Part shown: piece by piece, positions 1-57,377 of the stretch
How positions within the stretch are numbered: the first letter of the stretch is position 1
How the letters are laid out: the number at the start of each line of letters is the position of its first letter
Notes under the pieces: generated by a model
The model's input: the letters and a program-made list of their open reading frames with translations, nothing else
Database searches by the model: none
What the model was told of the DNA's origin: nothing
Assembly (NCBI GenBank): GCA_903899845.1
Contig: CAIUKV010000141.1
Location: forward strand, 1-57,377
Direction: 5' to 3'
Length of the DNA stretch: 57,377 nucleotides
Source: an uncultured Actinomycetes bacterium
GTDB taxonomy: Bacteria; Actinomycetota; Acidimicrobiia; IMCC26256; PALSA-555
Made by a program: the position numbers and the translations under genes

Positions 1-407
1 ACCCCGGTGTCGTCAGCCGCGGCCGCGAACCACACCTCGACCGGCAGCCCGATCACGACGCGGGCCACGTCGACCCCGGGCATCGCGCCGAAGACCCGGG
101 GGCCTTCGTCGAGGTCCACCATCACGACCGCGTAGGGCAGCTCGGCCTTGAACGCCGGGATCCCCTGCTGGCGGATGACCGTGAACGTGTGCACGGTGCC
201 ACGACCGGCGGACTCGAGCCACTCGGGCTCCGCCCCGCACTCGGTGCACAGCGCCCGCGGGTACCACTGCCGGTGCCCGCAGGCCGGGCACTGCTGGATC
301 AGCAGCCGTCCTTCGCGCGCCGCCTGCCAGTACTCCGCGTTGACGTTGTCGATCTGCGGGAGGGGCTTGGCCCACTCCTCGACCTCGACCACCTCGTGAG
401 TGCTCAC
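1..407 (-). CDS. DUF35 / OB-fold Zn-ribbon acyl-CoA-associated protein (C-terminus off window)
   Basis: Manual minus-strand translation from GTG at 407: VSTHEVVEVEEWAKPLPQIDNVNAEYWQAAREGRLLIQQCPACGHRQWYPRALCTECGAEPEW...; CPxCGHxQWYPRxxCTxCG rubredoxin-like Zn ribbon plus OB-fold. The ORF track lists only an artefactual frame here. 4-nt GTGA overlap with the upstream thiolase gene. Confidence 0.88.
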   Translation of the reverse strand, partial: MSTHEVVEVEEWAKPLPQIDNVNAEYWQAAREGRLLIQQCPACGHRQWYPRALCTECGAEPEWLESAGRGTVHTFTVIRQQGIPAFKAELPYAVVMVDLDEGPRVFGAMPGVDVARVVIGLPVEVWFAAAADDTG

Positions 408-1576
408 GGGTGCTCCTTCCCCAGGATCGCGACGCCGATGCACGACAGCCAGCCCCCCGATCCGGCTGCGATCGCGACCTCGCAGTCCGGCACCTGGGCC
501 TCGCCGCCCTGGCCGCGCAGCTGGCGCACGGCCTCGAGGATCAAGAAGATGCCCCGCATCCCCGGGTGGACGGCCGACAGCCCGCCCCCGTCGGTGTTCA
601 GCGGCCACTTGCCGCCCCGCTTCAGGTGGCCCTCGGCGACGAACGGGCCGCCCTCGCCCTTCGGGACGAAGCCGAGCGACTCCAACAGGATCAGGCAGGT
701 GATGGTGAACGAGTCGTAGAACATCAGCAGGTCGACGTCGTCGTGGGTGACCCCGGCCCGCTCGAACGCGATCGGCCCGACCCGGGCCCCGGCCGACGAC
801 GTGAAGTCGGACTGCTGGGAGATGTTCCAGTGCGTCTGCCCACCGGCGGCCCCGAGCACGTGGACCGGCGCCTGGGGCAGGTCCTTGGCCCGCTCGGCCG
901 TGGTCATGACGAACGCACCGCCGCCGTCGGTGATCGCGCAGCAGTCGAGCAGGTGCAGCGGATCGGCGATCATCCGCGACGACAGGACGTCGTCGACGGT
1001 GATCGGGTCGCGGTAGATGGCGTTCGGGTTGAGGGAGGCGAACTCGCGGACGCCGACGGCGATCTCGGCGAGCTGCTCGGAGGTGGTGCCGAACTCGTGC
1101 ATGTGGCGCTGGGCGTGCATGGCGTAGGAGCCGACCAGGGAGTTGCCGTAGGGGGCCTCGTAGCCCGACGGCCCGGCCACGCGCTGCTGGCCCCGGTGCA
1201 TGCCGCCGGTCCCCAGGCTGCGGCCCATGCGGGTCAGCTGGTCGGACCCATAGGTGACGAGGGCGGTGTCGCAGAGCCCGTCGCGGATCGCAGCGGCGAG
1301 GTGCTGGACGTGGAACTCGAACGACGAGCCCCCGGTCATCGTGCCGTCGACGTAGCGGTGGTCGATCCCGAGGTACTCGGCCATGGTGACCGCGTCGTCG
1401 ACCATCATCCCGCCCCCGCCCCCGGCGTTGACGTAGCCGTCGATCGACGCCTTGTCGATGCCGGCGTCGGCGATCGCCCGCCGGGCGGCGAGCACGTGGT
1501 GCTGGACGCCGTTGAGGTGCGGAGCCTTGGGGTGGTCGGACAGTCCGATCCCCACGATGACGGGTGTGCGGTCCAT
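404..1576 (-). CDS. Thiolase-fold / lipid-transfer-protein (SCP-x/Ltp2-like)
   Basis: MDRTPVIVGIGLSDHPK...; thiolase fold with NTDGGGLSAVHPGMRG; pairs with DUF35; no Cys nucleophile visible (TMTGGSSFEF). Confidence 0.88.
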   Translation of the reverse strand: MDRTPVIVGIGLSDHPKAPHLNGVQHHVLAARRAIADAGIDKASIDGYVNAGGGGGMMVDDAVTMAEYLGIDHRYVDGTMTGGSSFEFHVQHLAAAIRDGLCDTALVTYGSDQLTRMGRSLGTGGMHRGQQRVAGPSGYEAPYGNSLVGSYAMHAQRHMHEFGTTSEQLAEIAVGVREFASLNPNAIYRDPITVDDVLSSRMIADPLHLLDCCAITDGGGAFVMTTAERAKDLPQAPVHVLGAAGGQTHWNISQQSDFTSSAGARVGPIAFERAGVTHDDVDLLMFYDSFTITCLILLESLGFVPKGEGGPFVAEGHLKRGGKWPLNTDGGGLSAVHPGMRGIFLILEAVRQLRGQGGEAQVPDCEVAIAAGSGGWLSCIGVAILGKEHP

Positions 1577-1634
1577 TGCGGCGGAGTCAACCATGCCCCG
1601 ACCGGGACCCGCCAACCGCAACTACGGTGCAGGC

Positions 1635-2651
1635 ATGGGTGACCTCAAGCTCGGCCTGCAGTTCGGGTACTGGACCGCCACACCCCGTCCGGCCCGCGAC
1701 CTCATCGAGCTCGCGGTGCGGGCCGAGGACCTCGGCTTCGACTCCGTGTGGACCGGTGAGTCGTGGAGCAGCGACGCGTTCTCGCCCCTCGCCGCGGTGG
1801 CGGGGGCGACGTCGCGCGTGCGCCTGTGCACCGGCATCGCCCAGATCGCGGCCCGCACCCCCACCGCCATGGCGATGCACGCCATGACCCTCGACGGGCT
1901 GTCGGAGGGTCGGGCCGCGGTCGGGATCGGGGTGAGCGGGCCCCAGGTGGTCGAGGGCTGGTACGGGCGGCCCTTCGGGCAGCCCCTCGCCCGCACGCGC
2001 GAGTACGTGGCGATCATGCGCGACGCGCTGCGCCGCGAGGGCCCGGTGGCGGCGCCGGGACCGCACTATCCCCTCCCCTACACCGGCGACGGCGCGCTCG
2101 GCCTGGGCAAGCCCCTCAAGATGATCACGCACCCGCGACGGGGCGACGTGCCCATCTACCTCGGCGCCGAGGGCCCGAAGAACGTGGCCATGGCGTTCGA
2201 GATCGCCGACGGCTGGGTCCCGCTCTACTGGTCGCCGTACCGCGACGCCTACGTCGTTCCCGACACCCGACCCGACGACTTCGAGATCGCGGTGAACGTG
2301 TCGGTCGTGGTCGCCGACGACGTCGCCACCGCGTTGTGGCCCATCAAGGCCACCCTCGGCTTCTACATCGGCGGGATGGGCGCGAAGACGAAGAACTTCC
2401 ACACCGAGCTCATGGCCCGCATGGGGTTCGAGGAGGAGGCCCACCGGATCCAGGACCTCTTCTTCGCGGGCAAGCGCGACGAGGCGATCCTGGCCGTGCC
2501 CGACGACTTCGCCGACGAGATCTCCCTGGTCGGACCACCGGCCCGCATCGCCGAGCGGATCGAGGCGTGGCGGGCGACCCCGGTCACCACGCTGCTCGTG
2601 GGCGGGGGCGACCCCGACGCCATGCGGCTCCTCGCCGACCTCACCCGCTGA
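1635..2651 (+). CDS. LLM class F420-dependent oxidoreductase
   Basis: MGDLKLGLQFGYWTATPRPARDLIELAVRAEDLGFDSVWTGESWSSDAF; luciferase-like fold; -10-like TACGGT 6 nt upstream of ATG. Confidence 0.9.
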   Translation: MGDLKLGLQFGYWTATPRPARDLIELAVRAEDLGFDSVWTGESWSSDAFSPLAAVAGATSRVRLCTGIAQIAARTPTAMAMHAMTLDGLSEGRAAVGIGVSGPQVVEGWYGRPFGQPLARTREYVAIMRDALRREGPVAAPGPHYPLPYTGDGALGLGKPLKMITHPRRGDVPIYLGAEGPKNVAMAFEIADGWVPLYWSPYRDAYVVPDTRPDDFEIAVNVSVVVADDVATALWPIKATLGFYIGGMGAKTKNFHTELMARMGFEEEAHRIQDLFFAGKRDEAILAVPDDFADEISLVGPPARIAERIEAWRATPVTTLLVGGGDPDAMRLLADLTR

Positions 2652-2673
2652 GGCGGGCCCGGTCGCCCGAGCG

Positions 2674-3777
2674 TCAGCGGGGCAGGCGGTAGAGGTCGAT
2701 CGCGTTCTGGCCGAGGATCCGGTCCTGGTCGGCCTGCGGGAGCGTCGCGATCTGATCGCGCAGCTCCTTGACCATCCCCGGGAACGTGCAGTCGGGATGC
2801 GGGTAGTCGGTGCCCCACACGATGCGGTCGGTGCCCACCAGGGGCGCGAGCACCGGCAGGGTGTGCTCGTCGACCTCGAAGCTGATCCAGCACTGCCGGG
2901 CGAAGTACTCGCTCGGCATCAGCTTCATCTCGGGCGCGTAGCCGCCGAACCGGCCCACCTGATGGTCGAGCCGCTCGAGCCAGTACGGCGCCCATCCACC
3001 CCCGGCCTCGAGGAACACGAAGCGCAGCCCCGGGTGGCGCTCCATCACGCCGGTGGCCATGAGCTGCGCGCAGGCGAGCATGTGCTCGAACGTGTGCGAG
3101 GTCGCGTGCAGGACCAGGGCGTTGTAGGGCGGCCGGTCGAGGCCGAGCGTGGGGATGGCGGGCTGGGAGCCCTCGTGGATGCCGATCGTGACGTCGAGCT
3201 CCTCGGCGGTCTCCCAGACGATCTCGTTCGCCGGGTCGACGATCGTGCGCCCCGCGCACGGGTTCGGCCGCACGAACGCGACCCGGAAGCCCAGCTCGTC
3301 GTGGGCCCGGCGCAGCTCGGCCGCCGCCGCGACCGGGTCCTGGAACGGGAGGGCGGCGACGCCGAAGAGCCGGGTGGGGTCGGCGGCGCAGAACGAGGCC
3401 AACCAGTCGTTGTAGGCCCGCACCACCGCGACGGCGGCGGCGGGGTCGGCGATCGCCCAGTAGGCCAGCCCGACCGTCGGGTACAGCACGACGGCGTCGA
3501 GATCGTCGGCGTCGAGGTCGGCGAGCCGGGCGTGCGGGTCGAACGCACCCGCGATCGCCTCCTCGAGCGGACGGGCGTTGGCCAGGTCGGCCACCACCGC
3601 GCCCGGCGTGCCGAGCATCCCCAGGCTGCCGACGAAGATCTCCTGCCCGCCCACCGTGACGTGGTCGAGGCCGCGAGCGTCGGTGGTGATGGACGGGCGC
3701 TGGTGGTCGGGCAGATGCGCGAAGGCGGCACGGGGCTCGAGCACGTGGCCGTCGGCGTCGATCACGGGGACGGGCAT
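2674..3777 (-). CDS. Amidohydrolase family protein (amidohydro_2)
   Basis: MPVPVIDADGHVLEP...; IVWGTDYPHPDCTFPG; DADGH metal motif. Confidence 0.9.
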   Translation of the reverse strand: MPVPVIDADGHVLEPRAAFAHLPDHQRPSITTDARGLDHVTVGGQEIFVGSLGMLGTPGAVVADLANARPLEEAIAGAFDPHARLADLDADDLDAVVLYPTVGLAYWAIADPAAAVAVVRAYNDWLASFCAADPTRLFGVAALPFQDPVAAAAELRRAHDELGFRVAFVRPNPCAGRTIVDPANEIVWETAEELDVTIGIHEGSQPAIPTLGLDRPPYNALVLHATSHTFEHMLACAQLMATGVMERHPGLRFVFLEAGGGWAPYWLERLDHQVGRFGGYAPEMKLMPSEYFARQCWISFEVDEHTLPVLAPLVGTDRIVWGTDYPHPDCTFPGMVKELRDQIATLPQADQDRILGQNAIDLYRLPR

Positions 3778-6023
3778 GGGACCACCTCCACGGGGATGCC
3801 GTTGCACACGGCGTTGCCGGACAGCGGATCGAGTGTGTCGCTCGGCGTCAGCACGTTACTGCTCACGCCGGCGTGGCGCCGGGCCACCGCGAGGTCCACG
3901 CCGTCGACGTCGTGGCCCCACCCGTGGGGCAGGCTCACCACGCCGGGCCGCATCGCGTCGTCGATCTCGACCGGCACCTCGACCGTCCCCGACGCCGAGG
4001 TCACCCGCACGGTCGCGCCGTGCGTCACCCCCCGCGCGGCGGCATCGTCGGGGTGGACGAGCAGCGTGCACCGGGGGCGGCCCTTGACCAGGACCTCCAC
4101 GTTGTGCATCCACGAGTTGTTCGACCGCAGGTGGCGCCGCCCCACGAGCACGAGACCGCCGGTCGCGGGGCGGTCCCGGCGCGCCCGCAGGCGGGCCACG
4201 TCGGCGACGATCGTCTCGGGGGCCAGCTCGATCCGACCGGTCGGGGTGCGCAGCACCCCGGGGATCCGCGGGGCGAGCGGCCCGAGGTCGACGCCGTGGG
4301 GCTCGGCCTCGAGCACGGCCAGCGAGAGCCCGGCCGGATCGGCGCCGAAGCCGTCGCCGTACGGGCCGGTGCGCAGCATCACGTCGAGCGCCCGCTCGGG
4401 GCCCCGCCGGTGGGCCAGCGCGGTCATCAGCGCATCGGGGTCGCGTCCCGCGACGCTCGACCCGGGCCGGGCCACCGCCCGCTCCACCAGGCCGCGGGCG
4501 AGCGCCTCGTCGAGGACGTCGACATCGGCGTCGGCGCCGAGGCCCATGCCGATCGCCCCCAGCCGGGCCAGGATCTCCCACTCGGCCATCTCGTGCGCGG
4601 CGAGCGGGCGGATCGGCGGCGAGTAGTTGGCCACGTTGCGCACCGCCAGCTGGTACAGCGCGAGGTCGTAGTGCCCCTTGGCGACGATCGGTGGCGCCGG
4701 GAGGATGACGTCGGCGTGGCGGGTGGTCTCGTTGCGGTAGATGTCGACGCTGACCATGAAGTCGAGCCCGGCGAGGGCCCGGTCGAGTCGGGTGCCGTCC
4801 GGCGTGCTGCACACCGGGTTCCCCGCGACGGTGACCATCGCCCGGATCTGCCCGGGGCCGGGGGTCTCGATCTCCTCGGCCATGCAGGCGGCCGGGAACT
4901 CGCCGAACACCTCCGGCGCGCCCCGGACCCGGCTCGTGTGGCGGCCGAGGCGCACGCCCCGGCCCGGACCGGGCGTCCCGCCCGCCGAGGCGCTCCCGGC
5001 GGCGGGGAGGGTGAACATCGCGCCCCCGGGGCGGTCGAGGTTGCCGGTCAGCACGTTGAGGACGTCGACCAGCCACGAGGCGAGCGTGCCGAACTCCTGG
5101 GTGCAGGTGCCGATGCGGGCGTACACGCACGCGCGCGGCGCCGCCGCGAGGTCGAGGGCCACCGCGCGGATCCGCTCGGCGGGGATCCCGCACGCGACGG
5201 CGACCGACTCGGGCGGGAAGTCGGCCGCAAGCCGCTCGACGTCGGCGAGTCCGTCGAGGTGGGGCGTGAGGTGGGGGCCGGGGTCGACCCGACCCTCGGC
5301 GAACAGCACGTGCACGAGCGCGAACAGGAACAGGGCGTCGGTGCCCGGGACGATCGCGAGGTGCTCGTCGGCCGCGGCGGCGGTGCGGGTCCGCCGGGGA
5401 TCGACGACGACGAGGCGCCCGCCGCGCGCCCGCAGCGCCTCGAGCCGACCGGGCAGGTCGGGCGCGGTGCACAGCGAGCCGTTCGACTCGTAGGGGTTCG
5501 CCCCGAGCATCAGCAGATGGTCGGTGCGGTCGACGTCGGGCACCGGGATCGACAGGGCGCCGCCGAACATCAGGCCGGCCGCGACCTGCTTGGGCATCTG
5601 GTCCACGGTGCTGGCGGAGAACACGTTGCGAGTCCCGAGCCCCTGGAGCATCAGACGGCCGTGGACGAGGCTCGCGAGGTTGTGGGCCGTCGGGTTGCCG
5701 AGGTAGACGCCCACCGCGTCCCGGCCGTGGGCGTCGATCACCGCCGGCAGTCGCTCGGCGATCACGGCGAACGCGTCGGACCAGTCCACCTCCCGCCACC
5801 GGGCCGACGGGCCCCCACCCGTGCGCAGGAGCGGCCGGCGCACCCGGTCGGGGTCGGCCTCGAGCTTCGGCAGGGCGGCCCCCTTCGGGCACAGGAACCC
5901 CCGGGAGAACACGTCGTCGCGGTCGCCGCGGGCGAGGACGGGGACGTCGTCCTCGAGGTGCAGCTCCAAGCCGCAGGTCGCCTCGCACAGCGGGCACGTC
6001 CGGTACGCCACACGGCGGGTCAC
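3762..6023 (-). CDS. Molybdopterin-dependent oxidoreductase (formate dehydrogenase-like, 4Fe-4S N-terminus)
   Basis: VTRRVAYRTCPLCEATCGLELHLEDD...FSRGFLCPKGAAL; FSASTVDQMPKQVAAGLMFG; molydop_binding C-terminus. TAACGT -10-like sequence 7 nt before GTG at 6023 (ORF track start 6032). Confidence 0.9.
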   Translation of the reverse strand: MTRRVAYRTCPLCEATCGLELHLEDDVPVLARGDRDDVFSRGFLCPKGAALPKLEADPDRVRRPLLRTGGGPSARWREVDWSDAFAVIAERLPAVIDAHGRDAVGVYLGNPTAHNLASLVHGRLMLQGLGTRNVFSASTVDQMPKQVAAGLMFGGALSIPVPDVDRTDHLLMLGANPYESNGSLCTAPDLPGRLEALRARGGRLVVVDPRRTRTAAAADEHLAIVPGTDALFLFALVHVLFAEGRVDPGPHLTPHLDGLADVERLAADFPPESVAVACGIPAERIRAVALDLAAAPRACVYARIGTCTQEFGTLASWLVDVLNVLTGNLDRPGGAMFTLPAAGSASAGGTPGPGRGVRLGRHTSRVRGAPEVFGEFPAACMAEEIETPGPGQIRAMVTVAGNPVCSTPDGTRLDRALAGLDFMVSVDIYRNETTRHADVILPAPPIVAKGHYDLALYQLAVRNVANYSPPIRPLAAHEMAEWEILARLGAIGMGLGADADVDVLDEALARGLVERAVARPGSSVAGRDPDALMTALAHRRGPERALDVMLRTGPYGDGFGADPAGLSLAVLEAEPHGVDLGPLAPRIPGVLRTPTGRIELAPETIVADVARLRARRDRPATGGLVLVGRRHLRSNNSWMHNVEVLVKGRPRCTLLVHPDDAAARGVTHGATVRVTSASGTVEVPVEIDDAMRPGVVSLPHGWGHDVDGVDLAVARRHAGVSSNVLTPSDTLDPLSGNAVCNGIPVEVVPCPSP

Positions 6024-6152
6024 GCCGGTCACGTTAGGGCACCCGGCGCCGGCCCGGGGCCCGGACGGGACCCGGGCCGATCTCCGTTATCGTGCGGTCC
6101 GCCCCGATCCACACCGACCGGTTCCGCCGGTCCCCGAACCGGATGCGTGCCG

Positions 6153-7760
6153 ATGGAGTACAACCTCGCCGACCTGTTCGAAGCCGCGGCCGACGCCTTC
6201 CCCGACCGGGAGTACCTCGTGGCCGAGGGCCGGCGCCGGACCTACGCCGAGATGGAGGCGCGGGCCAACCGGCTCGCCCACCACCTCCAGGCCCAGGGCA
6301 TCGGCCCCGGCGACCACGTCGGGATCTACGGCTACAACTCCGTGGAGTGGGTCGAGACCCTCTGGGCGGTGTTCAAGGTCCGGGCGACCTGGATCAACAT
6401 CAACTACCGGTACGTGGAGGAGGAGCTCGCGTACCTGTTCGAGAACGCCGACCTCAAGGCGCTCGTCTACCAGCGCGAGTTCGCGCCGCGGGTGCGCGGC
6501 GTGCTCGCCCACCTGCCCCTCCTCCGGCACACGGTGGTGATCGACGACGGCAGCGACGCCGATCTCGCCGGGCTCGACTCGGTCGACTTCGAGGACGCGA
6601 TGGCAGGCGGGTCCCCCGAGCGCGACTTCGGACCCCGCTCGCCCGACGACCGCTACATCCTCTACACGGGCGGCACCACCGGGATGCCCAAGGGCGTCGT
6701 GTGGCGCCACGAGGACGTCTTCTTCGCGCTCGGGGGCGGCATCGACCCCGTGACCAACGACCGGGTCACCACACCCATGGACCTGGTCGAGCAGGCCAAG
6801 GCGGCCGGCGGCGCCGCCACCAACATGCCCATCGCCCCCCTCATGCACGGCGCCACGCAGTGGGGGGTCATGGGGGGAGCGTTCCGTGGCGCCCGCATCG
6901 TCCTCATGGCCAAGTTCGACCCGGTCCGCACCTGGGAGCTGGTCGAGGAGGAGGGCGTCAACATGGTCATGATCACCGGTGACGCCATGGCCCGACCGAT
7001 GATCGACGCGCTCGAGGACTCGGCGCGCGCCTTCGACCTCTCCTCGCTCTTCGCGATCGGCAGCACCGCCGCGCTGTTCTCGCCGTCCATGAAGGACCGC
7101 TTCATGGAGCTGCTGCCCAGCATCGTGCTCACCGATGCGATCGGCTCCTCGGAGTCGGGATCCAACGGCTACTCGATCGTCGAGAAGGGCAAGACCGCGA
7201 TGAAGGGCGGGCCGACGGTCCGGGCCGTGCGCGACTCGGTCGTGCTCGACGAGGACCTCCGTGAGGTCGCGCCCGGATCGGGGATCGTCGGCAAGGTCGC
7301 CCGCAAGGGGAACATCCCCATCGAGTACTACAAGGACCCCGAGAAGACCGCCCAGACCTTCGTCACCGGTCCCGACGGCACCCGGTACTCCGTCCCCGGC
7401 GACTTCGCCACGCTCGAGGCCGACGGCACGATCACCCTGCTGGGCCGGGGCTCGGTGTCGATCAACTCGGGGGGCGAGAAGATCTTCCCCGAGGAGGTCG
7501 AGGGCGCGGTGCGCCGCCACGCCGAGGTCTACGACTGCGTGGTCGTCGGCGTGGCCGACGAGCGCTGGGGTCAGCGCGTCGCCGCCGTGGTCCAGCCCCG
7601 ACCGGGCTGCACCCCGTCGCTCGAGTCGATCCAGGACGAGTGCCGCCGCCACATCGCGGGGTACAAGGTGCCCCGCGAGATCCACTACGTGGACCGGATC
7701 GAGCGATCCCCGTCGGGCAAGCCCGACTACCGCTGGGCCGCGGCGGTCGCCACCGCCTGA
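6153..7760 (+). CDS. Acyl-CoA synthetase (AMP-binding, FadD-type)
   Basis: MEYNLADLFEAAADAFPDREYLVAEG...; YTGGTTGMPKGVVWRHED AMP-binding motif; C-terminal SPSGKPDYRWA. Confidence 0.95.
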   Translation: MEYNLADLFEAAADAFPDREYLVAEGRRRTYAEMEARANRLAHHLQAQGIGPGDHVGIYGYNSVEWVETLWAVFKVRATWININYRYVEEELAYLFENADLKALVYQREFAPRVRGVLAHLPLLRHTVVIDDGSDADLAGLDSVDFEDAMAGGSPERDFGPRSPDDRYILYTGGTTGMPKGVVWRHEDVFFALGGGIDPVTNDRVTTPMDLVEQAKAAGGAATNMPIAPLMHGATQWGVMGGAFRGARIVLMAKFDPVRTWELVEEEGVNMVMITGDAMARPMIDALEDSARAFDLSSLFAIGSTAALFSPSMKDRFMELLPSIVLTDAIGSSESGSNGYSIVEKGKTAMKGGPTVRAVRDSVVLDEDLREVAPGSGIVGKVARKGNIPIEYYKDPEKTAQTFVTGPDGTRYSVPGDFATLEADGTITLLGRGSVSINSGGEKIFPEEVEGAVRRHAEVYDCVVVGVADERWGQRVAAVVQPRPGCTPSLESIQDECRRHIAGYKVPREIHYVDRIERSPSGKPDYRWAAAVATA

Positions 7761-7774
7761 GCCCCCACACGCGC

Positions 7775-7828
7775 GCTCCGCACCATCCCACCCACCCGCT
7801 CCGCACCATCCCACCCACCCGCTCCGCA
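7775..7828. repeat. 23-bp tandem repeat, about 2.3 copies (gctccgcaccatcccacccaccc)
   Basis: Exact copies at 7775-7797 and 7798-7820, partial third from 7821; lies in the intergenic region before the 7843 CDS. Confidence 0.9.
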
Positions 7829-7842
7829 TCTCCGGAGGACCC

Positions 7843-8787
7843 GTGCCCCTGCACCCCGCACTCCAGGCCATCTGCGACGCCGCCAACCAGGCTGCGGCCG
7901 GAGCCGCCGACGCCCCGGCCCCGTCCGACGCCGAGCGCCTCACCCTGGTCCGGGGTGGGGCCGAGGCCTTCGGATCGCTCGGCGCCGGCGCCCCCGACCC
8001 GCTGCACTCGGTCGAGGACATGACCGCCGAGGGCCCCCACGGCCCGATCCCCGTGCGCGTCTACCGGCCGGCCACCACGCCCGGCGCGCCCCTCGTCTGC
8101 TACTACCACGGCGGCGGCTTCGTCTCCGGTTCGGTCGCCGCGTGGGACGGCGTGGCCCGCCGGATCGCCAAGGAGTCGGGCGCCGTCGTGGTGAGCGTCG
8201 ACTACCGCCTCGCGCCCGAGCACCGCTTCCCGGTCCCCCTCGAAGACTGCCACGCAGCCCTGGTCTGGGCGGTGGCCGAGGCCGAGCGCCTCGGCGCCGA
8301 CGCCACCCGCGTCGCGGTGGCCGGCGACAGCGCCGGCGGCAATCTCGCCGCTGCGCTCGCCCTCCGGGCCCGGACCGAGGGCCCGACGCTGCGGGCCCAG
8401 GTGCTCGTCTATCCCGTGATCGCTCCCGAGTGCACCACCGCGTCGATGGACGCCAACGGCACCGGCTACCTCCTCACCGCCGACTCCATGCGGTCGATGT
8501 GGGCCTGGTACCTCGGGCCCGACGGGGACCCCGACGACCCGGGCGCCGCGGTCGCGAAGGCCACCGACCACGCGGGCCTCCCGCCCGCCCTCGTCATCAC
8601 CGCCGAGTACGACCCGCTGCGCGACGAGGGCGAGGACTACGCCGCCCTGCTCACCCGAGCCGGGGTCGACGTGACCTGCACCCGCTACGACGGCATGCTG
8701 CACGGGTTCTTCGGCCTGCGCGAGATCGTCCCCGACTCCGACCGCGCCGTGGCCGAGGTCGCGGCGTTCCTCCGCCGCCACTGCTGA
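7843..8787 (+). CDS. Alpha/beta hydrolase (HSL-family esterase/lipase)
   Basis: YYHGGGFVSGS oxyanion motif, GDSAGGN nucleophile elbow; GTG start with GGAGG RBS. Confidence 0.93.
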   Translation: MPLHPALQAICDAANQAAAGAADAPAPSDAERLTLVRGGAEAFGSLGAGAPDPLHSVEDMTAEGPHGPIPVRVYRPATTPGAPLVCYYHGGGFVSGSVAAWDGVARRIAKESGAVVVSVDYRLAPEHRFPVPLEDCHAALVWAVAEAERLGADATRVAVAGDSAGGNLAAALALRARTEGPTLRAQVLVYPVIAPECTTASMDANGTGYLLTADSMRSMWAWYLGPDGDPDDPGAAVAKATDHAGLPPALVITAEYDPLRDEGEDYAALLTRAGVDVTCTRYDGMLHGFFGLREIVPDSDRAVAEVAAFLRRHC

Positions 8788-8820
8788 TCCCGCCGCGCGG
8801 GTCGCAGTCCCGCCGGGGCA

Positions 8821-9987
8821 TCAGGGGCGACGGGCCCGGTCGAGCAGCCCGCGCGCGATGACGATGCGCTGGATCTCGTTGGTCCCCTCACCGATCATCA
8901 TCAGCGGCGCGTCGCGGTAGTAGCGCTCGATCGGGAGCTCGGTCGTGTAGCCGACCCCGCCGTGGATGCGCATCGCCTCGGTCGCGATCTCGAACGCGGC
9001 CTCCGACGCGAACAGCTTGGCCATGCCCGCCTCGACGTCGCAGCGCAGGCCGGCCTGCTTGCGCTCGGCGGCGGCCCGGGTGAGCAGACGCGACGCCTCG
9101 AGCTTGGTCGCCATGTCGGCCAGCTTCAGCTGGATCGCCTGGTGGTCGGCGATGGGTCGCCCCATGGTGACCCGGTCCTGGGCGTAGGCGAGCGCGGCGT
9201 CGAAGGCGGCACGCGCCACGCCGGTGGCCCGCGCCGCGATGTTGATGCGACCCTGCTCCATCACCCCGAGGATCTGTGGGAGGCCCCGGCCCTCCTCCCC
9301 CACGAGCGCGTCGCCGGGGAGCCGATGGTCGGCGTAGGCCATCTCGACCGTCTCGAGGCCCTTGTAGCCGAGCTTGCCGATGTTCTTCGACACGGTGATC
9401 CCGCCGGACCGGGGCCCGGGCTCCTTCTCGACCACGAACGCGCTGATGCCGACGTCGGTGCGGGCCGCGAGCAGGATCAGCGCGGCGCGTTCGCCGTTGG
9501 TCACCCAGGTCTTCGTCCCGGTCACGACCCACTCGTCGCCGTCCCGGACGGCCCGGCACGACAGGTTGCGGGTGTCGGTCCCGGCGTCGGGCTCCGAGAG
9601 CGACAACGCCCCGCGGCGCGTGCCGCTCGCGAGGTCGGGGAGCCACCGGCGCCGCTGGTCCTCGGTGCCGTGGTACCAGATGTTGGTCGCGCACATCGTG
9701 TGGGTGTTGATGATCCCCGACAGCGACATCCAGCCGTACGCGAGCTCCTCGATCACCGCCACGTATGTGAGCAGATCGAGCCCGAGACCGCCGTACTCCT
9801 CGGGGATCGTGATCCCGAACAGGCCCATCGCCCGCATGTCGGCCACCAGCGCGTCGGGGAACGCGTCGGCGTGCTCGAGCTCGCTGGCGACCGGGACAAC
9901 CTCGCGGGCGACCCAGCGCCGGACCGAGGCGACCATCTCCTCGCGCAGCGCGGGATCGGTGGGGGCGTACGCGGGGCTGTCGGCCAT
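8821..9987 (-). CDS. Acyl-CoA dehydrogenase
   Basis: MADSPAYAPTDPALREEM...LSEPDAGTDTRNLSCRAV...RIHGGVGYTTELPIERYYRDAPLMMIGEGTNEIQRIVIARGLL. Confidence 0.96.
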   Translation of the reverse strand: MADSPAYAPTDPALREEMVASVRRWVAREVVPVASELEHADAFPDALVADMRAMGLFGITIPEEYGGLGLDLLTYVAVIEELAYGWMSLSGIINTHTMCATNIWYHGTEDQRRRWLPDLASGTRRGALSLSEPDAGTDTRNLSCRAVRDGDEWVVTGTKTWVTNGERAALILLAARTDVGISAFVVEKEPGPRSGGITVSKNIGKLGYKGLETVEMAYADHRLPGDALVGEEGRGLPQILGVMEQGRINIAARATGVARAAFDAALAYAQDRVTMGRPIADHQAIQLKLADMATKLEASRLLTRAAAERKQAGLRCDVEAGMAKLFASEAAFEIATEAMRIHGGVGYTTELPIERYYRDAPLMMIGEGTNEIQRIVIARGLLDRARRP

Positions 9988-9997
9988 GACGCGGACG

Positions 9998-11269
9998 CTA
10001 CCGCGCAGCACCGCCCAGGCGGTCCGCGAACCACCCGGTCGCGAGCCGAGCCACCGCGTCGAGCGCACCCGGCTCCGAGAACAGGTGCCCCGCGCCCGGC
10101 ACCACGGCGAGGTCGTGGTCGGCGGTCAGGCGACGCGCGGCGTCCTGGTTCCAGGCCAGCACCTCGGGATCGGCGCCCCCGACGATCAGCAACGTGGGCG
10201 CCCGCACCCGGCCGAGGCGATCCCTGACGAGGTCGGGCCGGCCGCCCCGGGCCACCACCGCCCCGACCGGCGCACCGGGCTCGGCCGCCGCCCACAGCGC
10301 CACCGCGGCACCGGTGCTGGCCCCGAACCAGCCGACCGGCAGGCCGGGGAGCCGGTCGCGCACCCAGTCGGTGACCGCCAGCAGGTGGCGTCCCAGGCGG
10401 GCCGCGTCGAACGGCGTCGGCCCGTCCGGTGCCTCGAGGTCGACCCGCAGGGTCGCGAACCCCGCCGCCCCGAGCGCGTCGGCGACGTGGCGGTTGCGGG
10501 GCGAGTGGCGCCCACTGCCACTCCCGTGCGCGAAGACCACGACCGCCGACGGCGCCGGCGGCACCGCCAGCTCACCGGCGAGACCGCCACCGACGCCGGG
10601 CACCACCACCGACGCAGTCGTCCCGGGACCCGGATCGGCGAGCAGCCGGACCACGTCGGCGTCGGTCGTGGGCGTGAAGTCCCCGTACCACTGCCCCACC
10701 GCCACGAACGCCGGGGGTGCGGCCAGGCACACCACCGCATCGGCGGCGTCGGCCTCGTCCCGGAGAGCCGCCAGCGACCCGGGCGCGGCCACCGGCACCG
10801 CGAGCACGACCCGCCGGGCCCCGCGCGCCCGGGCGACGGCCACCGCGGCCCGCGCCGTGCCCCCGGTCGCCAGCCCGTCGTCGACGACGATCACCGTCCG
10901 GCCCGCGAGCGGCACCGCCGGTCGGACCGCCCGGAACCGCCGGGCGCGCGCCTCGACCTCGGCCTGCTCGCGCCGCCGGACGGCGGCGAACGCGTCGGCG
11001 GCGACCCCGACGGCGTCGGCCACCGCATCCGTGCGCACGCACACGCCGTCCTCGCCCACCGCGCCCATCCCCAGCTCGGGTTGGGTCGGGACGCCGAGCT
11101 TGCGGACGACGATCACGTCGAGCGGCGCGCCCAGCGCCCGCGCGACCTCGGCGGCCACCGGGACGCCACCGCGGGGCAGTCCCACGACGACCGGGACCTC
11201 CGCCGCCAGCGGTGCCAGCGCAGCGGCGAGGCGGCGCCCCGCCTCGCGTCGGTCGGTGAACGTGGGCAT
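9998..11269 (-). CDS. Phosphoribosyltransferase - dienelactone-hydrolase-like fusion (Rv0571c-like)
   Basis: MPTFTDRREAGRRLA...VVVGLPRGGVPVAAEVA; VIVVDDGLATGGT PRTase loop; C-terminal half with VVFAHGSGSGRHSPRNRHVADAL and GWFGASTGAAVAL hydrolase motifs. Confidence 0.9.
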   Translation of the reverse strand: MPTFTDRREAGRRLAAALAPLAAEVPVVVGLPRGGVPVAAEVARALGAPLDVIVVRKLGVPTQPELGMGAVGEDGVCVRTDAVADAVGVAADAFAAVRRREQAEVEARARRFRAVRPAVPLAGRTVIVVDDGLATGGTARAAVAVARARGARRVVLAVPVAAPGSLAALRDEADAADAVVCLAAPPAFVAVGQWYGDFTPTTDADVVRLLADPGPGTTASVVVPGVGGGLAGELAVPPAPSAVVVFAHGSGSGRHSPRNRHVADALGAAGFATLRVDLEAPDGPTPFDAARLGRHLLAVTDWVRDRLPGLPVGWFGASTGAAVALWAAAEPGAPVGAVVARGGRPDLVRDRLGRVRAPTLLIVGGADPEVLAWNQDAARRLTADHDLAVVPGAGHLFSEPGALDAVARLATGWFADRLGGAAR

Positions 11270-11326
11270 CGTCGGTCCGGTCCCGGTGGTCAACCCGGTC
11301 AGCGTGCCCGGCCCCGTCGGCGGCGT

Positions 11327-11348
11327 CCCAGGGTCGTTGGCCCCTGGG
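11327..11348. promoter_or_regulatory. Candidate DosR-box-like near-palindrome
   Basis: cccaGGGTCgttgGCCCCtggg: GGGNC-N4-GNCCC core (11331-11344) within CCCAGGG/CCCTGGG inverted arms; centred about 42 nt upstream of GTG 11380 with TAGGTT (11368-11373) between. Confidence 0.4.
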
Positions 11349-11379
11349 GGCCTCCCGCACCCGGTCGTAGGTTCGGCCG

Positions 11380-12849
11380 GTGGACCCCGCCCGGCGCGAG
11401 ACCCACACCGCAGTGGTGGTCCTGGTCGGCGACCGCGCCTACAAGGTGAAGAAGCCGGTCCGGCTGGCCTTCCTCGACTTCTCGACCCTCGCGGCCCGGC
11501 GCGCCGCCGCCGCACGCGAGATCGCGCTGAACCGGCGGCTCTCCCCCGACGTCTACCTCGGGATCGGCACCTGGCACGACCCCGGCGAGCCCGGCGACCC
11601 CACCCCCGACGCCGGGGAGCCGGTGGTGGTGATGCGCCGCATGCCCGACGACCGGCGCCTCGCCACCCTCGTGGATCACCCGGACCCGGCGCGCGCCGGG
11701 ATGCGGGCCGAGATCCGGGCCGTCGCCCGCCGGATCGCCGCCTTCCACGCCCGCGCTGCGCGCTCGCAGGCGATCGACACCGCCGGCCGGCCCGAGACCG
11801 TGCGCGCGAAGTTCCTCGCGGACTGGGTGCAGCTGCGGGTGCTGGTGCGCGACCCCGACCGCGCGGTGCAGGTCGCGACCGTGGGTCGGCTCGGACGCGC
11901 GTACCTCGCCGGACGGGCGCCACTCCTCGCCGACCGGATCCGGTCCGGCTGCGTCGTCGACGGTCACGGCGACCTGCTCGCCGACGACATCTTCTGCCTC
12001 GACGACGGGCCCCGGATCCTCGACTGCCTGGAGTTCGACGACCGGCTCCGGTGGGGCGACGTCCTCGCCGACGTCGCCTTCCTCGCCATGGACCTCGAGC
12101 GGCTCGGGGCCGCGCCCCTCGCCGACGCCCTGCTCGCCGACTACCGGGAGTTCGCCGGCGGGACCCACCCGTCGTCGCTCACGCACTTCCACGTCGGCGC
12201 GCGGGCGCTCGTGCGGGCCAAGATCGCGGCCCTGCGCGACCGTCAGGGCGACCCGGACGCCGGGTCCGACGTCCGGGTCCTGCTCGACCTCGCCGTTGCG
12301 CACCTCGAGCGAGGCCGCATCACGTGCGTGCTCGTCGGGGGCGGGCCCGGCACCGGGAAGTCGACCCTCGCCCACGCCCTCGCGCCCGGCCTCGACGCCG
12401 TGGTCCTCGCCGCCGACGAGGTCCGCAAGGAGCTCGCCGGGCTGCCGCACGACGCCGCGGCCACCGCCGGGTACCGAGCCGGGATCTACACGGACGCGCA
12501 CACCACGGCCACGTACACCGAGATGATCGCCCGGGCCCGGCACCTCCTGACCCACGGGACGAGCGTGGTGCTCGACGCATCCTGGTCGCACGCCGCCCAC
12601 CGCGAGGCGGCCCGCGCCATGGCTGCTGCGACCCACAGCGAGGTGGCCGAGCTCGAATGCGTCGTGGCCCCCGGAGTCGCGGCGACCCGGATCGCCCGCC
12701 GGCGGCCCCACGCACCCTCCGACGCCACCCCGGCGGTCGCGACGGCGATGCGGTCCGCGGCGGCACCGTGGCCCTCCGCGGTGCGGATCGACACCGACGC
12801 CCCCCGGGCCACCGTCGTGGCCGCCGCCCGGCGCGCGGTCCGGCGCTGA
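11380..12849 (+). CDS. Aminoglycoside phosphotransferase-like + P-loop (AAA/zeta-toxin-like) kinase fusion (Rv2004c-like)
   Basis: VDPARRETHTAVVVLVGDRAYKVKKPVRLAFLDFSTL...VVDGHGDLLADDIFCLDDG...; C-terminal Walker A VLVGGGPGTGKSTLAHAL. Confidence 0.9.
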   Translation: MDPARRETHTAVVVLVGDRAYKVKKPVRLAFLDFSTLAARRAAAAREIALNRRLSPDVYLGIGTWHDPGEPGDPTPDAGEPVVVMRRMPDDRRLATLVDHPDPARAGMRAEIRAVARRIAAFHARAARSQAIDTAGRPETVRAKFLADWVQLRVLVRDPDRAVQVATVGRLGRAYLAGRAPLLADRIRSGCVVDGHGDLLADDIFCLDDGPRILDCLEFDDRLRWGDVLADVAFLAMDLERLGAAPLADALLADYREFAGGTHPSSLTHFHVGARALVRAKIAALRDRQGDPDAGSDVRVLLDLAVAHLERGRITCVLVGGGPGTGKSTLAHALAPGLDAVVLAADEVRKELAGLPHDAAATAGYRAGIYTDAHTTATYTEMIARARHLLTHGTSVVLDASWSHAAHREAARAMAAATHSEVAELECVVAPGVAATRIARRRPHAPSDATPAVATAMRSAAAPWPSAVRIDTDAPRATVVAAARRAVRR

Positions 12850-12894
12850 CGCCGTCCCCCCGGTCCGGCGACCCGGGACCCCGCCCCCGGCGAC

Positions 12895-13686
12895 TCAGGC
12901 GGGGGTCGGCGCGTCAGCCCCGACGACGAGCCCGTAGTGGCCGTCGTAGCGCCGGTAGCACACGCAGCCCCGACCCGAGCCCGGATCGACGAAGAAGACG
13001 AAGGGCGCGTCGGAGGCGTCGAGGAGCGCCGTGGCCTCGGCCACGCTCCCGACCGGCACCGGGTCGCGACGGACCCGCACCGGCGCCGCGATCACCTCGT
13101 CGGGGACGGGCCCGGCGCACCACAGCTCGTAGCCGCCGGCGGCCCGGTGCACGACGCAGTCCACCGCGTCGGTGACGTCGCGGAACAGGAAGAAGTCGTG
13201 GTCGAGCCGCTCGAGGTCGTCGACCGCCTCGTCGATGCTCTGGGCGGCGAGCCCGTAGGACTTGCGCACCACGACCTCGCGCTCGTCGACCGGTCGCGGG
13301 TGGTGCGCCGGCCGCCGGGCCGGCGGGTCACCGTGCTGCCAGGCGACAGGGTCCCGGTGGCGCAGGTGCGCGTCGCGGTCGTGGTGCAGGGCGCGGTCGA
13401 CCACCCGGCGCAGGCGCCCCTCGAGGAGGTCCGCGGCCTCGTGCATCGTGGACGCGGCCACGTGGGCCCGCAGCACTCGGCCGTCGGCGTCCACGGTCGC
13501 CTTCGCGACGCTGGGACGGGCCCGGGCCGGATCGCGCTCCTGGCGCAGCTCGAGCCGGGCGAAGCGCACCGGCCCCGGACACGTCCGGACCACGTGGCGG
13601 AGCTTGCCCACCGCGTACTCCCGGTCCGTCGCGGTCACCGCCCCGACGACGTGCACCGCCGGCTCGAACCCGTGATCCGTCGTCAT
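12895..13686 (-). CDS. HPF/S30AE-family ribosome hibernation factor with two C-terminal domain copies (Rv0079/RafH-like)
   Basis: MTTDHGFEPAVHVVGAVTATDREYAVGKLRHVV...; REVVVRKSYGLAAQSIDEAVDDLERLDHDFFLFRD..VDCVVHRAAGGYELW is an S30AE_C-type domain, followed by a second copy VRVRRDPVPVGSVAEATALLDASDAPFVFFVDPGSGRGCVCYRRYDGHYGLV. Confidence 0.85.
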   Translation of the reverse strand: MTTDHGFEPAVHVVGAVTATDREYAVGKLRHVVRTCPGPVRFARLELRQERDPARARPSVAKATVDADGRVLRAHVAASTMHEAADLLEGRLRRVVDRALHHDRDAHLRHRDPVAWQHGDPPARRPAHHPRPVDEREVVVRKSYGLAAQSIDEAVDDLERLDHDFFLFRDVTDAVDCVVHRAAGGYELWCAGPVPDEVIAAPVRVRRDPVPVGSVAEATALLDASDAPFVFFVDPGSGRGCVCYRRYDGHYGLVVGADAPTPA

Positions 13687-13707
13687 CGACCCTCCTCGGC
13701 CCGTCCA

Positions 13708-13724
13708 CGACCGGCATCCGGTCG
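13708..13724. promoter_or_regulatory. Perfect inverted repeat CGACCGG-cat-CCGGTCG (operator or terminator)
   Basis: 7-bp perfect arms, 3-nt spacer, 22 bp upstream of the HPF start and downstream of the thiolase stop. Confidence 0.45.
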
Positions 13725-13741
13725 GCGACGCGCCGCCGGGG

Positions 13742-15887
<2,146 letters not shown>

Positions 15888-15973
15888 ACGTTGTCCGCTC
15901 CGTCCCGCTCCGTTCCGTCCCGCTCCGTACCGAGCCGAGCCGTCCCGGCCCGGCCGAGCCCCAGGAGGCCGTC

Positions 15974-17086
15974 GTGCCCATTCCCGAGCAGCGTGACCTC
16001 GAGGCCACCCGGGGCGTCCTCGGGCCCTGGTTCGCCCGGAGCTACGGCTGGCGCGACGTCGAGGTCGGGCCGATCCAGGGGCCGGCCCTGACCGGGTTCT
16101 CGAACGAGACGCTCCTCATGGACGTGACCGCGACCTGGGCCGACGGCGGTCGGCGCACCCGGGGACTCGTGGTGCGCGTCCAGCCCACCGCCCACACGGT
16201 GTTCCTCGAGTCGGACTTCGAGTGGCAGTACCGGGTGCTGGAGATCCTGGGCACCCGAACCGCGCTGCCCGTTCCCGTGGTGCGGTCGTTCGAGGCGGAC
16301 CCGGCGATCCTCGGCGCCCCGTTCTTCGTGATGGACCGCATCGACGGCGCCCGGGTCCCGGCCGACAGCCCGCCCTACACCAGCTCGGGCTGGGTGCACG
16401 ACGACTGCACACCCGAGCAGCGCCGGGCGCTCGTGACCAACGGACTCGACGCGCTCGCCGCCGTCCACGCGCTCGACTGGCACGGCCTCGGTCTCGACTT
16501 CCTCGACAAGCCGCAGTACGGCGCCCGGGGCTTCGAGCAGCAGCTGCGGTACTACGAGGCGTCGTTCGACTGGGCCGCACGCGACGAGGAGCAGCCCACG
16601 GTCCGGGCCGCGCTCGACTGGGTCCGGGCCCACGCGCCGGCCATGGACCCCGAGATCACGGTCTGCTGGGGTGACGCCCGCATCAACAACCAGCTGTTCG
16701 ACGACGAGTGCGCGGTCGTCGCCGTGCTCGACTGGGAGATGGTCACCCTCGCCGACCCGATGATGGACCTGGGTTGGTGGCTGTTCCTCGACCGCCACTT
16801 CCACGAGGGTCTGCGCTGCGAGCGTCTGCCCGGGTTCCCGACCCGCGAGGAGATGGTGGCCCACTACGAGGCGGCATCGGGGCGCACCGCCCGTGATCTC
16901 CACTTCTACGAGGTGTTCGCCGGCGTGCGCTTCGGGGTGGTGATGATGCAGATCCGCAACCTGCTGGTCGAGTTCGAGCTGCTCCCCCCCGATTCCGACA
17001 TGGGTCGCAACAACGCGGTCACCCACTGCCTCGCCGACCTCCTCGACCTGCCGAGCCCCGGCGACTTCACCCCGCTCTGGGGCTGA
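15974..17086 (+). CDS. Phosphotransferase family protein (APH-fold)
   Basis: VPIPEQRDLEATRGVLG...TGFSNETLLMDV; VCWGDARINNQLFDDECAVVAVLDWEMVTLADPMMDLGWW. Confidence 0.92.
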   Translation: MPIPEQRDLEATRGVLGPWFARSYGWRDVEVGPIQGPALTGFSNETLLMDVTATWADGGRRTRGLVVRVQPTAHTVFLESDFEWQYRVLEILGTRTALPVPVVRSFEADPAILGAPFFVMDRIDGARVPADSPPYTSSGWVHDDCTPEQRRALVTNGLDALAAVHALDWHGLGLDFLDKPQYGARGFEQQLRYYEASFDWAARDEEQPTVRAALDWVRAHAPAMDPEITVCWGDARINNQLFDDECAVVAVLDWEMVTLADPMMDLGWWLFLDRHFHEGLRCERLPGFPTREEMVAHYEAASGRTARDLHFYEVFAGVRFGVVMMQIRNLLVEFELLPPDSDMGRNNAVTHCLADLLDLPSPGDFTPLWG

Positions 17087-17093
17087 CCCGACG

Positions 17094-17969
17094 GTGTCGT
17101 TCGCGACCGCGCGCGCCGGAGGCGTCGTCGACCTCATGGTCGGGCTGCCGCCCGCGCCCGGCGACCTCGCGTGGCGCGACTCCCTGCGCCCACTGCTCAA
17201 GGACGCGGACTCGCTCCAGGGCTTCGCCCACCCGGCCTCGTACATGTTCAAGAACCTGCCGAGCGAGCGCTTCGCCGACGATCCGCCGCGCGCCGTGCTC
17301 GAGGCGATGGACCGCTACGGGGTGACCCGGGCGCTCATCGGGGTCGCTCCCGACGACGACACCGCGGTGCGGGCCCTGCGCACCCACCCCGACCGCTTCC
17401 TCGGCGCCGTCTCGGTGGACCCCAACGCCGGCACCGCCGGGATCCGGGCCCTGCGCCGGGCGGTCGAGGACCTCGGGGTCCGGGCCGCCGCGGCCCTGCC
17501 GGCCGGGGGGCTGCCGCCCCGGTCCGTCGACGACCCCGTCTGGTTCCCCGTGTACGCCACCTGCATCGACCTCGGGATCCCGTTCATGCCCTGCATGGGG
17601 GTCCCCGGGCCCCGCGTCCCGTTCGCCCCCCAGCACGTGATGGGCCTCGACCGGGTCTGCTTCGAGTTCCCCGAGCTCGTGGTCGTCACCCGCCACGGCT
17701 GCGAGCCCTGGGAGGCGTTGATGGTGAAGCTCATGGTCAAGTGGCCCAACCTCCACTACTCGACCTCGGCGTTCGCCCCGAAGCACTACCCGCGCGCCAT
17801 CGTCGAGTACGCCAACACCCGGGGCGCCGACCGGGTCTGCTACGCCGGGTACTTCCCCATGGGCCTCTCCTACGAGCAGATCTTCGAGCAGCTGCCGGGG
17901 GTCGGCTTCCGGGACCACGTCTGGCCCCAGTTCCTGCGCGGGAACGCCGAGCGGATCTTCGGGCTCTGA
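17094..17969 (+). CDS. Amidohydrolase family protein
   Basis: VDLMVGLPPAPGDLAWRDSLRPLLKDADS...FLGAVSVDPNAGTAGIRALRRAV...FLRGNAERIFGL. Confidence 0.88.
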   Translation: MSFATARAGGVVDLMVGLPPAPGDLAWRDSLRPLLKDADSLQGFAHPASYMFKNLPSERFADDPPRAVLEAMDRYGVTRALIGVAPDDDTAVRALRTHPDRFLGAVSVDPNAGTAGIRALRRAVEDLGVRAAAALPAGGLPPRSVDDPVWFPVYATCIDLGIPFMPCMGVPGPRVPFAPQHVMGLDRVCFEFPELVVVTRHGCEPWEALMVKLMVKWPNLHYSTSAFAPKHYPRAIVEYANTRGADRVCYAGYFPMGLSYEQIFEQLPGVGFRDHVWPQFLRGNAERIFGL

Positions 17970-18040
17970 CCCGGAGGGCCGACCCGGCGGTGCCGGGACC
18001 GAACCCCGGATCGCCGACCGGTGCTGGATAGGATCTGCCC

Positions 18041-18166
18041 ATGTCACCGGTTGCCGTGGGCGCACGCCTGAAGTGCGAGAAGTGTGAGACCGAGGTGATC
18101 GTCGTCAAGGGCACCGACGGCGACGTGTCGTGCTGCGGGCAGCCGCTCGCCGCGCGGGAGGGCTGA
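18041..18166 (+). CDS. Desulforedoxin-like mini-protein (C4, 41 aa)
   Basis: Manual translation MSPVAVGARLKCEKCETEVIVVKGTDGDVSCCGQPLAAREG; CxxC...CCG pattern; TAGGAT 6 nt before ATG. Below the ORF-track size cutoff. Confidence 0.85.
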   Translation: MSPVAVGARLKCEKCETEVIVVKGTDGDVSCCGQPLAAREG

Positions 18167-18167
18167 G

Positions 18168-18311
18168 ATGGCGAACCTGCTCGGAAAGCGGTACGTGTGC
18201 GCCGAGTGCGAGGCCACCGTGCTCGTGACGAAGGCGGGCGAAGGCTCGCTCACGTGCCACGGCCAGGCCATGGAGCCGGCCACCGCCAAGCCCCTCCCGT
18301 CCTCCGACTGA
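18168..18311 (+). CDS. Desulforedoxin-like mini-protein with C3H site (47 aa)
   Basis: Manual translation MANLLGKRYVCAECEATVLVTKAGEGSLTCHGQPMEPATAKPLPSSD; CxxC...CHGQPM; 1 nt after the preceding stop. Confidence 0.85.
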   Translation: MANLLGKRYVCAECEATVLVTKAGEGSLTCHGQAMEPATAKPLPSSD

Positions 18312-18333
18312 GCCTGCGGCGCCGGACGCGCCC

Positions 18334-19371
18334 GTGCCGGTCGTCGACCTCGACCCCGGCCTGGTCGCGGCCGGGCCCGCCGCGGTGGGTGCCGCGCTCG
18401 CCGACCGGATCGGCGAGCCGCTGCTCGTGCGCTTCCCCGCCGACGGGCTCGCCGGGGCCGACGAGCGGCTCCTGCGGCCGTGGCTGCGGACCGCGCCGGT
18501 CGCCACCCTCGGCGTGGGCGAGGCCCCCCGGGCCTACCGCGACGCCCTCGACTGCTGGGTGGGCGACGCCGCGACCGCCGGACGCCTCGGCGACGGCTTC
18601 GACCGGGCCCCCCTCGCCGCGCTGACCGCGGCGCTCCTCGTGCGCTCCGCCCCCACCGGGGTGTGGCCGGGTCTCGTGGCCGAGAGCACCGCCTACTCGA
18701 TGCTCCAGGGGGGTCCCGAGTTCGCGGCCTGGCGGGCCTCCCGCACCGCCACCCCCGCCGATGCCCCCACCCTGGACGCCGACGACGCCCCCCGGGTCCG
18801 GGTGCGCGTGGAGCACGGGCACACGGTGGTCACGCTCACCCGCCCGGCCCGCCACAACGCCGTCGACGTCCGTCTGCGCGACGAGCTCGACGCCGCCCTC
18901 GGGACCTTGGCGGAGGCCCGGGGCCCGGTCATCCTGCGGGGCGAGGGGCCGTCGTGGTGCTCGGGGGGCGACCTCGACGAGTTCGCCACCTTCCCCGACC
19001 CGGCCCGTGCACACCTGGTGCGGCTCACCCGGTCGCTGGCCGGCCGCGTCCACGCGCTCGAGCGCCGCCTCGTCGTCGCGGTCCACGGCGCGTGCCTGGG
19101 CGCCGGGATCGAGCTGGCCGCGTTCGCGGCCCGCGTCGTCGCCGCCGACGACGTCCGCATCGGGCTGCCCGAGCTCGGCCTCGGGCTCGTCCCCGGCGCG
19201 GGGGGCACGGTGTCGATCCCCCGCCGGGCCGGGCGGTCCACGCTGCTGCGCCTGCTGTGGGCCGGGGATCCGATCGACGCGCACCGGGCCCGACGCTGGG
19301 GGCTCGTCGACGAGGTGGTGCCCCCCGCCCGTCTGGTCGAGCGGAGCCACGAGCTCGCGGCCGAGCTGTGA
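18334..19371 (+). CDS. Enoyl-CoA hydratase/isomerase family protein
   Basis: VTLTRPARHNAVDVRLRDEL; LRGEGPSWCSGGDLDEF; HGACLGAGIELAAFA. Confidence 0.92.
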   Translation: MPVVDLDPGLVAAGPAAVGAALADRIGEPLLVRFPADGLAGADERLLRPWLRTAPVATLGVGEAPRAYRDALDCWVGDAATAGRLGDGFDRAPLAALTAALLVRSAPTGVWPGLVAESTAYSMLQGGPEFAAWRASRTATPADAPTLDADDAPRVRVRVEHGHTVVTLTRPARHNAVDVRLRDELDAALGTLAEARGPVILRGEGPSWCSGGDLDEFATFPDPARAHLVRLTRSLAGRVHALERRLVVAVHGACLGAGIELAAFAARVVAADDVRIGLPELGLGLVPGAGGTVSIPRRAGRSTLLRLLWAGDPIDAHRARRWGLVDEVVPPARLVERSHELAAEL

Positions 19372-19416
19372 ACCCGCGTCGCCGTGCACCGTGCGCAGCG
19401 CGCGGGAGGCAGGAGC

Positions 19417-20193
19417 TCAGAGGCCGAGGAACGACCCGCCGTCGCACACGACGGTCTGGCCCGTGACGTAGCCGGCCGCGGGGCCGGCGAGGAACACCGC
19501 CACCCCTCCGATGTCGCGCTCGGCGTCGCCGATCCGACCGAGCGCGGTGCGTCGCTCGACCGCGGTCTTGAGCTCGGGCCGGGCGGTGAACGCCCCGGCG
19601 AGCGACGGCGTCTCGGCCACCGGGGCGATGCAGTTCACGGTGACGCCGTGCGGTCCCCACTCGCGGGCCAGGCTCTTGGCCAACGCCCGCTGCGCGGCCT
19701 TCACCGCGCCGTAGACGGGGATCGCCGCACTCCCCTCCACCCCGGCCGGGGAGGTGACCAGGAGGAGCCGGCCCGCGGTCCCGGCGGCGATGAGGTGGGG
19801 GGCGGTGAGCTGCGCGGCCAGGAACGACCCCCACACCGCCGTGCGCGAGTTCTCGTGCCACAGGTCGGGGTCGAGGTCCTCGATCCGGTGGGCCCGGCCG
19901 CCCGAGAACGCGTTGTGGACCATGATCTCGAGTCCGCCGTACCGGGCGACGGTGGCGTCGACGCAGGCGGCGAGCGCCTCCCGATCGGTGCAGTCGGTCT
20001 CGATGCACACCGCCTCGTGGCCGGCGGCGCGGATCGCTGCGGCCACCGGCTCGCCGGTCTCGGCCCGGCGAGCGGCGACGACGACGTTCACCCCGGCCGC
20101 GGCGAGCGCCCGGGCGATGCCCTCGCCCACGCCCTGCCCCGCGCCGGTGACGACCGCGGTCCGCCCGGCGAGGCTCCGCTCCGCGGGGCTCAT
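19417..20193 (-). CDS. SDR family oxidoreductase
   Basis: GRTAVVTGAGQGVGEGIARAL; YGAVKAAQRALAK; GYVTGQTVVCDGGSFLGL. Confidence 0.94.
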   Translation of the reverse strand: MSPAERSLAGRTAVVTGAGQGVGEGIARALAAAGVNVVVAARRAETGEPVAAAIRAAGHEAVCIETDCTDREALAACVDATVARYGGLEIMVHNAFSGGRAHRIEDLDPDLWHENSRTAVWGSFLAAQLTAPHLIAAGTAGRLLLVTSPAGVEGSAAIPVYGAVKAAQRALAKSLAREWGPHGVTVNCIAPVAETPSLAGAFTARPELKTAVERRTALGRIGDAERDIGGVAVFLAGPAAGYVTGQTVVCDGGSFLGL

Positions 20194-20861
20194 CCCGCCA
20201 TCCAGACACCGCCGTCGGCGGGCACGGTCACCCCGGTCACGAAGTGCGCCGACTCCCCGAGGAGCCAGGCCACCACCGGCGCCAGGTCGAGCGCCGGATC
20301 GCCCGGACCCCCGAGGGCCGGGGGCGACAGCGCGAGCTCCGGGCTGCGCACCCCCGTCGGCTCGTGCTCCGGTGCCGGTACGACCACGTTGACGCGCACC
20401 CCGTCGGGACCCCACTGCCGGGCCGCCGACTTCGCCAGCACCCGGACCCCCTCGGCCGCGGCCGCGTACGGCGCGAGCCCCGCGGCCCCGGCCAGGCCCA
20501 CCATCGAGCCCACGACGACGATCGCGCCGCCGGTCGGCCGCAGCACCGCGTAGGCCGCACCGAGCACGGTCAGGGTCCGGCCGAGCGTGCGCTCCCACAC
20601 CGCGTCGAACCCCCCGTCGTCCACCTCGGTGATCGGCATCCGCACCCCGGCGTCGGGCTCGAGCGCGACGTGCACCACCCCGCCGACCCGCCCGTGGTCG
20701 CGCAGTACGACGGCGAGAGCGGCGTCGACCGCGCCGCGGTCGTCGAGCGCGGCCACGGGGAGATCGACGACGGTCGCCCCGGCCGCGGCGAGCCCGGCGG
20801 CGAGGCCGGCGCGCAGGCCCGGGACGGCGGCCCCGGTGACGACGACCGGACCGGAGACCAC
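20190..20861 (-). CDS. SDR family protein (divergent)
   Basis: VVSGPVVVTGAAVPGLRAGLA...YAAAAEGVRVLAKSAARQWGPDGVRVN...FVTGVTVPADGGVWMAG; 4-nt overlap with downstream SDR. Confidence 0.85.
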   Translation of the reverse strand: MVSGPVVVTGAAVPGLRAGLAAGLAAAGATVVDLPVAALDDRGAVDAALAVVLRDHGRVGGVVHVALEPDAGVRMPITEVDDGGFDAVWERTLGRTLTVLGAAYAVLRPTGGAIVVVGSMVGLAGAAGLAPYAAAAEGVRVLAKSAARQWGPDGVRVNVVVPAPEHEPTGVRSPELALSPPALGGPGDPALDLAPVVAWLLGESAHFVTGVTVPADGGVWMAG

Positions 20862-20874
20862 GCGCGGGCGCCGG

Positions 20875-22056
20875 TCAGACCCGGACCGGCAGGGACTTGA
20901 TGCCGTTGATGAAGTTCGACCGCAGGTGGACGGGTGCACCGGCCGGCGCAAGGGTCGGGAGCCGGGCGAGGAGCTCCTCGAACAGGATGCGGGCCTCGAG
21001 TCGGGCCAGGCTGGCCCCGAGGCAGAAGTGGGGGCCACCGGCCCCGAAGGCCACGTGTTCGTTGGGGGTCCGTCCGACGTCGAAGGTGTCGGCCGCCGGG
21101 AACTGGGCGTCGTCGCGGTTCGCCGACGTGTACCACATGACGACCTTCTCGCCCGCCGCGATGGGCTGCCCGGCGATCTCGAGGTCGACCTGCGCGGTGC
21201 GCCGGAAGTGCATCACGGGCGTGACCCAGCGCAGCATCTCCTCGACCGCAGTGGGGATCAGGCCCGGATCGGCCACCAAGCGCGCGCGCTGGTCGGGGTG
21301 CTCGAACAGCGCGAGCGTGCCCCCGGTGATCAGGTTCCGGGTCGTCTCGCTCCCGGCGTTCATCAACAGCATGAAGAAGACGTCGACCTCGAACTGCGTG
21401 AGCGCCTCACCCTCGACATCGGCCCGCAGGAGCACGCTGAGCAGGTCGGTGCCGTCACCGGTCGTGCGGGAAGCCGCGAGCTGGTCGGCATAGGCGAACA
21501 TCTCGGCGAGCGCGGCCTGCGAGTCCTGCTCGAACGTCGCGGTGTCGTCGGTGTCGTTCGACATCATCCGCTCGGTCCACTCGAACACCTGATGACGCTC
21601 GTCGTGGGGGACTCCGACGAGCTCGGCGATGACCTGCAGCGGGAGCTCCACCGCGAGGTCGTGCACGAGGTCGAACTCCCCCATGGCGGCGGCCCGGTCG
21701 AGCAGACCCACGACCATCGCCCGGACGTGTGGCTCGAGCGCGGCGATCTGGCGGGGCGTGAACCCCCGGTTGACCAGCTTGCGCAGCTTGGTGTGCCGGG
21801 GCGGGTCCTGGTTGATGAGGAGCTCCCCGGTCACCACGGGGTCCTTCGGATCCTGGATGAACACCGCCGGTGCCGACGCGAAGCGCTGCGGGTGGCGCGA
21901 CACCTCGACCACATCGGCGTACCGGAACACCCCCCAGAAGCCGGGGCCGTCGGGCTCGGGGAAGAACGCCACCGGCGACTCCTCCCGCAGGGTACGGAAG
22001 AGGTCGTGGGGCGGACCCGCGGTGAACCGCGACCGGTCGAACAGGTCCAGGACCAT
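20875..22056 (-). CDS. Cytochrome P450
   Basis: NAGSETTRN I-helix; FGAGGPHFCLGASLARLE heme loop; TAGCCT 6 nt upstream of ATG. Confidence 0.96.
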   Translation of the reverse strand: MVLDLFDRSRFTAGPPHDLFRTLREESPVAFFPEPDGPGFWGVFRYADVVEVSRHPQRFASAPAVFIQDPKDPVVTGELLINQDPPRHTKLRKLVNRGFTPRQIAALEPHVRAMVVGLLDRAAAMGEFDLVHDLAVELPLQVIAELVGVPHDERHQVFEWTERMMSNDTDDTATFEQDSQAALAEMFAYADQLAASRTTGDGTDLLSVLLRADVEGEALTQFEVDVFFMLLMNAGSETTRNLITGGTLALFEHPDQRARLVADPGLIPTAVEEMLRWVTPVMHFRRTAQVDLEIAGQPIAAGEKVVMWYTSANRDDAQFPAADTFDVGRTPNEHVAFGAGGPHFCLGASLARLEARILFEELLARLPTLAPAGAPVHLRSNFINGIKSLPVRV

Positions 22057-22065
22057 CGCCGGAGG

Positions 22066-23160
22066 CTAACCCAGGCTCCCCGGAGCCGGATCGACGCGCA
22101 GCGCCCGGTTCACGACCCCGGCCATGGCGACGTCGACCACCCCGGACCGGCCGGCCCGCACGAGGCGCGCCGCGACCACGGCCCCGGCGAGACCGGCCAT
22201 CGGGTCGGCGACCGCGTCGCCCGCGAACTCGGGGGCCTCGGGCCCCCCGGCGGCGACGGCGACCCCGCCCGCCACCGCGGCGTCGTCGCCGAACGCGACC
22301 CAGTCGGCGTGGAGGCCGCGGCGCCCGTACCCCGTGATCGACACCCACACCCCGCCGCGTGCCGCGAAGGCCTCGGGATCGAGGCCGAGGCCGGTGAGGG
22401 CCCGGGGCCGGGCTGCGCTGACCACGACCCGGGCCCGGGCGAGGAGGTCGGCGAGCTCGGCCCGACCGGTCGCGGTGGCGAGGTCGACGTGGCGCTCCTC
22501 CTTGTGCGCGTTGAGGGAACGCCAGAACGCGGGCGGCCCACCCCGGGCCCCGTCAGGACGGGCCACGTCCTCCACCTTCACCACCCGGGCGTCGAGCGTG
22601 GCGCCGATCAGCCGGGCGCACAGCGGCCCCGCCCACAGCGCCGACAGGTCCACCACCAGCGGGCGCTCGGACCCGGCCCCCCGGTGGTCGGCCTCGCCGG
22701 TGACCTCGACCGCCGGTCCGAGGAAGTCCTCGGGGGCCACGGCCACCGCCGCCGGGATCCCCAGCAGCTGGGCCCGGTCCACTGCGTCGGCGACCGATCG
22801 CTCGGTCGCGGCCGCGTCGACCCCGTCCCACAGCGGACCCGACCAGTCCCGGCCCATCCACGCCGGTACCGCGTCGCGGTCGTCGGGCCGGGCCAGGTTC
22901 ATCGCGAACCAGCCGTCGTCGGCCGCGACCAGACGACACGATCCCCCGGCCGAGACCCGCCCGGACGGGGCGATCCCGAGGAGGTGCCGCCGCTCGGCGA
23001 GGATCCCCGGGCCGTCGACGCCGAGCTCGGTCCCGAGCCGTTCCGCCACGGCGTCGAGCCGGGCCTCGACCGCGGCCACCCCGAGGCCGCTCAGGGACCG
23101 TCCCCCTGCGTCGGCATCCGGAGGCGCGCGATCGGGGTGGCGTCGCAGGAACGCGAGCAC
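22066..23160 (-). CDS. CaiB/BaiF family CoA-transferase-like protein
   Basis: VVDLSALWAGPLCARLIGATLDARVVKVEDVARPDGARGGPPAFWRSLNAHKEERHVDLA. Confidence 0.88.
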   Translation of the reverse strand: MLAFLRRHPDRAPPDADAGGRSLSGLGVAAVEARLDAVAERLGTELGVDGPGILAERRHLLGIAPSGRVSAGGSCRLVAADDGWFAMNLARPDDRDAVPAWMGRDWSGPLWDGVDAAATERSVADAVDRAQLLGIPAAVAVAPEDFLGPAVEVTGEADHRGAGSERPLVVDLSALWAGPLCARLIGATLDARVVKVEDVARPDGARGGPPAFWRSLNAHKEERHVDLATATGRAELADLLARARVVVSAARPRALTGLGLDPEAFAARGGVWVSITGYGRRGLHADWVAFGDDAAVAGGVAVAAGGPEAPEFAGDAVADPMAGLAGAVVAARLVRAGRSGVVDVAMAGVVNRALRVDPAPGSLG

Positions 23161-23283
23161 GCCGCGCCGCGGTCACGGACGCACGGTCCGACGTGGTCCA
23201 CCCCGGTCGATCGGGCCGTCACCGCCACCTCCACCCGCACTCCGGTCGCCTGCGCTCCGTGACTCCGGCGGCACCGGAGCGTC

Positions 23284-23297
23284 CGGAGCATGTTCTA
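23284..23297. promoter_or_regulatory. KstR-like operator half/imperfect site (cggagcatGTTCTA)
   Basis: Matches TAGAACnnGTTCTA at 9/12 fixed positions; 12 nt upstream of TTG start 23310. Confidence 0.35.
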
Positions 23298-23309
23298 GGC
23301 TCCACGGTC

Positions 23310-24941
23310 TTGGAATTCAATCTTGCCGACCTGTTCGAGATCGTCGCCGACACCTGTCCCGACCGTACGGCGCTGGTCGCGGGCGACGTCCGCCTGACCT
23401 ACCGCGAGCTCGACGAGCGGGCCACCCGGGTGGCCCAGCACCTACGGGCCGCCGGCGTCGCGCCGGGCGACTGGGTCGCCATCCTCGCCTGGAACCGGGC
23501 CGAGTGGATCGAGGCCCAGCACGGGATCTACAAGGCCCGCAACGCAGTGGTCAACATCAACTACCGGTACGTGGCCGAGGAGCTGCGCTACCTGCTCGAC
23601 AACAGCGACGCGGTGGCGATCTTCTTCGAGCGGGCCTTCGCCCCCATGCTCGCCGAGGTGGTCGGCTCCACCCCGAAGCTCCGACACTTCGTGGTGATCG
23701 AGGACGGCACCGACGACCCCGCCGCCGACGCCGCGGTGACGGCGCTCGGCGCGGTGGAGTACGAGGCGGCGCTGGCGGCGGCGTCCCCCAGCCGTGTCGG
23801 GCTCGGGCCCCGCTCCGCCGACGACCTCTACGTCCTCTACACGGGTGGGACCACCGGCATGCCCAAGGGCGTGATGTGGCGGGCCGAGGACATCTTCTTC
23901 GCCGCCCTCGGCGGCGGCGGGTTCGGCCAGACCCCGATCACCACTCCGGGCGAGCTGGCCGGGCGGGTGCCACCCGACGGCTCCGAGCTCCGCTCGATGG
24001 TCAACGCCCCGATGATGCACGGCGGCGGGCAGTGGGTCTCCTGGATCACGTTCTACAGCGGTGGCACCGTGATCCTGAACGTGGACCACCATTTCGATCC
24101 CGAGAAGGTGTGGCGCATCGCAGCCCGGGAGCGCGCACTCACCGTGATGGTGGTCGGCGACGCGATGGCCCGACCGCTGACCGAGGCGATCGACCGGCTT
24201 CCCGCCGACGTCGACATCTCCGGGGTGGTCTCGGTGGGCTCGGGGGGCTCGATCCTCTCGCCCGCGATCAAGAACGAGCTGCGGGCCAAGCTCCCCAACG
24301 TCTTCGTGCTCGACAGCTTCGGCGCGTCGGAGACCGGGGCGGCCGGCTCGGTGATGGACATGGACGGTCCGGCCCAGGGCCCGCGCTTCACCGTGAACGA
24401 GCAGATGACCGTGCTCGGGGAGGACTGGCGCCCGGTCGAGCCGGGGTCGGGCCACCAGGGGATGCTGGCCCGGCGCGGCCACATCCCCCTCGGCTACTGG
24501 AAGGACGAGGAGAAGACCGCGGCGACGTTCGTGACCGATCCCGACGGCGTGCGCTGGGTGATCCCCGGCGACCACGCCGTGATCGAGGCCGACGGCACCA
24601 TCACGATGCTGGGGCGAGGGTCGGTGTGCATCAACTCGGGGGGCGAGAAGATCTTCCCCGAGGAGGTCGAGATGGCGCTCAAGGCCCATCCCGCGGTGTT
24701 CGACGCCGTGGTCGTCGGGGTTCCCGACGACCGCTTCGTGGAGCGGGTGGCCGCGATCGTGCAGGTCCGCGCCGGGCACCCGGTGCCGGAGCTCGCCGAG
24801 CTCCAGGAGTCGTGCCGGGCCCACATCGCGGGCTACAAGGTGCCCCGCGAGCTCCACGTCACCGACGTGGTCCCCCGCACGCCCGTCGGCAAGCCCGATT
24901 ACCGCTGGGCCAAGCGACTCGCCCTCGGCGAGACCGACTGA
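23310..24941 (+). CDS. Acyl-CoA synthetase (AMP-binding)
   Basis: LEFNLADLFEIVADTCPDRTALV; YTGGTTGMPKGVMWR; TPVGKPDYRWAKR; TTG start inferred by alignment to the 6153 paralogue. Confidence 0.94.
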   Translation: MEFNLADLFEIVADTCPDRTALVAGDVRLTYRELDERATRVAQHLRAAGVAPGDWVAILAWNRAEWIEAQHGIYKARNAVVNINYRYVAEELRYLLDNSDAVAIFFERAFAPMLAEVVGSTPKLRHFVVIEDGTDDPAADAAVTALGAVEYEAALAAASPSRVGLGPRSADDLYVLYTGGTTGMPKGVMWRAEDIFFAALGGGGFGQTPITTPGELAGRVPPDGSELRSMVNAPMMHGGGQWVSWITFYSGGTVILNVDHHFDPEKVWRIAARERALTVMVVGDAMARPLTEAIDRLPADVDISGVVSVGSGGSILSPAIKNELRAKLPNVFVLDSFGASETGAAGSVMDMDGPAQGPRFTVNEQMTVLGEDWRPVEPGSGHQGMLARRGHIPLGYWKDEEKTAATFVTDPDGVRWVIPGDHAVIEADGTITMLGRGSVCINSGGEKIFPEEVEMALKAHPAVFDAVVVGVPDDRFVERVAAIVQVRAGHPVPELAELQESCRAHIAGYKVPRELHVTDVVPRTPVGKPDYRWAKRLALGETD

Positions 24942-24945
24942 TCCG

Positions 24946-25428
24946 CTAGAGGGCGGCGTCGATCGCGGCGAGCAGCGCCGGGTCCTCGGGCTCGACCTGC
25001 GGACCGAAGCGTCCGACGACGGTGCCGTCGCGACCGACCAGGAACTTCTCGAAGTTCCAGCGGATGTCGCCGGTGTGCCCCTCGGCGTCGGCGGCCTGGG
25101 TGAGCACTGCGTAGAGCGGGTGCCGGCCGTCGCCGTTGACCTCGATCTTCTCGGTCAGCGGGAAGGTGACCCCGTAGGTCGTCGTGCAGAACTCGACGAT
25201 CTCGTCGGGCGTTCCCGGCTCCTGGCCCAGGAACTGGTTGCACGGCACCCCCACCACCGTGAAGCCCCGGTCGGCGTAGCGCTCGTGGACCGCCTCGAGC
25301 CCGGCGTACTGCGGGGTGAGGCCGCACTTCGACGCCACGTTGACGACCAGGCTGACCCGGCCCGCCTGCGGGGCCAGCGCACCCCGGGTGCCGTCGATGG
25401 CGGCGATGTCGACCTCGTAGACGCTCAT
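24946..25428 (-). CDS. Glutathione peroxidase-like (Cys form)
   Basis: LVVNVASKCGLTPQYAGLEAVHERYADRGFTVVGVPCNQFLGQEPG...IRWNFEKFLVGRDG. Confidence 0.95.
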   Translation of the reverse strand: MSVYEVDIAAIDGTRGALAPQAGRVSLVVNVASKCGLTPQYAGLEAVHERYADRGFTVVGVPCNQFLGQEPGTPDEIVEFCTTTYGVTFPLTEKIEVNGDGRHPLYAVLTQAADAEGHTGDIRWNFEKFLVGRDGTVVGRFGPQVEPEDPALLAAIDAAL

Positions 25429-25533
25429 GGGCTGCCTCCGGTCCGGGCCCGCGTGGCGGGCGCTCCGAGGCTCATGTTCTACTACGACCGTCGCGATCCG
25501 GCGCCCGCCCGGGTCCCGACGGGAGGACGATCC

Positions 25534-27087
25534 GTGACCCAGCTCGGCTTCTGGTCCATCGCGCAGGAGGACCCCGACCGCCTCGCCCTCGTCGACCCCG
25601 ACGAGCGACCGGTCACCGCCGGGGAGCTGCTGGCGTCCTGCAACCAGGTGGTCCACGGCCTGCGCGCGCTCGGCCTGCGGCCCGGTGACGCCGTGGCGAT
25701 GCTCCTGCCCAACGGCACCGAGGTGTTCGAGTGCTACCTGGCGGTGCTCCAAGCCGGGTTCTATCTCGTCCCGATCAACTGGCACCTCGTCGGGCCCGAG
25801 GTCGCGTACATCGTCGCCGACTGCGAGGCCAAGGCCTTCGTCGCCCACGCCCGCTTCGCCGACACGGCCAAGGCCGCCGCCGACGCGATCGGGTTCCCGG
25901 AGTCGGGACGCTTCGCCGTGGGGGGCGCCATCGAGTCGTTCCGGCCCTACGAGGACCTCAAGGCGGGTCAGCCCGTCACGGCCCCCACCGACCGCACCAC
26001 CGGTCTCGTCATGAACTACACGTCGGGCACCACCGGGCGCCCCAAGGGCGTGCGCCGCCCCCGACCCGAGGTCGTGCCCGAGGATCAGGCGGTGGGCTTC
26101 GCCGGGATGCTGTTCATGTTCCGTCTGGCCCCGTTCGACGACAACGTCCACATCTGCGGGTCGCCGCTGTACCACACCGCCGTGCTCGTGTTCGCGGGCG
26201 GGGCGATCCACCTGGGGCACACCGTCGTGATCATGGACAAGTGGACGCCCGAGGGGATGCTCGCGCTGATCGACCGGTACCGGGTGACCAGCACGCACAT
26301 GGTCCCGACCCAGTTCGTGCGGCTGCTGGGCCTCCCGGAGGACGTCCGGGCCCGGTACGACGTGTCGTCCCTGCGTCACATGGTGCACGCCGCCGCGCCG
26401 TGCCCGCCCGACATCAAGCGGGCGATGCTCGAATGGTGGGGGCCGGTGATCGACGAGTACTACGCCGCCTCCGAGGGTGGGGGGACCATCGTGTTCGCCG
26501 ACGAGTGGCTCGCGCACCCGGGCACCGTGGGGCGGGCCTGGGCGAGCTCGGAGGTCGTCATCCTCGACGACGACGGCAACGAGCTGCCGGCCGGGGAGAT
26601 CGGCACCGTCTACTTGCACATGCGCTCCGGCGACTTCGAGTACTTCAAGGACAAGGCCAAGACCGACGACAGCCGCCGCGGCAAGTTCTTCACCGTCGGC
26701 GACGTCGGCTACCTCGACGACGACGGCTGGCTGTTCCTGTCCGACCGCAAGAACGACATGATCATCTCGGGCGGCGCCAACATCTACCCCGCGGAGATCG
26801 AGAGCGTGCTGATCATGCACCCCCAGGTCGCCGACGTCGCCGTGTTCGGCGTCCCCCATCCCGACTGGGGCGAGGAGGTCAAGGCGGTGGTCGAGCCGAT
26901 CGACGGCGTGACCGGCGGTCCCGCGCTGGCCGCCGACATCCTCGCCTGGGCCGCCGACAAGCTGGCGAAGTACAAGACGCCCCGCTCGATCGACTTCGCG
27001 GCCGAGCTCCCGCGTGACCCCAACGGCAAGCTCTACAAGCGCAGGCTGCGCGACCCGTACTGGGAGGACCACGAGCGCGCGATCTGA
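25534..27087 (+). CDS. Acyl-CoA synthetase (FadD-type)
   Basis: VTQLGFWSIAQEDPDRLALVDPD; NYTSGTTGRPKGVRRP; LPRDPNGKLYKRRLRDPYW; GGGAGG RBS upstream of GTG 25534. Confidence 0.94.
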   Translation: MTQLGFWSIAQEDPDRLALVDPDERPVTAGELLASCNQVVHGLRALGLRPGDAVAMLLPNGTEVFECYLAVLQAGFYLVPINWHLVGPEVAYIVADCEAKAFVAHARFADTAKAAADAIGFPESGRFAVGGAIESFRPYEDLKAGQPVTAPTDRTTGLVMNYTSGTTGRPKGVRRPRPEVVPEDQAVGFAGMLFMFRLAPFDDNVHICGSPLYHTAVLVFAGGAIHLGHTVVIMDKWTPEGMLALIDRYRVTSTHMVPTQFVRLLGLPEDVRARYDVSSLRHMVHAAAPCPPDIKRAMLEWWGPVIDEYYAASEGGGTIVFADEWLAHPGTVGRAWASSEVVILDDDGNELPAGEIGTVYLHMRSGDFEYFKDKAKTDDSRRGKFFTVGDVGYLDDDGWLFLSDRKNDMIISGGANIYPAEIESVLIMHPQVADVAVFGVPHPDWGEEVKAVVEPIDGVTGGPALAADILAWAADKLAKYKTPRSIDFAAELPRDPNGKLYKRRLRDPYWEDHERAI

Positions 27088-27093
27088 CCCCGG

Positions 27094-27864
27094 TCAGCGG
27101 TCGCGCAGGAAGGGGAACCGGGCACGGGTGTCGGCCACGTGGGCCGGGTCGACCTCGGCGAGGAGGATCTCCTCCGCGCCCTGCGGGCCTGCGTCGGTGG
27201 CGCTTGCGCACTCCTCACCGAACGGACCGATCACCGCGCTGTCCCCGGCGTAGTCGAGCCCCCCACCCGAGCCGACCCGGTTCACCCCGACCACGTAGGC
27301 CTGGTTCTCCACCGCCCGCGCCCGCAGGAGCGTGCGCCAGTGCTCCCGGCGGCGGTCGGGCCAGTTGGCGACGACCACGAAGCAGTCGGTGGTGGGCGCC
27401 GCGGCCCAGAAGTCCGGCGCGAAGCGCAGGTCGTAGCAGACGTGCAGGCTCACCCGGACGTCGTCGACGGTCACCGTCACGGGGTGGGTCCCCGGGGTGA
27501 AGCGCTCGTCCTCGCCCGCGTACCCGAAGAGGTGGATCTTGGCGTAGCGGTGGACCTCGCCACCGGGCCCGGCGAGCACGAGGGTGTTCGTGGGCCGGGC
27601 CCCTGCAGTGGCCTGCTCGGCCAGCGACCCGCACACCCAGACGCCGTGGGCCGCGGCCTGCTCGGCCAGGAACGCGGTGCTCGGGCCGTCGGGTGGCTCG
27701 ACGATCCGCTCGGCCGCAGGCGAGAAGCCCGTGGCGTACATCTCGGCGAGCACGACGAGCCGGGCCCCGGCCCCCGCCGCCGCGGCGATCTTCGGCGCGA
27801 GCCGGATGTGGTTCGCGGCCGGGTCCTCCCACACGATGTCGTGCTGGACCGCCGCGACCCTCAC
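27094..27864 (-). CDS. Carbon-nitrogen hydrolase (nitrilase superfamily, omega-amidase-like)
   Basis: VRVAAVQHDIVWEDPAAN; E (VVLAEMYATGF), K (YAKIHLF), C (LHVCYDLRFAPDFW) triad. Confidence 0.9.
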   Translation of the reverse strand: MRVAAVQHDIVWEDPAANHIRLAPKIAAAAGAGARLVVLAEMYATGFSPAAERIVEPPDGPSTAFLAEQAAAHGVWVCGSLAEQATAGARPTNTLVLAGPGGEVHRYAKIHLFGYAGEDERFTPGTHPVTVTVDDVRVSLHVCYDLRFAPDFWAAAPTTDCFVVVANWPDRRREHWRTLLRARAVENQAYVVGVNRVGSGGGLDYAGDSAVIGPFGEECASATDAGPQGAEEILLAEVDPAHVADTRARFPFLRDR

Positions 27865-29018
27865 GCGAGCCCCCGCAGCCGCCCGACCGCCTCCTCGAGG
27901 ACCTCACGGCGCTTGGCGAACATGAAGCGCACCAGGGGCGCACCGGCGGCGACGTCGTCGTAGAAGACCACCGTGGGCACCGCCACCACGCCGCACCGGT
28001 GCGGCAGGGCGCGACAGAACGCGAGCCCGTCGGACTCCCCGAGCGGCCGGATGTCGGCGGTGAGGAAGTAGGTGCCGGCCGAGGGGTGGACGGTGAAGCC
28101 GGCGTCGGCCAGCCCCGCTCGCAGCAGGTCACGCTTGGCCGCGAGGTCGGCGGCGAGCCCGGTGAAGTAGGTGTCGGGCAACCGGAGCCCGGCGGCAGCG
28201 GCGTGCTGGAAGGGGGCACCGTGGACGTAGGTGAGGAACTGCTTCACCGTCCGGACCGCAGTGACCAGTTCGGCCGGGGCGCACACCCACCCGGTCTTCC
28301 AGCCGGTCATGGAGAAGGTCTTGCCCGCCGACGAGATCGTGATCGTCCGCTCCCGCATCCCGGGCAGCGTCGCCAGCGGCACGTGGACCGCGCCGTCGTA
28401 CACCAGGTGCTCGTACACCTCGTCGGTGACCGCCACGAGGTCGTGGGCCACGCACGTCGCCGCGATCAGCTCGAGCTCGGCGGGCGAGAACACCTTGCCG
28501 GTCGGGTTGTGGGGCGAGTTGAGCAGCAGCACCCGGGTCCGGGGGGTGATCGCGGCCGCCAGCGCCTCGGCCGTGAACGAGTGGTCGGGCGGGGTGAGGG
28601 TCACGCAGCGACGCCGGGCCCCGGCCAGGGCGATCCCGGCCGCGTAGGAGTCGTAGTACGGCTCGAACGTCACGACCTCGTCGTCGGCCTCGAGCAGGGC
28701 GAGCAGCGTCGCGGCCACCGCCTCGGTGGCCCCGGCGGTGATCAGCACCTCGGTGTCGGGGTCGTAGCGCAGGCCCCAGAACCGCTCCTGGTGCTCGGCC
28801 ACCGCGTGACGCAACGGCGCGATCCCGATGCCCGGGGGATACTGGTTGTCGCCCGCCCGGATGGCCGCGACCGCGGCCTCCACCACCTCGGGAGGCCCGT
28901 CGGTGTCGGGGAAGCCCTGCCCGAGGTTGACCGAGCCGGTGGCGGCGGCGAGGGCCGACATCTCGGCGAAGATCGTCGTGCCGAAGCCCTGCATCCGCTC
29001 GACCAGGTGGGCGGTCAT
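27861..29018 (-). CDS. Class I/II PLP-dependent aminotransferase
   Basis: VNLGQGFPDTDGPPEV; NSPHNPTGKVF; SSAGKTFSMTGWKTGW PLP-Lys motif. Confidence 0.95.
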   Translation of the reverse strand: MTAHLVERMQGFGTTIFAEMSALAAATGSVNLGQGFPDTDGPPEVVEAAVAAIRAGDNQYPPGIGIAPLRHAVAEHQERFWGLRYDPDTEVLITAGATEAVAATLLALLEADDEVVTFEPYYDSYAAGIALAGARRRCVTLTPPDHSFTAEALAAAITPRTRVLLLNSPHNPTGKVFSPAELELIAATCVAHDLVAVTDEVYEHLVYDGAVHVPLATLPGMRERTITISSAGKTFSMTGWKTGWVCAPAELVTAVRTVKQFLTYVHGAPFQHAAAAGLRLPDTYFTGLAADLAAKRDLLRAGLADAGFTVHPSAGTYFLTADIRPLGESDGLAFCRALPHRCGVVAVPTVVFYDDVAAGAPLVRFMFAKRREVLEEAVGRLRGLA

Positions 29019-29056
29019 GACCCGAGCCTAGGGCCGGTCGGTCGGCGGCGGCCGCC

Positions 29057-29821
29057 TCAGACGAGCAGCCGGTCCCGCAGGGCGGCGCGCACCGGGGCGT
29101 CCACCCCGATGGACTCCGCGTAGCCCGCCCAGTCGTCCCACTCGGCGCGCACGCGGACGATGGTCTCGGCCATCGACTCCGGGAAGGCGTTGCGCAGGTC
29201 GGCGCCGATGCCGCGGGCCGACTCGGCCCCGGCCGGGTCGTCATGGCCCCGCAGCACGTGGATCCGGTCGATCACCTCGCCGGTGAGCGCGTAGTCGGCG
29301 ACGATGTCGGCGTCCGACACTCCGAGCAGCCCCAGGACCAGGGCGGCGAACACGCCGGTGCGATCCTTGCCCGCGGCGCAGAAGAACACCACCGGCTCCT
29401 CCGATGCGGCCACCCGCCGCAGCGCGGCCGCGTAGGCGCCGGCGCCGTTGCGCAGCATCGACACGTAGGCGTCGGGGGCGGTGATGAGCGTCCGGCGCAC
29501 CGCTTCGTCGTCGAGGAGCGGGCGGGTGGTGTCGAAGGTCGGCAGGTGCACGTGCTCGGCCGACACCAGGGCGATCCCGCCCCACCCGTTGGTCTCGAGC
29601 TCGTGGGTGGTGCGGAAGTCGATGAGGGTCGTCACTCCGAGGGCGTGGACCCGCTCGACGTCGGCGTCGGTGAGCCGGTGGAGCGCGTCGCTGCGGAACA
29701 GGTGGCGATGGCGGACCCTGCGGCCGTCGCCCGCCGGGTAGCCCCCGAGGTCACGGAAGTTGACCGGGCCCTCGAGGGGCAGGCGGCGCAGCGCGGTCGG
29801 GTCGATCTCACCGCTGGTCAT
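29057..29821 (-). CDS. Tyrosine-protein phosphatase (PtpB-like)
   Basis: PVNFRDLGGYPAGDGRRVRHRHLFRSDALHRLTDADVERV; VVFFCAAGKDRTGVFAAL. Confidence 0.93.
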   Translation of the reverse strand: MTSGEIDPTALRRLPLEGPVNFRDLGGYPAGDGRRVRHRHLFRSDALHRLTDADVERVHALGVTTLIDFRTTHELETNGWGGIALVSAEHVHLPTFDTTRPLLDDEAVRRTLITAPDAYVSMLRNGAGAYAAALRRVAASEEPVVFFCAAGKDRTGVFAALVLGLLGVSDADIVADYALTGEVIDRIHVLRGHDDPAGAESARGIGADLRNAFPESMAETIVRVRAEWDDWAGYAESIGVDAPVRAALRDRLLV

Positions 29822-30620
29822 GGTCGGCCGCCTCTCGGGGGTCGGGGTCCGGGTCGGGGTCCGGGTCCGGGTCGGGCTCGAGCAGGTTGGCGCGCATCGC
29901 CGTCAGGGTCGTGTGGTCGACGCCGTGACCGGCGAGGTATCCGGCCCAGTCGCCGTGACGGGCGCGCAGGAGGCCGAGGAAGGCGTGCATGGTCTCGGCC
30001 CGCGCGTGGGCCATGTCGGGCGAGAGGTTCCGCCAGGCCCGCACGTCGGCCGGGTAGTCACGCCGGCTCGCCGCCTGGATCGCGTCGAGGGCGGCCTGGG
30101 TCCGGGCGTAGTCCGCCGCGATCGAGTCGTCGGGCACGCCGAGGATGCCGAGGACCATCGCCGCGGCCACCCCGGTGCGGTCCTTCCCTGCGTTGCAGAA
30201 GAACACCAACGGGGTCGCGGCCGGATCGGCGAGCAGCCGGGCCAGCCCGGTGAAGCACCCCGGGCCCTCGTCGAGGTAGCCGAGGTACCGCTCGGGGGCG
30301 GTTGCCGGTCCGGCGACGGGGGCGTCGGCACCCAGCACGGCGGGGCGGGTGGGGAGGTTGTGGTACCGGGCCCCGAGCCCGTCGATCCGACCGGTGCCCA
30401 CGTGGGCGATCTCGTCGGGCGCGCGGAGGTCGACCACCGCGGCGAGCCCGAGCGTCCGCACCGTCACGACGTCGTCGGCGGTCATGCGGTGCAGCGCGTC
30501 GCTGCGGTACACCCGCCCCGCCCGGACCCGCTGCCCCGGCCCCGCCGGCAGCCCCCCGACGTCGCGGAAGTTGTGCAGGCCCGTCAACCCGACGACCGGG
30601 GGCACGACCTCCGCCGTCAT
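29808..30620 (-). CDS. Tyrosine-protein phosphatase (PtpB-like), paralogue
   Basis: HNFRDVGGLPAGPGQRVRAGRVYRSDALHRMTADD; VFFCNAGKDRTGVAAAMVLG; C-terminal DPDPDPDPDPDP. Confidence 0.93.
   Translation of the reverse strand: MTAEVVPPVVGLTGLHNFRDVGGLPAGPGQRVRAGRVYRSDALHRMTADDVVTVRTLGLAAVVDLRAPDEIAHVGTGRIDGLGARYHNLPTRPAVLGADAPVAGPATAPERYLGYLDEGPGCFTGLARLLADPAATPLVFFCNAGKDRTGVAAAMVLGILGVPDDSIAADYARTQAALDAIQAASRRDYPADVRAWRNLSPDMAHARAETMHAFLGLLRARHGDWAGYLAGHGVDHTTLTAMRANLLEPDPDPDPDPDPDPREAADHDQR
29837..29880. repeat. 6-bp-period microsatellite (gggtcg/gggtcc) encoding (DP)n at C-terminus
   Basis: gggtcggggtccgggtcggggtccgggtccgggtcggg near the overlapping end/start of the tandem PTP genes. Confidence 0.85.
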
Positions 30621-31240
30621 GCGGGCGCCGCGCCGCCGGCGCCCCGCCAGCGCTCGTGGTCGACGATGATGAACACGCCCTCGCACTCGGCACAGAGGCG
30701 GTCGCCGGCGTGGATGGTGCCCTCGGCCCGCACCTTGCGGCCGTCGACCCCGACGTGGCGGGCGGTCAGGGTCAGGTCGGTCCGCAGGGGGGTCGGGCTG
30801 CGGTAGCGGATCGTGAGCGTGCCGGTCATCGCCCCGACCTCGGCGGTGATGTTGGCGATCCCGAGCATCTCGTCGAACAGCGAGGCGATGATCCCCCCGT
30901 GCACGCACCCGGGTGGCCCCTCGTACGCGGCGTCGAGGTTGGCGGTGCCGTGGACCACGCCGTCGTCGTCGACGCGCACCCGCACCGGTGGGGCCAGCGG
31001 GTTGGCCAGGCCGATCTGGGGCGAGAACGGGAAGTAGTCGTGGGGCGCCTGCGACGGCGTGAACGCGGGCACCGACAGGGTCCACTCGGGGGTGACCGGC
31101 GCGAGGTCGTCGGCCACCGCCTCGATCGCCGCCGCCGCCCGCCCGAGCGCCTCGGGGTCGGCCTCGGTGCGGACCAGTTGGTGGGTGATGCGCCGGACCG
31201 CCTCGGCCAGCCGCTCGTGGGCGGGACCGGGCGGGCTCAC
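30617..31240 (-). CDS. PaaI-family (hotdog) thioesterase
   Basis: ANLDAAYEGPPGCVHGGIIASLFDEMLG; GTG start overlapping ferredoxin stop. Confidence 0.88.
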   Translation of the reverse strand: MSPPGPAHERLAEAVRRITHQLVRTEADPEALGRAAAAIEAVADDLAPVTPEWTLSVPAFTPSQAPHDYFPFSPQIGLANPLAPPVRVRVDDDGVVHGTANLDAAYEGPPGCVHGGIIASLFDEMLGIANITAEVGAMTGTLTIRYRSPTPLRTDLTLTARHVGVDGRKVRAEGTIHAGDRLCAECEGVFIIVDHERWRGAGGAAPA

Positions 31241-31437
31241 TCGTCGACGATGGCGATGGCCTGCTTCGGGCACTGGCGGACGGCCTGCTCGACCTTGGGG
31301 CGCAGGTCGTCGCCAGGGTGCTCCTCGAGGACGTAGAGGAAGTCGTCGTCCCGGACCTCGAACACCTCGGGGGCGACCGCCATGCAGATGGCGTTGCTCT
31401 CGCACACGTCGAAATCGACGACGACCTTCCAACCCAT
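31237..31437 (-). CDS. Ferredoxin (3Fe-4S type, P450-associated-like)
   Basis: MGWKVVVDFDVCESNAICMAVAPEVFEV...AVRQCPKQAI: CxxNxxC...CP; RBS GGAGGG. Confidence 0.93.
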   Translation of the reverse strand: MGWKVVVDFDVCESNAICMAVAPEVFEVRDDDFLYVLEEHPGDDLRPKVEQAVRQCPKQAIAIVDE

Positions 31438-31492
31438 GCTCTGTCCCTCCGGTGAGTCCTGCCCGGATGCTATCCGGCGGGCCCGGTCCGCT

Positions 31493-32005
31493 CTAGTCCG
31501 TCGGTCGGGCCGCCCCGGGGGCCGGGGCGAACGGGTCGCGGCGGAGGTGGTGGCCGAGGTCACCGATCAGGTCCGTGAGGATCAGCCGGTCGGCGAAGCG
31601 CCAGACGCCCCCGACCCGCTCGAAGCGGTCGTGGTAGCGGCCGGCGATGATCGGCTGGAGCGGGAGGTCGTCGGTCTGCTGCAGCACCAGGTAGTAGGAG
31701 CGGGCCGTCGCGGCGTCGTCCGCGAGGTCGATCACCACGTTGGTGGTCACGTGCTTGGTCCGGGGCGTGCCGTCGGGGTAGCGCCGGACCATCCCCTCGA
31801 ACGTGGCCAGCACCGCGGCGGCGCCGGTCTGGGAGTGGACGGCGTCGCCGGCGTCGGCCCGGTAGGTGGCGTCCGCGAACAGGTCGGCCGCGCCGGCGAA
31901 GTCGCCCAGGTCGACCCGCTCGGCGTAGGTCATGATCAGCGTCTCGATCGCGTGCCAGTCGTCGCTCGGCGACGGGCCCGGCGGGGGTGGGGTGTCGGGG
32001 GCCAT
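31493..32005 (-). CDS. Nuclear transport factor 2 / SnoaL-like family protein
   Basis: IETLIMTYAERVDLGDFAGAADLFADATYRA...GRYHDRFERVGGVWRFADRLI. Confidence 0.85.
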   Translation of the reverse strand: MAPDTPPPPGPSPSDDWHAIETLIMTYAERVDLGDFAGAADLFADATYRADAGDAVHSQTGAAAVLATFEGMVRRYPDGTPRTKHVTTNVVIDLADDAATARSYYLVLQQTDDLPLQPIIAGRYHDRFERVGGVWRFADRLILTDLIGDLGHHLRRDPFAPAPGAARPTD

Positions 32006-32045
32006 GCCCGACCCTAGGTCACCGCCGGGGGCGGCGCCGGGCCCG

Positions 32046-32693
32046 TCAGCTGAGGATGTTCACCGCGCGGGCGACCACGAGCAGGATGATGACGACCGAC
32101 AGCGCCGCCTGCACCATCATCGCCAGCTTCGCCCAGCGGCTCAGGGGCATCGCGTCGGTCGGGCTGAACGCAGTGGCGTTGGTGAACGAGACGTAGAAGT
32201 AGTCCACGAACCGGGGTGCCCACGCGTCGTCGCGGTAGGGCTCGGGCAACGTCCACTGCGGGAACAGGAACGACGGGGCCCGCTCCCTGTCGGCCGGGTC
32301 CGAACGGCCGACCGGGCCGCCCCGGTCCAGCTCCCAGTACCACAGGGCGAACACGATCACGTTGGTGAGCCAGATCGCGCCGCCGGTGAGCAGGAGCACC
32401 GCCGGGTCGTCGAGGCCGCGGCCCCGGGCGAGGTCGACGACCATCCGCGTGCCGACCCCGAGGTTGGCGACGGTGAGGATCCCGGTGAGCACGAGCGCGG
32501 CGACCCGCCAGCCGACGCCGGGGCGGGCCTGGGTCCGGGTGCCGAGGAGCAGCACCACCGCGAGCACCCCGGCGACGGCGTCGAGCACCCACCGGGGGTG
32601 GTTGGCCACGCGGTCGGGCACGATCGACATCAGGACCACCGCGACGAGGATGGCGGCCGTCGCCTCGGCCCGGCTCTCTCGTGACCGCTCCAT
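32046..32693 (-). CDS. Conserved integral membrane protein (ion-channel-like / DUF1345-like)
   Basis: Several hydrophobic TMs; VDYFYVSFTNATAFSPTDAMPLSRWAKLAMMVQAALSVVIILLVVARAVNIL. Confidence 0.78.
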   Translation of the reverse strand: MERSRESRAEATAAILVAVVLMSIVPDRVANHPRWVLDAVAGVLAVVLLLGTRTQARPGVGWRVAALVLTGILTVANLGVGTRMVVDLARGRGLDDPAVLLLTGGAIWLTNVIVFALWYWELDRGGPVGRSDPADRERAPSFLFPQWTLPEPYRDDAWAPRFVDYFYVSFTNATAFSPTDAMPLSRWAKLAMMVQAALSVVIILLVVARAVNILS

Positions 32694-32743
32694 GGTGGCG
32701 GCATTGTGCCGGGCCCGGGCGGTGGAGTAAAGCCTGGGGTCTG

Positions 32744-32778
32744 CGACCGGCGACCGGCGACCGGCGAACTGCGACCAC
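32744..32778. repeat. 7-bp tandem repeat (cgaccgg), about 5 imperfect copies
   Basis: cgaccgg cgaccgg cgaccgg cgaactg cgaccac just upstream of GTG 32789. Confidence 0.85.
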
Positions 32779-32788
32779 GGAGGCCCGC

Positions 32789-33709
32789 GTGCCCCTCGGC
32801 GTCACCCAGGTGTTCCACGTCAACGTCAACTGCTCCGACCTCGACGCCGCCCTCGCGTTCTACCGCGACCGGCTGGGGCTCCGGACCGGCGTCCGCACCC
32901 GCCCCGCTGCACCCCAGGACGGCGCTGCGTTCCGGCTCGACGCGGCGCAGTGGGACGCCTGGGTCCTGCACGACGAGCGTGGCCTCGGCGCGGGCTGCGC
33001 GATCGACCTGCTCGAATGGCAGGTCCCCGAGCCGGTCGGACGCCCCGCCCGGGCCGACGAGCCGGGCTGGAACCGGATCGGGTTCTTCGTCGCCGACCTC
33101 GACGCCCGCTACGAGGCGCTCGTCGCCGACGGCCGGGTGGGGCACGGCGGGCCGCCCCACGAGACCACGATCGAGGGCGGTGCCCCGGTGCGCACCGTGG
33201 TGGTCGACGGGCCCGACGGGGTGCTGGTCGAGCTGGTGCAGACCGGCGTGGACCGGGTCGGGTTCGTGGCGGTCGGGGTGACCGACCTCGACCGGGCGGT
33301 CGCGTTCTACACCGAGGTGCTGGGCTTCCGGCTGCGGTTCCGTCGGGGCCCGCTGCGCCAGCCCGGCGACCAGCTCGGGCTGCCCGGTGAGATCGGCCTG
33401 GCCGCGGCCTACCTCGACGACCCGCGCGGCGACGGCTCGTTCATGCTCGAGGTCGTGCAGCTGCTCGACCCTGCGCCCCGCGTCGGCGCGCCCCGTCCCG
33501 CGCACGGGCTCGGGCTGTTCCGGTTGGCGCTCCTCACCGACGACGTCGCCCGCGACCACGACGAGCTGGTCCGGCTGGGCGTCCCGTGCTGGTCCCCGCC
33601 GGTGGAGCTCGCGATGGGACCCGGGCTGCCCCCGGTGCGCGCGCTGCTGTTCGAGGACCCCGACGGCACCGTCGTCGAGCTGATCCAGGCGCCGGGTCGA
33701 GCGGGCTGA
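32789..33709 (+). CDS. VOC (glyoxalase/bleomycin-resistance) family, two-domain
   Basis: QVFHVNVNCSDLDAALAFYRDRLGL and FVAVGVTDLDRAVAFYTEVLGFRLR duplicated VOC modules; DPDGTVVELIQ. Confidence 0.9.
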   Translation: MPLGVTQVFHVNVNCSDLDAALAFYRDRLGLRTGVRTRPAAPQDGAAFRLDAAQWDAWVLHDERGLGAGCAIDLLEWQVPEPVGRPARADEPGWNRIGFFVADLDARYEALVADGRVGHGGPPHETTIEGGAPVRTVVVDGPDGVLVELVQTGVDRVGFVAVGVTDLDRAVAFYTEVLGFRLRFRRGPLRQPGDQLGLPGEIGLAAAYLDDPRGDGSFMLEVVQLLDPAPRVGAPRPAHGLGLFRLALLTDDVARDHDELVRLGVPCWSPPVELAMGPGLPPVRALLFEDPDGTVVELIQAPGRAG

Positions 33710-33734
33710 CCGGGCCGGCCCGCTCGCCGGATCG

Positions 33735-34034
33735 TCAGCCCTTGATCACCACCACCGGGGCGGCGAACTGGAGGTCGAGGCCCTCGACCGCGTCGGCGAT
33801 GCCCGCCAGCGCGGCCATGGCCGGCCCGACCATGTGGGCGTCGAGCGCGGCCTGGTCCTCGTAGAGCTCGGTGACGTAGAACACGTCCGGGTTGGCGGTC
33901 TGGCGGTGCAGCACGTACATCAGCGTGCCCGCCTCGGCCAGGACGGCGTCACGGGCCTTCTCGAACTCGGCGACGATCTCGTCGCCCCGTCCCGCCTTGG
34001 CCGTGATGGTGGCCACCACCGACACCTTGCTCAT
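33735..34034 (-). CDS. Antibiotic biosynthesis monooxygenase (ABM/YgiN-like) domain protein
   Basis: MSKVSVVATITAKAGRGDEIVAEFEKARDAVLAEAGTLMYVLHRQTANPDVFYVTELYEDQAALDAHM; RBS GGGAGG. Confidence 0.92.
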   Translation of the reverse strand: MSKVSVVATITAKAGRGDEIVAEFEKARDAVLAEAGTLMYVLHRQTANPDVFYVTELYEDQAALDAHMVGPAMAALAGIADAVEGLDLQFAAPVVVIKG

Positions 34035-34106
34035 CGTCGCCTCCCGTCGTGGATCCGGTCGTGGATCCCGTCGCGGACCCGTCGTCGGGCCCGTCGGTCG
34101 GGCACC

Positions 34107-35822
34107 CTAGCGAGCGCCACGCACCAGCGCACCGGGACGGGCGCCGGTGTCGACCCCGTCACGCATCACCACCTGGCCCCCCACGATCGTCGCGACGTAG
34201 CCCTCGGCCCGCTGCAGCAGCCGCGGGGCCCCGGCCGGGAGGTCGTAGTGCATCTCGGGTCGGCGCAGCGCGAGCCGGTCGAGATCGATGACGTTGCAGT
34301 CGCCCTTCCTCCCGACGGCGAGGACACCCCGATCGCCCAGGCCGTAGAGCGCCGCCGGGTCGCTGGTCATCTTGCGGATCACGAGCTCGAGCGGCAGCCG
34401 GGCACCCCGGGTCCGGTCGCGCACCCAGTGGGTGAGCATGTAGGTCTCGATCGACGCGTCGCAGATGGCGCCGACGTGCGCGCCGCCGTCGCCCAGACCG
34501 AGGGCGGTGGCCGGGTGCAGGATCATCTCGCGGATGGGGTCCTGGGTGAAGTTCGCGTACCCGAGCAACGGCCGCAGGAGCAGCTCACGCCCGTCGTCCC
34601 CGAGCAGGAGGTCGAAGTACAGGTCCCACGGGTCCACGCCCGCGCGCGCGGCCTGCGCGGCGAGGGACTCCTCGGGCCCGGGCTCGTAGTCGGGCGGGTC
34701 GCCGAGCCGGAAGGTGCGGTCGAGCCCGAGGCCGATGAAGGCCATCCGGGGATCGGCCGCCGGGGCCTCGGCCAGGATCCGGGCCCGCAGCTCGGGATCA
34801 CGCAGCCGGGCGACCTTCTCCGCGAGCGGCAGGGGCTCGATCGCGAGGTACGACGGGCGGTCCCGCAGGGCGTGGAACGTCTGGAGGCCGAGGAGCAGCC
34901 CGAGCGGGCGGCCCGCGACCTGGGGACGGACCGGGATGCCCCGGTCGTGGACCTGCCCGACGAGGTCGAGCATCTTCTTCCACTGGTCGGGCTCGATGTC
35001 GTGCTGGAGCAGGGCGAACGTGATCGGCCGGCCGGTCTCCTCGGCCAGGCGGACCATCCAGTCCATCTCCCGGTCGGGCGCGGCGAGGTCCTCACCCATC
35101 ACGCCGGCGGGGGCGAGCTCGAACACCCCGGTCCCGGCCGCGGCGAGGGCCCGACCGAGCGCGAAGCACTCGTCCTCGGCGGCGAACGTGCCCGGGACCG
35201 GCTCGCCGTCGATGGCCCGGTGCGCGATGGTGCGCGAGGTGGAGACGCCGAGCGCGCCCGCCTCGATCCCCTCCTGCACGATGCGGGCCATGGCCGCGAT
35301 GTCGTCGGGCGACGCCGGCTCGTTGCGGGCCCCGCGGTCCCCCATCACGTAGCCGCGCACCGCGCCGTGGGGCACCTGCGTGCCGACGTCGAGCATGAGG
35401 GGCTGGGCGTCGAGGAAGTCGAGGAACTCGGGGAACGTCTCCCAGCCCCAGCGGATCCCCTCGGCCAGCGCCGTGCCCGGGATGTCCTCGACCCCCTCCA
35501 TGAGACCGATCAGCCACTCGTGGCGGTCGGGTGCGGCCGGGGCGAACCCGACCCCGCAGTTGCCCATGACGACGGTGGTCACCCCGTGCCAGCACGACGG
35601 CGCCAGCGTCGGGTCCCAGGTGACCTGGCCGTCGTAGTGGGTGTGCACGTCGACGAATCCGGGGGTGACCAGGCAGCCGGCGGCGTCGATCTCCTCGTGC
35701 CCGGCCGCGGTCACGGTCCCGACCTCGGTGATCACGCCCCCGTCGACGGCGACGTCACCGGCGAACGCGGGCGCCCCGGTGCCGTCGACGACGGTGCCGT
35801 TGCGGATGACGAGCTCGTGCAC
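34107..35822 (-). CDS. N-acyl-D-amino-acid deacylase-like amidohydrolase
   Basis: VHELVIRNGTVVDGTGAPAFAGDVAVDGG...TPGFVDVHTHYDGQVTWDP; MGNCGVGFAP. Confidence 0.93.
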   Translation of the reverse strand: MHELVIRNGTVVDGTGAPAFAGDVAVDGGVITEVGTVTAAGHEEIDAAGCLVTPGFVDVHTHYDGQVTWDPTLAPSCWHGVTTVVMGNCGVGFAPAAPDRHEWLIGLMEGVEDIPGTALAEGIRWGWETFPEFLDFLDAQPLMLDVGTQVPHGAVRGYVMGDRGARNEPASPDDIAAMARIVQEGIEAGALGVSTSRTIAHRAIDGEPVPGTFAAEDECFALGRALAAAGTGVFELAPAGVMGEDLAAPDREMDWMVRLAEETGRPITFALLQHDIEPDQWKKMLDLVGQVHDRGIPVRPQVAGRPLGLLLGLQTFHALRDRPSYLAIEPLPLAEKVARLRDPELRARILAEAPAADPRMAFIGLGLDRTFRLGDPPDYEPGPEESLAAQAARAGVDPWDLYFDLLLGDDGRELLLRPLLGYANFTQDPIREMILHPATALGLGDGGAHVGAICDASIETYMLTHWVRDRTRGARLPLELVIRKMTSDPAALYGLGDRGVLAVGRKGDCNVIDLDRLALRRPEMHYDLPAGAPRLLQRAEGYVATIVGGQVVMRDGVDTGARPGALVRGAR

Positions 35823-35943
35823 GGGAACCCCCTCCGGTCCCGGCGACCTCCGGCGACCCGTCCGGTGGGCCGCCCCTGGACCGCGGGCCGCCCGAATCGT
35901 AACGTGTCCCGGTCCCGGTCCCGGCCCGGCGAGGGAGGAACCC

Positions 35944-37158
35944 GTGCCCCTGCACCCCCAGCTTCCCGTCGATCTCACCGATCTCGACGCCTTCGTGGCG
36001 GGCGTGCCCCACGATCAGTTCGACCGCATCCGGGCCGAGGCACCCGTGTACTTCCACCCCGAACGCGACGCCCCGGGCTTCTGGTGCATCACCCGCCACG
36101 ACGACCTCCACCGCGTGAGTCACGAGTGGGAGGTGTTCTCGAGCGAATGGGGGATCACGCTGCACGAGGCCGACGAGGAGCAGCTCGCCCAGCAGCGGAT
36201 GATGATGCTCATGATGGATCCGCCCCGCCACACGCGGTTGCGGCTCCTCGTCAACAAGGGCTTCACCCCCCGGATGGTCGAGCGGCTCCACGAGCGCGTC
36301 CGTGAGGTCACCCGCGACATCGTCGACTCGATCGTCGACCGGGGCGCCTGCGACTTCGTCGTCGACATCGCCGCCGAGCTCCCTCTGCAGGTGATCGCCG
36401 AGATCATGGGGGTCCCACCCTCCGACCGCCACCAGCTCTTCGTGTGGTCGAACCAGATGATCGGCTCCGAGGACCCCGAGTACGCGGTGTCCGAGGAGGT
36501 CGCCCAGACCGCGATGATCGAGATGTTCGGGTACGCCAACGAGCTCGCGACCCACAAGCGCGCCAACCCGGCCGACGACATCGTCAGCGTGCTGCTCCAG
36601 GCCGAGGTCGACGGCGAGCGGCTCAGCGACCTCGAGTTCGACCTGTTCTTCGAGCTCCTGGCCATCGCCGGCAACGAGACGACCCGCAACCTGATCTCGC
36701 ACGGGATGCTGGCCCTGATGGAGCATCCCGACCAGCGCGAGCTGCTCGTCGAGGACCGCTCGCTCCTGCCCAACGCGATCGAGGAGATGCTGCGGTACGC
36801 ATCCCCCGTCATGTACATGCGGCGCACGGCCCGCGAGACCTTCGAGCTGCGCGGCGAGACCATCCAGGCGGGCGACAAGGTTGCGCTCTGGTACATCGCC
36901 GCCAACCACGACCCCGCGGTGTTCCCGGATCCCCACCGGTTCGACATCCGGCGCGAGACCGGCGACCACGAGGCCTTCGGCGGGGGCGGTCCGCACTTCT
37001 GCCTCGGCTCGCACCTCGCCAAGCTCGAGATCACGGTGATGTTCGACGAGCTGCTCACCCGGATTCCCCGGATGGAGCAGTCCGGGCCGGCCGAGCGCCT
37101 GCGCTCCAACTTCATCAACGGGATCAAGCACCTCCCGGTGACGTTCCCCGTCGGGTGA
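35944..37158 (+). CDS. Cytochrome P450
   Basis: AIAGNETTRN; FGGGGPHFCLGSHLAKLE heme loop; ends RSNFINGIKHLPV. Confidence 0.97.
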   Translation: MPLHPQLPVDLTDLDAFVAGVPHDQFDRIRAEAPVYFHPERDAPGFWCITRHDDLHRVSHEWEVFSSEWGITLHEADEEQLAQQRMMMLMMDPPRHTRLRLLVNKGFTPRMVERLHERVREVTRDIVDSIVDRGACDFVVDIAAELPLQVIAEIMGVPPSDRHQLFVWSNQMIGSEDPEYAVSEEVAQTAMIEMFGYANELATHKRANPADDIVSVLLQAEVDGERLSDLEFDLFFELLAIAGNETTRNLISHGMLALMEHPDQRELLVEDRSLLPNAIEEMLRYASPVMYMRRTARETFELRGETIQAGDKVALWYIAANHDPAVFPDPHRFDIRRETGDHEAFGGGGPHFCLGSHLAKLEITVMFDELLTRIPRMEQSGPAERLRSNFINGIKHLPVTFPVG

Positions 37159-38213
37159 ACGACGCCGCCGGGTCCGGCGCCGACCCCGGCCTCGACCGGC
37201 CGGCGCTGCACGAGTGGCTCCCCGCCCACGTCGCCGGGCTGCAGCCGCCGTTCCGCTTCACGCTGGTGGCCGCCGGGGGCTCGAACCTGACCTACCGGGT
37301 CGACGACGCCGGGGGTCGCGCCGTCGTGCTGCGGCGCCCGCCCGTGACCGCGGTGCTGGCCACCGCCCACGACATGGGCCGCGAGTGGCGCATCCTCGAT
37401 GCGCTCCATCGCCACACCGATCTGCCCGTCCCCACTCCCCGCGCGCACTGCGACGACCTCGACGTCGTCGGCGCGCCGTTCACGGTGATGGACTTCGTGG
37501 ACGGCCGGATCGTGCGCACCCCCGCCGACAGCGCCGGCTTCGCCGCCGCGGAGTACGCCACGGCCACCGACTCGCTGGTGGCGGTGCAGGCCGCGCTGCA
37601 CGCGGTCGACGTCGACGCGGTCGGGCTCGGCGACCTGGCCCGGACCCGCACCGACTACGTCGCCCGTCAGCTGCACCGTTGGATGACCCAGCTCGACCGG
37701 TCCCGGACCCGCGACCTGCCCGTCGTCGACGAGGTGCACGCGACGCTCGCGGCGTCGATCCCGCCCGAGTCGGGGCCGCCCGGCCTCGTCCACGGCGACT
37801 ACCGGTTCGACAACTGCGTGCTCGGTCCCGACGGCGCGATCACGGCGGTGCTGGACTGGGAGCTCGCCACCCTCGGCGACCCGGTGGCCGACTTCGCGTG
37901 GAGCTGCTGCTACTGGACCGGCCCCGACGACCCCGCCCCGTTCCTCGAGGCGGCCCCCACCCTCGACCCCGGATTCCCGACCCGGGCGGCCGTGGTCGAG
38001 CGGTACGCGCGCGCCTCGGGCCGGGACCTGGCCGCCCTCCCCTGGCTCGAGGCGTTCTCGTACTGGAAGATGGGCTGCCTGGTCGAGGGGGTGTACGCCC
38101 GGCGCCTCCGGGGCGCCACGGGCGGGATGGGCGTCACCGACCCGGGGACGATCGCGGACCGGGCCGAGCGCTTCCTGCGCCACGCCGCCGAGCTGCTCTC
38201 CCGGATCTCCTGA
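37155..38213 (+). CDS. Phosphotransferase family protein (APH-fold, acyl-CoA-pathway kinase type)
   Basis: VNDAAG...AGGSNLTYRVDDAGGRAVVLRRPP; LVHGDYRFDNCVLGPDGAITAVLDWELATLGDPVADFAW; GTGA overlap with P450 stop. Confidence 0.93.
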   Translation: MNDAAGSGADPGLDRPALHEWLPAHVAGLQPPFRFTLVAAGGSNLTYRVDDAGGRAVVLRRPPVTAVLATAHDMGREWRILDALHRHTDLPVPTPRAHCDDLDVVGAPFTVMDFVDGRIVRTPADSAGFAAAEYATATDSLVAVQAALHAVDVDAVGLGDLARTRTDYVARQLHRWMTQLDRSRTRDLPVVDEVHATLAASIPPESGPPGLVHGDYRFDNCVLGPDGAITAVLDWELATLGDPVADFAWSCCYWTGPDDPAPFLEAAPTLDPGFPTRAAVVERYARASGRDLAALPWLEAFSYWKMGCLVEGVYARRLRGATGGMGVTDPGTIADRAERFLRHAAELLSRIS

Positions 38214-38276
38214 CCGGGCGACCACAATGGGGTTCCCCCGGCTCCGCCGGGGCCGACCACCACTCGGGAGGGCCCC

Positions 38277-39731
38277 GTGGCGCGCAACCGCATCCTGATC
38301 GCCGTCGGCGTGGTCGCCGCCGTGGTCGCCCTGGCCCTCGTGGTCGTCGTCGGCACCTCGGGCGACGACGCCCGGATCGCCACGCCCGACGAGCGGCGCA
38401 CCCCGCCCACCACGGGCGCGGTCCCGCCCTCGGCCCCGGTCACCGCGCCCCCCACCGCGCCGCCGACGACCGCGCCCGCGGCGCCGACGACCGCGCCAGC
38501 ACCCCCGCCCACGACCATCGTCATCCCACCGAGCACGGCCGCACCCGCGCCGCCCACCAATCCCCCCACCGCTCCCCCGACCGTGCCCCCGACCGTGCCG
38601 CCCACGCCGCCCCCCGGGCCGACCGACCCCGGCATCACCCCCACCGAGATCCGCGTCACGGTGATCGCCGACTCCCCGGACGCGGTCGACGGCGTGAAGG
38701 CGTGGGTCGCGACCGTGAACAAGAAGGGCCTCGCCGGGCGCACGGTGGTCCTCGACGTCGCCCTCGTCGGCGGTGACCCCGTCGCCTACGCGGCCGCGGT
38801 CGAGGCGGCGTGCACGAGCTCGTTCGCGATCGTCGGGTCGCAGTCGGTGGGCGACCGCGGCGTCGGCACCGCCACCACCTGCGGGATCCCCGTCCTACCC
38901 GCCCGCGCGTTCTCCGACGAGCAGCGCCGCGCGCCGAACACCTTCGCCGCGGTCCCGACCGATCCCACCCGCATCCAGATCGGTGGCTTCCAGTGGTTGG
39001 CGAAGACCCGGGACGGGTGCTGCGCGCAGTACGTGGTCCGCTCGACCGACCCGGCCCGGGCTGCCGCCACGATCGCCTCGGCCGCCGCCGCCGACACCGT
39101 GCCCGGGTTCACCGACGTCGGCGGGACCGCCCTCGCCGACGACGCCCCCCAGAGCGCCTACGCCCCGTCGGCGACGACGATGCAGACGGCCGGCGCCACC
39201 TTCGGGCGCAGCGACCTCGGGTTCCCCTCGACCATCCGCTTCCGGGCCCAGGCCGCGGCCCAGGGCGTCGACGACGTGACCTGGTTCTGCCTCGACCAGT
39301 GCTACGACCCGGACTTCACCGCGCAGGGGGGCTCCGTGGTCGACGGCACCTTCGTCCAGGTCGGGATCGTCCCGTTCGAGGACGCCGACGCGGTCCCGGC
39401 GGTCAAGAAGTACCTCGCCGCCGGGGGTCCCCGCAGCCAGGTCGGGGTCGAGTCGGCCGCGGCCGGGGCGCTGTTCCAGACCGCGGTCACCAAGGCCGCC
39501 GGTCCCGACCGCGACAAGAACGCGATCACCCGCGCCGCCGTCCTGGCTGCGCTCGGCAAGATCCGGTCGTTCGACGCCGGTGGGCTGATCGGCCGGACCG
39601 ACGTCGCCGGGCAGGTCCCCAACGGATGCTTCGTGCTGGTGCGGGTCGACGGCGCCGGGTTCACCCGGGCCACCCCGACCAAGCCGGGCGAGCTCGACTG
39701 CGCGCCCGACAACCTCACCCCGGCCCGGTGA
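38277..39731 (+). CDS. ABC-transporter substrate-binding-like protein (type I periplasmic binding fold), N-terminal TM anchor and Pro/Thr linker
   Basis: MARNRILIAVGVVAAVVALALVVVVGTSGDD TM; PPTAPPTTAPAAP... linker; ITPTEIRVTVIADSP... Leu/Ile/Val-binding-like C-terminus. Confidence 0.78.
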   Translation: MARNRILIAVGVVAAVVALALVVVVGTSGDDARIATPDERRTPPTTGAVPPSAPVTAPPTAPPTTAPAAPTTAPAPPPTTIVIPPSTAAPAPPTNPPTAPPTVPPTVPPTPPPGPTDPGITPTEIRVTVIADSPDAVDGVKAWVATVNKKGLAGRTVVLDVALVGGDPVAYAAAVEAACTSSFAIVGSQSVGDRGVGTATTCGIPVLPARAFSDEQRRAPNTFAAVPTDPTRIQIGGFQWLAKTRDGCCAQYVVRSTDPARAAATIASAAAADTVPGFTDVGGTALADDAPQSAYAPSATTMQTAGATFGRSDLGFPSTIRFRAQAAAQGVDDVTWFCLDQCYDPDFTAQGGSVVDGTFVQVGIVPFEDADAVPAVKKYLAAGGPRSQVGVESAAAGALFQTAVTKAAGPDRDKNAITRAAVLAALGKIRSFDAGGLIGRTDVAGQVPNGCFVLVRVDGAGFTRATPTKPGELDCAPDNLTPAR

Positions 39732-40230
39732 GCCCCTCCCCGTCGTCGGGGAGCACCGGGAACGGCGAGCCGGCGACCTCGGTGCCGACGGCCCGGAACA
39801 TGGAGTCGTAGCGGCGGCTCCGGAACCGCCATCCGTCGCCGTCGCGGACGTACACGTCGTGGTAGACGCCGGCGAACCGCACCTCGGTGCCGTCGGCACG
39901 CAGGCCGAACTCCGAGATGTACCACCGGCCGGTGGCCCGCCCGGGCTCGGGGTCGTCGACGGCGACCCGACCCGAGAGCAGGGCGTGCACGATCACCGAC
40001 CACCCTCCGAGCAGCCCCCGCAGGAAGGCGGCGATCTCGGCCCGGCCCCGCGGCTCGCCGTACCCGGTGACCGTCCACACGCCGTCGTCGACGAAGCACG
40101 CCGCCACCGCGTCGACGTCCATGCGGCACACCGCGTCGGCGTAGCGGTGCACGAGGTCCCGCACGGCCAGCTCCGTGGCCACCGGGTCCGACGCCGGGTC
40201 ACGCCCCCGGTCGGCCGTGGCGCTGCTCAC
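39715..40230 (-). CDS. NTF2-like / SnoaL-like family protein
   Basis: VRDLVHRYADAVCRMDVDAVAACFVDDGVWTVTGYGEPRGRAEIAAFLRG...; convergent 17-bp overlap with the 38277 CDS. Confidence 0.87.
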   Translation of the reverse strand: MSSATADRGRDPASDPVATELAVRDLVHRYADAVCRMDVDAVAACFVDDGVWTVTGYGEPRGRAEIAAFLRGLLGGWSVIVHALLSGRVAVDDPEPGRATGRWYISEFGLRADGTEVRFAGVYHDVYVRDGDGWRFRSRRYDSMFRAVGTEVAGSPFPVLPDDGEGLTGPG

Positions 40231-41258
40231 GACGGGCGCCGACGGCGACGCCGGGCCAGGCCGGGCGGCGTCCACGGCTCGACCGCGCTCACGTCGGTCC
40301 CGGGCGGCACCACGGCGTCGATCGCGTCGAGGGTGTCGGGGTCGAGGCGGACCTCGGCCCCGGCCAGCACGTCGTCGAGCTGGGCCCGGGTGCGGGGCCC
40401 GATGATCGCCGAGGTCACCGCCGGGTGCTCGAGCACGAAGGCGTGGGCGAGGTGGGTGAGCGACACCCCGGCCGCCTCCGCCACCGGGACCAGGGCCTCG
40501 ACCACGTCGAGGCGGCGCTGGTTGGCCGGGTCCTCGAGCGGACGGGCCCCGGCGCTGCCGAAGCCCCGGGCCAGGCGGGAATCGGGGTCCACCGGCCGGT
40601 CCCGGCGGTACCGACCGGTGAGCCAGCCGCCGGCCAGCGGGCTCCAGGGGATGACGCCGATGCCGTAGCGCTCGCAGGCCGGGAGCACGAACCGCTCGAT
40701 GCCCCGCATCAGGACGGAGTACGGCGGTTGCTCGCTCACGAAGCGCTCGCGGCCCCGGCGTTCGGCCGTCCACTGGGCCTCGACGATGAGGTCGGCCGGG
40801 AAGGTCGAGTGCCCGATCATCCGGACCTTGCCCTGGTGCACGAGATCGCTCAACGCCCCGAGCGACTCGTCGAGGTCGGTGACCAGGGACGGTCGGTGCA
40901 TCTGGTACAGGTCGATGTGGTCGGTGCCGAGGCGACGGAGGCTGTCCTCGCAGGCCCGCACGATCCAGCGCCGGGAGCCGTCGCCCATGTTCGGGGCGTC
41001 GCCCATGACCCCCATGAACTTCGTGGCGATCACGACGTCGTCGCGACGGCCCCGGATCGCCTTTCCGACGATCTCCTCGGACTCACCCGCCGAGTAGACG
41101 TCGGCGGTGTCCACGAAGTTGATCCCGGCGTCGAACGACGCATGCATCATCGCGATGCAGTCGTCGTGGTCGGGGTTGCCCCACTTCCCGAACATCATCG
41201 CACCGAGGCAGTACGCACTCACCCGCACCCCGCTCCGGCCCAGCACCCGCATCTCCAT
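40227..41258 (-). CDS. Aldo/keto reductase
   Basis: MEMRVLGRSGVRVSAYCLGAMMFGKWG; NFVDTADVYSAGESEEIVGKA; DHIDLYQMHRP. Confidence 0.96.
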   Translation of the reverse strand: MEMRVLGRSGVRVSAYCLGAMMFGKWGNPDHDDCIAMMHASFDAGINFVDTADVYSAGESEEIVGKAIRGRRDDVVIATKFMGVMGDAPNMGDGSRRWIVRACEDSLRRLGTDHIDLYQMHRPSLVTDLDESLGALSDLVHQGKVRMIGHSTFPADLIVEAQWTAERRGRERFVSEQPPYSVLMRGIERFVLPACERYGIGVIPWSPLAGGWLTGRYRRDRPVDPDSRLARGFGSAGARPLEDPANQRRLDVVEALVPVAEAAGVSLTHLAHAFVLEHPAVTSAIIGPRTRAQLDDVLAGAEVRLDPDTLDAIDAVVPPGTDVSAVEPWTPPGLARRRRRRPS

Positions 41259-41304
41259 GCCTGCGTCTCCTCGTCGGCTCGGTGGTCGGCACGCGCCGAC
41301 CGGA

Positions 41305-42474
41305 TCAGGCTCCCGCGCGCACGGTGCGGAAGAACTCGCGGACGTCGGCCACGAACAGGTCCGGCACCTGCATCGCGGCGAAGTGCCCACCCCGCGGCTG
41401 CTCCACCCAGTGCGTGATGTGGTAGCGGTGCTCGGCCCAGGACCGCGGGGTGCGGGTCACTTCGCCGGGGTAGTTGGCGACCCCGGTGGGCACACCCACG
41501 AACGCCTGGGGCAACGCCGCGCGCCCCGCCTGACGCATCTCGTAGTAGAGCCGGGTCGACGACGTCGCGGTCGCGGTCACCCAGTAGAGGGTGATGTTGG
41601 CGAGGAGCTGCTCACGGGTGAACGACGCCTCGGGGTCGGGTGCGCCGTCGGACCACGCCCCGAACTTCTCGACGATCCACGCCGCCAACCCTGCGGGCGA
41701 GTCCTCGAGCCCGTAGCCGAGGCTCTGGGGCTTGGTGCCCTGGATCTCCTGGTACCCGGCGCCGGTCCGGCGCCACTCGGCGGTGCGGGCGAGATCGGCG
41801 AGGTCGGCGGGGGGCAGGTCGGCCGGATCCGCCCCCTCGGGTCGGGGCACGGCGAGGAAGTTGAGGTGCAGGCCCGCAACGTGGGCCGGGTCGAGGTCGG
41901 CCACGTTGGCGCAGACGATCGAGCCCCAGTCACCCCCTTGCGCGCCGTAGCGGTCGTAGCCGAGCGCGGCCATGAGGCGCGCGTAGGCGGACGCGATCCG
42001 GCGCGGGTGCCAGCCCGGCTCCGTGGTCGGTCCCGAGAAGCCGTACCCGGGGAGCGACGGGGCGACGACGTGGAACGCGTCGGCCGGGTCGCCCCCGTGG
42101 GACCGCGGGTCGGTGAGCGGGCCGAGCACGTCGAGGAACTCGAGCACCGAGCCGGGCCACCCGTGGCTGATCAGCAACGGCAAGGCGTCGGGCTCCGGTG
42201 ACCGCTGGTGCACGAAGTGGATGCGCTGGCCGTCGACCTCGGTGACGAACTGGTCGAACGCGCCGAGGCGGGCCTCGACCGCCCGCCAGTCGAAGGTCCG
42301 CCAGGACGCCAGCAGCGCCTCGAGGTAACCCCGATCGGTGCCCTGGTCCCAGCCGGTGCCCGCGACCTGGTTGGGCAGCCGGGTCCGGACGAGCCGCTCC
42401 CGCAGATCGGCGAGGACGGCCTCGGGCACCTCGGGCCGGAACGGCGTGACGACGAGGTCGGCGGGATCGGCCAC
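41305..42474 (-). CDS. Epoxide hydrolase family protein (EHN N-terminal domain)
   Basis: MADPADLVVTPFRPEVPEAVLADLRERLVRTRLPNQVAGTGWDQGT; HGWPGSVLEF; GAQGGDWGS. Confidence 0.95.
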   Translation of the reverse strand: MADPADLVVTPFRPEVPEAVLADLRERLVRTRLPNQVAGTGWDQGTDRGYLEALLASWRTFDWRAVEARLGAFDQFVTEVDGQRIHFVHQRSPEPDALPLLISHGWPGSVLEFLDVLGPLTDPRSHGGDPADAFHVVAPSLPGYGFSGPTTEPGWHPRRIASAYARLMAALGYDRYGAQGGDWGSIVCANVADLDPAHVAGLHLNFLAVPRPEGADPADLPPADLADLARTAEWRRTGAGYQEIQGTKPQSLGYGLEDSPAGLAAWIVEKFGAWSDGAPDPEASFTREQLLANITLYWVTATATSSTRLYYEMRQAGRAALPQAFVGVPTGVANYPGEVTRTPRSWAEHRYHITHWVEQPRGGHFAAMQVPDLFVADVREFFRTVRAGA

Positions 42475-42480
42475 GGCCGG

Positions 42481-43338
42481 TCAGACCTGGGCACCGGGCG
42501 GCAGGGCCCGGTCCAGCAGGGCGGCGTGGCGGGCGGCGAGGAGCGTCTCGAAGCTCTCGCTGGTGTCGATCCAGAAGCGCCCGGCCCGGATGCCGTCGAA
42601 GACCAGCGCGGCCGCCTCGACCGGCGGGCGGCCCCGGTCGCGGATCAGGTGCCCGAGGGCGTCGGCCACGAACCAGTGGTCGGGCGCCTGCGCCTCCCCC
42701 GGGGGCTCGTCGGGACGGTTGCGGGTCGAGCGGGCGATCTGCGTGTCGACGGCCCCGGGGACCAGGCACGACACCCCGATGGCCGAGCCCTGGGCCGCGA
42801 GGTCGTGGGCCAGGCTCTCGGTCAGCGCCGCACAGGCGAACTTCGACACGACGTACGGCCCGCTGTACGCGACGGTGCTCACCCCGGCGATCGACGACGT
42901 GTTCACGATGTGGATCTCGGCGTCGGGGCCGCCCCGGGCCTCCTGCTCGAGGAGGCGGGGCACGAACGACTGGAGGCCGTACAGCACGCCCCAGAAGTTG
43001 ACCCGCATCACCCATTCCCAGTCGGCCCGAGTCCGCTGCCACGACACCCCGGCCTGGAACACCCCGGCGTTGTTGTGCAGCAGGTGGACGGCGCCGAAGC
43101 GCGCGAAGGCGGCGTCGGCGAGCGCCTCGACCGCCGCCGGGTCGCCCACGTCGGTGACGACCCCGAGCACCTCGGCGCCCGCGTCGCGCACGAGCGCCAC
43201 GGTCTCGTCGAGCGCGTCGGCCTGCACGTCGGCGGCCACCACCTGCATGCCCGACGCTGCGGCGTACTCGGCCATGCTCCGGCCGATGCCGCTGCCGGCC
43301 CCGGTGACGACCGCGGTCCGGCCCTCGAAGTCCTGCAC
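42481..43338 (-). CDS. SDR family oxidoreductase
   Basis: MQDFEGRTAVVTGAGSGIGRSMAEYAA; LLHNNAGVF; YVVSKFACAALTE. Confidence 0.95.
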   Translation of the reverse strand: MQDFEGRTAVVTGAGSGIGRSMAEYAAASGMQVVAADVQADALDETVALVRDAGAEVLGVVTDVGDPAAVEALADAAFARFGAVHLLHNNAGVFQAGVSWQRTRADWEWVMRVNFWGVLYGLQSFVPRLLEQEARGGPDAEIHIVNTSSIAGVSTVAYSGPYVVSKFACAALTESLAHDLAAQGSAIGVSCLVPGAVDTQIARSTRNRPDEPPGEAQAPDHWFVADALGHLIRDRGRPPVEAAALVFDGIRAGRFWIDTSESFETLLAARHAALLDRALPPGAQV

Positions 43339-43348
43339 GGCGCGCCGC

Positions 43349-44497
43349 TCAGCGGACCGTGCGGAAGAAGTCCCGCACGTCCTCGACGTACAGACCGGGC
43401 TGCTCCATCGCCGCGAAGTGCCCGCCCCGCGGCTGCTCGCGCCAGTGGGTGATGTTGTAGGAGGCCTCGGCCCAGCGGCGGGGCGGGCGGATGATCTCGC
43501 GCGGGTAGATCGCAGCGCCGGTGGGGACCTCGACCCGCTGCCCCGCGACCCAGCCGTCGCCGACCCGGTTCTCGTAGTAGAGCCGGGCCGACGAGTGCGC
43601 GGTGCCGGTGCACCAGTAGCACATGATGTTGGTGAGCAGCTGGTCGCGGGTGAAGGCCGACTCGACGTCGCCGCCGCAGTCGGACCACGAGCGGAACTTC
43701 TCGACGATCCAGGCCGCGAGACCCGCGGGCGAGTCCTCCAGCCCGTAGCCCAGGGTCTGGGGCTTGGTGGCCTGGATCTGCATGTACCCGCTGTCGGTCT
43801 CGAAGTACCTCGCCATGTCGGCGAGCCCCTGCTGCTCGGCCTCGGTGAGCTCGCCGGGGTCGCCGCCGGGCGGGCCGCCCGCCACCACCATGTTCAGGTG
43901 GATCCCGGCGAGGTGGGCCGGGTCCACCAGCGCGAGCTGCGTGGTGATGATCGAGCCCCAGTCGCCGCCCTGGGCGCCGTAGCGGTCGTAGCCCAGCCCG
44001 GCCATGAGGGTCGCCCAGGCCCCGGCCACCCGCCGGGGACTCCAGCCCCGCTCGGTGGTCGGCCCGGAGAACGCGTAGCCCGGGATGGACGGGGCGACCA
44101 CGTGGAAGGCGTCGGCCGGGTCGCCGCCGTGTGCACGGGGGTCGGTGAGCGGGCCGATGACGTCGAGGAACTCGACCACCGAGCCCGGCCACCCGTGGGT
44201 GATCAGCAGCGGCAGCGCGTCGGGCTCGGGGGACCGCTGGTGCACGAAGTGGACCCGCTGGCCGTCGATGGTGGTCAGGAACTGGTCGAAGGCGTTGATC
44301 CGGGCCTCCTGGGCCCGCCAGTCGTAGGCGTCACGCCAGTACGCGACCAGGTCCCGGACGTACCCGAGCTCGCTGCCGTAGTCCCACCCCGCACCCGGGA
44401 TCTGCTCCGGGAGGCGGGTCCGGGCCAGCCGCTCCTGCAGATCGGTGAGGGTGGCCTCGGGAACGGCGACCGTGAACGGGGTGACCTCCAGGGCCAT
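43349..44497 (-). CDS. Epoxide hydrolase family protein, paralogue
   Basis: MALEVTPFTVAVPEATLTDLQERLARTRLPEQIPGAGWDYGS; HGWPGSVVEF; GAQGGDWGS; RBS GGAGGA. Confidence 0.95.
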   Translation of the reverse strand: MALEVTPFTVAVPEATLTDLQERLARTRLPEQIPGAGWDYGSELGYVRDLVAYWRDAYDWRAQEARINAFDQFLTTIDGQRVHFVHQRSPEPDALPLLITHGWPGSVVEFLDVIGPLTDPRAHGGDPADAFHVVAPSIPGYAFSGPTTERGWSPRRVAGAWATLMAGLGYDRYGAQGGDWGSIITTQLALVDPAHLAGIHLNMVVAGGPPGGDPGELTEAEQQGLADMARYFETDSGYMQIQATKPQTLGYGLEDSPAGLAAWIVEKFRSWSDCGGDVESAFTRDQLLTNIMCYWCTGTAHSSARLYYENRVGDGWVAGQRVEVPTGAAIYPREIIRPPRRWAEASYNITHWREQPRGGHFAAMEQPGLYVEDVRDFFRTVR

Positions 44498-44519
44498 GGG
44501 TCCTCCTGTCCGCGGGCGG

Positions 44520-44596
44520 GTGCCGGGCGGGTGGCGGGCGGGTGGCGGGCGGGTGGCGGGCAGGTGCCGGGCGGGGGTCCGGCGGACGGCCGGCGG
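44520..44596. repeat. 11-bp tandem repeat (gtggcgggcgg), about 7 degenerating copies
   Basis: gtgccgggcgg gtggcgggcgg gtggcgggcgg gtggcgggcag gtgccgggcgg gggtccggcgg acggccggcgg, in a divergent intergenic region. Confidence 0.9.
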
Positions 44597-44619
44597 ACCG
44601 CGGACGCCCGGTCCGGAAC

Positions 44620-44633
44620 TGGAATACGTTCTA
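44620..44633. promoter_or_regulatory. KstR-like imperfect palindrome TGGAATacGTTCTA overlapping a -10
   Basis: 10/12 fixed positions of TAGAACnnGTTCTA; overlaps TACGTT (44625-44630), 7 nt before ATG 44638. Confidence 0.42.
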
Positions 44634-44637
44634 GCCG

Positions 44638-45465
44638 ATGGACCGTCGGACTGCATTGGTGACGGGGGCGAGCCGGGGCATCGGGAAGGCCACCGCGCTC
44701 GCGCTGGCCGACGCCGGGTTCGACGTCGCGTTCACGGCCCGGACCGTGCACGAGGGCGACGGGATCGACGACTCCGACCGGGGCGGCCGAGCCGTGCCCG
44801 GCAGCCTCGACTCGACCGCCGCGCTCGTGACCGCCGCCGGTCGCCAGGCGCTGCCGATCGCCATGGATCTGCTCGACCGGGCGTCCATCGTCGCCGCGGC
44901 GGACCGCGTGTTCGACGCGTGGGGCCGCCTCGACGTACTCGTCAACAACGCGGTGCACACCGGGCCCGGGTCGATGGTGCGCTTCGCCGACACGACGATC
45001 GAGATGATCGAGACCAAGGTGCAGGCGAACGCGGTCAACCAGGTCGTGCTCCTCAAGGCGGTGCTGCCCCGCATGATCGCGGCCGGGGGCGGGCGCATCG
45101 TCAACGTCACCTCGGCCGTCGCGATCAGCGACCCCCCGGCACCGGCCGGCGAGGGCGGGTGGGGGTCGGCGTACGCGATGTCGAAGGGCGCGTTCCACCG
45201 CCTGGCCGGGATCATCGCGGCCGAGCACCGCGACGACGGGATCGTCATCGTCAACGTCGAGCCGGGCTTCGTGGTCACCGAGCGCATGGAGGTCAACGCC
45301 CGGGCCCTCGGCCTCGAGGGCGTCTACCCGGGCGCCCCGCCGACCGTGCCCGCCGCGGTCATCGCCTGGCTCGCGGACTCCCCCGACGCGGTCGCCCACA
45401 ACGGCACGACCGTCTCGGCCCAACGCTTCGCGAAGGAGCACGCGCTGCACCCCCGCTGGTGGTGA
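44638..45465 (+). CDS. SDR family oxidoreductase
   Basis: MDRRTALVTGASRGIGKATALALADAG; YAMSKGAFHRLAGIIAAEHRDDGIVIVNVEPGFV. Confidence 0.95.
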   Translation: MDRRTALVTGASRGIGKATALALADAGFDVAFTARTVHEGDGIDDSDRGGRAVPGSLDSTAALVTAAGRQALPIAMDLLDRASIVAAADRVFDAWGRLDVLVNNAVHTGPGSMVRFADTTIEMIETKVQANAVNQVVLLKAVLPRMIAAGGGRIVNVTSAVAISDPPAPAGEGGWGSAYAMSKGAFHRLAGIIAAEHRDDGIVIVNVEPGFVVTERMEVNARALGLEGVYPGAPPTVPAAVIAWLADSPDAVAHNGTTVSAQRFAKEHALHPRWW

Positions 45466-45489
45466 GCGTCGGCCGCACCGACGCCCCGA

Positions 45490-46548
45490 TCAGCGCCGGA
45501 CCGCCGCGTGCCCGAGGCTGGTCTCCGCCCACGACGTGAGCGCCACCCCGTGCAGGCTCGCCCGGCCTCCGCACACGATCGGAACCCACTGTTCGGGCTC
45601 GGCGGCGATGTGCACCCGGCCCTGGGCGTCGACCCGGTCGCGCTCGTACAGCACCCGCTGGTTCTCCGCCGGCCACAGGTCGATCGGCTGCCAGGCGTGC
45701 TCCTGCACGAAGGCCTGGAGATCGGCGACGTCGGGGAACGCCGCACCGAAGCGCTGCGCCCACACCGGGTTGAAGGCGACCACGGTCTCGCCGTGGGCGG
45801 CGGTGGTACCGAGGTACATGTTGGCGAGCGGGAAGGCCAGGGTCTTGGCGATCAGGTACAGGAGGTCACGAGCGTCGTCGTTGTGGATGTCGGCGAACGG
45901 GAACGTGCCCTTGCCCCCGTGCACCGTCACCACCTCGTCGCCGGGCGAATACCCGAGGCGCGCGGCCAGCGACGGCCACGGCGACTCCTCCTCCCACTCC
46001 GCCACGCACAGCCCCACGACCCGGGCGGGCTGACCGAACACGCTCTTCGAGGTGGTCCCCACCCGCTGACCACCGATGTTGCGCAGGCACAGCTGCACGG
46101 CCCGACCCACGGTCGACGAGCCCCGACCCGCCGCGCCGCCCATGCAGCCCGCCTCCATGTCGAAGCCGAGCTCGGCCCGCCGGGGCCCGTTGACCACGAG
46201 CACCGGGGTCACGCTCGAGGTGGTCGCGGCGAGCGCCGACCAGTTGAACTGCGGTTGCAGCACCGCCTCGAGCGCCGCGACCACGTAGCCGAACGCCGCC
46301 GGCGCGACCCCCGCCATCGCGGCGTTGACCGCCGCCTTCTCCACGGTGGCGGGCACTGCGGCCGGCGCGAGCACCCCCAGCACGTGGTCGGCGGGCAGGG
46401 GGGTGGCCGCGAGCAGGGCACCGACCGCGTCCTCGGTCGGCGGGAGCAGCGGCAGGCCGTCGCCGAAGCCCGCGGCGAGCGACCACTCGTGGAACGCCCG
46501 GGGGTCGGCGGGGGCCTCGAGCCGCTCGCTCGCGAACTGCGGGCTCAC
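45490..46548 (-). CDS. Conserved protein of unknown function, translationally coupled to UGSC selenoprotein
   Basis: VSPQFASERLEAPADPRAFHEWSLAAGFGDGLPLLPPTEDAVGALLAATPLPADHVLGVLAP...CMGGAAGRGSSTVGRAVQLCLRNIGGQRVGTTSKSVFGQPARVVGLCVAEWEEESPWPSLAARLGY; GTGA overlap at 46545-46548. Confidence 0.85.
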   Translation of the reverse strand: MSPQFASERLEAPADPRAFHEWSLAAGFGDGLPLLPPTEDAVGALLAATPLPADHVLGVLAPAAVPATVEKAAVNAAMAGVAPAAFGYVVAALEAVLQPQFNWSALAATTSSVTPVLVVNGPRRAELGFDMEAGCMGGAAGRGSSTVGRAVQLCLRNIGGQRVGTTSKSVFGQPARVVGLCVAEWEEESPWPSLAARLGYSPGDEVVTVHGGKGTFPFADIHNDDARDLLYLIAKTLAFPLANMYLGTTAAHGETVVAFNPVWAQRFGAAFPDVADLQAFVQEHAWQPIDLWPAENQRVLYERDRVDAQGRVHIAAEPEQWVPIVCGGRASLHGVALTSWAETSLGHAAVRR

Positions 46549-47093
46549 GCGGTCGCCCCCAGGCACTCGAGCAGGCGGGGGTAGAACGCCCGGGCGATGG
46601 CCCGGCACTCGTCCTCCTCGCGGGTCTCCAGCGGGTAGGGCAGCACCAGCTGGCGCAGGCTCGCGTGCCCCTTGAGGGTGGCGATCCGCGTGGCGATGGT
46701 GACGAACTCCTCGGTGATCACGACGACGGCGGGCTTGCCCAGCTCCTCGACCAGCACGGTGTCGTGGACACTCCACGACGTGCACGAGCCTCAGTTGCCG
46801 AGCCCGACCACCCCGATGTCGACGAGGCGCGACCACTCGTCGAGGTCGCTGCGGGTGCGCTCCCCCTCCTCGCCCACGCGGTCACCCACCCAGAGGAGGG
46901 CGGGCGTCGCGCCGTCGGCGCGCAGCATCTGCTCCCACTCGTCGACGACGGCGATGTAGGACCGCCAGGCCCGGTCGAGCCGGAGCCCCACCACCTTGCC
47001 CGCGATGGGGGCGCCCACGGCGAACGTCTCGGTGGCGTCGGCCCGGGGCGCCACCACACGCGGGTCGAGGATGGTGATGGTGTCGGATCCCAC
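46545..47093 (-). CDS. UGSC family selenoprotein (Sec encoded by TGA at 46791..46793)
   Basis: Single open frame if TGA = Sec: VGSDTITILDPRVVAPRADATETFAVGAPIAGKVVGLRLDRAWRSYIAVVDEWEQMLRADGATPALLWVGDRVGEEGERTRSDLDEWSRLVDIGVVGLGN-U-GSCTSWSVHDTVLVEELGKPAVVVITEEFVTIATRIATLKGHASLRQLVLPYPLETREEDECRAIARAFYPRLLECLGATA. The ORF track splits it (46791..47411 and 46545..46757). Confidence 0.87.
46754..46783 (-). promoter_or_regulatory. Bacterial-type SECIS hairpin downstream of UGA
   Basis: 5'-GCAC GTCGTGG AGTGT CCACGAC acc GTGC-3': 7-bp perfect upper stem, 4-bp lower stem, 3-nt bulge, apical loop AGUGU beginning 18 nt after the UGA and containing G at loop position 2. Confidence 0.75.
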
Positions 47094-47151
47094 GGTCGCT
47101 CCCCCTGGCTCGCCCGGGAGCATAGGGTGCACGGACCGAGCAGGAGCTGCC

Positions 47152-48081
47152 ATGACCGACGCCCCCACCTCCGAGCACCGCCCTGCCGATCCGGCCGACC
47201 ACGCGGTGGACCTCGGCCGGATCGGGATCTGGACCTTCGCGCTCGACGCCCAGCCCGCCGCGGCTGCGGCCGAGATGGCCGCCGAGATCGAGGCGCTCGG
47301 GTTCGGCGCGATCTGGGTCCCCGAGGCGGTGGGGCGCGACCCGATGGTCAACGCGATGCTGATCCTGGGCGCCACCGACCGGATCGCCGCGTGCACCGGG
47401 ATCGCCAGCATCTACGCCCGGGGCGCGATGACCATGGTGTCGGGTTGGAAGGCGATCAGCGAGGCGTACCCGGGACGGTTCCTGCTCGGGCTGGGCGTGA
47501 GCCACCAGCCCGCGGTGGAGGGCATGCGCCAGCAGACCTACGGTCCACCGCTGGCGTCGATGCGCGAGTACCTCGACGCCATGGACGGCGCGCTCTACCT
47601 CGGCGCCGCGCCGAGCGTGGCACCCGAGCGCTGCCTGGCCGCGCTCGGTCCCAAGATGCTCGCGCTGGCCGCCGAGCGCACGCGGGGCGCCCACCCGTAC
47701 TACGTGCCGCCCGAGCACACCGCGATCGCCCGGGCCACGCTCGGACCGGGCCCGCTGCTCGCACCCGAGCAGAAGGTGATCCTGGAGACCGACCCGACGA
47801 CCGCGCGCGCCATCGCCCGCGAGAACATCACGGGGTACCTGAGCCTGCCCAACTACGCGAACAACCTGCGTCGCCTCGGGTTCACCGAGGAGGACATCAC
47901 GCAGTGCTCCGATCGCCTCGTCGACGCGATCGTCGTCTGGGGCGACGTCGAGGCGGTCCGGGCCCGGGTGCAGGCGCACCTCGACGCCGGCGCCGACCAC
48001 GTGTGCCTCCAGGTCCTCCCCTACTTCGAGGGCGAGCGGGTGCGGCGGGACTGGGCGGAGCTGGCCGCCGCGCTGTGCTGA
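47152..48081 (+). CDS. LLM class F420-dependent oxidoreductase
   Basis: GRIGIWTFALDAQPAAAAAEMAAEIEALGFGAIWVPEAVGRD; FLLGLGVSHQPAVEGMRQQTYGPPLASMREYLDAM. Confidence 0.92.
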   Translation: MTDAPTSEHRPADPADHAVDLGRIGIWTFALDAQPAAAAAEMAAEIEALGFGAIWVPEAVGRDPMVNAMLILGATDRIAACTGIASIYARGAMTMVSGWKAISEAYPGRFLLGLGVSHQPAVEGMRQQTYGPPLASMREYLDAMDGALYLGAAPSVAPERCLAALGPKMLALAAERTRGAHPYYVPPEHTAIARATLGPGPLLAPEQKVILETDPTTARAIARENITGYLSLPNYANNLRRLGFTEEDITQCSDRLVDAIVVWGDVEAVRARVQAHLDAGADHVCLQVLPYFEGERVRRDWAELAAALC

Positions 48082-48124
48082 ACGCCCGCGCCGACGCCGA
48101 CGCCGACGCCGATGCCGGTGGTGG

Positions 48125-49549
48125 TCAGGCCGGGGCGACGGCGGGCCAGGGGGCGGCCCGCTCGAGCTGACCGGCCAGCCGGAACAGGGTGGCCTCGTCG
48201 CCGAAGCGGCCGACGAAGTGGACCCCGACCGGGAAGCCGGAGGCGGTCCGGTGCAGCGGCACGCTCATCGCGGGCTGCCCGGTGACGTTGGCGATGGCGC
48301 AGAACCCGCTCATGGCCGACAGGTACGGCAGCGCGTCCGACATGCGGGCGCCGTTCGGGTCGAGCACTCCGATCGGGGGCGGGAGGATCGCCATGGTCGG
48401 CGAGAGCAGCACGTCGTAGTCACCCATCCACGCCGCGACCGCACGCCCGGTCGCGTGCATCAGCCCGACGGTCTGCACGTACTCCTCGCCGGTCACAGCC
48501 CGGCCCCGCTGCACGACCGCCTGGATCCACCCGTCGATGTCGTCGTCGGCCAGGTCCCGGCCGAGCTCGGCGAGACGGCGGTCGATGGCGTTCGCGACGT
48601 GGGTCGCCGAGATCGCGCCCGTGACCTGGGCGGGGAGCGTCGGGAGGTCGGGCCACGCCGCCGGCGTCACGTGGTGCCCGAGCGCCTCGCACAGCCGGGC
48701 CGCGGCGGCCAGGGCCTCGGCCGCGTCGGGGCCGGGCTCGAGTCCGGTGCCGGGCTGGCGGTCGAGCAGGGCGATGCGCAGGGGACCGGGTTCCGTGGTC
48801 ACCTCGTCGAGGTAGGGCCGCACCGGTGCGGGCGCGACGTAGGGGTCACCGGGGAACGGCGCCGAGGTCGCGTCGAGGATCGCCGCGCTGTCGCGTACGG
48901 ACCGGGTCACCGCGTGCCCCACGGACATGCCGTTCCACCCCTCGCCCGCGTACGGCGCGTGGGTGACGCGGCCCCGGGTGACCTTGAGGCCGAACAGCCC
49001 GCAGGCGGCGGCCGGGATGCGGATCGACCCGCCTCCGTCGGTCGCGTGGGCGGCCGGCACCATCCCGGAGGCGACCGCGGCGGCAGCCCCGCCGCTCGAG
49101 CCCCCCGCCCCGAGCGTCGGGTCCCAGGGGTTGCGGCACGGACCGAACAGGCCGGGCTCGGTGCTCGTGCTCGTGCCGAAGCCGGGGGTGTTGGTCTTGC
49201 CCAGGATCACCATCCCGGCCCGACGGAGGCGGGCGACGAACTCGCTGTCGGCCGCGGCGACCACGTCGGCGAACAGGCGCACCCCCTGGGTGCTCGGCAG
49301 CCCGGCGACGTGGGCGTTGAGGTCCTTGACCAGGTACGGGACCCCGGTGAGCGGCCCGGCGGGCAGCCCCGCGGCCACCTCGGCACGCGCGGCGTCGTCG
49401 CGCCGGGACACCACGGCGTTGATCTCCGGGTTGCGGGCGTCGATCGCGGCGACGGCGGCGTCGAGCACCTCGCCTGCGGACACCTCCCCGGCGGCCACCA
49501 GGGCGGCGAGGCCGAGTGCGTCGTGGGCGACGTAGTCGCGGTGGTCCAT
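48125..49549 (-). CDS. Amidase (amidase signature family)
   Basis: GVPYLVKDLNAHVAGLPSTQG; GAGGSSGGAAAAVASGMVPAAHATDGGGSIRIPAAACGLFGLK. Confidence 0.97.
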   Translation of the reverse strand: MDHRDYVAHDALGLAALVAAGEVSAGEVLDAAVAAIDARNPEINAVVSRRDDAARAEVAAGLPAGPLTGVPYLVKDLNAHVAGLPSTQGVRLFADVVAAADSEFVARLRRAGMVILGKTNTPGFGTSTSTEPGLFGPCRNPWDPTLGAGGSSGGAAAAVASGMVPAAHATDGGGSIRIPAAACGLFGLKVTRGRVTHAPYAGEGWNGMSVGHAVTRSVRDSAAILDATSAPFPGDPYVAPAPVRPYLDEVTTEPGPLRIALLDRQPGTGLEPGPDAAEALAAAARLCEALGHHVTPAAWPDLPTLPAQVTGAISATHVANAIDRRLAELGRDLADDDIDGWIQAVVQRGRAVTGEEYVQTVGLMHATGRAVAAWMGDYDVLLSPTMAILPPPIGVLDPNGARMSDALPYLSAMSGFCAIANVTGQPAMSVPLHRTASGFPVGVHFVGRFGDEATLFRLAGQLERAAPWPAVAPA

Positions 49550-49587
49550 GGCTCCCCCGTTCCCGACCGTCGGCGCCCGGGCGCCGG

Positions 49588-51303
49588 TCAGTCCTCCTGC
49601 TGGGTGTGCTGCGAGGCGTCGTCGAGCGCGTTCTTGACGATCTTGCCCGTGGCGGTGCGGGGCAGGGGCTCCGACCGGATCTCCCACTGCGACGGGACCT
49701 TGTAGTAGGCGAGCGCCTCCCCCACCCACGCGGCGAGATCGGCGCCGGTGACCGACGCGCCCGGCACCGGGACCACGTAGGCCTTGACCTCCTGCCCGAG
49801 GTCGGGGTGGTCCACTCCGACGATGGCGGCCTCGAGCACGTCGGGGTGCTCCTCGAGCCGGTACTCGATCTCGATCGGGTACACGTTCTCGCCACCCCGG
49901 AAGATCAGGTCGCGCTTGCGGGAGGCGAGGTAGAGCCGGCCGTCGACGATGCGGCCGACGTCGCCCATCCGGTACCAGCGCCCCGGCCAGAACGCCGCGG
50001 CGGTGTCCTCGGGTCGGTTCCAGTACCCCGGCATGATCATCGGTCCCCGGGCGCACACCTCGCCCTCCTCGCCGAGCGGGACCGAGTTCCCGTCCTCGTC
50101 GCGGATGTCGAGCTCGACGCCGGCGTTGGGCCGACCGACCGAGTCCGGGTGCGCGTCGTACTCCGCCCCGGTGTTGGTGGTCACGAGCGCGGCGGTCTCG
50201 GTGGATCCGTAACCGACCGACATCGTCTTGCGCAGGTGCGGGAAGAGCTGCTTGGTGCGCTCCTGGAGCGCGGGCGGGATGGGTGACCCACCCCCGCCCA
50301 GGTTCACCAGCGAGGTGAGGTCGTACCGGGTGACGTCGGGGTGGTTGATGAACCGGGTCAGCAGCGTGGCCATGAAGCCCCAGCTGGTGACCCGCTCCGA
50401 CTCGATCACCTTCATCGCCACCACCGGGTCGAACTTCCCGGTGAGCCACACGCCCCGGAAGCCGGCGGCGAGCGACATGACGGCGGCAGCGTGGAGCCCC
50501 GAGACGTGGAACAGCGGGCTGGTCACCATCGCGCAGGGAGGGAGCGGTGGCGGCGCGTCGGGCGGCGGGGGCGGGGCCAGCATCATCGACCGGGCCCCGC
50601 TGATGAACTGCGCGGTGAGGAACGCGATGACGTTGCGGTGGGTGTTGATCGCCCCCTTGGGCCGGCCCGTGGTGCCGCTCGTGTAGAGGATCACCGCGGC
50701 GTCGTCCTCGGCGATCGGCTGCTCGGGCAGCGGCGCGTCGGCGTGCGCCCGCCAGATCGCCTCGAAGCCGTCCTCGATCACGACCGTCGGCACCCCGGCG
50801 TCCTGCGCCCCGAGCCGGGCCAGCCGGCGCGCGTCGCCGACGAGGACCTTGGGGTCGCAGTCGGCGACGCCGTAGCGGATCTCCGGCTCGGTCCACCACC
50901 CGTTGAGCCCGACCGCGATCGCCCCGAGCGAGACGCTCGCCCAGAACGTGACGATCCACTCCGGGGAGTTCGCCCCGAGGATCGCGACCCGGTCGCCCGG
51001 GCCCACGCCGTACTCGTCGCGCAGGACCGCCGCGGTGGACGCGACCAGACGGGCGTGCTCGGCGAAGGTGAACCGCCGGAAGTGCTCGGCGTCGCCGGTG
51101 AACGCGGCGTACTCCATGTCCCCCTGGGCGACCGAGTTCACGAGCATCTCACGCAGCGACCGGGCCCGGTTCGCGACCACCCGGAGCCGCTCGCCCGCCA
51201 CCTCCTCCTCGACCACCTCGAAGAAGCCGCCGGGGCCGAGCAGCTGGGCCTCGACCTGCTGCACCTCGACGGGGACGTCGGACGGGTACGGCACCGCGCT
51301 CAT
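49588..51303 (-). CDS. Acyl-CoA synthetase (AMP-binding)
   Basis: ILYTSGTTGRPKGAINTHRN; YGSTET; LPRTATGKIVKNALDD. Confidence 0.95.
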   Translation of the reverse strand: MSAVPYPSDVPVEVQQVEAQLLGPGGFFEVVEEEVAGERLRVVANRARSLREMLVNSVAQGDMEYAAFTGDAEHFRRFTFAEHARLVASTAAVLRDEYGVGPGDRVAILGANSPEWIVTFWASVSLGAIAVGLNGWWTEPEIRYGVADCDPKVLVGDARRLARLGAQDAGVPTVVIEDGFEAIWRAHADAPLPEQPIAEDDAAVILYTSGTTGRPKGAINTHRNVIAFLTAQFISGARSMMLAPPPPPDAPPPLPPCAMVTSPLFHVSGLHAAAVMSLAAGFRGVWLTGKFDPVVAMKVIESERVTSWGFMATLLTRFINHPDVTRYDLTSLVNLGGGGSPIPPALQERTKQLFPHLRKTMSVGYGSTETAALVTTNTGAEYDAHPDSVGRPNAGVELDIRDEDGNSVPLGEEGEVCARGPMIMPGYWNRPEDTAAAFWPGRWYRMGDVGRIVDGRLYLASRKRDLIFRGGENVYPIEIEYRLEEHPDVLEAAIVGVDHPDLGQEVKAYVVPVPGASVTGADLAAWVGEALAYYKVPSQWEIRSEPLPRTATGKIVKNALDDASQHTQQED

Positions 51304-51860
51304 CGTGCACTCCCGGTCTCGGCGGCCAGGGCCGGGGCCAACGCCGCGATCAGGTCCCGGATCTCCCGGGCACAGGCCTCGAACACGGGCAGCTCCCCGC
51401 CGGCCGGGTCCTCGACGTCCTCCCACTCCTCGAGGTCGACGGCGTCGAGGTCGAGCGCGGCGAGCCGGTCGGCCAGGGGACCGGGGCCGGGTGGGAGGTC
51501 GCGCACCAGGCGGCGCAGCGTGGCGGTGCGCGGCGCGGCCTCGGGGTGGACCCGGCGCACGTACTCGACGTGCTCGCGGGCGAGCGCCACGACCAGGTCG
51601 GCGTCGGCGCAGTGGTCGTCGCGCAGCTGCAGGCTGCGGTGGACGGGCGGCCGGACGTCGACGCCGGTCAGGGCGTCGCGGGTCCGCCAGCTCATGGGCA
51701 TCCCCTCGACCACGTGGGTCCCGGCGGTGGTGATCCGCACGGCACCGACGTCGGTGACCTCGGCGTCACCGAGGTGCGCGGCGAGGATCGCCCCCGCCAT
51801 CACCGAGCGGGCGGCGTTCCCGGTGCACAGGAACACGACGTGGGGGGTCGGCGTCGGCAT
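51300..51860 (-). CDS. Low-molecular-weight protein-tyrosine phosphatase / ArsC-like
   Basis: VVFLCTGNAARSVMAGAIL CX5R P-loop; ATGA overlap with downstream acyl-CoA synthetase. Confidence 0.9.
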   Translation of the reverse strand: MPTPTPHVVFLCTGNAARSVMAGAILAAHLGDAEVTDVGAVRITTAGTHVVEGMPMSWRTRDALTGVDVRPPVHRSLQLRDDHCADADLVVALAREHVEYVRRVHPEAAPRTATLRRLVRDLPPGPGPLADRLAALDLDAVDLEEWEDVEDPAGGELPVFEACAREIRDLIAALAPALAAETGSAR

Positions 51861-51912
51861 GCGGGCCGGACGTTAGCCCCGTCCGGGCCCGGGTCTCGCT
51901 ACGCTCCCGCGC

Positions 51913-52992
51913 GTGACGACCGAAGCGCCCCGCGCCGCCCGGGGGTTTCCGCTGCGGCCCGTGCTGGTGCCCTTCGTGGTCTCGCGGCTGATCGCCGACG
52001 CCCTGATCGTGATCATGGCCGTCGCCCGGCCGGCGGCGACCCTCGGGGGTCGCGTCCCCGAGACGCCCCTCTACGCCGGGCTGGCCAAGTGGGACGGCTC
52101 CTGGTACCTCGAGATCGCCCGCCGCTGGTACTGGCTCGACTACACGCCCGGGTCCGAGTCGCCGTGGCCGTTCTTCCCGCTGCTGCCCGGCCTGCTGCGG
52201 GTCGGGGGCGGGCTCGGCCTGTCCGAGGCGCTCGTCGGGGTGGTGGTCAACCACGCCGCGTTCCTGGTCGGCCTGGTCGGCCTCTACCGCATCGCGTCCC
52301 GGCACTTCGACCGCCGGGCCGCCGGTCTCGCGGTCTGGGCGATCGCGCTGTTCCCCGCCTCGATCATGTTCTCGATGGTCTACCCGTCGGCCATCATCTT
52401 CGCGGCGAGCGTGTGGGCGTTCGACCTGGTCGAGGAGCGCCACGACCTCGCCGCCGGGCTCGTGACGATCGCCGCGGTCATGGTGCGGCCCAACGGATTC
52501 CTGGTGGCGATCGCCTTGGCCTTCGCGGTGCGGTGGAACCCACGGCGGGTCCTCGTGGTGTGCGGGCCGGCTGCGGTCGCCTTCGGCGCCTGGTGCTGGG
52601 TGAACCTCGCCGCGACCGGCGACGCGCTCACCTTCTTCAAGGCCAAGGACGGCTGGCCGGAGATCGACGTGGTCGACTTCGTGCTGCGCGACCGCAAGAT
52701 CGCGGTCCCCCACGTGCTCCTCGCCCTCGCCGCGGTCGCCGCGGTCGTCGTGGTGTGGCGGCGGCTCCCCGTCGCCTGGCTGGTCCTGACCGGCCTGTTC
52801 CTCGTCGTGCCGCTGTTCACCGGCATGGTCGGCCTGGGCCGGTACGCGGGCGAGACGTTCCCGCCGTTCGTGGCGGCGGGCGAGATCCTGCGCCGCTGGC
52901 CCCGTGCGATGGTCATCGCCTTCTTCGGCGCGTGCGTGGCGGTCATGGGCGTCTGCACCTACTGGGTGGTGTACCTCGACTACATCCCCTGA
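51913..52992 (+). CDS. Membrane mannosyltransferase, PIG-V-like
   Basis: LYAGLAKWDGSWYLEIARRWYWLDY; SPWPFFPLLPGLLR; FPASIMFSMVYPSAIIFAAS; multiple TM segments. Confidence 0.87.
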   Translation: MTTEAPRAARGFPLRPVLVPFVVSRLIADALIVIMAVARPAATLGGRVPETPLYAGLAKWDGSWYLEIARRWYWLDYTPGSESPWPFFPLLPGLLRVGGGLGLSEALVGVVVNHAAFLVGLVGLYRIASRHFDRRAAGLAVWAIALFPASIMFSMVYPSAIIFAASVWAFDLVEERHDLAAGLVTIAAVMVRPNGFLVAIALAFAVRWNPRRVLVVCGPAAVAFGAWCWVNLAATGDALTFFKAKDGWPEIDVVDFVLRDRKIAVPHVLLALAAVAAVVVVWRRLPVAWLVLTGLFLVVPLFTGMVGLGRYAGETFPPFVAAGEILRRWPRAMVIAFFGACVAVMGVCTYWVVYLDYIP

Positions 52993-53030
52993 GCCACCGG
53001 TGCTCCTGGGCCCCTGGTCCGGAGCCCGGG

Positions 53031-53795
53031 TCAGTAGCGGGTGTAGCCGCCGTCGACGACCAGCTCGTCGCCGGTGTGGAACAGGTAGGTGGGGTCGGCG
53101 AGGAACACCGCGGCCGGGCCCATGTCGACCGGGTCGGCCCACCGCCGCACCGGCGTGCGCTCGGTGGTGTTGCGCACGAACTTCTCGCTGCGCCGCCCGG
53201 GCTCGTTCATCGGCGTGCGGGTCCAGCCCGGCAGCATGGCGTTGACCCGGATCCGGTACCGGGCCAGCTCGACCGCGAGGCCGCGGGTGAGCGCGAGCAT
53301 CCCGTGCTTCGACGCGGCGTAGTGCTGGAGGTGGGGGGCGCCGTGGACGGTCGAGATCGACGACATCCCGACCAGCGACCCACCCTCACCCCGGGCGACC
53401 ATGTGCCGCGCCGCCTCCCGGAACGACAGGAACGCGCCGTCGAGGTTGACCCGCAGCACGGCGCGCCACTCGTCGAGGCTCATGTCGACGAACGGCGACG
53501 ACGCGCCGATCCCGGCGTTGGCGAACAGGCAGTCGACCTTGCCCATCTCGGCCACCGCGGCGGCGAAGGCGGCGACCACCGCGTGCTCGTCGCCGACGTC
53601 GCAGACCTGGGCCAGGACCCGGGACCCGGTGTCGGCGAGCGCGGCGGCCGCCGCCTGGTTCTTCCCGGCGCTGGTCCCCCAGACCACCACGTCGGCACCG
53701 GCGTCGGCGCAGGCCCGGGCGATCCCGAGGCCGATCCCGCTGTTGCCCCCGGTCACGAGCACGACCCGGCCGGTCAGCGCCCCCGGACGACTCAC
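53031..53795 (-). CDS. SDR family oxidoreductase
   Basis: GRVVLVTGGNSGIGLGIARACADAG; YAASKHGMLALTRGLA; GDELVVDGGYTRY. Confidence 0.95.
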   Translation of the reverse strand: MSRPGALTGRVVLVTGGNSGIGLGIARACADAGADVVVWGTSAGKNQAAAAALADTGSRVLAQVCDVGDEHAVVAAFAAAVAEMGKVDCLFANAGIGASSPFVDMSLDEWRAVLRVNLDGAFLSFREAARHMVARGEGGSLVGMSSISTVHGAPHLQHYAASKHGMLALTRGLAVELARYRIRVNAMLPGWTRTPMNEPGRRSEKFVRNTTERTPVRRWADPVDMGPAAVFLADPTYLFHTGDELVVDGGYTRY

Positions 53796-54874
53796 CCGGA
53801 CCCCTCGGTGAACCCCGCGCCGGCGTGCGCGTCGGGGTCTGGAGGCACGGCCGGGCCCCGGGCCGGGTGGTGCCGGTACCGGACCGGGTGGGTGGTCGCG
53901 GGCGCGCCGTCGGGACCGTCGACCACGATCGCCCGGGCCCGCAGGTGCGGGTCGGCGACCATGTCGACCCGGTCGTTGACCGGCGCCACCGGGGCGCCGG
54001 CCGCGGCGAGACGGGCCACCGCCTCGGCCCGGTCGAGCGCGCCGACCGCGTCGGCGATGCGGGCCCGCAGCTCGTCGGACCGGTCGAGCTGCTCGGCGAG
54101 GGTGAGGTCGCGGGCGTCGGCCAGTCCGAGCCCGTCGCAGATCGCGGCCCAGAAGTGCGGCTCGGTGATCGCACCCAGGCTGATCCAGCCGTCGCGCGCG
54201 CGGTACAGGCCGTACCCGGGGGCGCCGGACATGCGCCGACCGACCGACGCGACCGGGCCCGGGGTCACCGCGCCGGTCCAGGTCGCGAGCAGGTCGGTCA
54301 TGGCGAGGTCGATGACCTCGCCGTCGCCGTGGCGCACCTGCCGGACCAGCGCGGCGCAGATCGCGAAGGCGGCCGCGAGGCCGCCGGCCACGTCGGCCCA
54401 CGGCACGCCGTGCCCCGCCGTCGGCTCGCCACCGTCGGGCCGCAGCACCCCGGCGAGCGCCTGGTAGTTGACGTCGTGCCCGGGGACGAGCCGGAACGGG
54501 CCGGTCTGGCCGAAGCCCGACAGCGACAGGTAGACCACCGCCGGGTTGCGGGCCCGCACGGCGTCGGGGCCGATCCCGAGCCGGTCGGCCACCCCGGGCC
54601 GGAACCCCTCGGTCACGACGTGCGCCTCGGCGGCGAGGTCCAGGGCGCGGGCGAGCCCGGCCGGGTCCTTCAGGTCGAGGACGATGCTGCGCTTGTGCGC
54701 GTTGATCGTCGCGAACAGGCCGGCGAAGGTGCGCATGGGGTCACCCCCGGGCGGCTCGACCTTCAGCACGTCGGCCCCGAGGTCGGCGAGCAGCTGGGTC
54801 GCGTAGGGGACGGGTCGCCAGATCCCGAAGTCGAGGACCCGGATGCCGTCGAGCAGGCCGGCCCCGGGGCTCAC
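53792..54874 (-). CDS. CaiB/BaiF family CoA-transferase
   Basis: LLDGIRVLDFGIWRPVPYATQLLADLGADVLKVEPPGGDPMR; NAHKRSIVLDLK; YLSLSGFGQTGP. Confidence 0.95.
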   Translation of the reverse strand: MSPGAGLLDGIRVLDFGIWRPVPYATQLLADLGADVLKVEPPGGDPMRTFAGLFATINAHKRSIVLDLKDPAGLARALDLAAEAHVVTEGFRPGVADRLGIGPDAVRARNPAVVYLSLSGFGQTGPFRLVPGHDVNYQALAGVLRPDGGEPTAGHGVPWADVAGGLAAAFAICAALVRQVRHGDGEVIDLAMTDLLATWTGAVTPGPVASVGRRMSGAPGYGLYRARDGWISLGAITEPHFWAAICDGLGLADARDLTLAEQLDRSDELRARIADAVGALDRAEAVARLAAAGAPVAPVNDRVDMVADPHLRARAIVVDGPDGAPATTHPVRYRHHPARGPAVPPDPDAHAGAGFTEGSG

Positions 54875-55386
54875 GGCCGCACCCCCGGGCCGGGCGCCGG
54901 CCCGGCGAACCCGGCGACCGTGCCGGAGGCGATCACGCCCAGGATCCGGTCGAGCGCCGCCGCGTCGGCGTCGTCGAGGTGGCGGGCGAAGTGCTCGCGG
55001 ACCCCACTGCGGTAGAGGCCGTGCGCGTCGACGAGGCGCGTGCGGCCGGCCGGGGTCAGCACGGCCCAGGTGCCGCGCCGGTCGTCGGTGCAGCGCTCGC
55101 GGGTCACGAGTCCGGCGTCGGCCATCCGGTCGACCAGGCGGGTGAGGCCGGAGCGGGTGAACCACACCCGGTCGGCGAGGTCCTGCATGCGCAGCCGGCG
55201 CCCGGGCGCCGCGTCGAGGGCCACGAGCGCGTCGTACCACGCGAGCGGCAGGGCCCGACCGTCGACCAACGTCGCCTCGAGGGCGCCGACGACCACGGCG
55301 TGGGCCTCCACGAACCGCCGCCAGACGTCGAGGCGATCGGGGGCCGCGGGGGCCGCGGCGGCCGGGCCGGGGGCGGCGGCGGTCAC
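54871..55386 (-). CDS. MarR family transcriptional regulator
   Basis: LPLAWYDALVALDAAPGRRLRMQDLADRVWFTRSGLTRLVDRMADAGLVTRERCTDDRRGTWAVLTPAGR. Confidence 0.93.
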   Translation of the reverse strand: MTAAAPGPAAAAPAAPDRLDVWRRFVEAHAVVVGALEATLVDGRALPLAWYDALVALDAAPGRRLRMQDLADRVWFTRSGLTRLVDRMADAGLVTRERCTDDRRGTWAVLTPAGRTRLVDAHGLYRSGVREHFARHLDDADAAALDRILGVIASGTVAGFAGPAPGPGVRP

Positions 55387-55402
55387 GGCTCGTGAGCGTA
55401 TC

Positions 55403-55422
55403 GGCCCGGCCGCGACCGGGCC
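55403..55422. promoter_or_regulatory. Inverted repeat GGCCCGG-N6-CCGGGCC, candidate MarR operator
   Basis: Perfect 7-bp arms between divergent MarR and pirin genes, adjacent to -10-like TACCCT (55425-55430). Confidence 0.45.
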
Positions 55423-55436
55423 CGTACCCTCCGGGA

Positions 55437-56141
55437 ATGGCGCTGACGGTGCAGCGGGGTCCCGACCGGTTCCGGACACGCACCGACTGGCTCGACTCGT
55501 GGCACTCGTTCAGCTTCGGCCCCCATCGGGATCCCGCCAACACCCACCACGGCTTGCTGGTCGTGCACAACGACGACCGCATCGCGCCGGGCGCCGGGTT
55601 CCCCACCCACGGGCACCGCGACATGGAGATCGTCACCTGGGTGCTCGACGGCACGCTCGAGCACCGTGACTCCGAGGGCAACCACGGCATCATCGAGCCC
55701 GGCCTGGCCCAGCGCATGTCGGCGGGGCGGGGCATCCGCCACTCCGAGGCCAACGCGAGCCGGACCGCACTCCTGCACCTGGTGCAGATGTGGGTCGTCC
55801 CCGACACCGCCGGCACCGATCCCGGGTACGAGCAGCGCTGGGTGGCCGACGCGCTGGCGGGCGGGGACCTGGTCCCGATCGCGAGCGGGCAGGGCCACGA
55901 CGGCGCGGTGGTGCTCCGTCAGCGCGACGCGGTGTGCCGGGTCGGCCGACTGGCCCCGGGCGCGCCGGTCACGGTGCCCGCGGCCCCGTTCGTGCACGTG
56001 TACGTCGCGCTCGGTGACGCCGACCTCGACGGCGCCGGCCCCCTCGCCACCGGCGACGCCGTGCGCGGCACCGGAGCCGGAAGCCTGCGGCTCACCGCGG
56101 GGGCCGCGGGGGCCGAGGTGATCGTCTGGACCACCGGCTAG
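55437..56141 (+). CDS. Pirin family protein
   Basis: DWLDSWHSFSFGPHRDPANTHHGLLVVHNDDRIAPGAGFPTHGHRDMEIVTWVLDGTLEHRDSEGN...MSAGRGIRHSE. Confidence 0.96.
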   Translation: MALTVQRGPDRFRTRTDWLDSWHSFSFGPHRDPANTHHGLLVVHNDDRIAPGAGFPTHGHRDMEIVTWVLDGTLEHRDSEGNHGIIEPGLAQRMSAGRGIRHSEANASRTALLHLVQMWVVPDTAGTDPGYEQRWVADALAGGDLVPIASGQGHDGAVVLRQRDAVCRVGRLAPGAPVTVPAAPFVHVYVALGDADLDGAGPLATGDAVRGTGAGSLRLTAGAAGAEVIVWTTG

Positions 56142-56148
56142 GCGGCCG

Positions 56149-56790
56149 TCAGCCCGGGTCGACCGCCCGCCACCCGGTCGCCGGGTCGGCGGGGTCGTAG
56201 CGCCGGACCACACGCGCCGGCACCCCGACCGCGACCGAGAAGTCGGGGATCACCCCGGTCACCACCGATCCCGCGCCGATCACCACGTGGCGACCGATGC
56301 GGGCGCCGGGCAGCACGATCGACCCGTGGCCGAGCCACGACCCCGCCCCGATCTCGACCGGGCGCGGGGCGGCGAACTGGCGGCCGATGGGCACGTCGGG
56401 ATCCTCGTAGCCGTGGTTGGCGTCGGTGATGTAGACGTGGTGCCCGGTGAACACGTCGTCGCCGATCACCACCGACTCGTGGGCCACGATGCCGCTCCCC
56501 CGGCCGATGAGGCAGCCGTCGCCGATCGACACCACGATGTCGCGGTCGAGCACGTGCTCGGGCGAGACCCCGGCCGAGAGCGTGCAGTGCGGTCCGACGA
56601 TCGAGCGCCGACCGATCCGGATGTGGCGCTCGCCGTAGAGGGCGGTGACGGGGAAGCAGATCGCGCTCCCGGCGCCGAACGCCGCGAAGCGACGGGCCCG
56701 CCGGTGCCCGGGCCCGATCGAGCCGGCGCGCTGGGCCCAGGCGTAGGTGCCCTGGAGGGCCGTGCCCACCCAACGCCCGACGGTGCCCAT
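56149..56790 (-). CDS. Hexapeptide-repeat acyltransferase
   Basis: IGDGCLIGRGSGIVAHESVVIGDDVFTGHHVYITDANHGYEDPDVPIGRQ...GARIGRHVVIGAGSVVTG left-handed beta-helix repeats. Confidence 0.93.
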   Translation of the reverse strand: MGTVGRWVGTALQGTYAWAQRAGSIGPGHRRARRFAAFGAGSAICFPVTALYGERHIRIGRRSIVGPHCTLSAGVSPEHVLDRDIVVSIGDGCLIGRGSGIVAHESVVIGDDVFTGHHVYITDANHGYEDPDVPIGRQFAAPRPVEIGAGSWLGHGSIVLPGARIGRHVVIGAGSVVTGVIPDFSVAVGVPARVVRRYDPADPATGWRAVDPG

Positions 56791-56890
56791 CCCCGCTCCT
56801 CGCCCCTGCTCCTGGTCTCCGCCCCCGGTCGGGCCGTGCGGACACTAGCGAGCGGTGGCACCCGCCGCCCCGGACCGCGACAATCGGTCC

Positions 56891-57241
56891 GTGCGCCGCC
56901 GCCCCTCGCCCCGAGTCCGCGCCGCGGTCCTCACCGCCGCCCTCGTCGTCGCCACTGCGGCGCTCACCGCCGCGTGCGGCGGGGGTGGGACCGACTCCGC
57001 GGCCCGGCCCACCACCGGCAAGGGCATCTACCTCGCCAACTGCGCGACCTGCCACGGCGTCGACGGCCAGGGTGGGGTCGGGCCCCGGCTCGCCGGCGTC
57101 GCCGCCCGGTACCCGGACGTCGACGCCCAGATCGCCCTCGTCACCAACGGCCTCAACCGCATGCCCGCGTTCGGGGGCCGACTCGACCCGACCGAGATCC
57201 GCACGGTGGTCGAGTACACCCGCACCGACCTGCGGGGCTGA
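56891..57241 (+). CDS. c-type cytochrome, putative lipoprotein
   Basis: LTAAC lipobox; NCATCHGVDGQGGVGPRLAG heme c motif; NRMPAFGGRL distal Met. Confidence 0.9.
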   Translation: MRRRPSPRVRAAVLTAALVVATAALTAACGGGGTDSAARPTTGKGIYLANCATCHGVDGQGGVGPRLAGVAARYPDVDAQIALVTNGLNRMPAFGGRLDPTEIRTVVEYTRTDLRG

Positions 57242-57296
57242 GCCCGACGCGGCCCGACACCGCGGGCGACGGGCCAGGGACGGTAGGTTCGCCCCG

Positions 57297-57377
57297 TGGA
57301 CCTCGACGGTCGGGTCGCCATCGTCACCGGCGCGAGCCGCGGGGTCGGCGCCGCCACCGCGCTCGCGCTCGGAGCGG
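57297..57377 (+). CDS. SDR family oxidoreductase (N-terminus only, runs off window)
   Basis: VDLDGRVAIVTGASRGVGAATALALGA; TAGGTT 6 nt upstream of GTG. Confidence 0.85.

Follow-up and report, generated by a model that had tools for sequence, protein, structure and literature searches.

Do three adjacent genes in a draft Acidimicrobiia genome, each of a type found in the Mycobacterium tuberculosis DosR regulon, belong to one dormancy programme, or are they neighbours only by chance? The genes are found in the window, the whole stretch of 57,377 nucleotides analysed here, which is one complete contig (C141) of a 2,894,200-base genome (G000) that is assembled in 284 contigs and is 99.6% complete. 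The first-pass annotation had likened the three to Rv0571c, Rv2004c and Rv0079/RafH, and had taken their adjacency as support for a common function.

The three genes and their products

The open reading frames and their domains confirmed three genes at 9998-13686, in the order that had been claimed (Table 1). The ATG at 11269, and not the start of the longer ORF at 11923, was taken as the start of PRT-DLH. A gap of 110 bp separates the divergent PRT-DLH and APH-AAA genes, and APH-AAA and RafH are convergent; these gene directions rule out a single operon for the trio. Since a thiolase gene lies upstream of rafH and an acyl-CoA dehydrogenase gene follows PRT-DLH, the trio is placed within genes of fatty-acid catabolism.

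Table 1. Positions of the trio, the predicted box and the flanking genes in the window
Feature	Coordinates	Strand	Evidence and remarks
Acyl-CoA dehydrogenase (context)	8821..10011	-	Pfam; downstream of PRT-DLH, same strand; annotated start uncertain, in-frame ATG ~9987
PRT-DLH: PRTase-alpha/beta-hydrolase (dienelactone-hydrolase-like) fusion	9998..11269	-	Pfam PF00156 + PF12146; PDB relatives 1wd5, 2o2g
DosR-type box GGGTCGTTGGCCCC, predicted	11331..11344	.	Divergent promoter; 61 bp from PRT-DLH start, 35 bp from APH-AAA start
APH-AAA: APH-like kinase + AAA_33 P-loop kinase fusion	11380..12849	+	Pfam, alignment of 12 relatives, AlphaFold, Foldseek
RafH-type ribosome hibernation factor: S30AE N-domain, linker, two tandem S30AE_C	12895..13686	-	phmmer to 8whx, Foldseek 8wi7
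Thiolase (context)	13742..14908	-	Pfam; 55 bp upstream of rafH, same strand

In PRT-DLH, Pfam detected a Pribosyltran domain (E=3.4e-15) and an alpha/beta hydrolase domain, and each half has a solved relative of its own (TT1426, E=1e-44; a dienelactone hydrolase, E=4e-49). Two motifs can be read from the sequence, the PRPP loop VIVVDDGLATGGT and the serine nucleophile elbow GASTG. The protein thus has the Rv0571c-type architecture, a PRTase with PRPP loop fused to a hydrolase with catalytic residues. The C-terminal part of APH-AAA is an AAA_33 domain (Pfam, E=7e-20), and the APH/choline-kinase fold of the N-terminal part is below Pfam detection. When the AlphaFold model (pLDDT 92) was searched with Foldseek, the N-terminal part matched maltokinase, choline kinase and aminoglycoside phosphotransferases, and the C-terminal part matched gluconokinase-like P-loop kinases. 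The APH loop (HGDLLADD) and Walker A motif (GGPGTGKST) are present, and an alignment of 12 relatives shows no variation at H196, D198, D203, D215 or the Walker A lysine; from this invariance of the catalytic residues, both domains look active. An APH-like N-domain with catalytic residues joined to AAA_33 is the Rv2004c-type architecture, and relatives from mycobacterial DosR/RafH loci (L058, L071) share 44-47% identity with the host protein. Both fusion genes are present as a single copy in the host genome. The Rv0571c-like PRTase-hydrolase and Rv2004c-like APH/P-loop kinase architectures proposed in the first-pass annotation were therefore borne out by Pfam, solved relatives and the AlphaFold model. 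To our knowledge, neither Rv0571c nor Rv2004c has an established biochemical function.

A phmmer search revealed that the best solved relative of the third protein is M. smegmatis RafH (8whx), matched over nearly the full length at E=4.5e-43, with the next best match at 4e-7. The match to M. smegmatis MPY was far weaker (E=1.4e-5), which rules out a canonical long HPF. Pfam placed PF16321 in two stretches and PF02482 at 22.4 bits, slightly below the cut-off of 23.7, and the tandem S30AE_C was also called in a profile search of the whole genome. The top Foldseek match of the AlphaFold model was 8wi7 (RafH; E=8.6e-26, 35% identity over 252 columns). The N-domain, linker and tandem S30AE_C of RafH MSMEG_3935 / Rv0079 (PDB 8whx, 8wi7) are found in the host protein too. 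The earlier Rv0079/RafH-like call is upheld by the phmmer E-value, the tandem S30AE_C and the best fold match, and homology in sequence and fold identifies the protein as a RafH-type dual-domain hibernation factor. The genome-wide profile search detected no other S30AE or S30AE_C protein in the host genome, and an S30AE-type protein is absent from most sampled genomes of the host's family. In mycobacteria, RafH coexists with a second HPF (MPY/RafS); in contrast, host RafH, as the sole S30AE protein, appears, judged by genome content, to work without any second HPF.

A DosR orthologue and DosR-type boxes

The host encodes a DosR orthologue, a response regulator (L130:13184-13930), on a different contig (C264) from the trio. 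It is 74% identical to the regulator of an Acidimicrobiia island. Among its solved relatives, M. tuberculosis DevR ranks first (E=1.2e-76) and VraR next (9e-45). The neighbours of dosR are usp, VIT1, an M50-CBS peptidase of Rip3 type and a CtpF-like ATPase; Rip3 is Rv2625c, a DosR-regulated protein (PMC5309233, PMC12090744). A profile search for a DosS/DosT-type haem-GAF kinase gave no HisKA_3 match in the 99.6% complete draft genome. DosS of the same-genus genome G072, a kinase with a sensor domain that resembles the haem GAF of DevS (E=2e-50), found no homologue in the host or in the sister species G040 when used as a query, and tblastn detected no histidine-kinase remnant near dosR in the host. 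In the same-genus genomes G072 and G115, dosS adjoins dosR; VIT1 occupies that place in the host and in G040. Of the homologues that the first-pass annotation had proposed to look for, dosR was thus found (DevR, E=1.2e-76) and dosS and dosT were not, whether by HisKA_3 profile or by the G072 DosS query.

The sites of DosR and of OsdR (consensus AGGGCCGATCGGCCCT; PMC5069765) have the common form GGGNC-N4-GNCCC, and GGGTCGTTGGCCCC in the 110 bp promoter fits it. This form alone was found 15 times in the window compared to 13.3 expected, which is chance level. With an A/T (WW) centre, picked after the sites had been seen, the form GGGNCNWWNGNCCC has one site in the window (0.75 expected), which is GGGTCGTTGGCCCC, and three sites in the 20 kb dosR locus compared to 0.25 expected (1/200 shuffles). 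Of the three, one precedes the Rip3-like gene (GGGTCGTTGGTCCC), one dosR and one usp; genomes of the same genus retain the usp site in form (GGGACTTTGGTCCC, GGGACCTTGGTCCC). The box between PRT-DLH and APH-AAA is almost identical to the box before the Rip3-like gene beside dosR. Exact copies of GGGTCGTTGGYCCC number two in the 2.9 Mb genome, one in the window promoter and one 72 bp upstream of the Rip3-like gene; both are intergenic and both stand before homologues of the DosR set. One-mismatch copies number 17 and lie mostly within genes.

The box is also found before APH-AAA in two other genomes of the class, G092 and G103, at 56 bp and 116 bp, respectively. Comparison of regulon-type genes with their neighbours revealed the box upstream of 12/69 vs 35/521 genes in Acidimicrobiia (p=0.005, window and dosR locus L130 left out) and of 23/82 vs 56/517 genes in other taxa (p=8e-5). 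No DosR-type box was detected in the 55 bp upstream of rafH. The PRT-DLH/APH-AAA promoter lacks the strict mycobacterial DosR core GGGACTNNAGTCCC, for which the window holds 3 matches with 2 mismatches compared to 4.6 expected. With an OsdR-derived weight matrix, the site in the window did not rank beyond the 90th percentile; matrix matches were enriched upstream of PyrOx genes (p=2e-5) and, in other taxa, upstream of RafH genes (p=0.005).

Linkage in other actinobacteria and decay in a sister species

APH-AAA lies <=12 kb from a DosR orthologue in 6/17 Acidimicrobiia genomes (0.11 expected) and equally close to a fused PRT-DLH (<=12 kb) in 2/6 (0.04 expected), and RafH is near DosR in 2/7 (0.05 expected); these counts ignore relatedness, and the genomes come from different families. 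In G028, PRT-DLH, a DosS-like kinase, APH-AAA, usp and DosR are packed into ~6 kb, and in G103 APH-AAA and PRT-DLH are adjacent. In M. hippocampi and an Acidimicrobiales MAG, the neighbour of RafH is APH-AAA; PRTase or hydrolase genes adjoin it in M. interjectum and in two actinobacterial MAGs. The RafH loci of named genomes often contain several USPs and a DosR-type regulator. Neighbourhood conservation across actinobacteria, suggested as a check in the first-pass annotation, was therefore found well above the expected counts, with the trio genes recurrently linked with each other and with DosR, USP, CtpF-like and PyrOx genes. The argument from adjacency to a common function stands in part: linkage elsewhere supports that the genes belong together, but the adjacency itself is less special than supposed because comparable DosR clusters exist in other actinobacteria. 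The trio is a new, compact case of known DosR-island gene sets, and adjacency as such is not new.

In the islands L041 (G083), L131 (G028), L058 (Mycolicibacterium hippocampi) and L064 (Acidimicrobiales), RafH and/or PRT-DLH and APH-AAA are associated with DosR-type regulators and USPs, at a distance of a few kb, but none of the four has exactly the three trio genes in a row without other dormancy genes. The host shares with the M. tuberculosis DosR regulon the gene types (Rv0571c, Rv2004c, Rv2625c/Rip3, Rv0079), a DosR orthologue and palindromic GGGNC-N4-GNCCC boxes. It differs in that DosS was not found, the box centre is GTTG and rafH is without a box, and whereas the M. tuberculosis genes are distributed over nine blocks, the host trio is adjacent. 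The OsdR (SCO0204) stress island of Streptomyces coelicolor similarly clusters a DosR-type regulator with USP, PyrOx and related genes (PMC5069765); that island is large, with osdK next to osdR, whereas the host trio and dosR are on separate contigs and the kinase was not found. A literature search on DosR, Acidimicrobiia and dormancy found no paper in the part of the literature that it covered.

In G040, which belongs to the same genus, deletions have left only remains of the trio at the same thiolase/acyl-CoA dehydrogenase site, between flanks that are 90-95% identical. The decayed locus was compared by blastn blocks; a MAFFT alignment of the whole locus was unreliable. The start and the C-terminal half of rafH are gone and the gene is frameshifted, PRT-DLH is in pieces, and APH-AAA and the box are both gone. 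The acyl-CoA dehydrogenase (95% identity) and the thiolase are intact. At the dosR locus of G040, a deletion of ~0.8 kb took the entire usp gene and the part of dosR that encodes the DNA-binding domain, and the conserved receiver lysine of DosR is changed to glutamate. In this one pair of genomes, both draft MAGs, the regulator and the trio were lost together, which is what a shared programme predicts. Collectively, the shared box and the joint decay suggest that the trio belongs to one dormancy programme.

A probable dormancy programme and its possible trigger

We consider it probable, with moderate confidence, that the trio forms a compact part of an ancient DosR-type set of dormancy genes in actinobacteria, with control by DosR and parking of ribosomes by RafH. 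Host DosR would bind the box at 11331 and turn on PRT-DLH and APH-AAA together when growth stops. Judged from their domains, the two fusion enzymes may then adjust the PRPP/nucleotide and phosphoryl metabolites of the resting cell. For RafH, a short leader of its own or read-through out of the thiolase gene may drive expression, and not the 11331 box. By analogy with M. smegmatis RafH, which blocks the decoding centre and the anti-Shine-Dalgarno region so that ribosomes are held as 70S (PMC10799931), it would park ribosomes as 70S monosomes in the same manner. A factor of the RafH type would further be expected to block initiation without forming 100S and to be induced by hypoxia. The reading of a shared programme also draws support from M. 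tuberculosis, in which Rv0571c, Rv2004c, OtsB1 and Rip3 are the four DosR-regulated proteins that were detected in carbon-starved cells and not in replicating ones (PMC12090744). Against it speak the DosS-type kinase that was not found in the host or G040, the missing box upstream of rafH, the promoter's lack of the strict mycobacterial core, the OsdR matrix result for the window site and the chance-level count of the bare GGGNC-N4-GNCCC form.

The linkage of APH-AAA to DosR and to PRT-DLH far above chance, the rare box common to the trio promoter and the dosR locus, and the selective loss of trio and dosR in G040 between well-conserved flanks all argue against the view that these are individually common stress or metabolic genes made adjacent by chance or lateral transfer, with RafH a real hibernation factor, the other two unrelated house-keeping enzymes and no common regulation. 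We regard this view as unlikely, although it is consistent with the three separate transcription directions of the trio, with PRT-DLH homologues in 64/148 genomes of the class that are mostly not near DosR, with the location of the three genes on different contigs in most genomes and with the missing trio at the thiolase/acyl-CoA dehydrogenase site in other family members. A different alternative concerns the signal: the trio could be a module for stationary phase or carbon starvation and not for hypoxia, in a host that kept DosR, lost the haem kinase DosS and drives DosR by another input. No HisKA_3 protein in the host and no DosS homologue in the host or G040, though G072 and G115 carry dosS beside dosR, fit this alternative, as does VIT1 standing where dosS would be; the thiolase/acyl-CoA dehydrogenase setting suggests a carbon-source context, and the M. 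tuberculosis data link Rv0571c, Rv2004c and Rip3 to carbon starvation (PMC12090744). However, the absence of DosS rests on a draft genome of 284 contigs, and a hypoxia response could equally run through other kinases or acetyl phosphate. We judge such a module to be quite improbable.

Within the preferred reading of a DosR-type dormancy gene set, starvation and not hypoxia is possibly the trigger, given that no DosS was detected and that Rv0571c, Rv2004c and Rip3 are among the DosR-regulated proteins seen in carbon-starved M. tuberculosis. We give only a low probability to the more specific proposal that in Acidimicrobiia an orphan DosR, lacking a haem kinase, governs a minimal hibernation module which answers starvation or growth arrest, RafH being the sole HPF-family protein of the cell. 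If this were true, a regulon known as a mycobacterial hypoxia response would serve starvation or growth arrest in Acidimicrobiia. The repeated linkage to RafH and DosR in one deep branch of the Actinomycetota and the joint decay in the sister species tie the Rv0571c and Rv2004c types to the dormancy core and not to mycobacterial infection, and the PRT-DLH/APH-AAA promoter provides a shared, named target for work on genes of these types.

Tandem genes elsewhere in the window
Two tandem paralogues share 75% DNA identity over 1.1 kb and have a short-chain dehydrogenase-like gene between them; their N-termini look like those of epoxide hydrolases. The N-termini of a second tandem pair contain NFRDLGG and NFRDVGG and look like tyrosine phosphatases.

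RafH-type and canonical long hibernation factors
In a class-wide survey, Acidimicrobiia genomes seem to carry RafH or canonical long HPF, and only rarely both together. Both were present in G028 and G103, and neither in most sampled genomes of the host's family. Both RafH-type genes of the same-genus genome G115 (46% and 39% identity to the window RafH) were located elsewhere than the site of the window trio (PRT-DLH, APH-AAA and RafH).

Coordinates of the features described
Feature	Location	Content
Tandem paralogues	window 41305-44497	
Tandem pair	window 29057-30620	
RafH-type genes, two different, G115	C162:6421-7215; C349:2930-3763	
Host dosR neighbourhood	L130 (G000:C264) 7472-14470	usp, VIT1, M50-CBS peptidase, CtpF-like ATPase, PhoU/TrkA_C protein
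G040 dosR and trio remnants	L141:12494-13060; L040:9530-10604	

dosR in the host and its sister species
The host dosR neighbourhood contained three DosR-type boxes, and dosS was not found there. The dosR of the sister species, G040, is a pseudogene with a K -> E change in the receiver, its DNA-binding domain and the usp gene are deleted, and the trio is reduced to remnants. G040 is a natural case of double loss, of dosR and of the trio.
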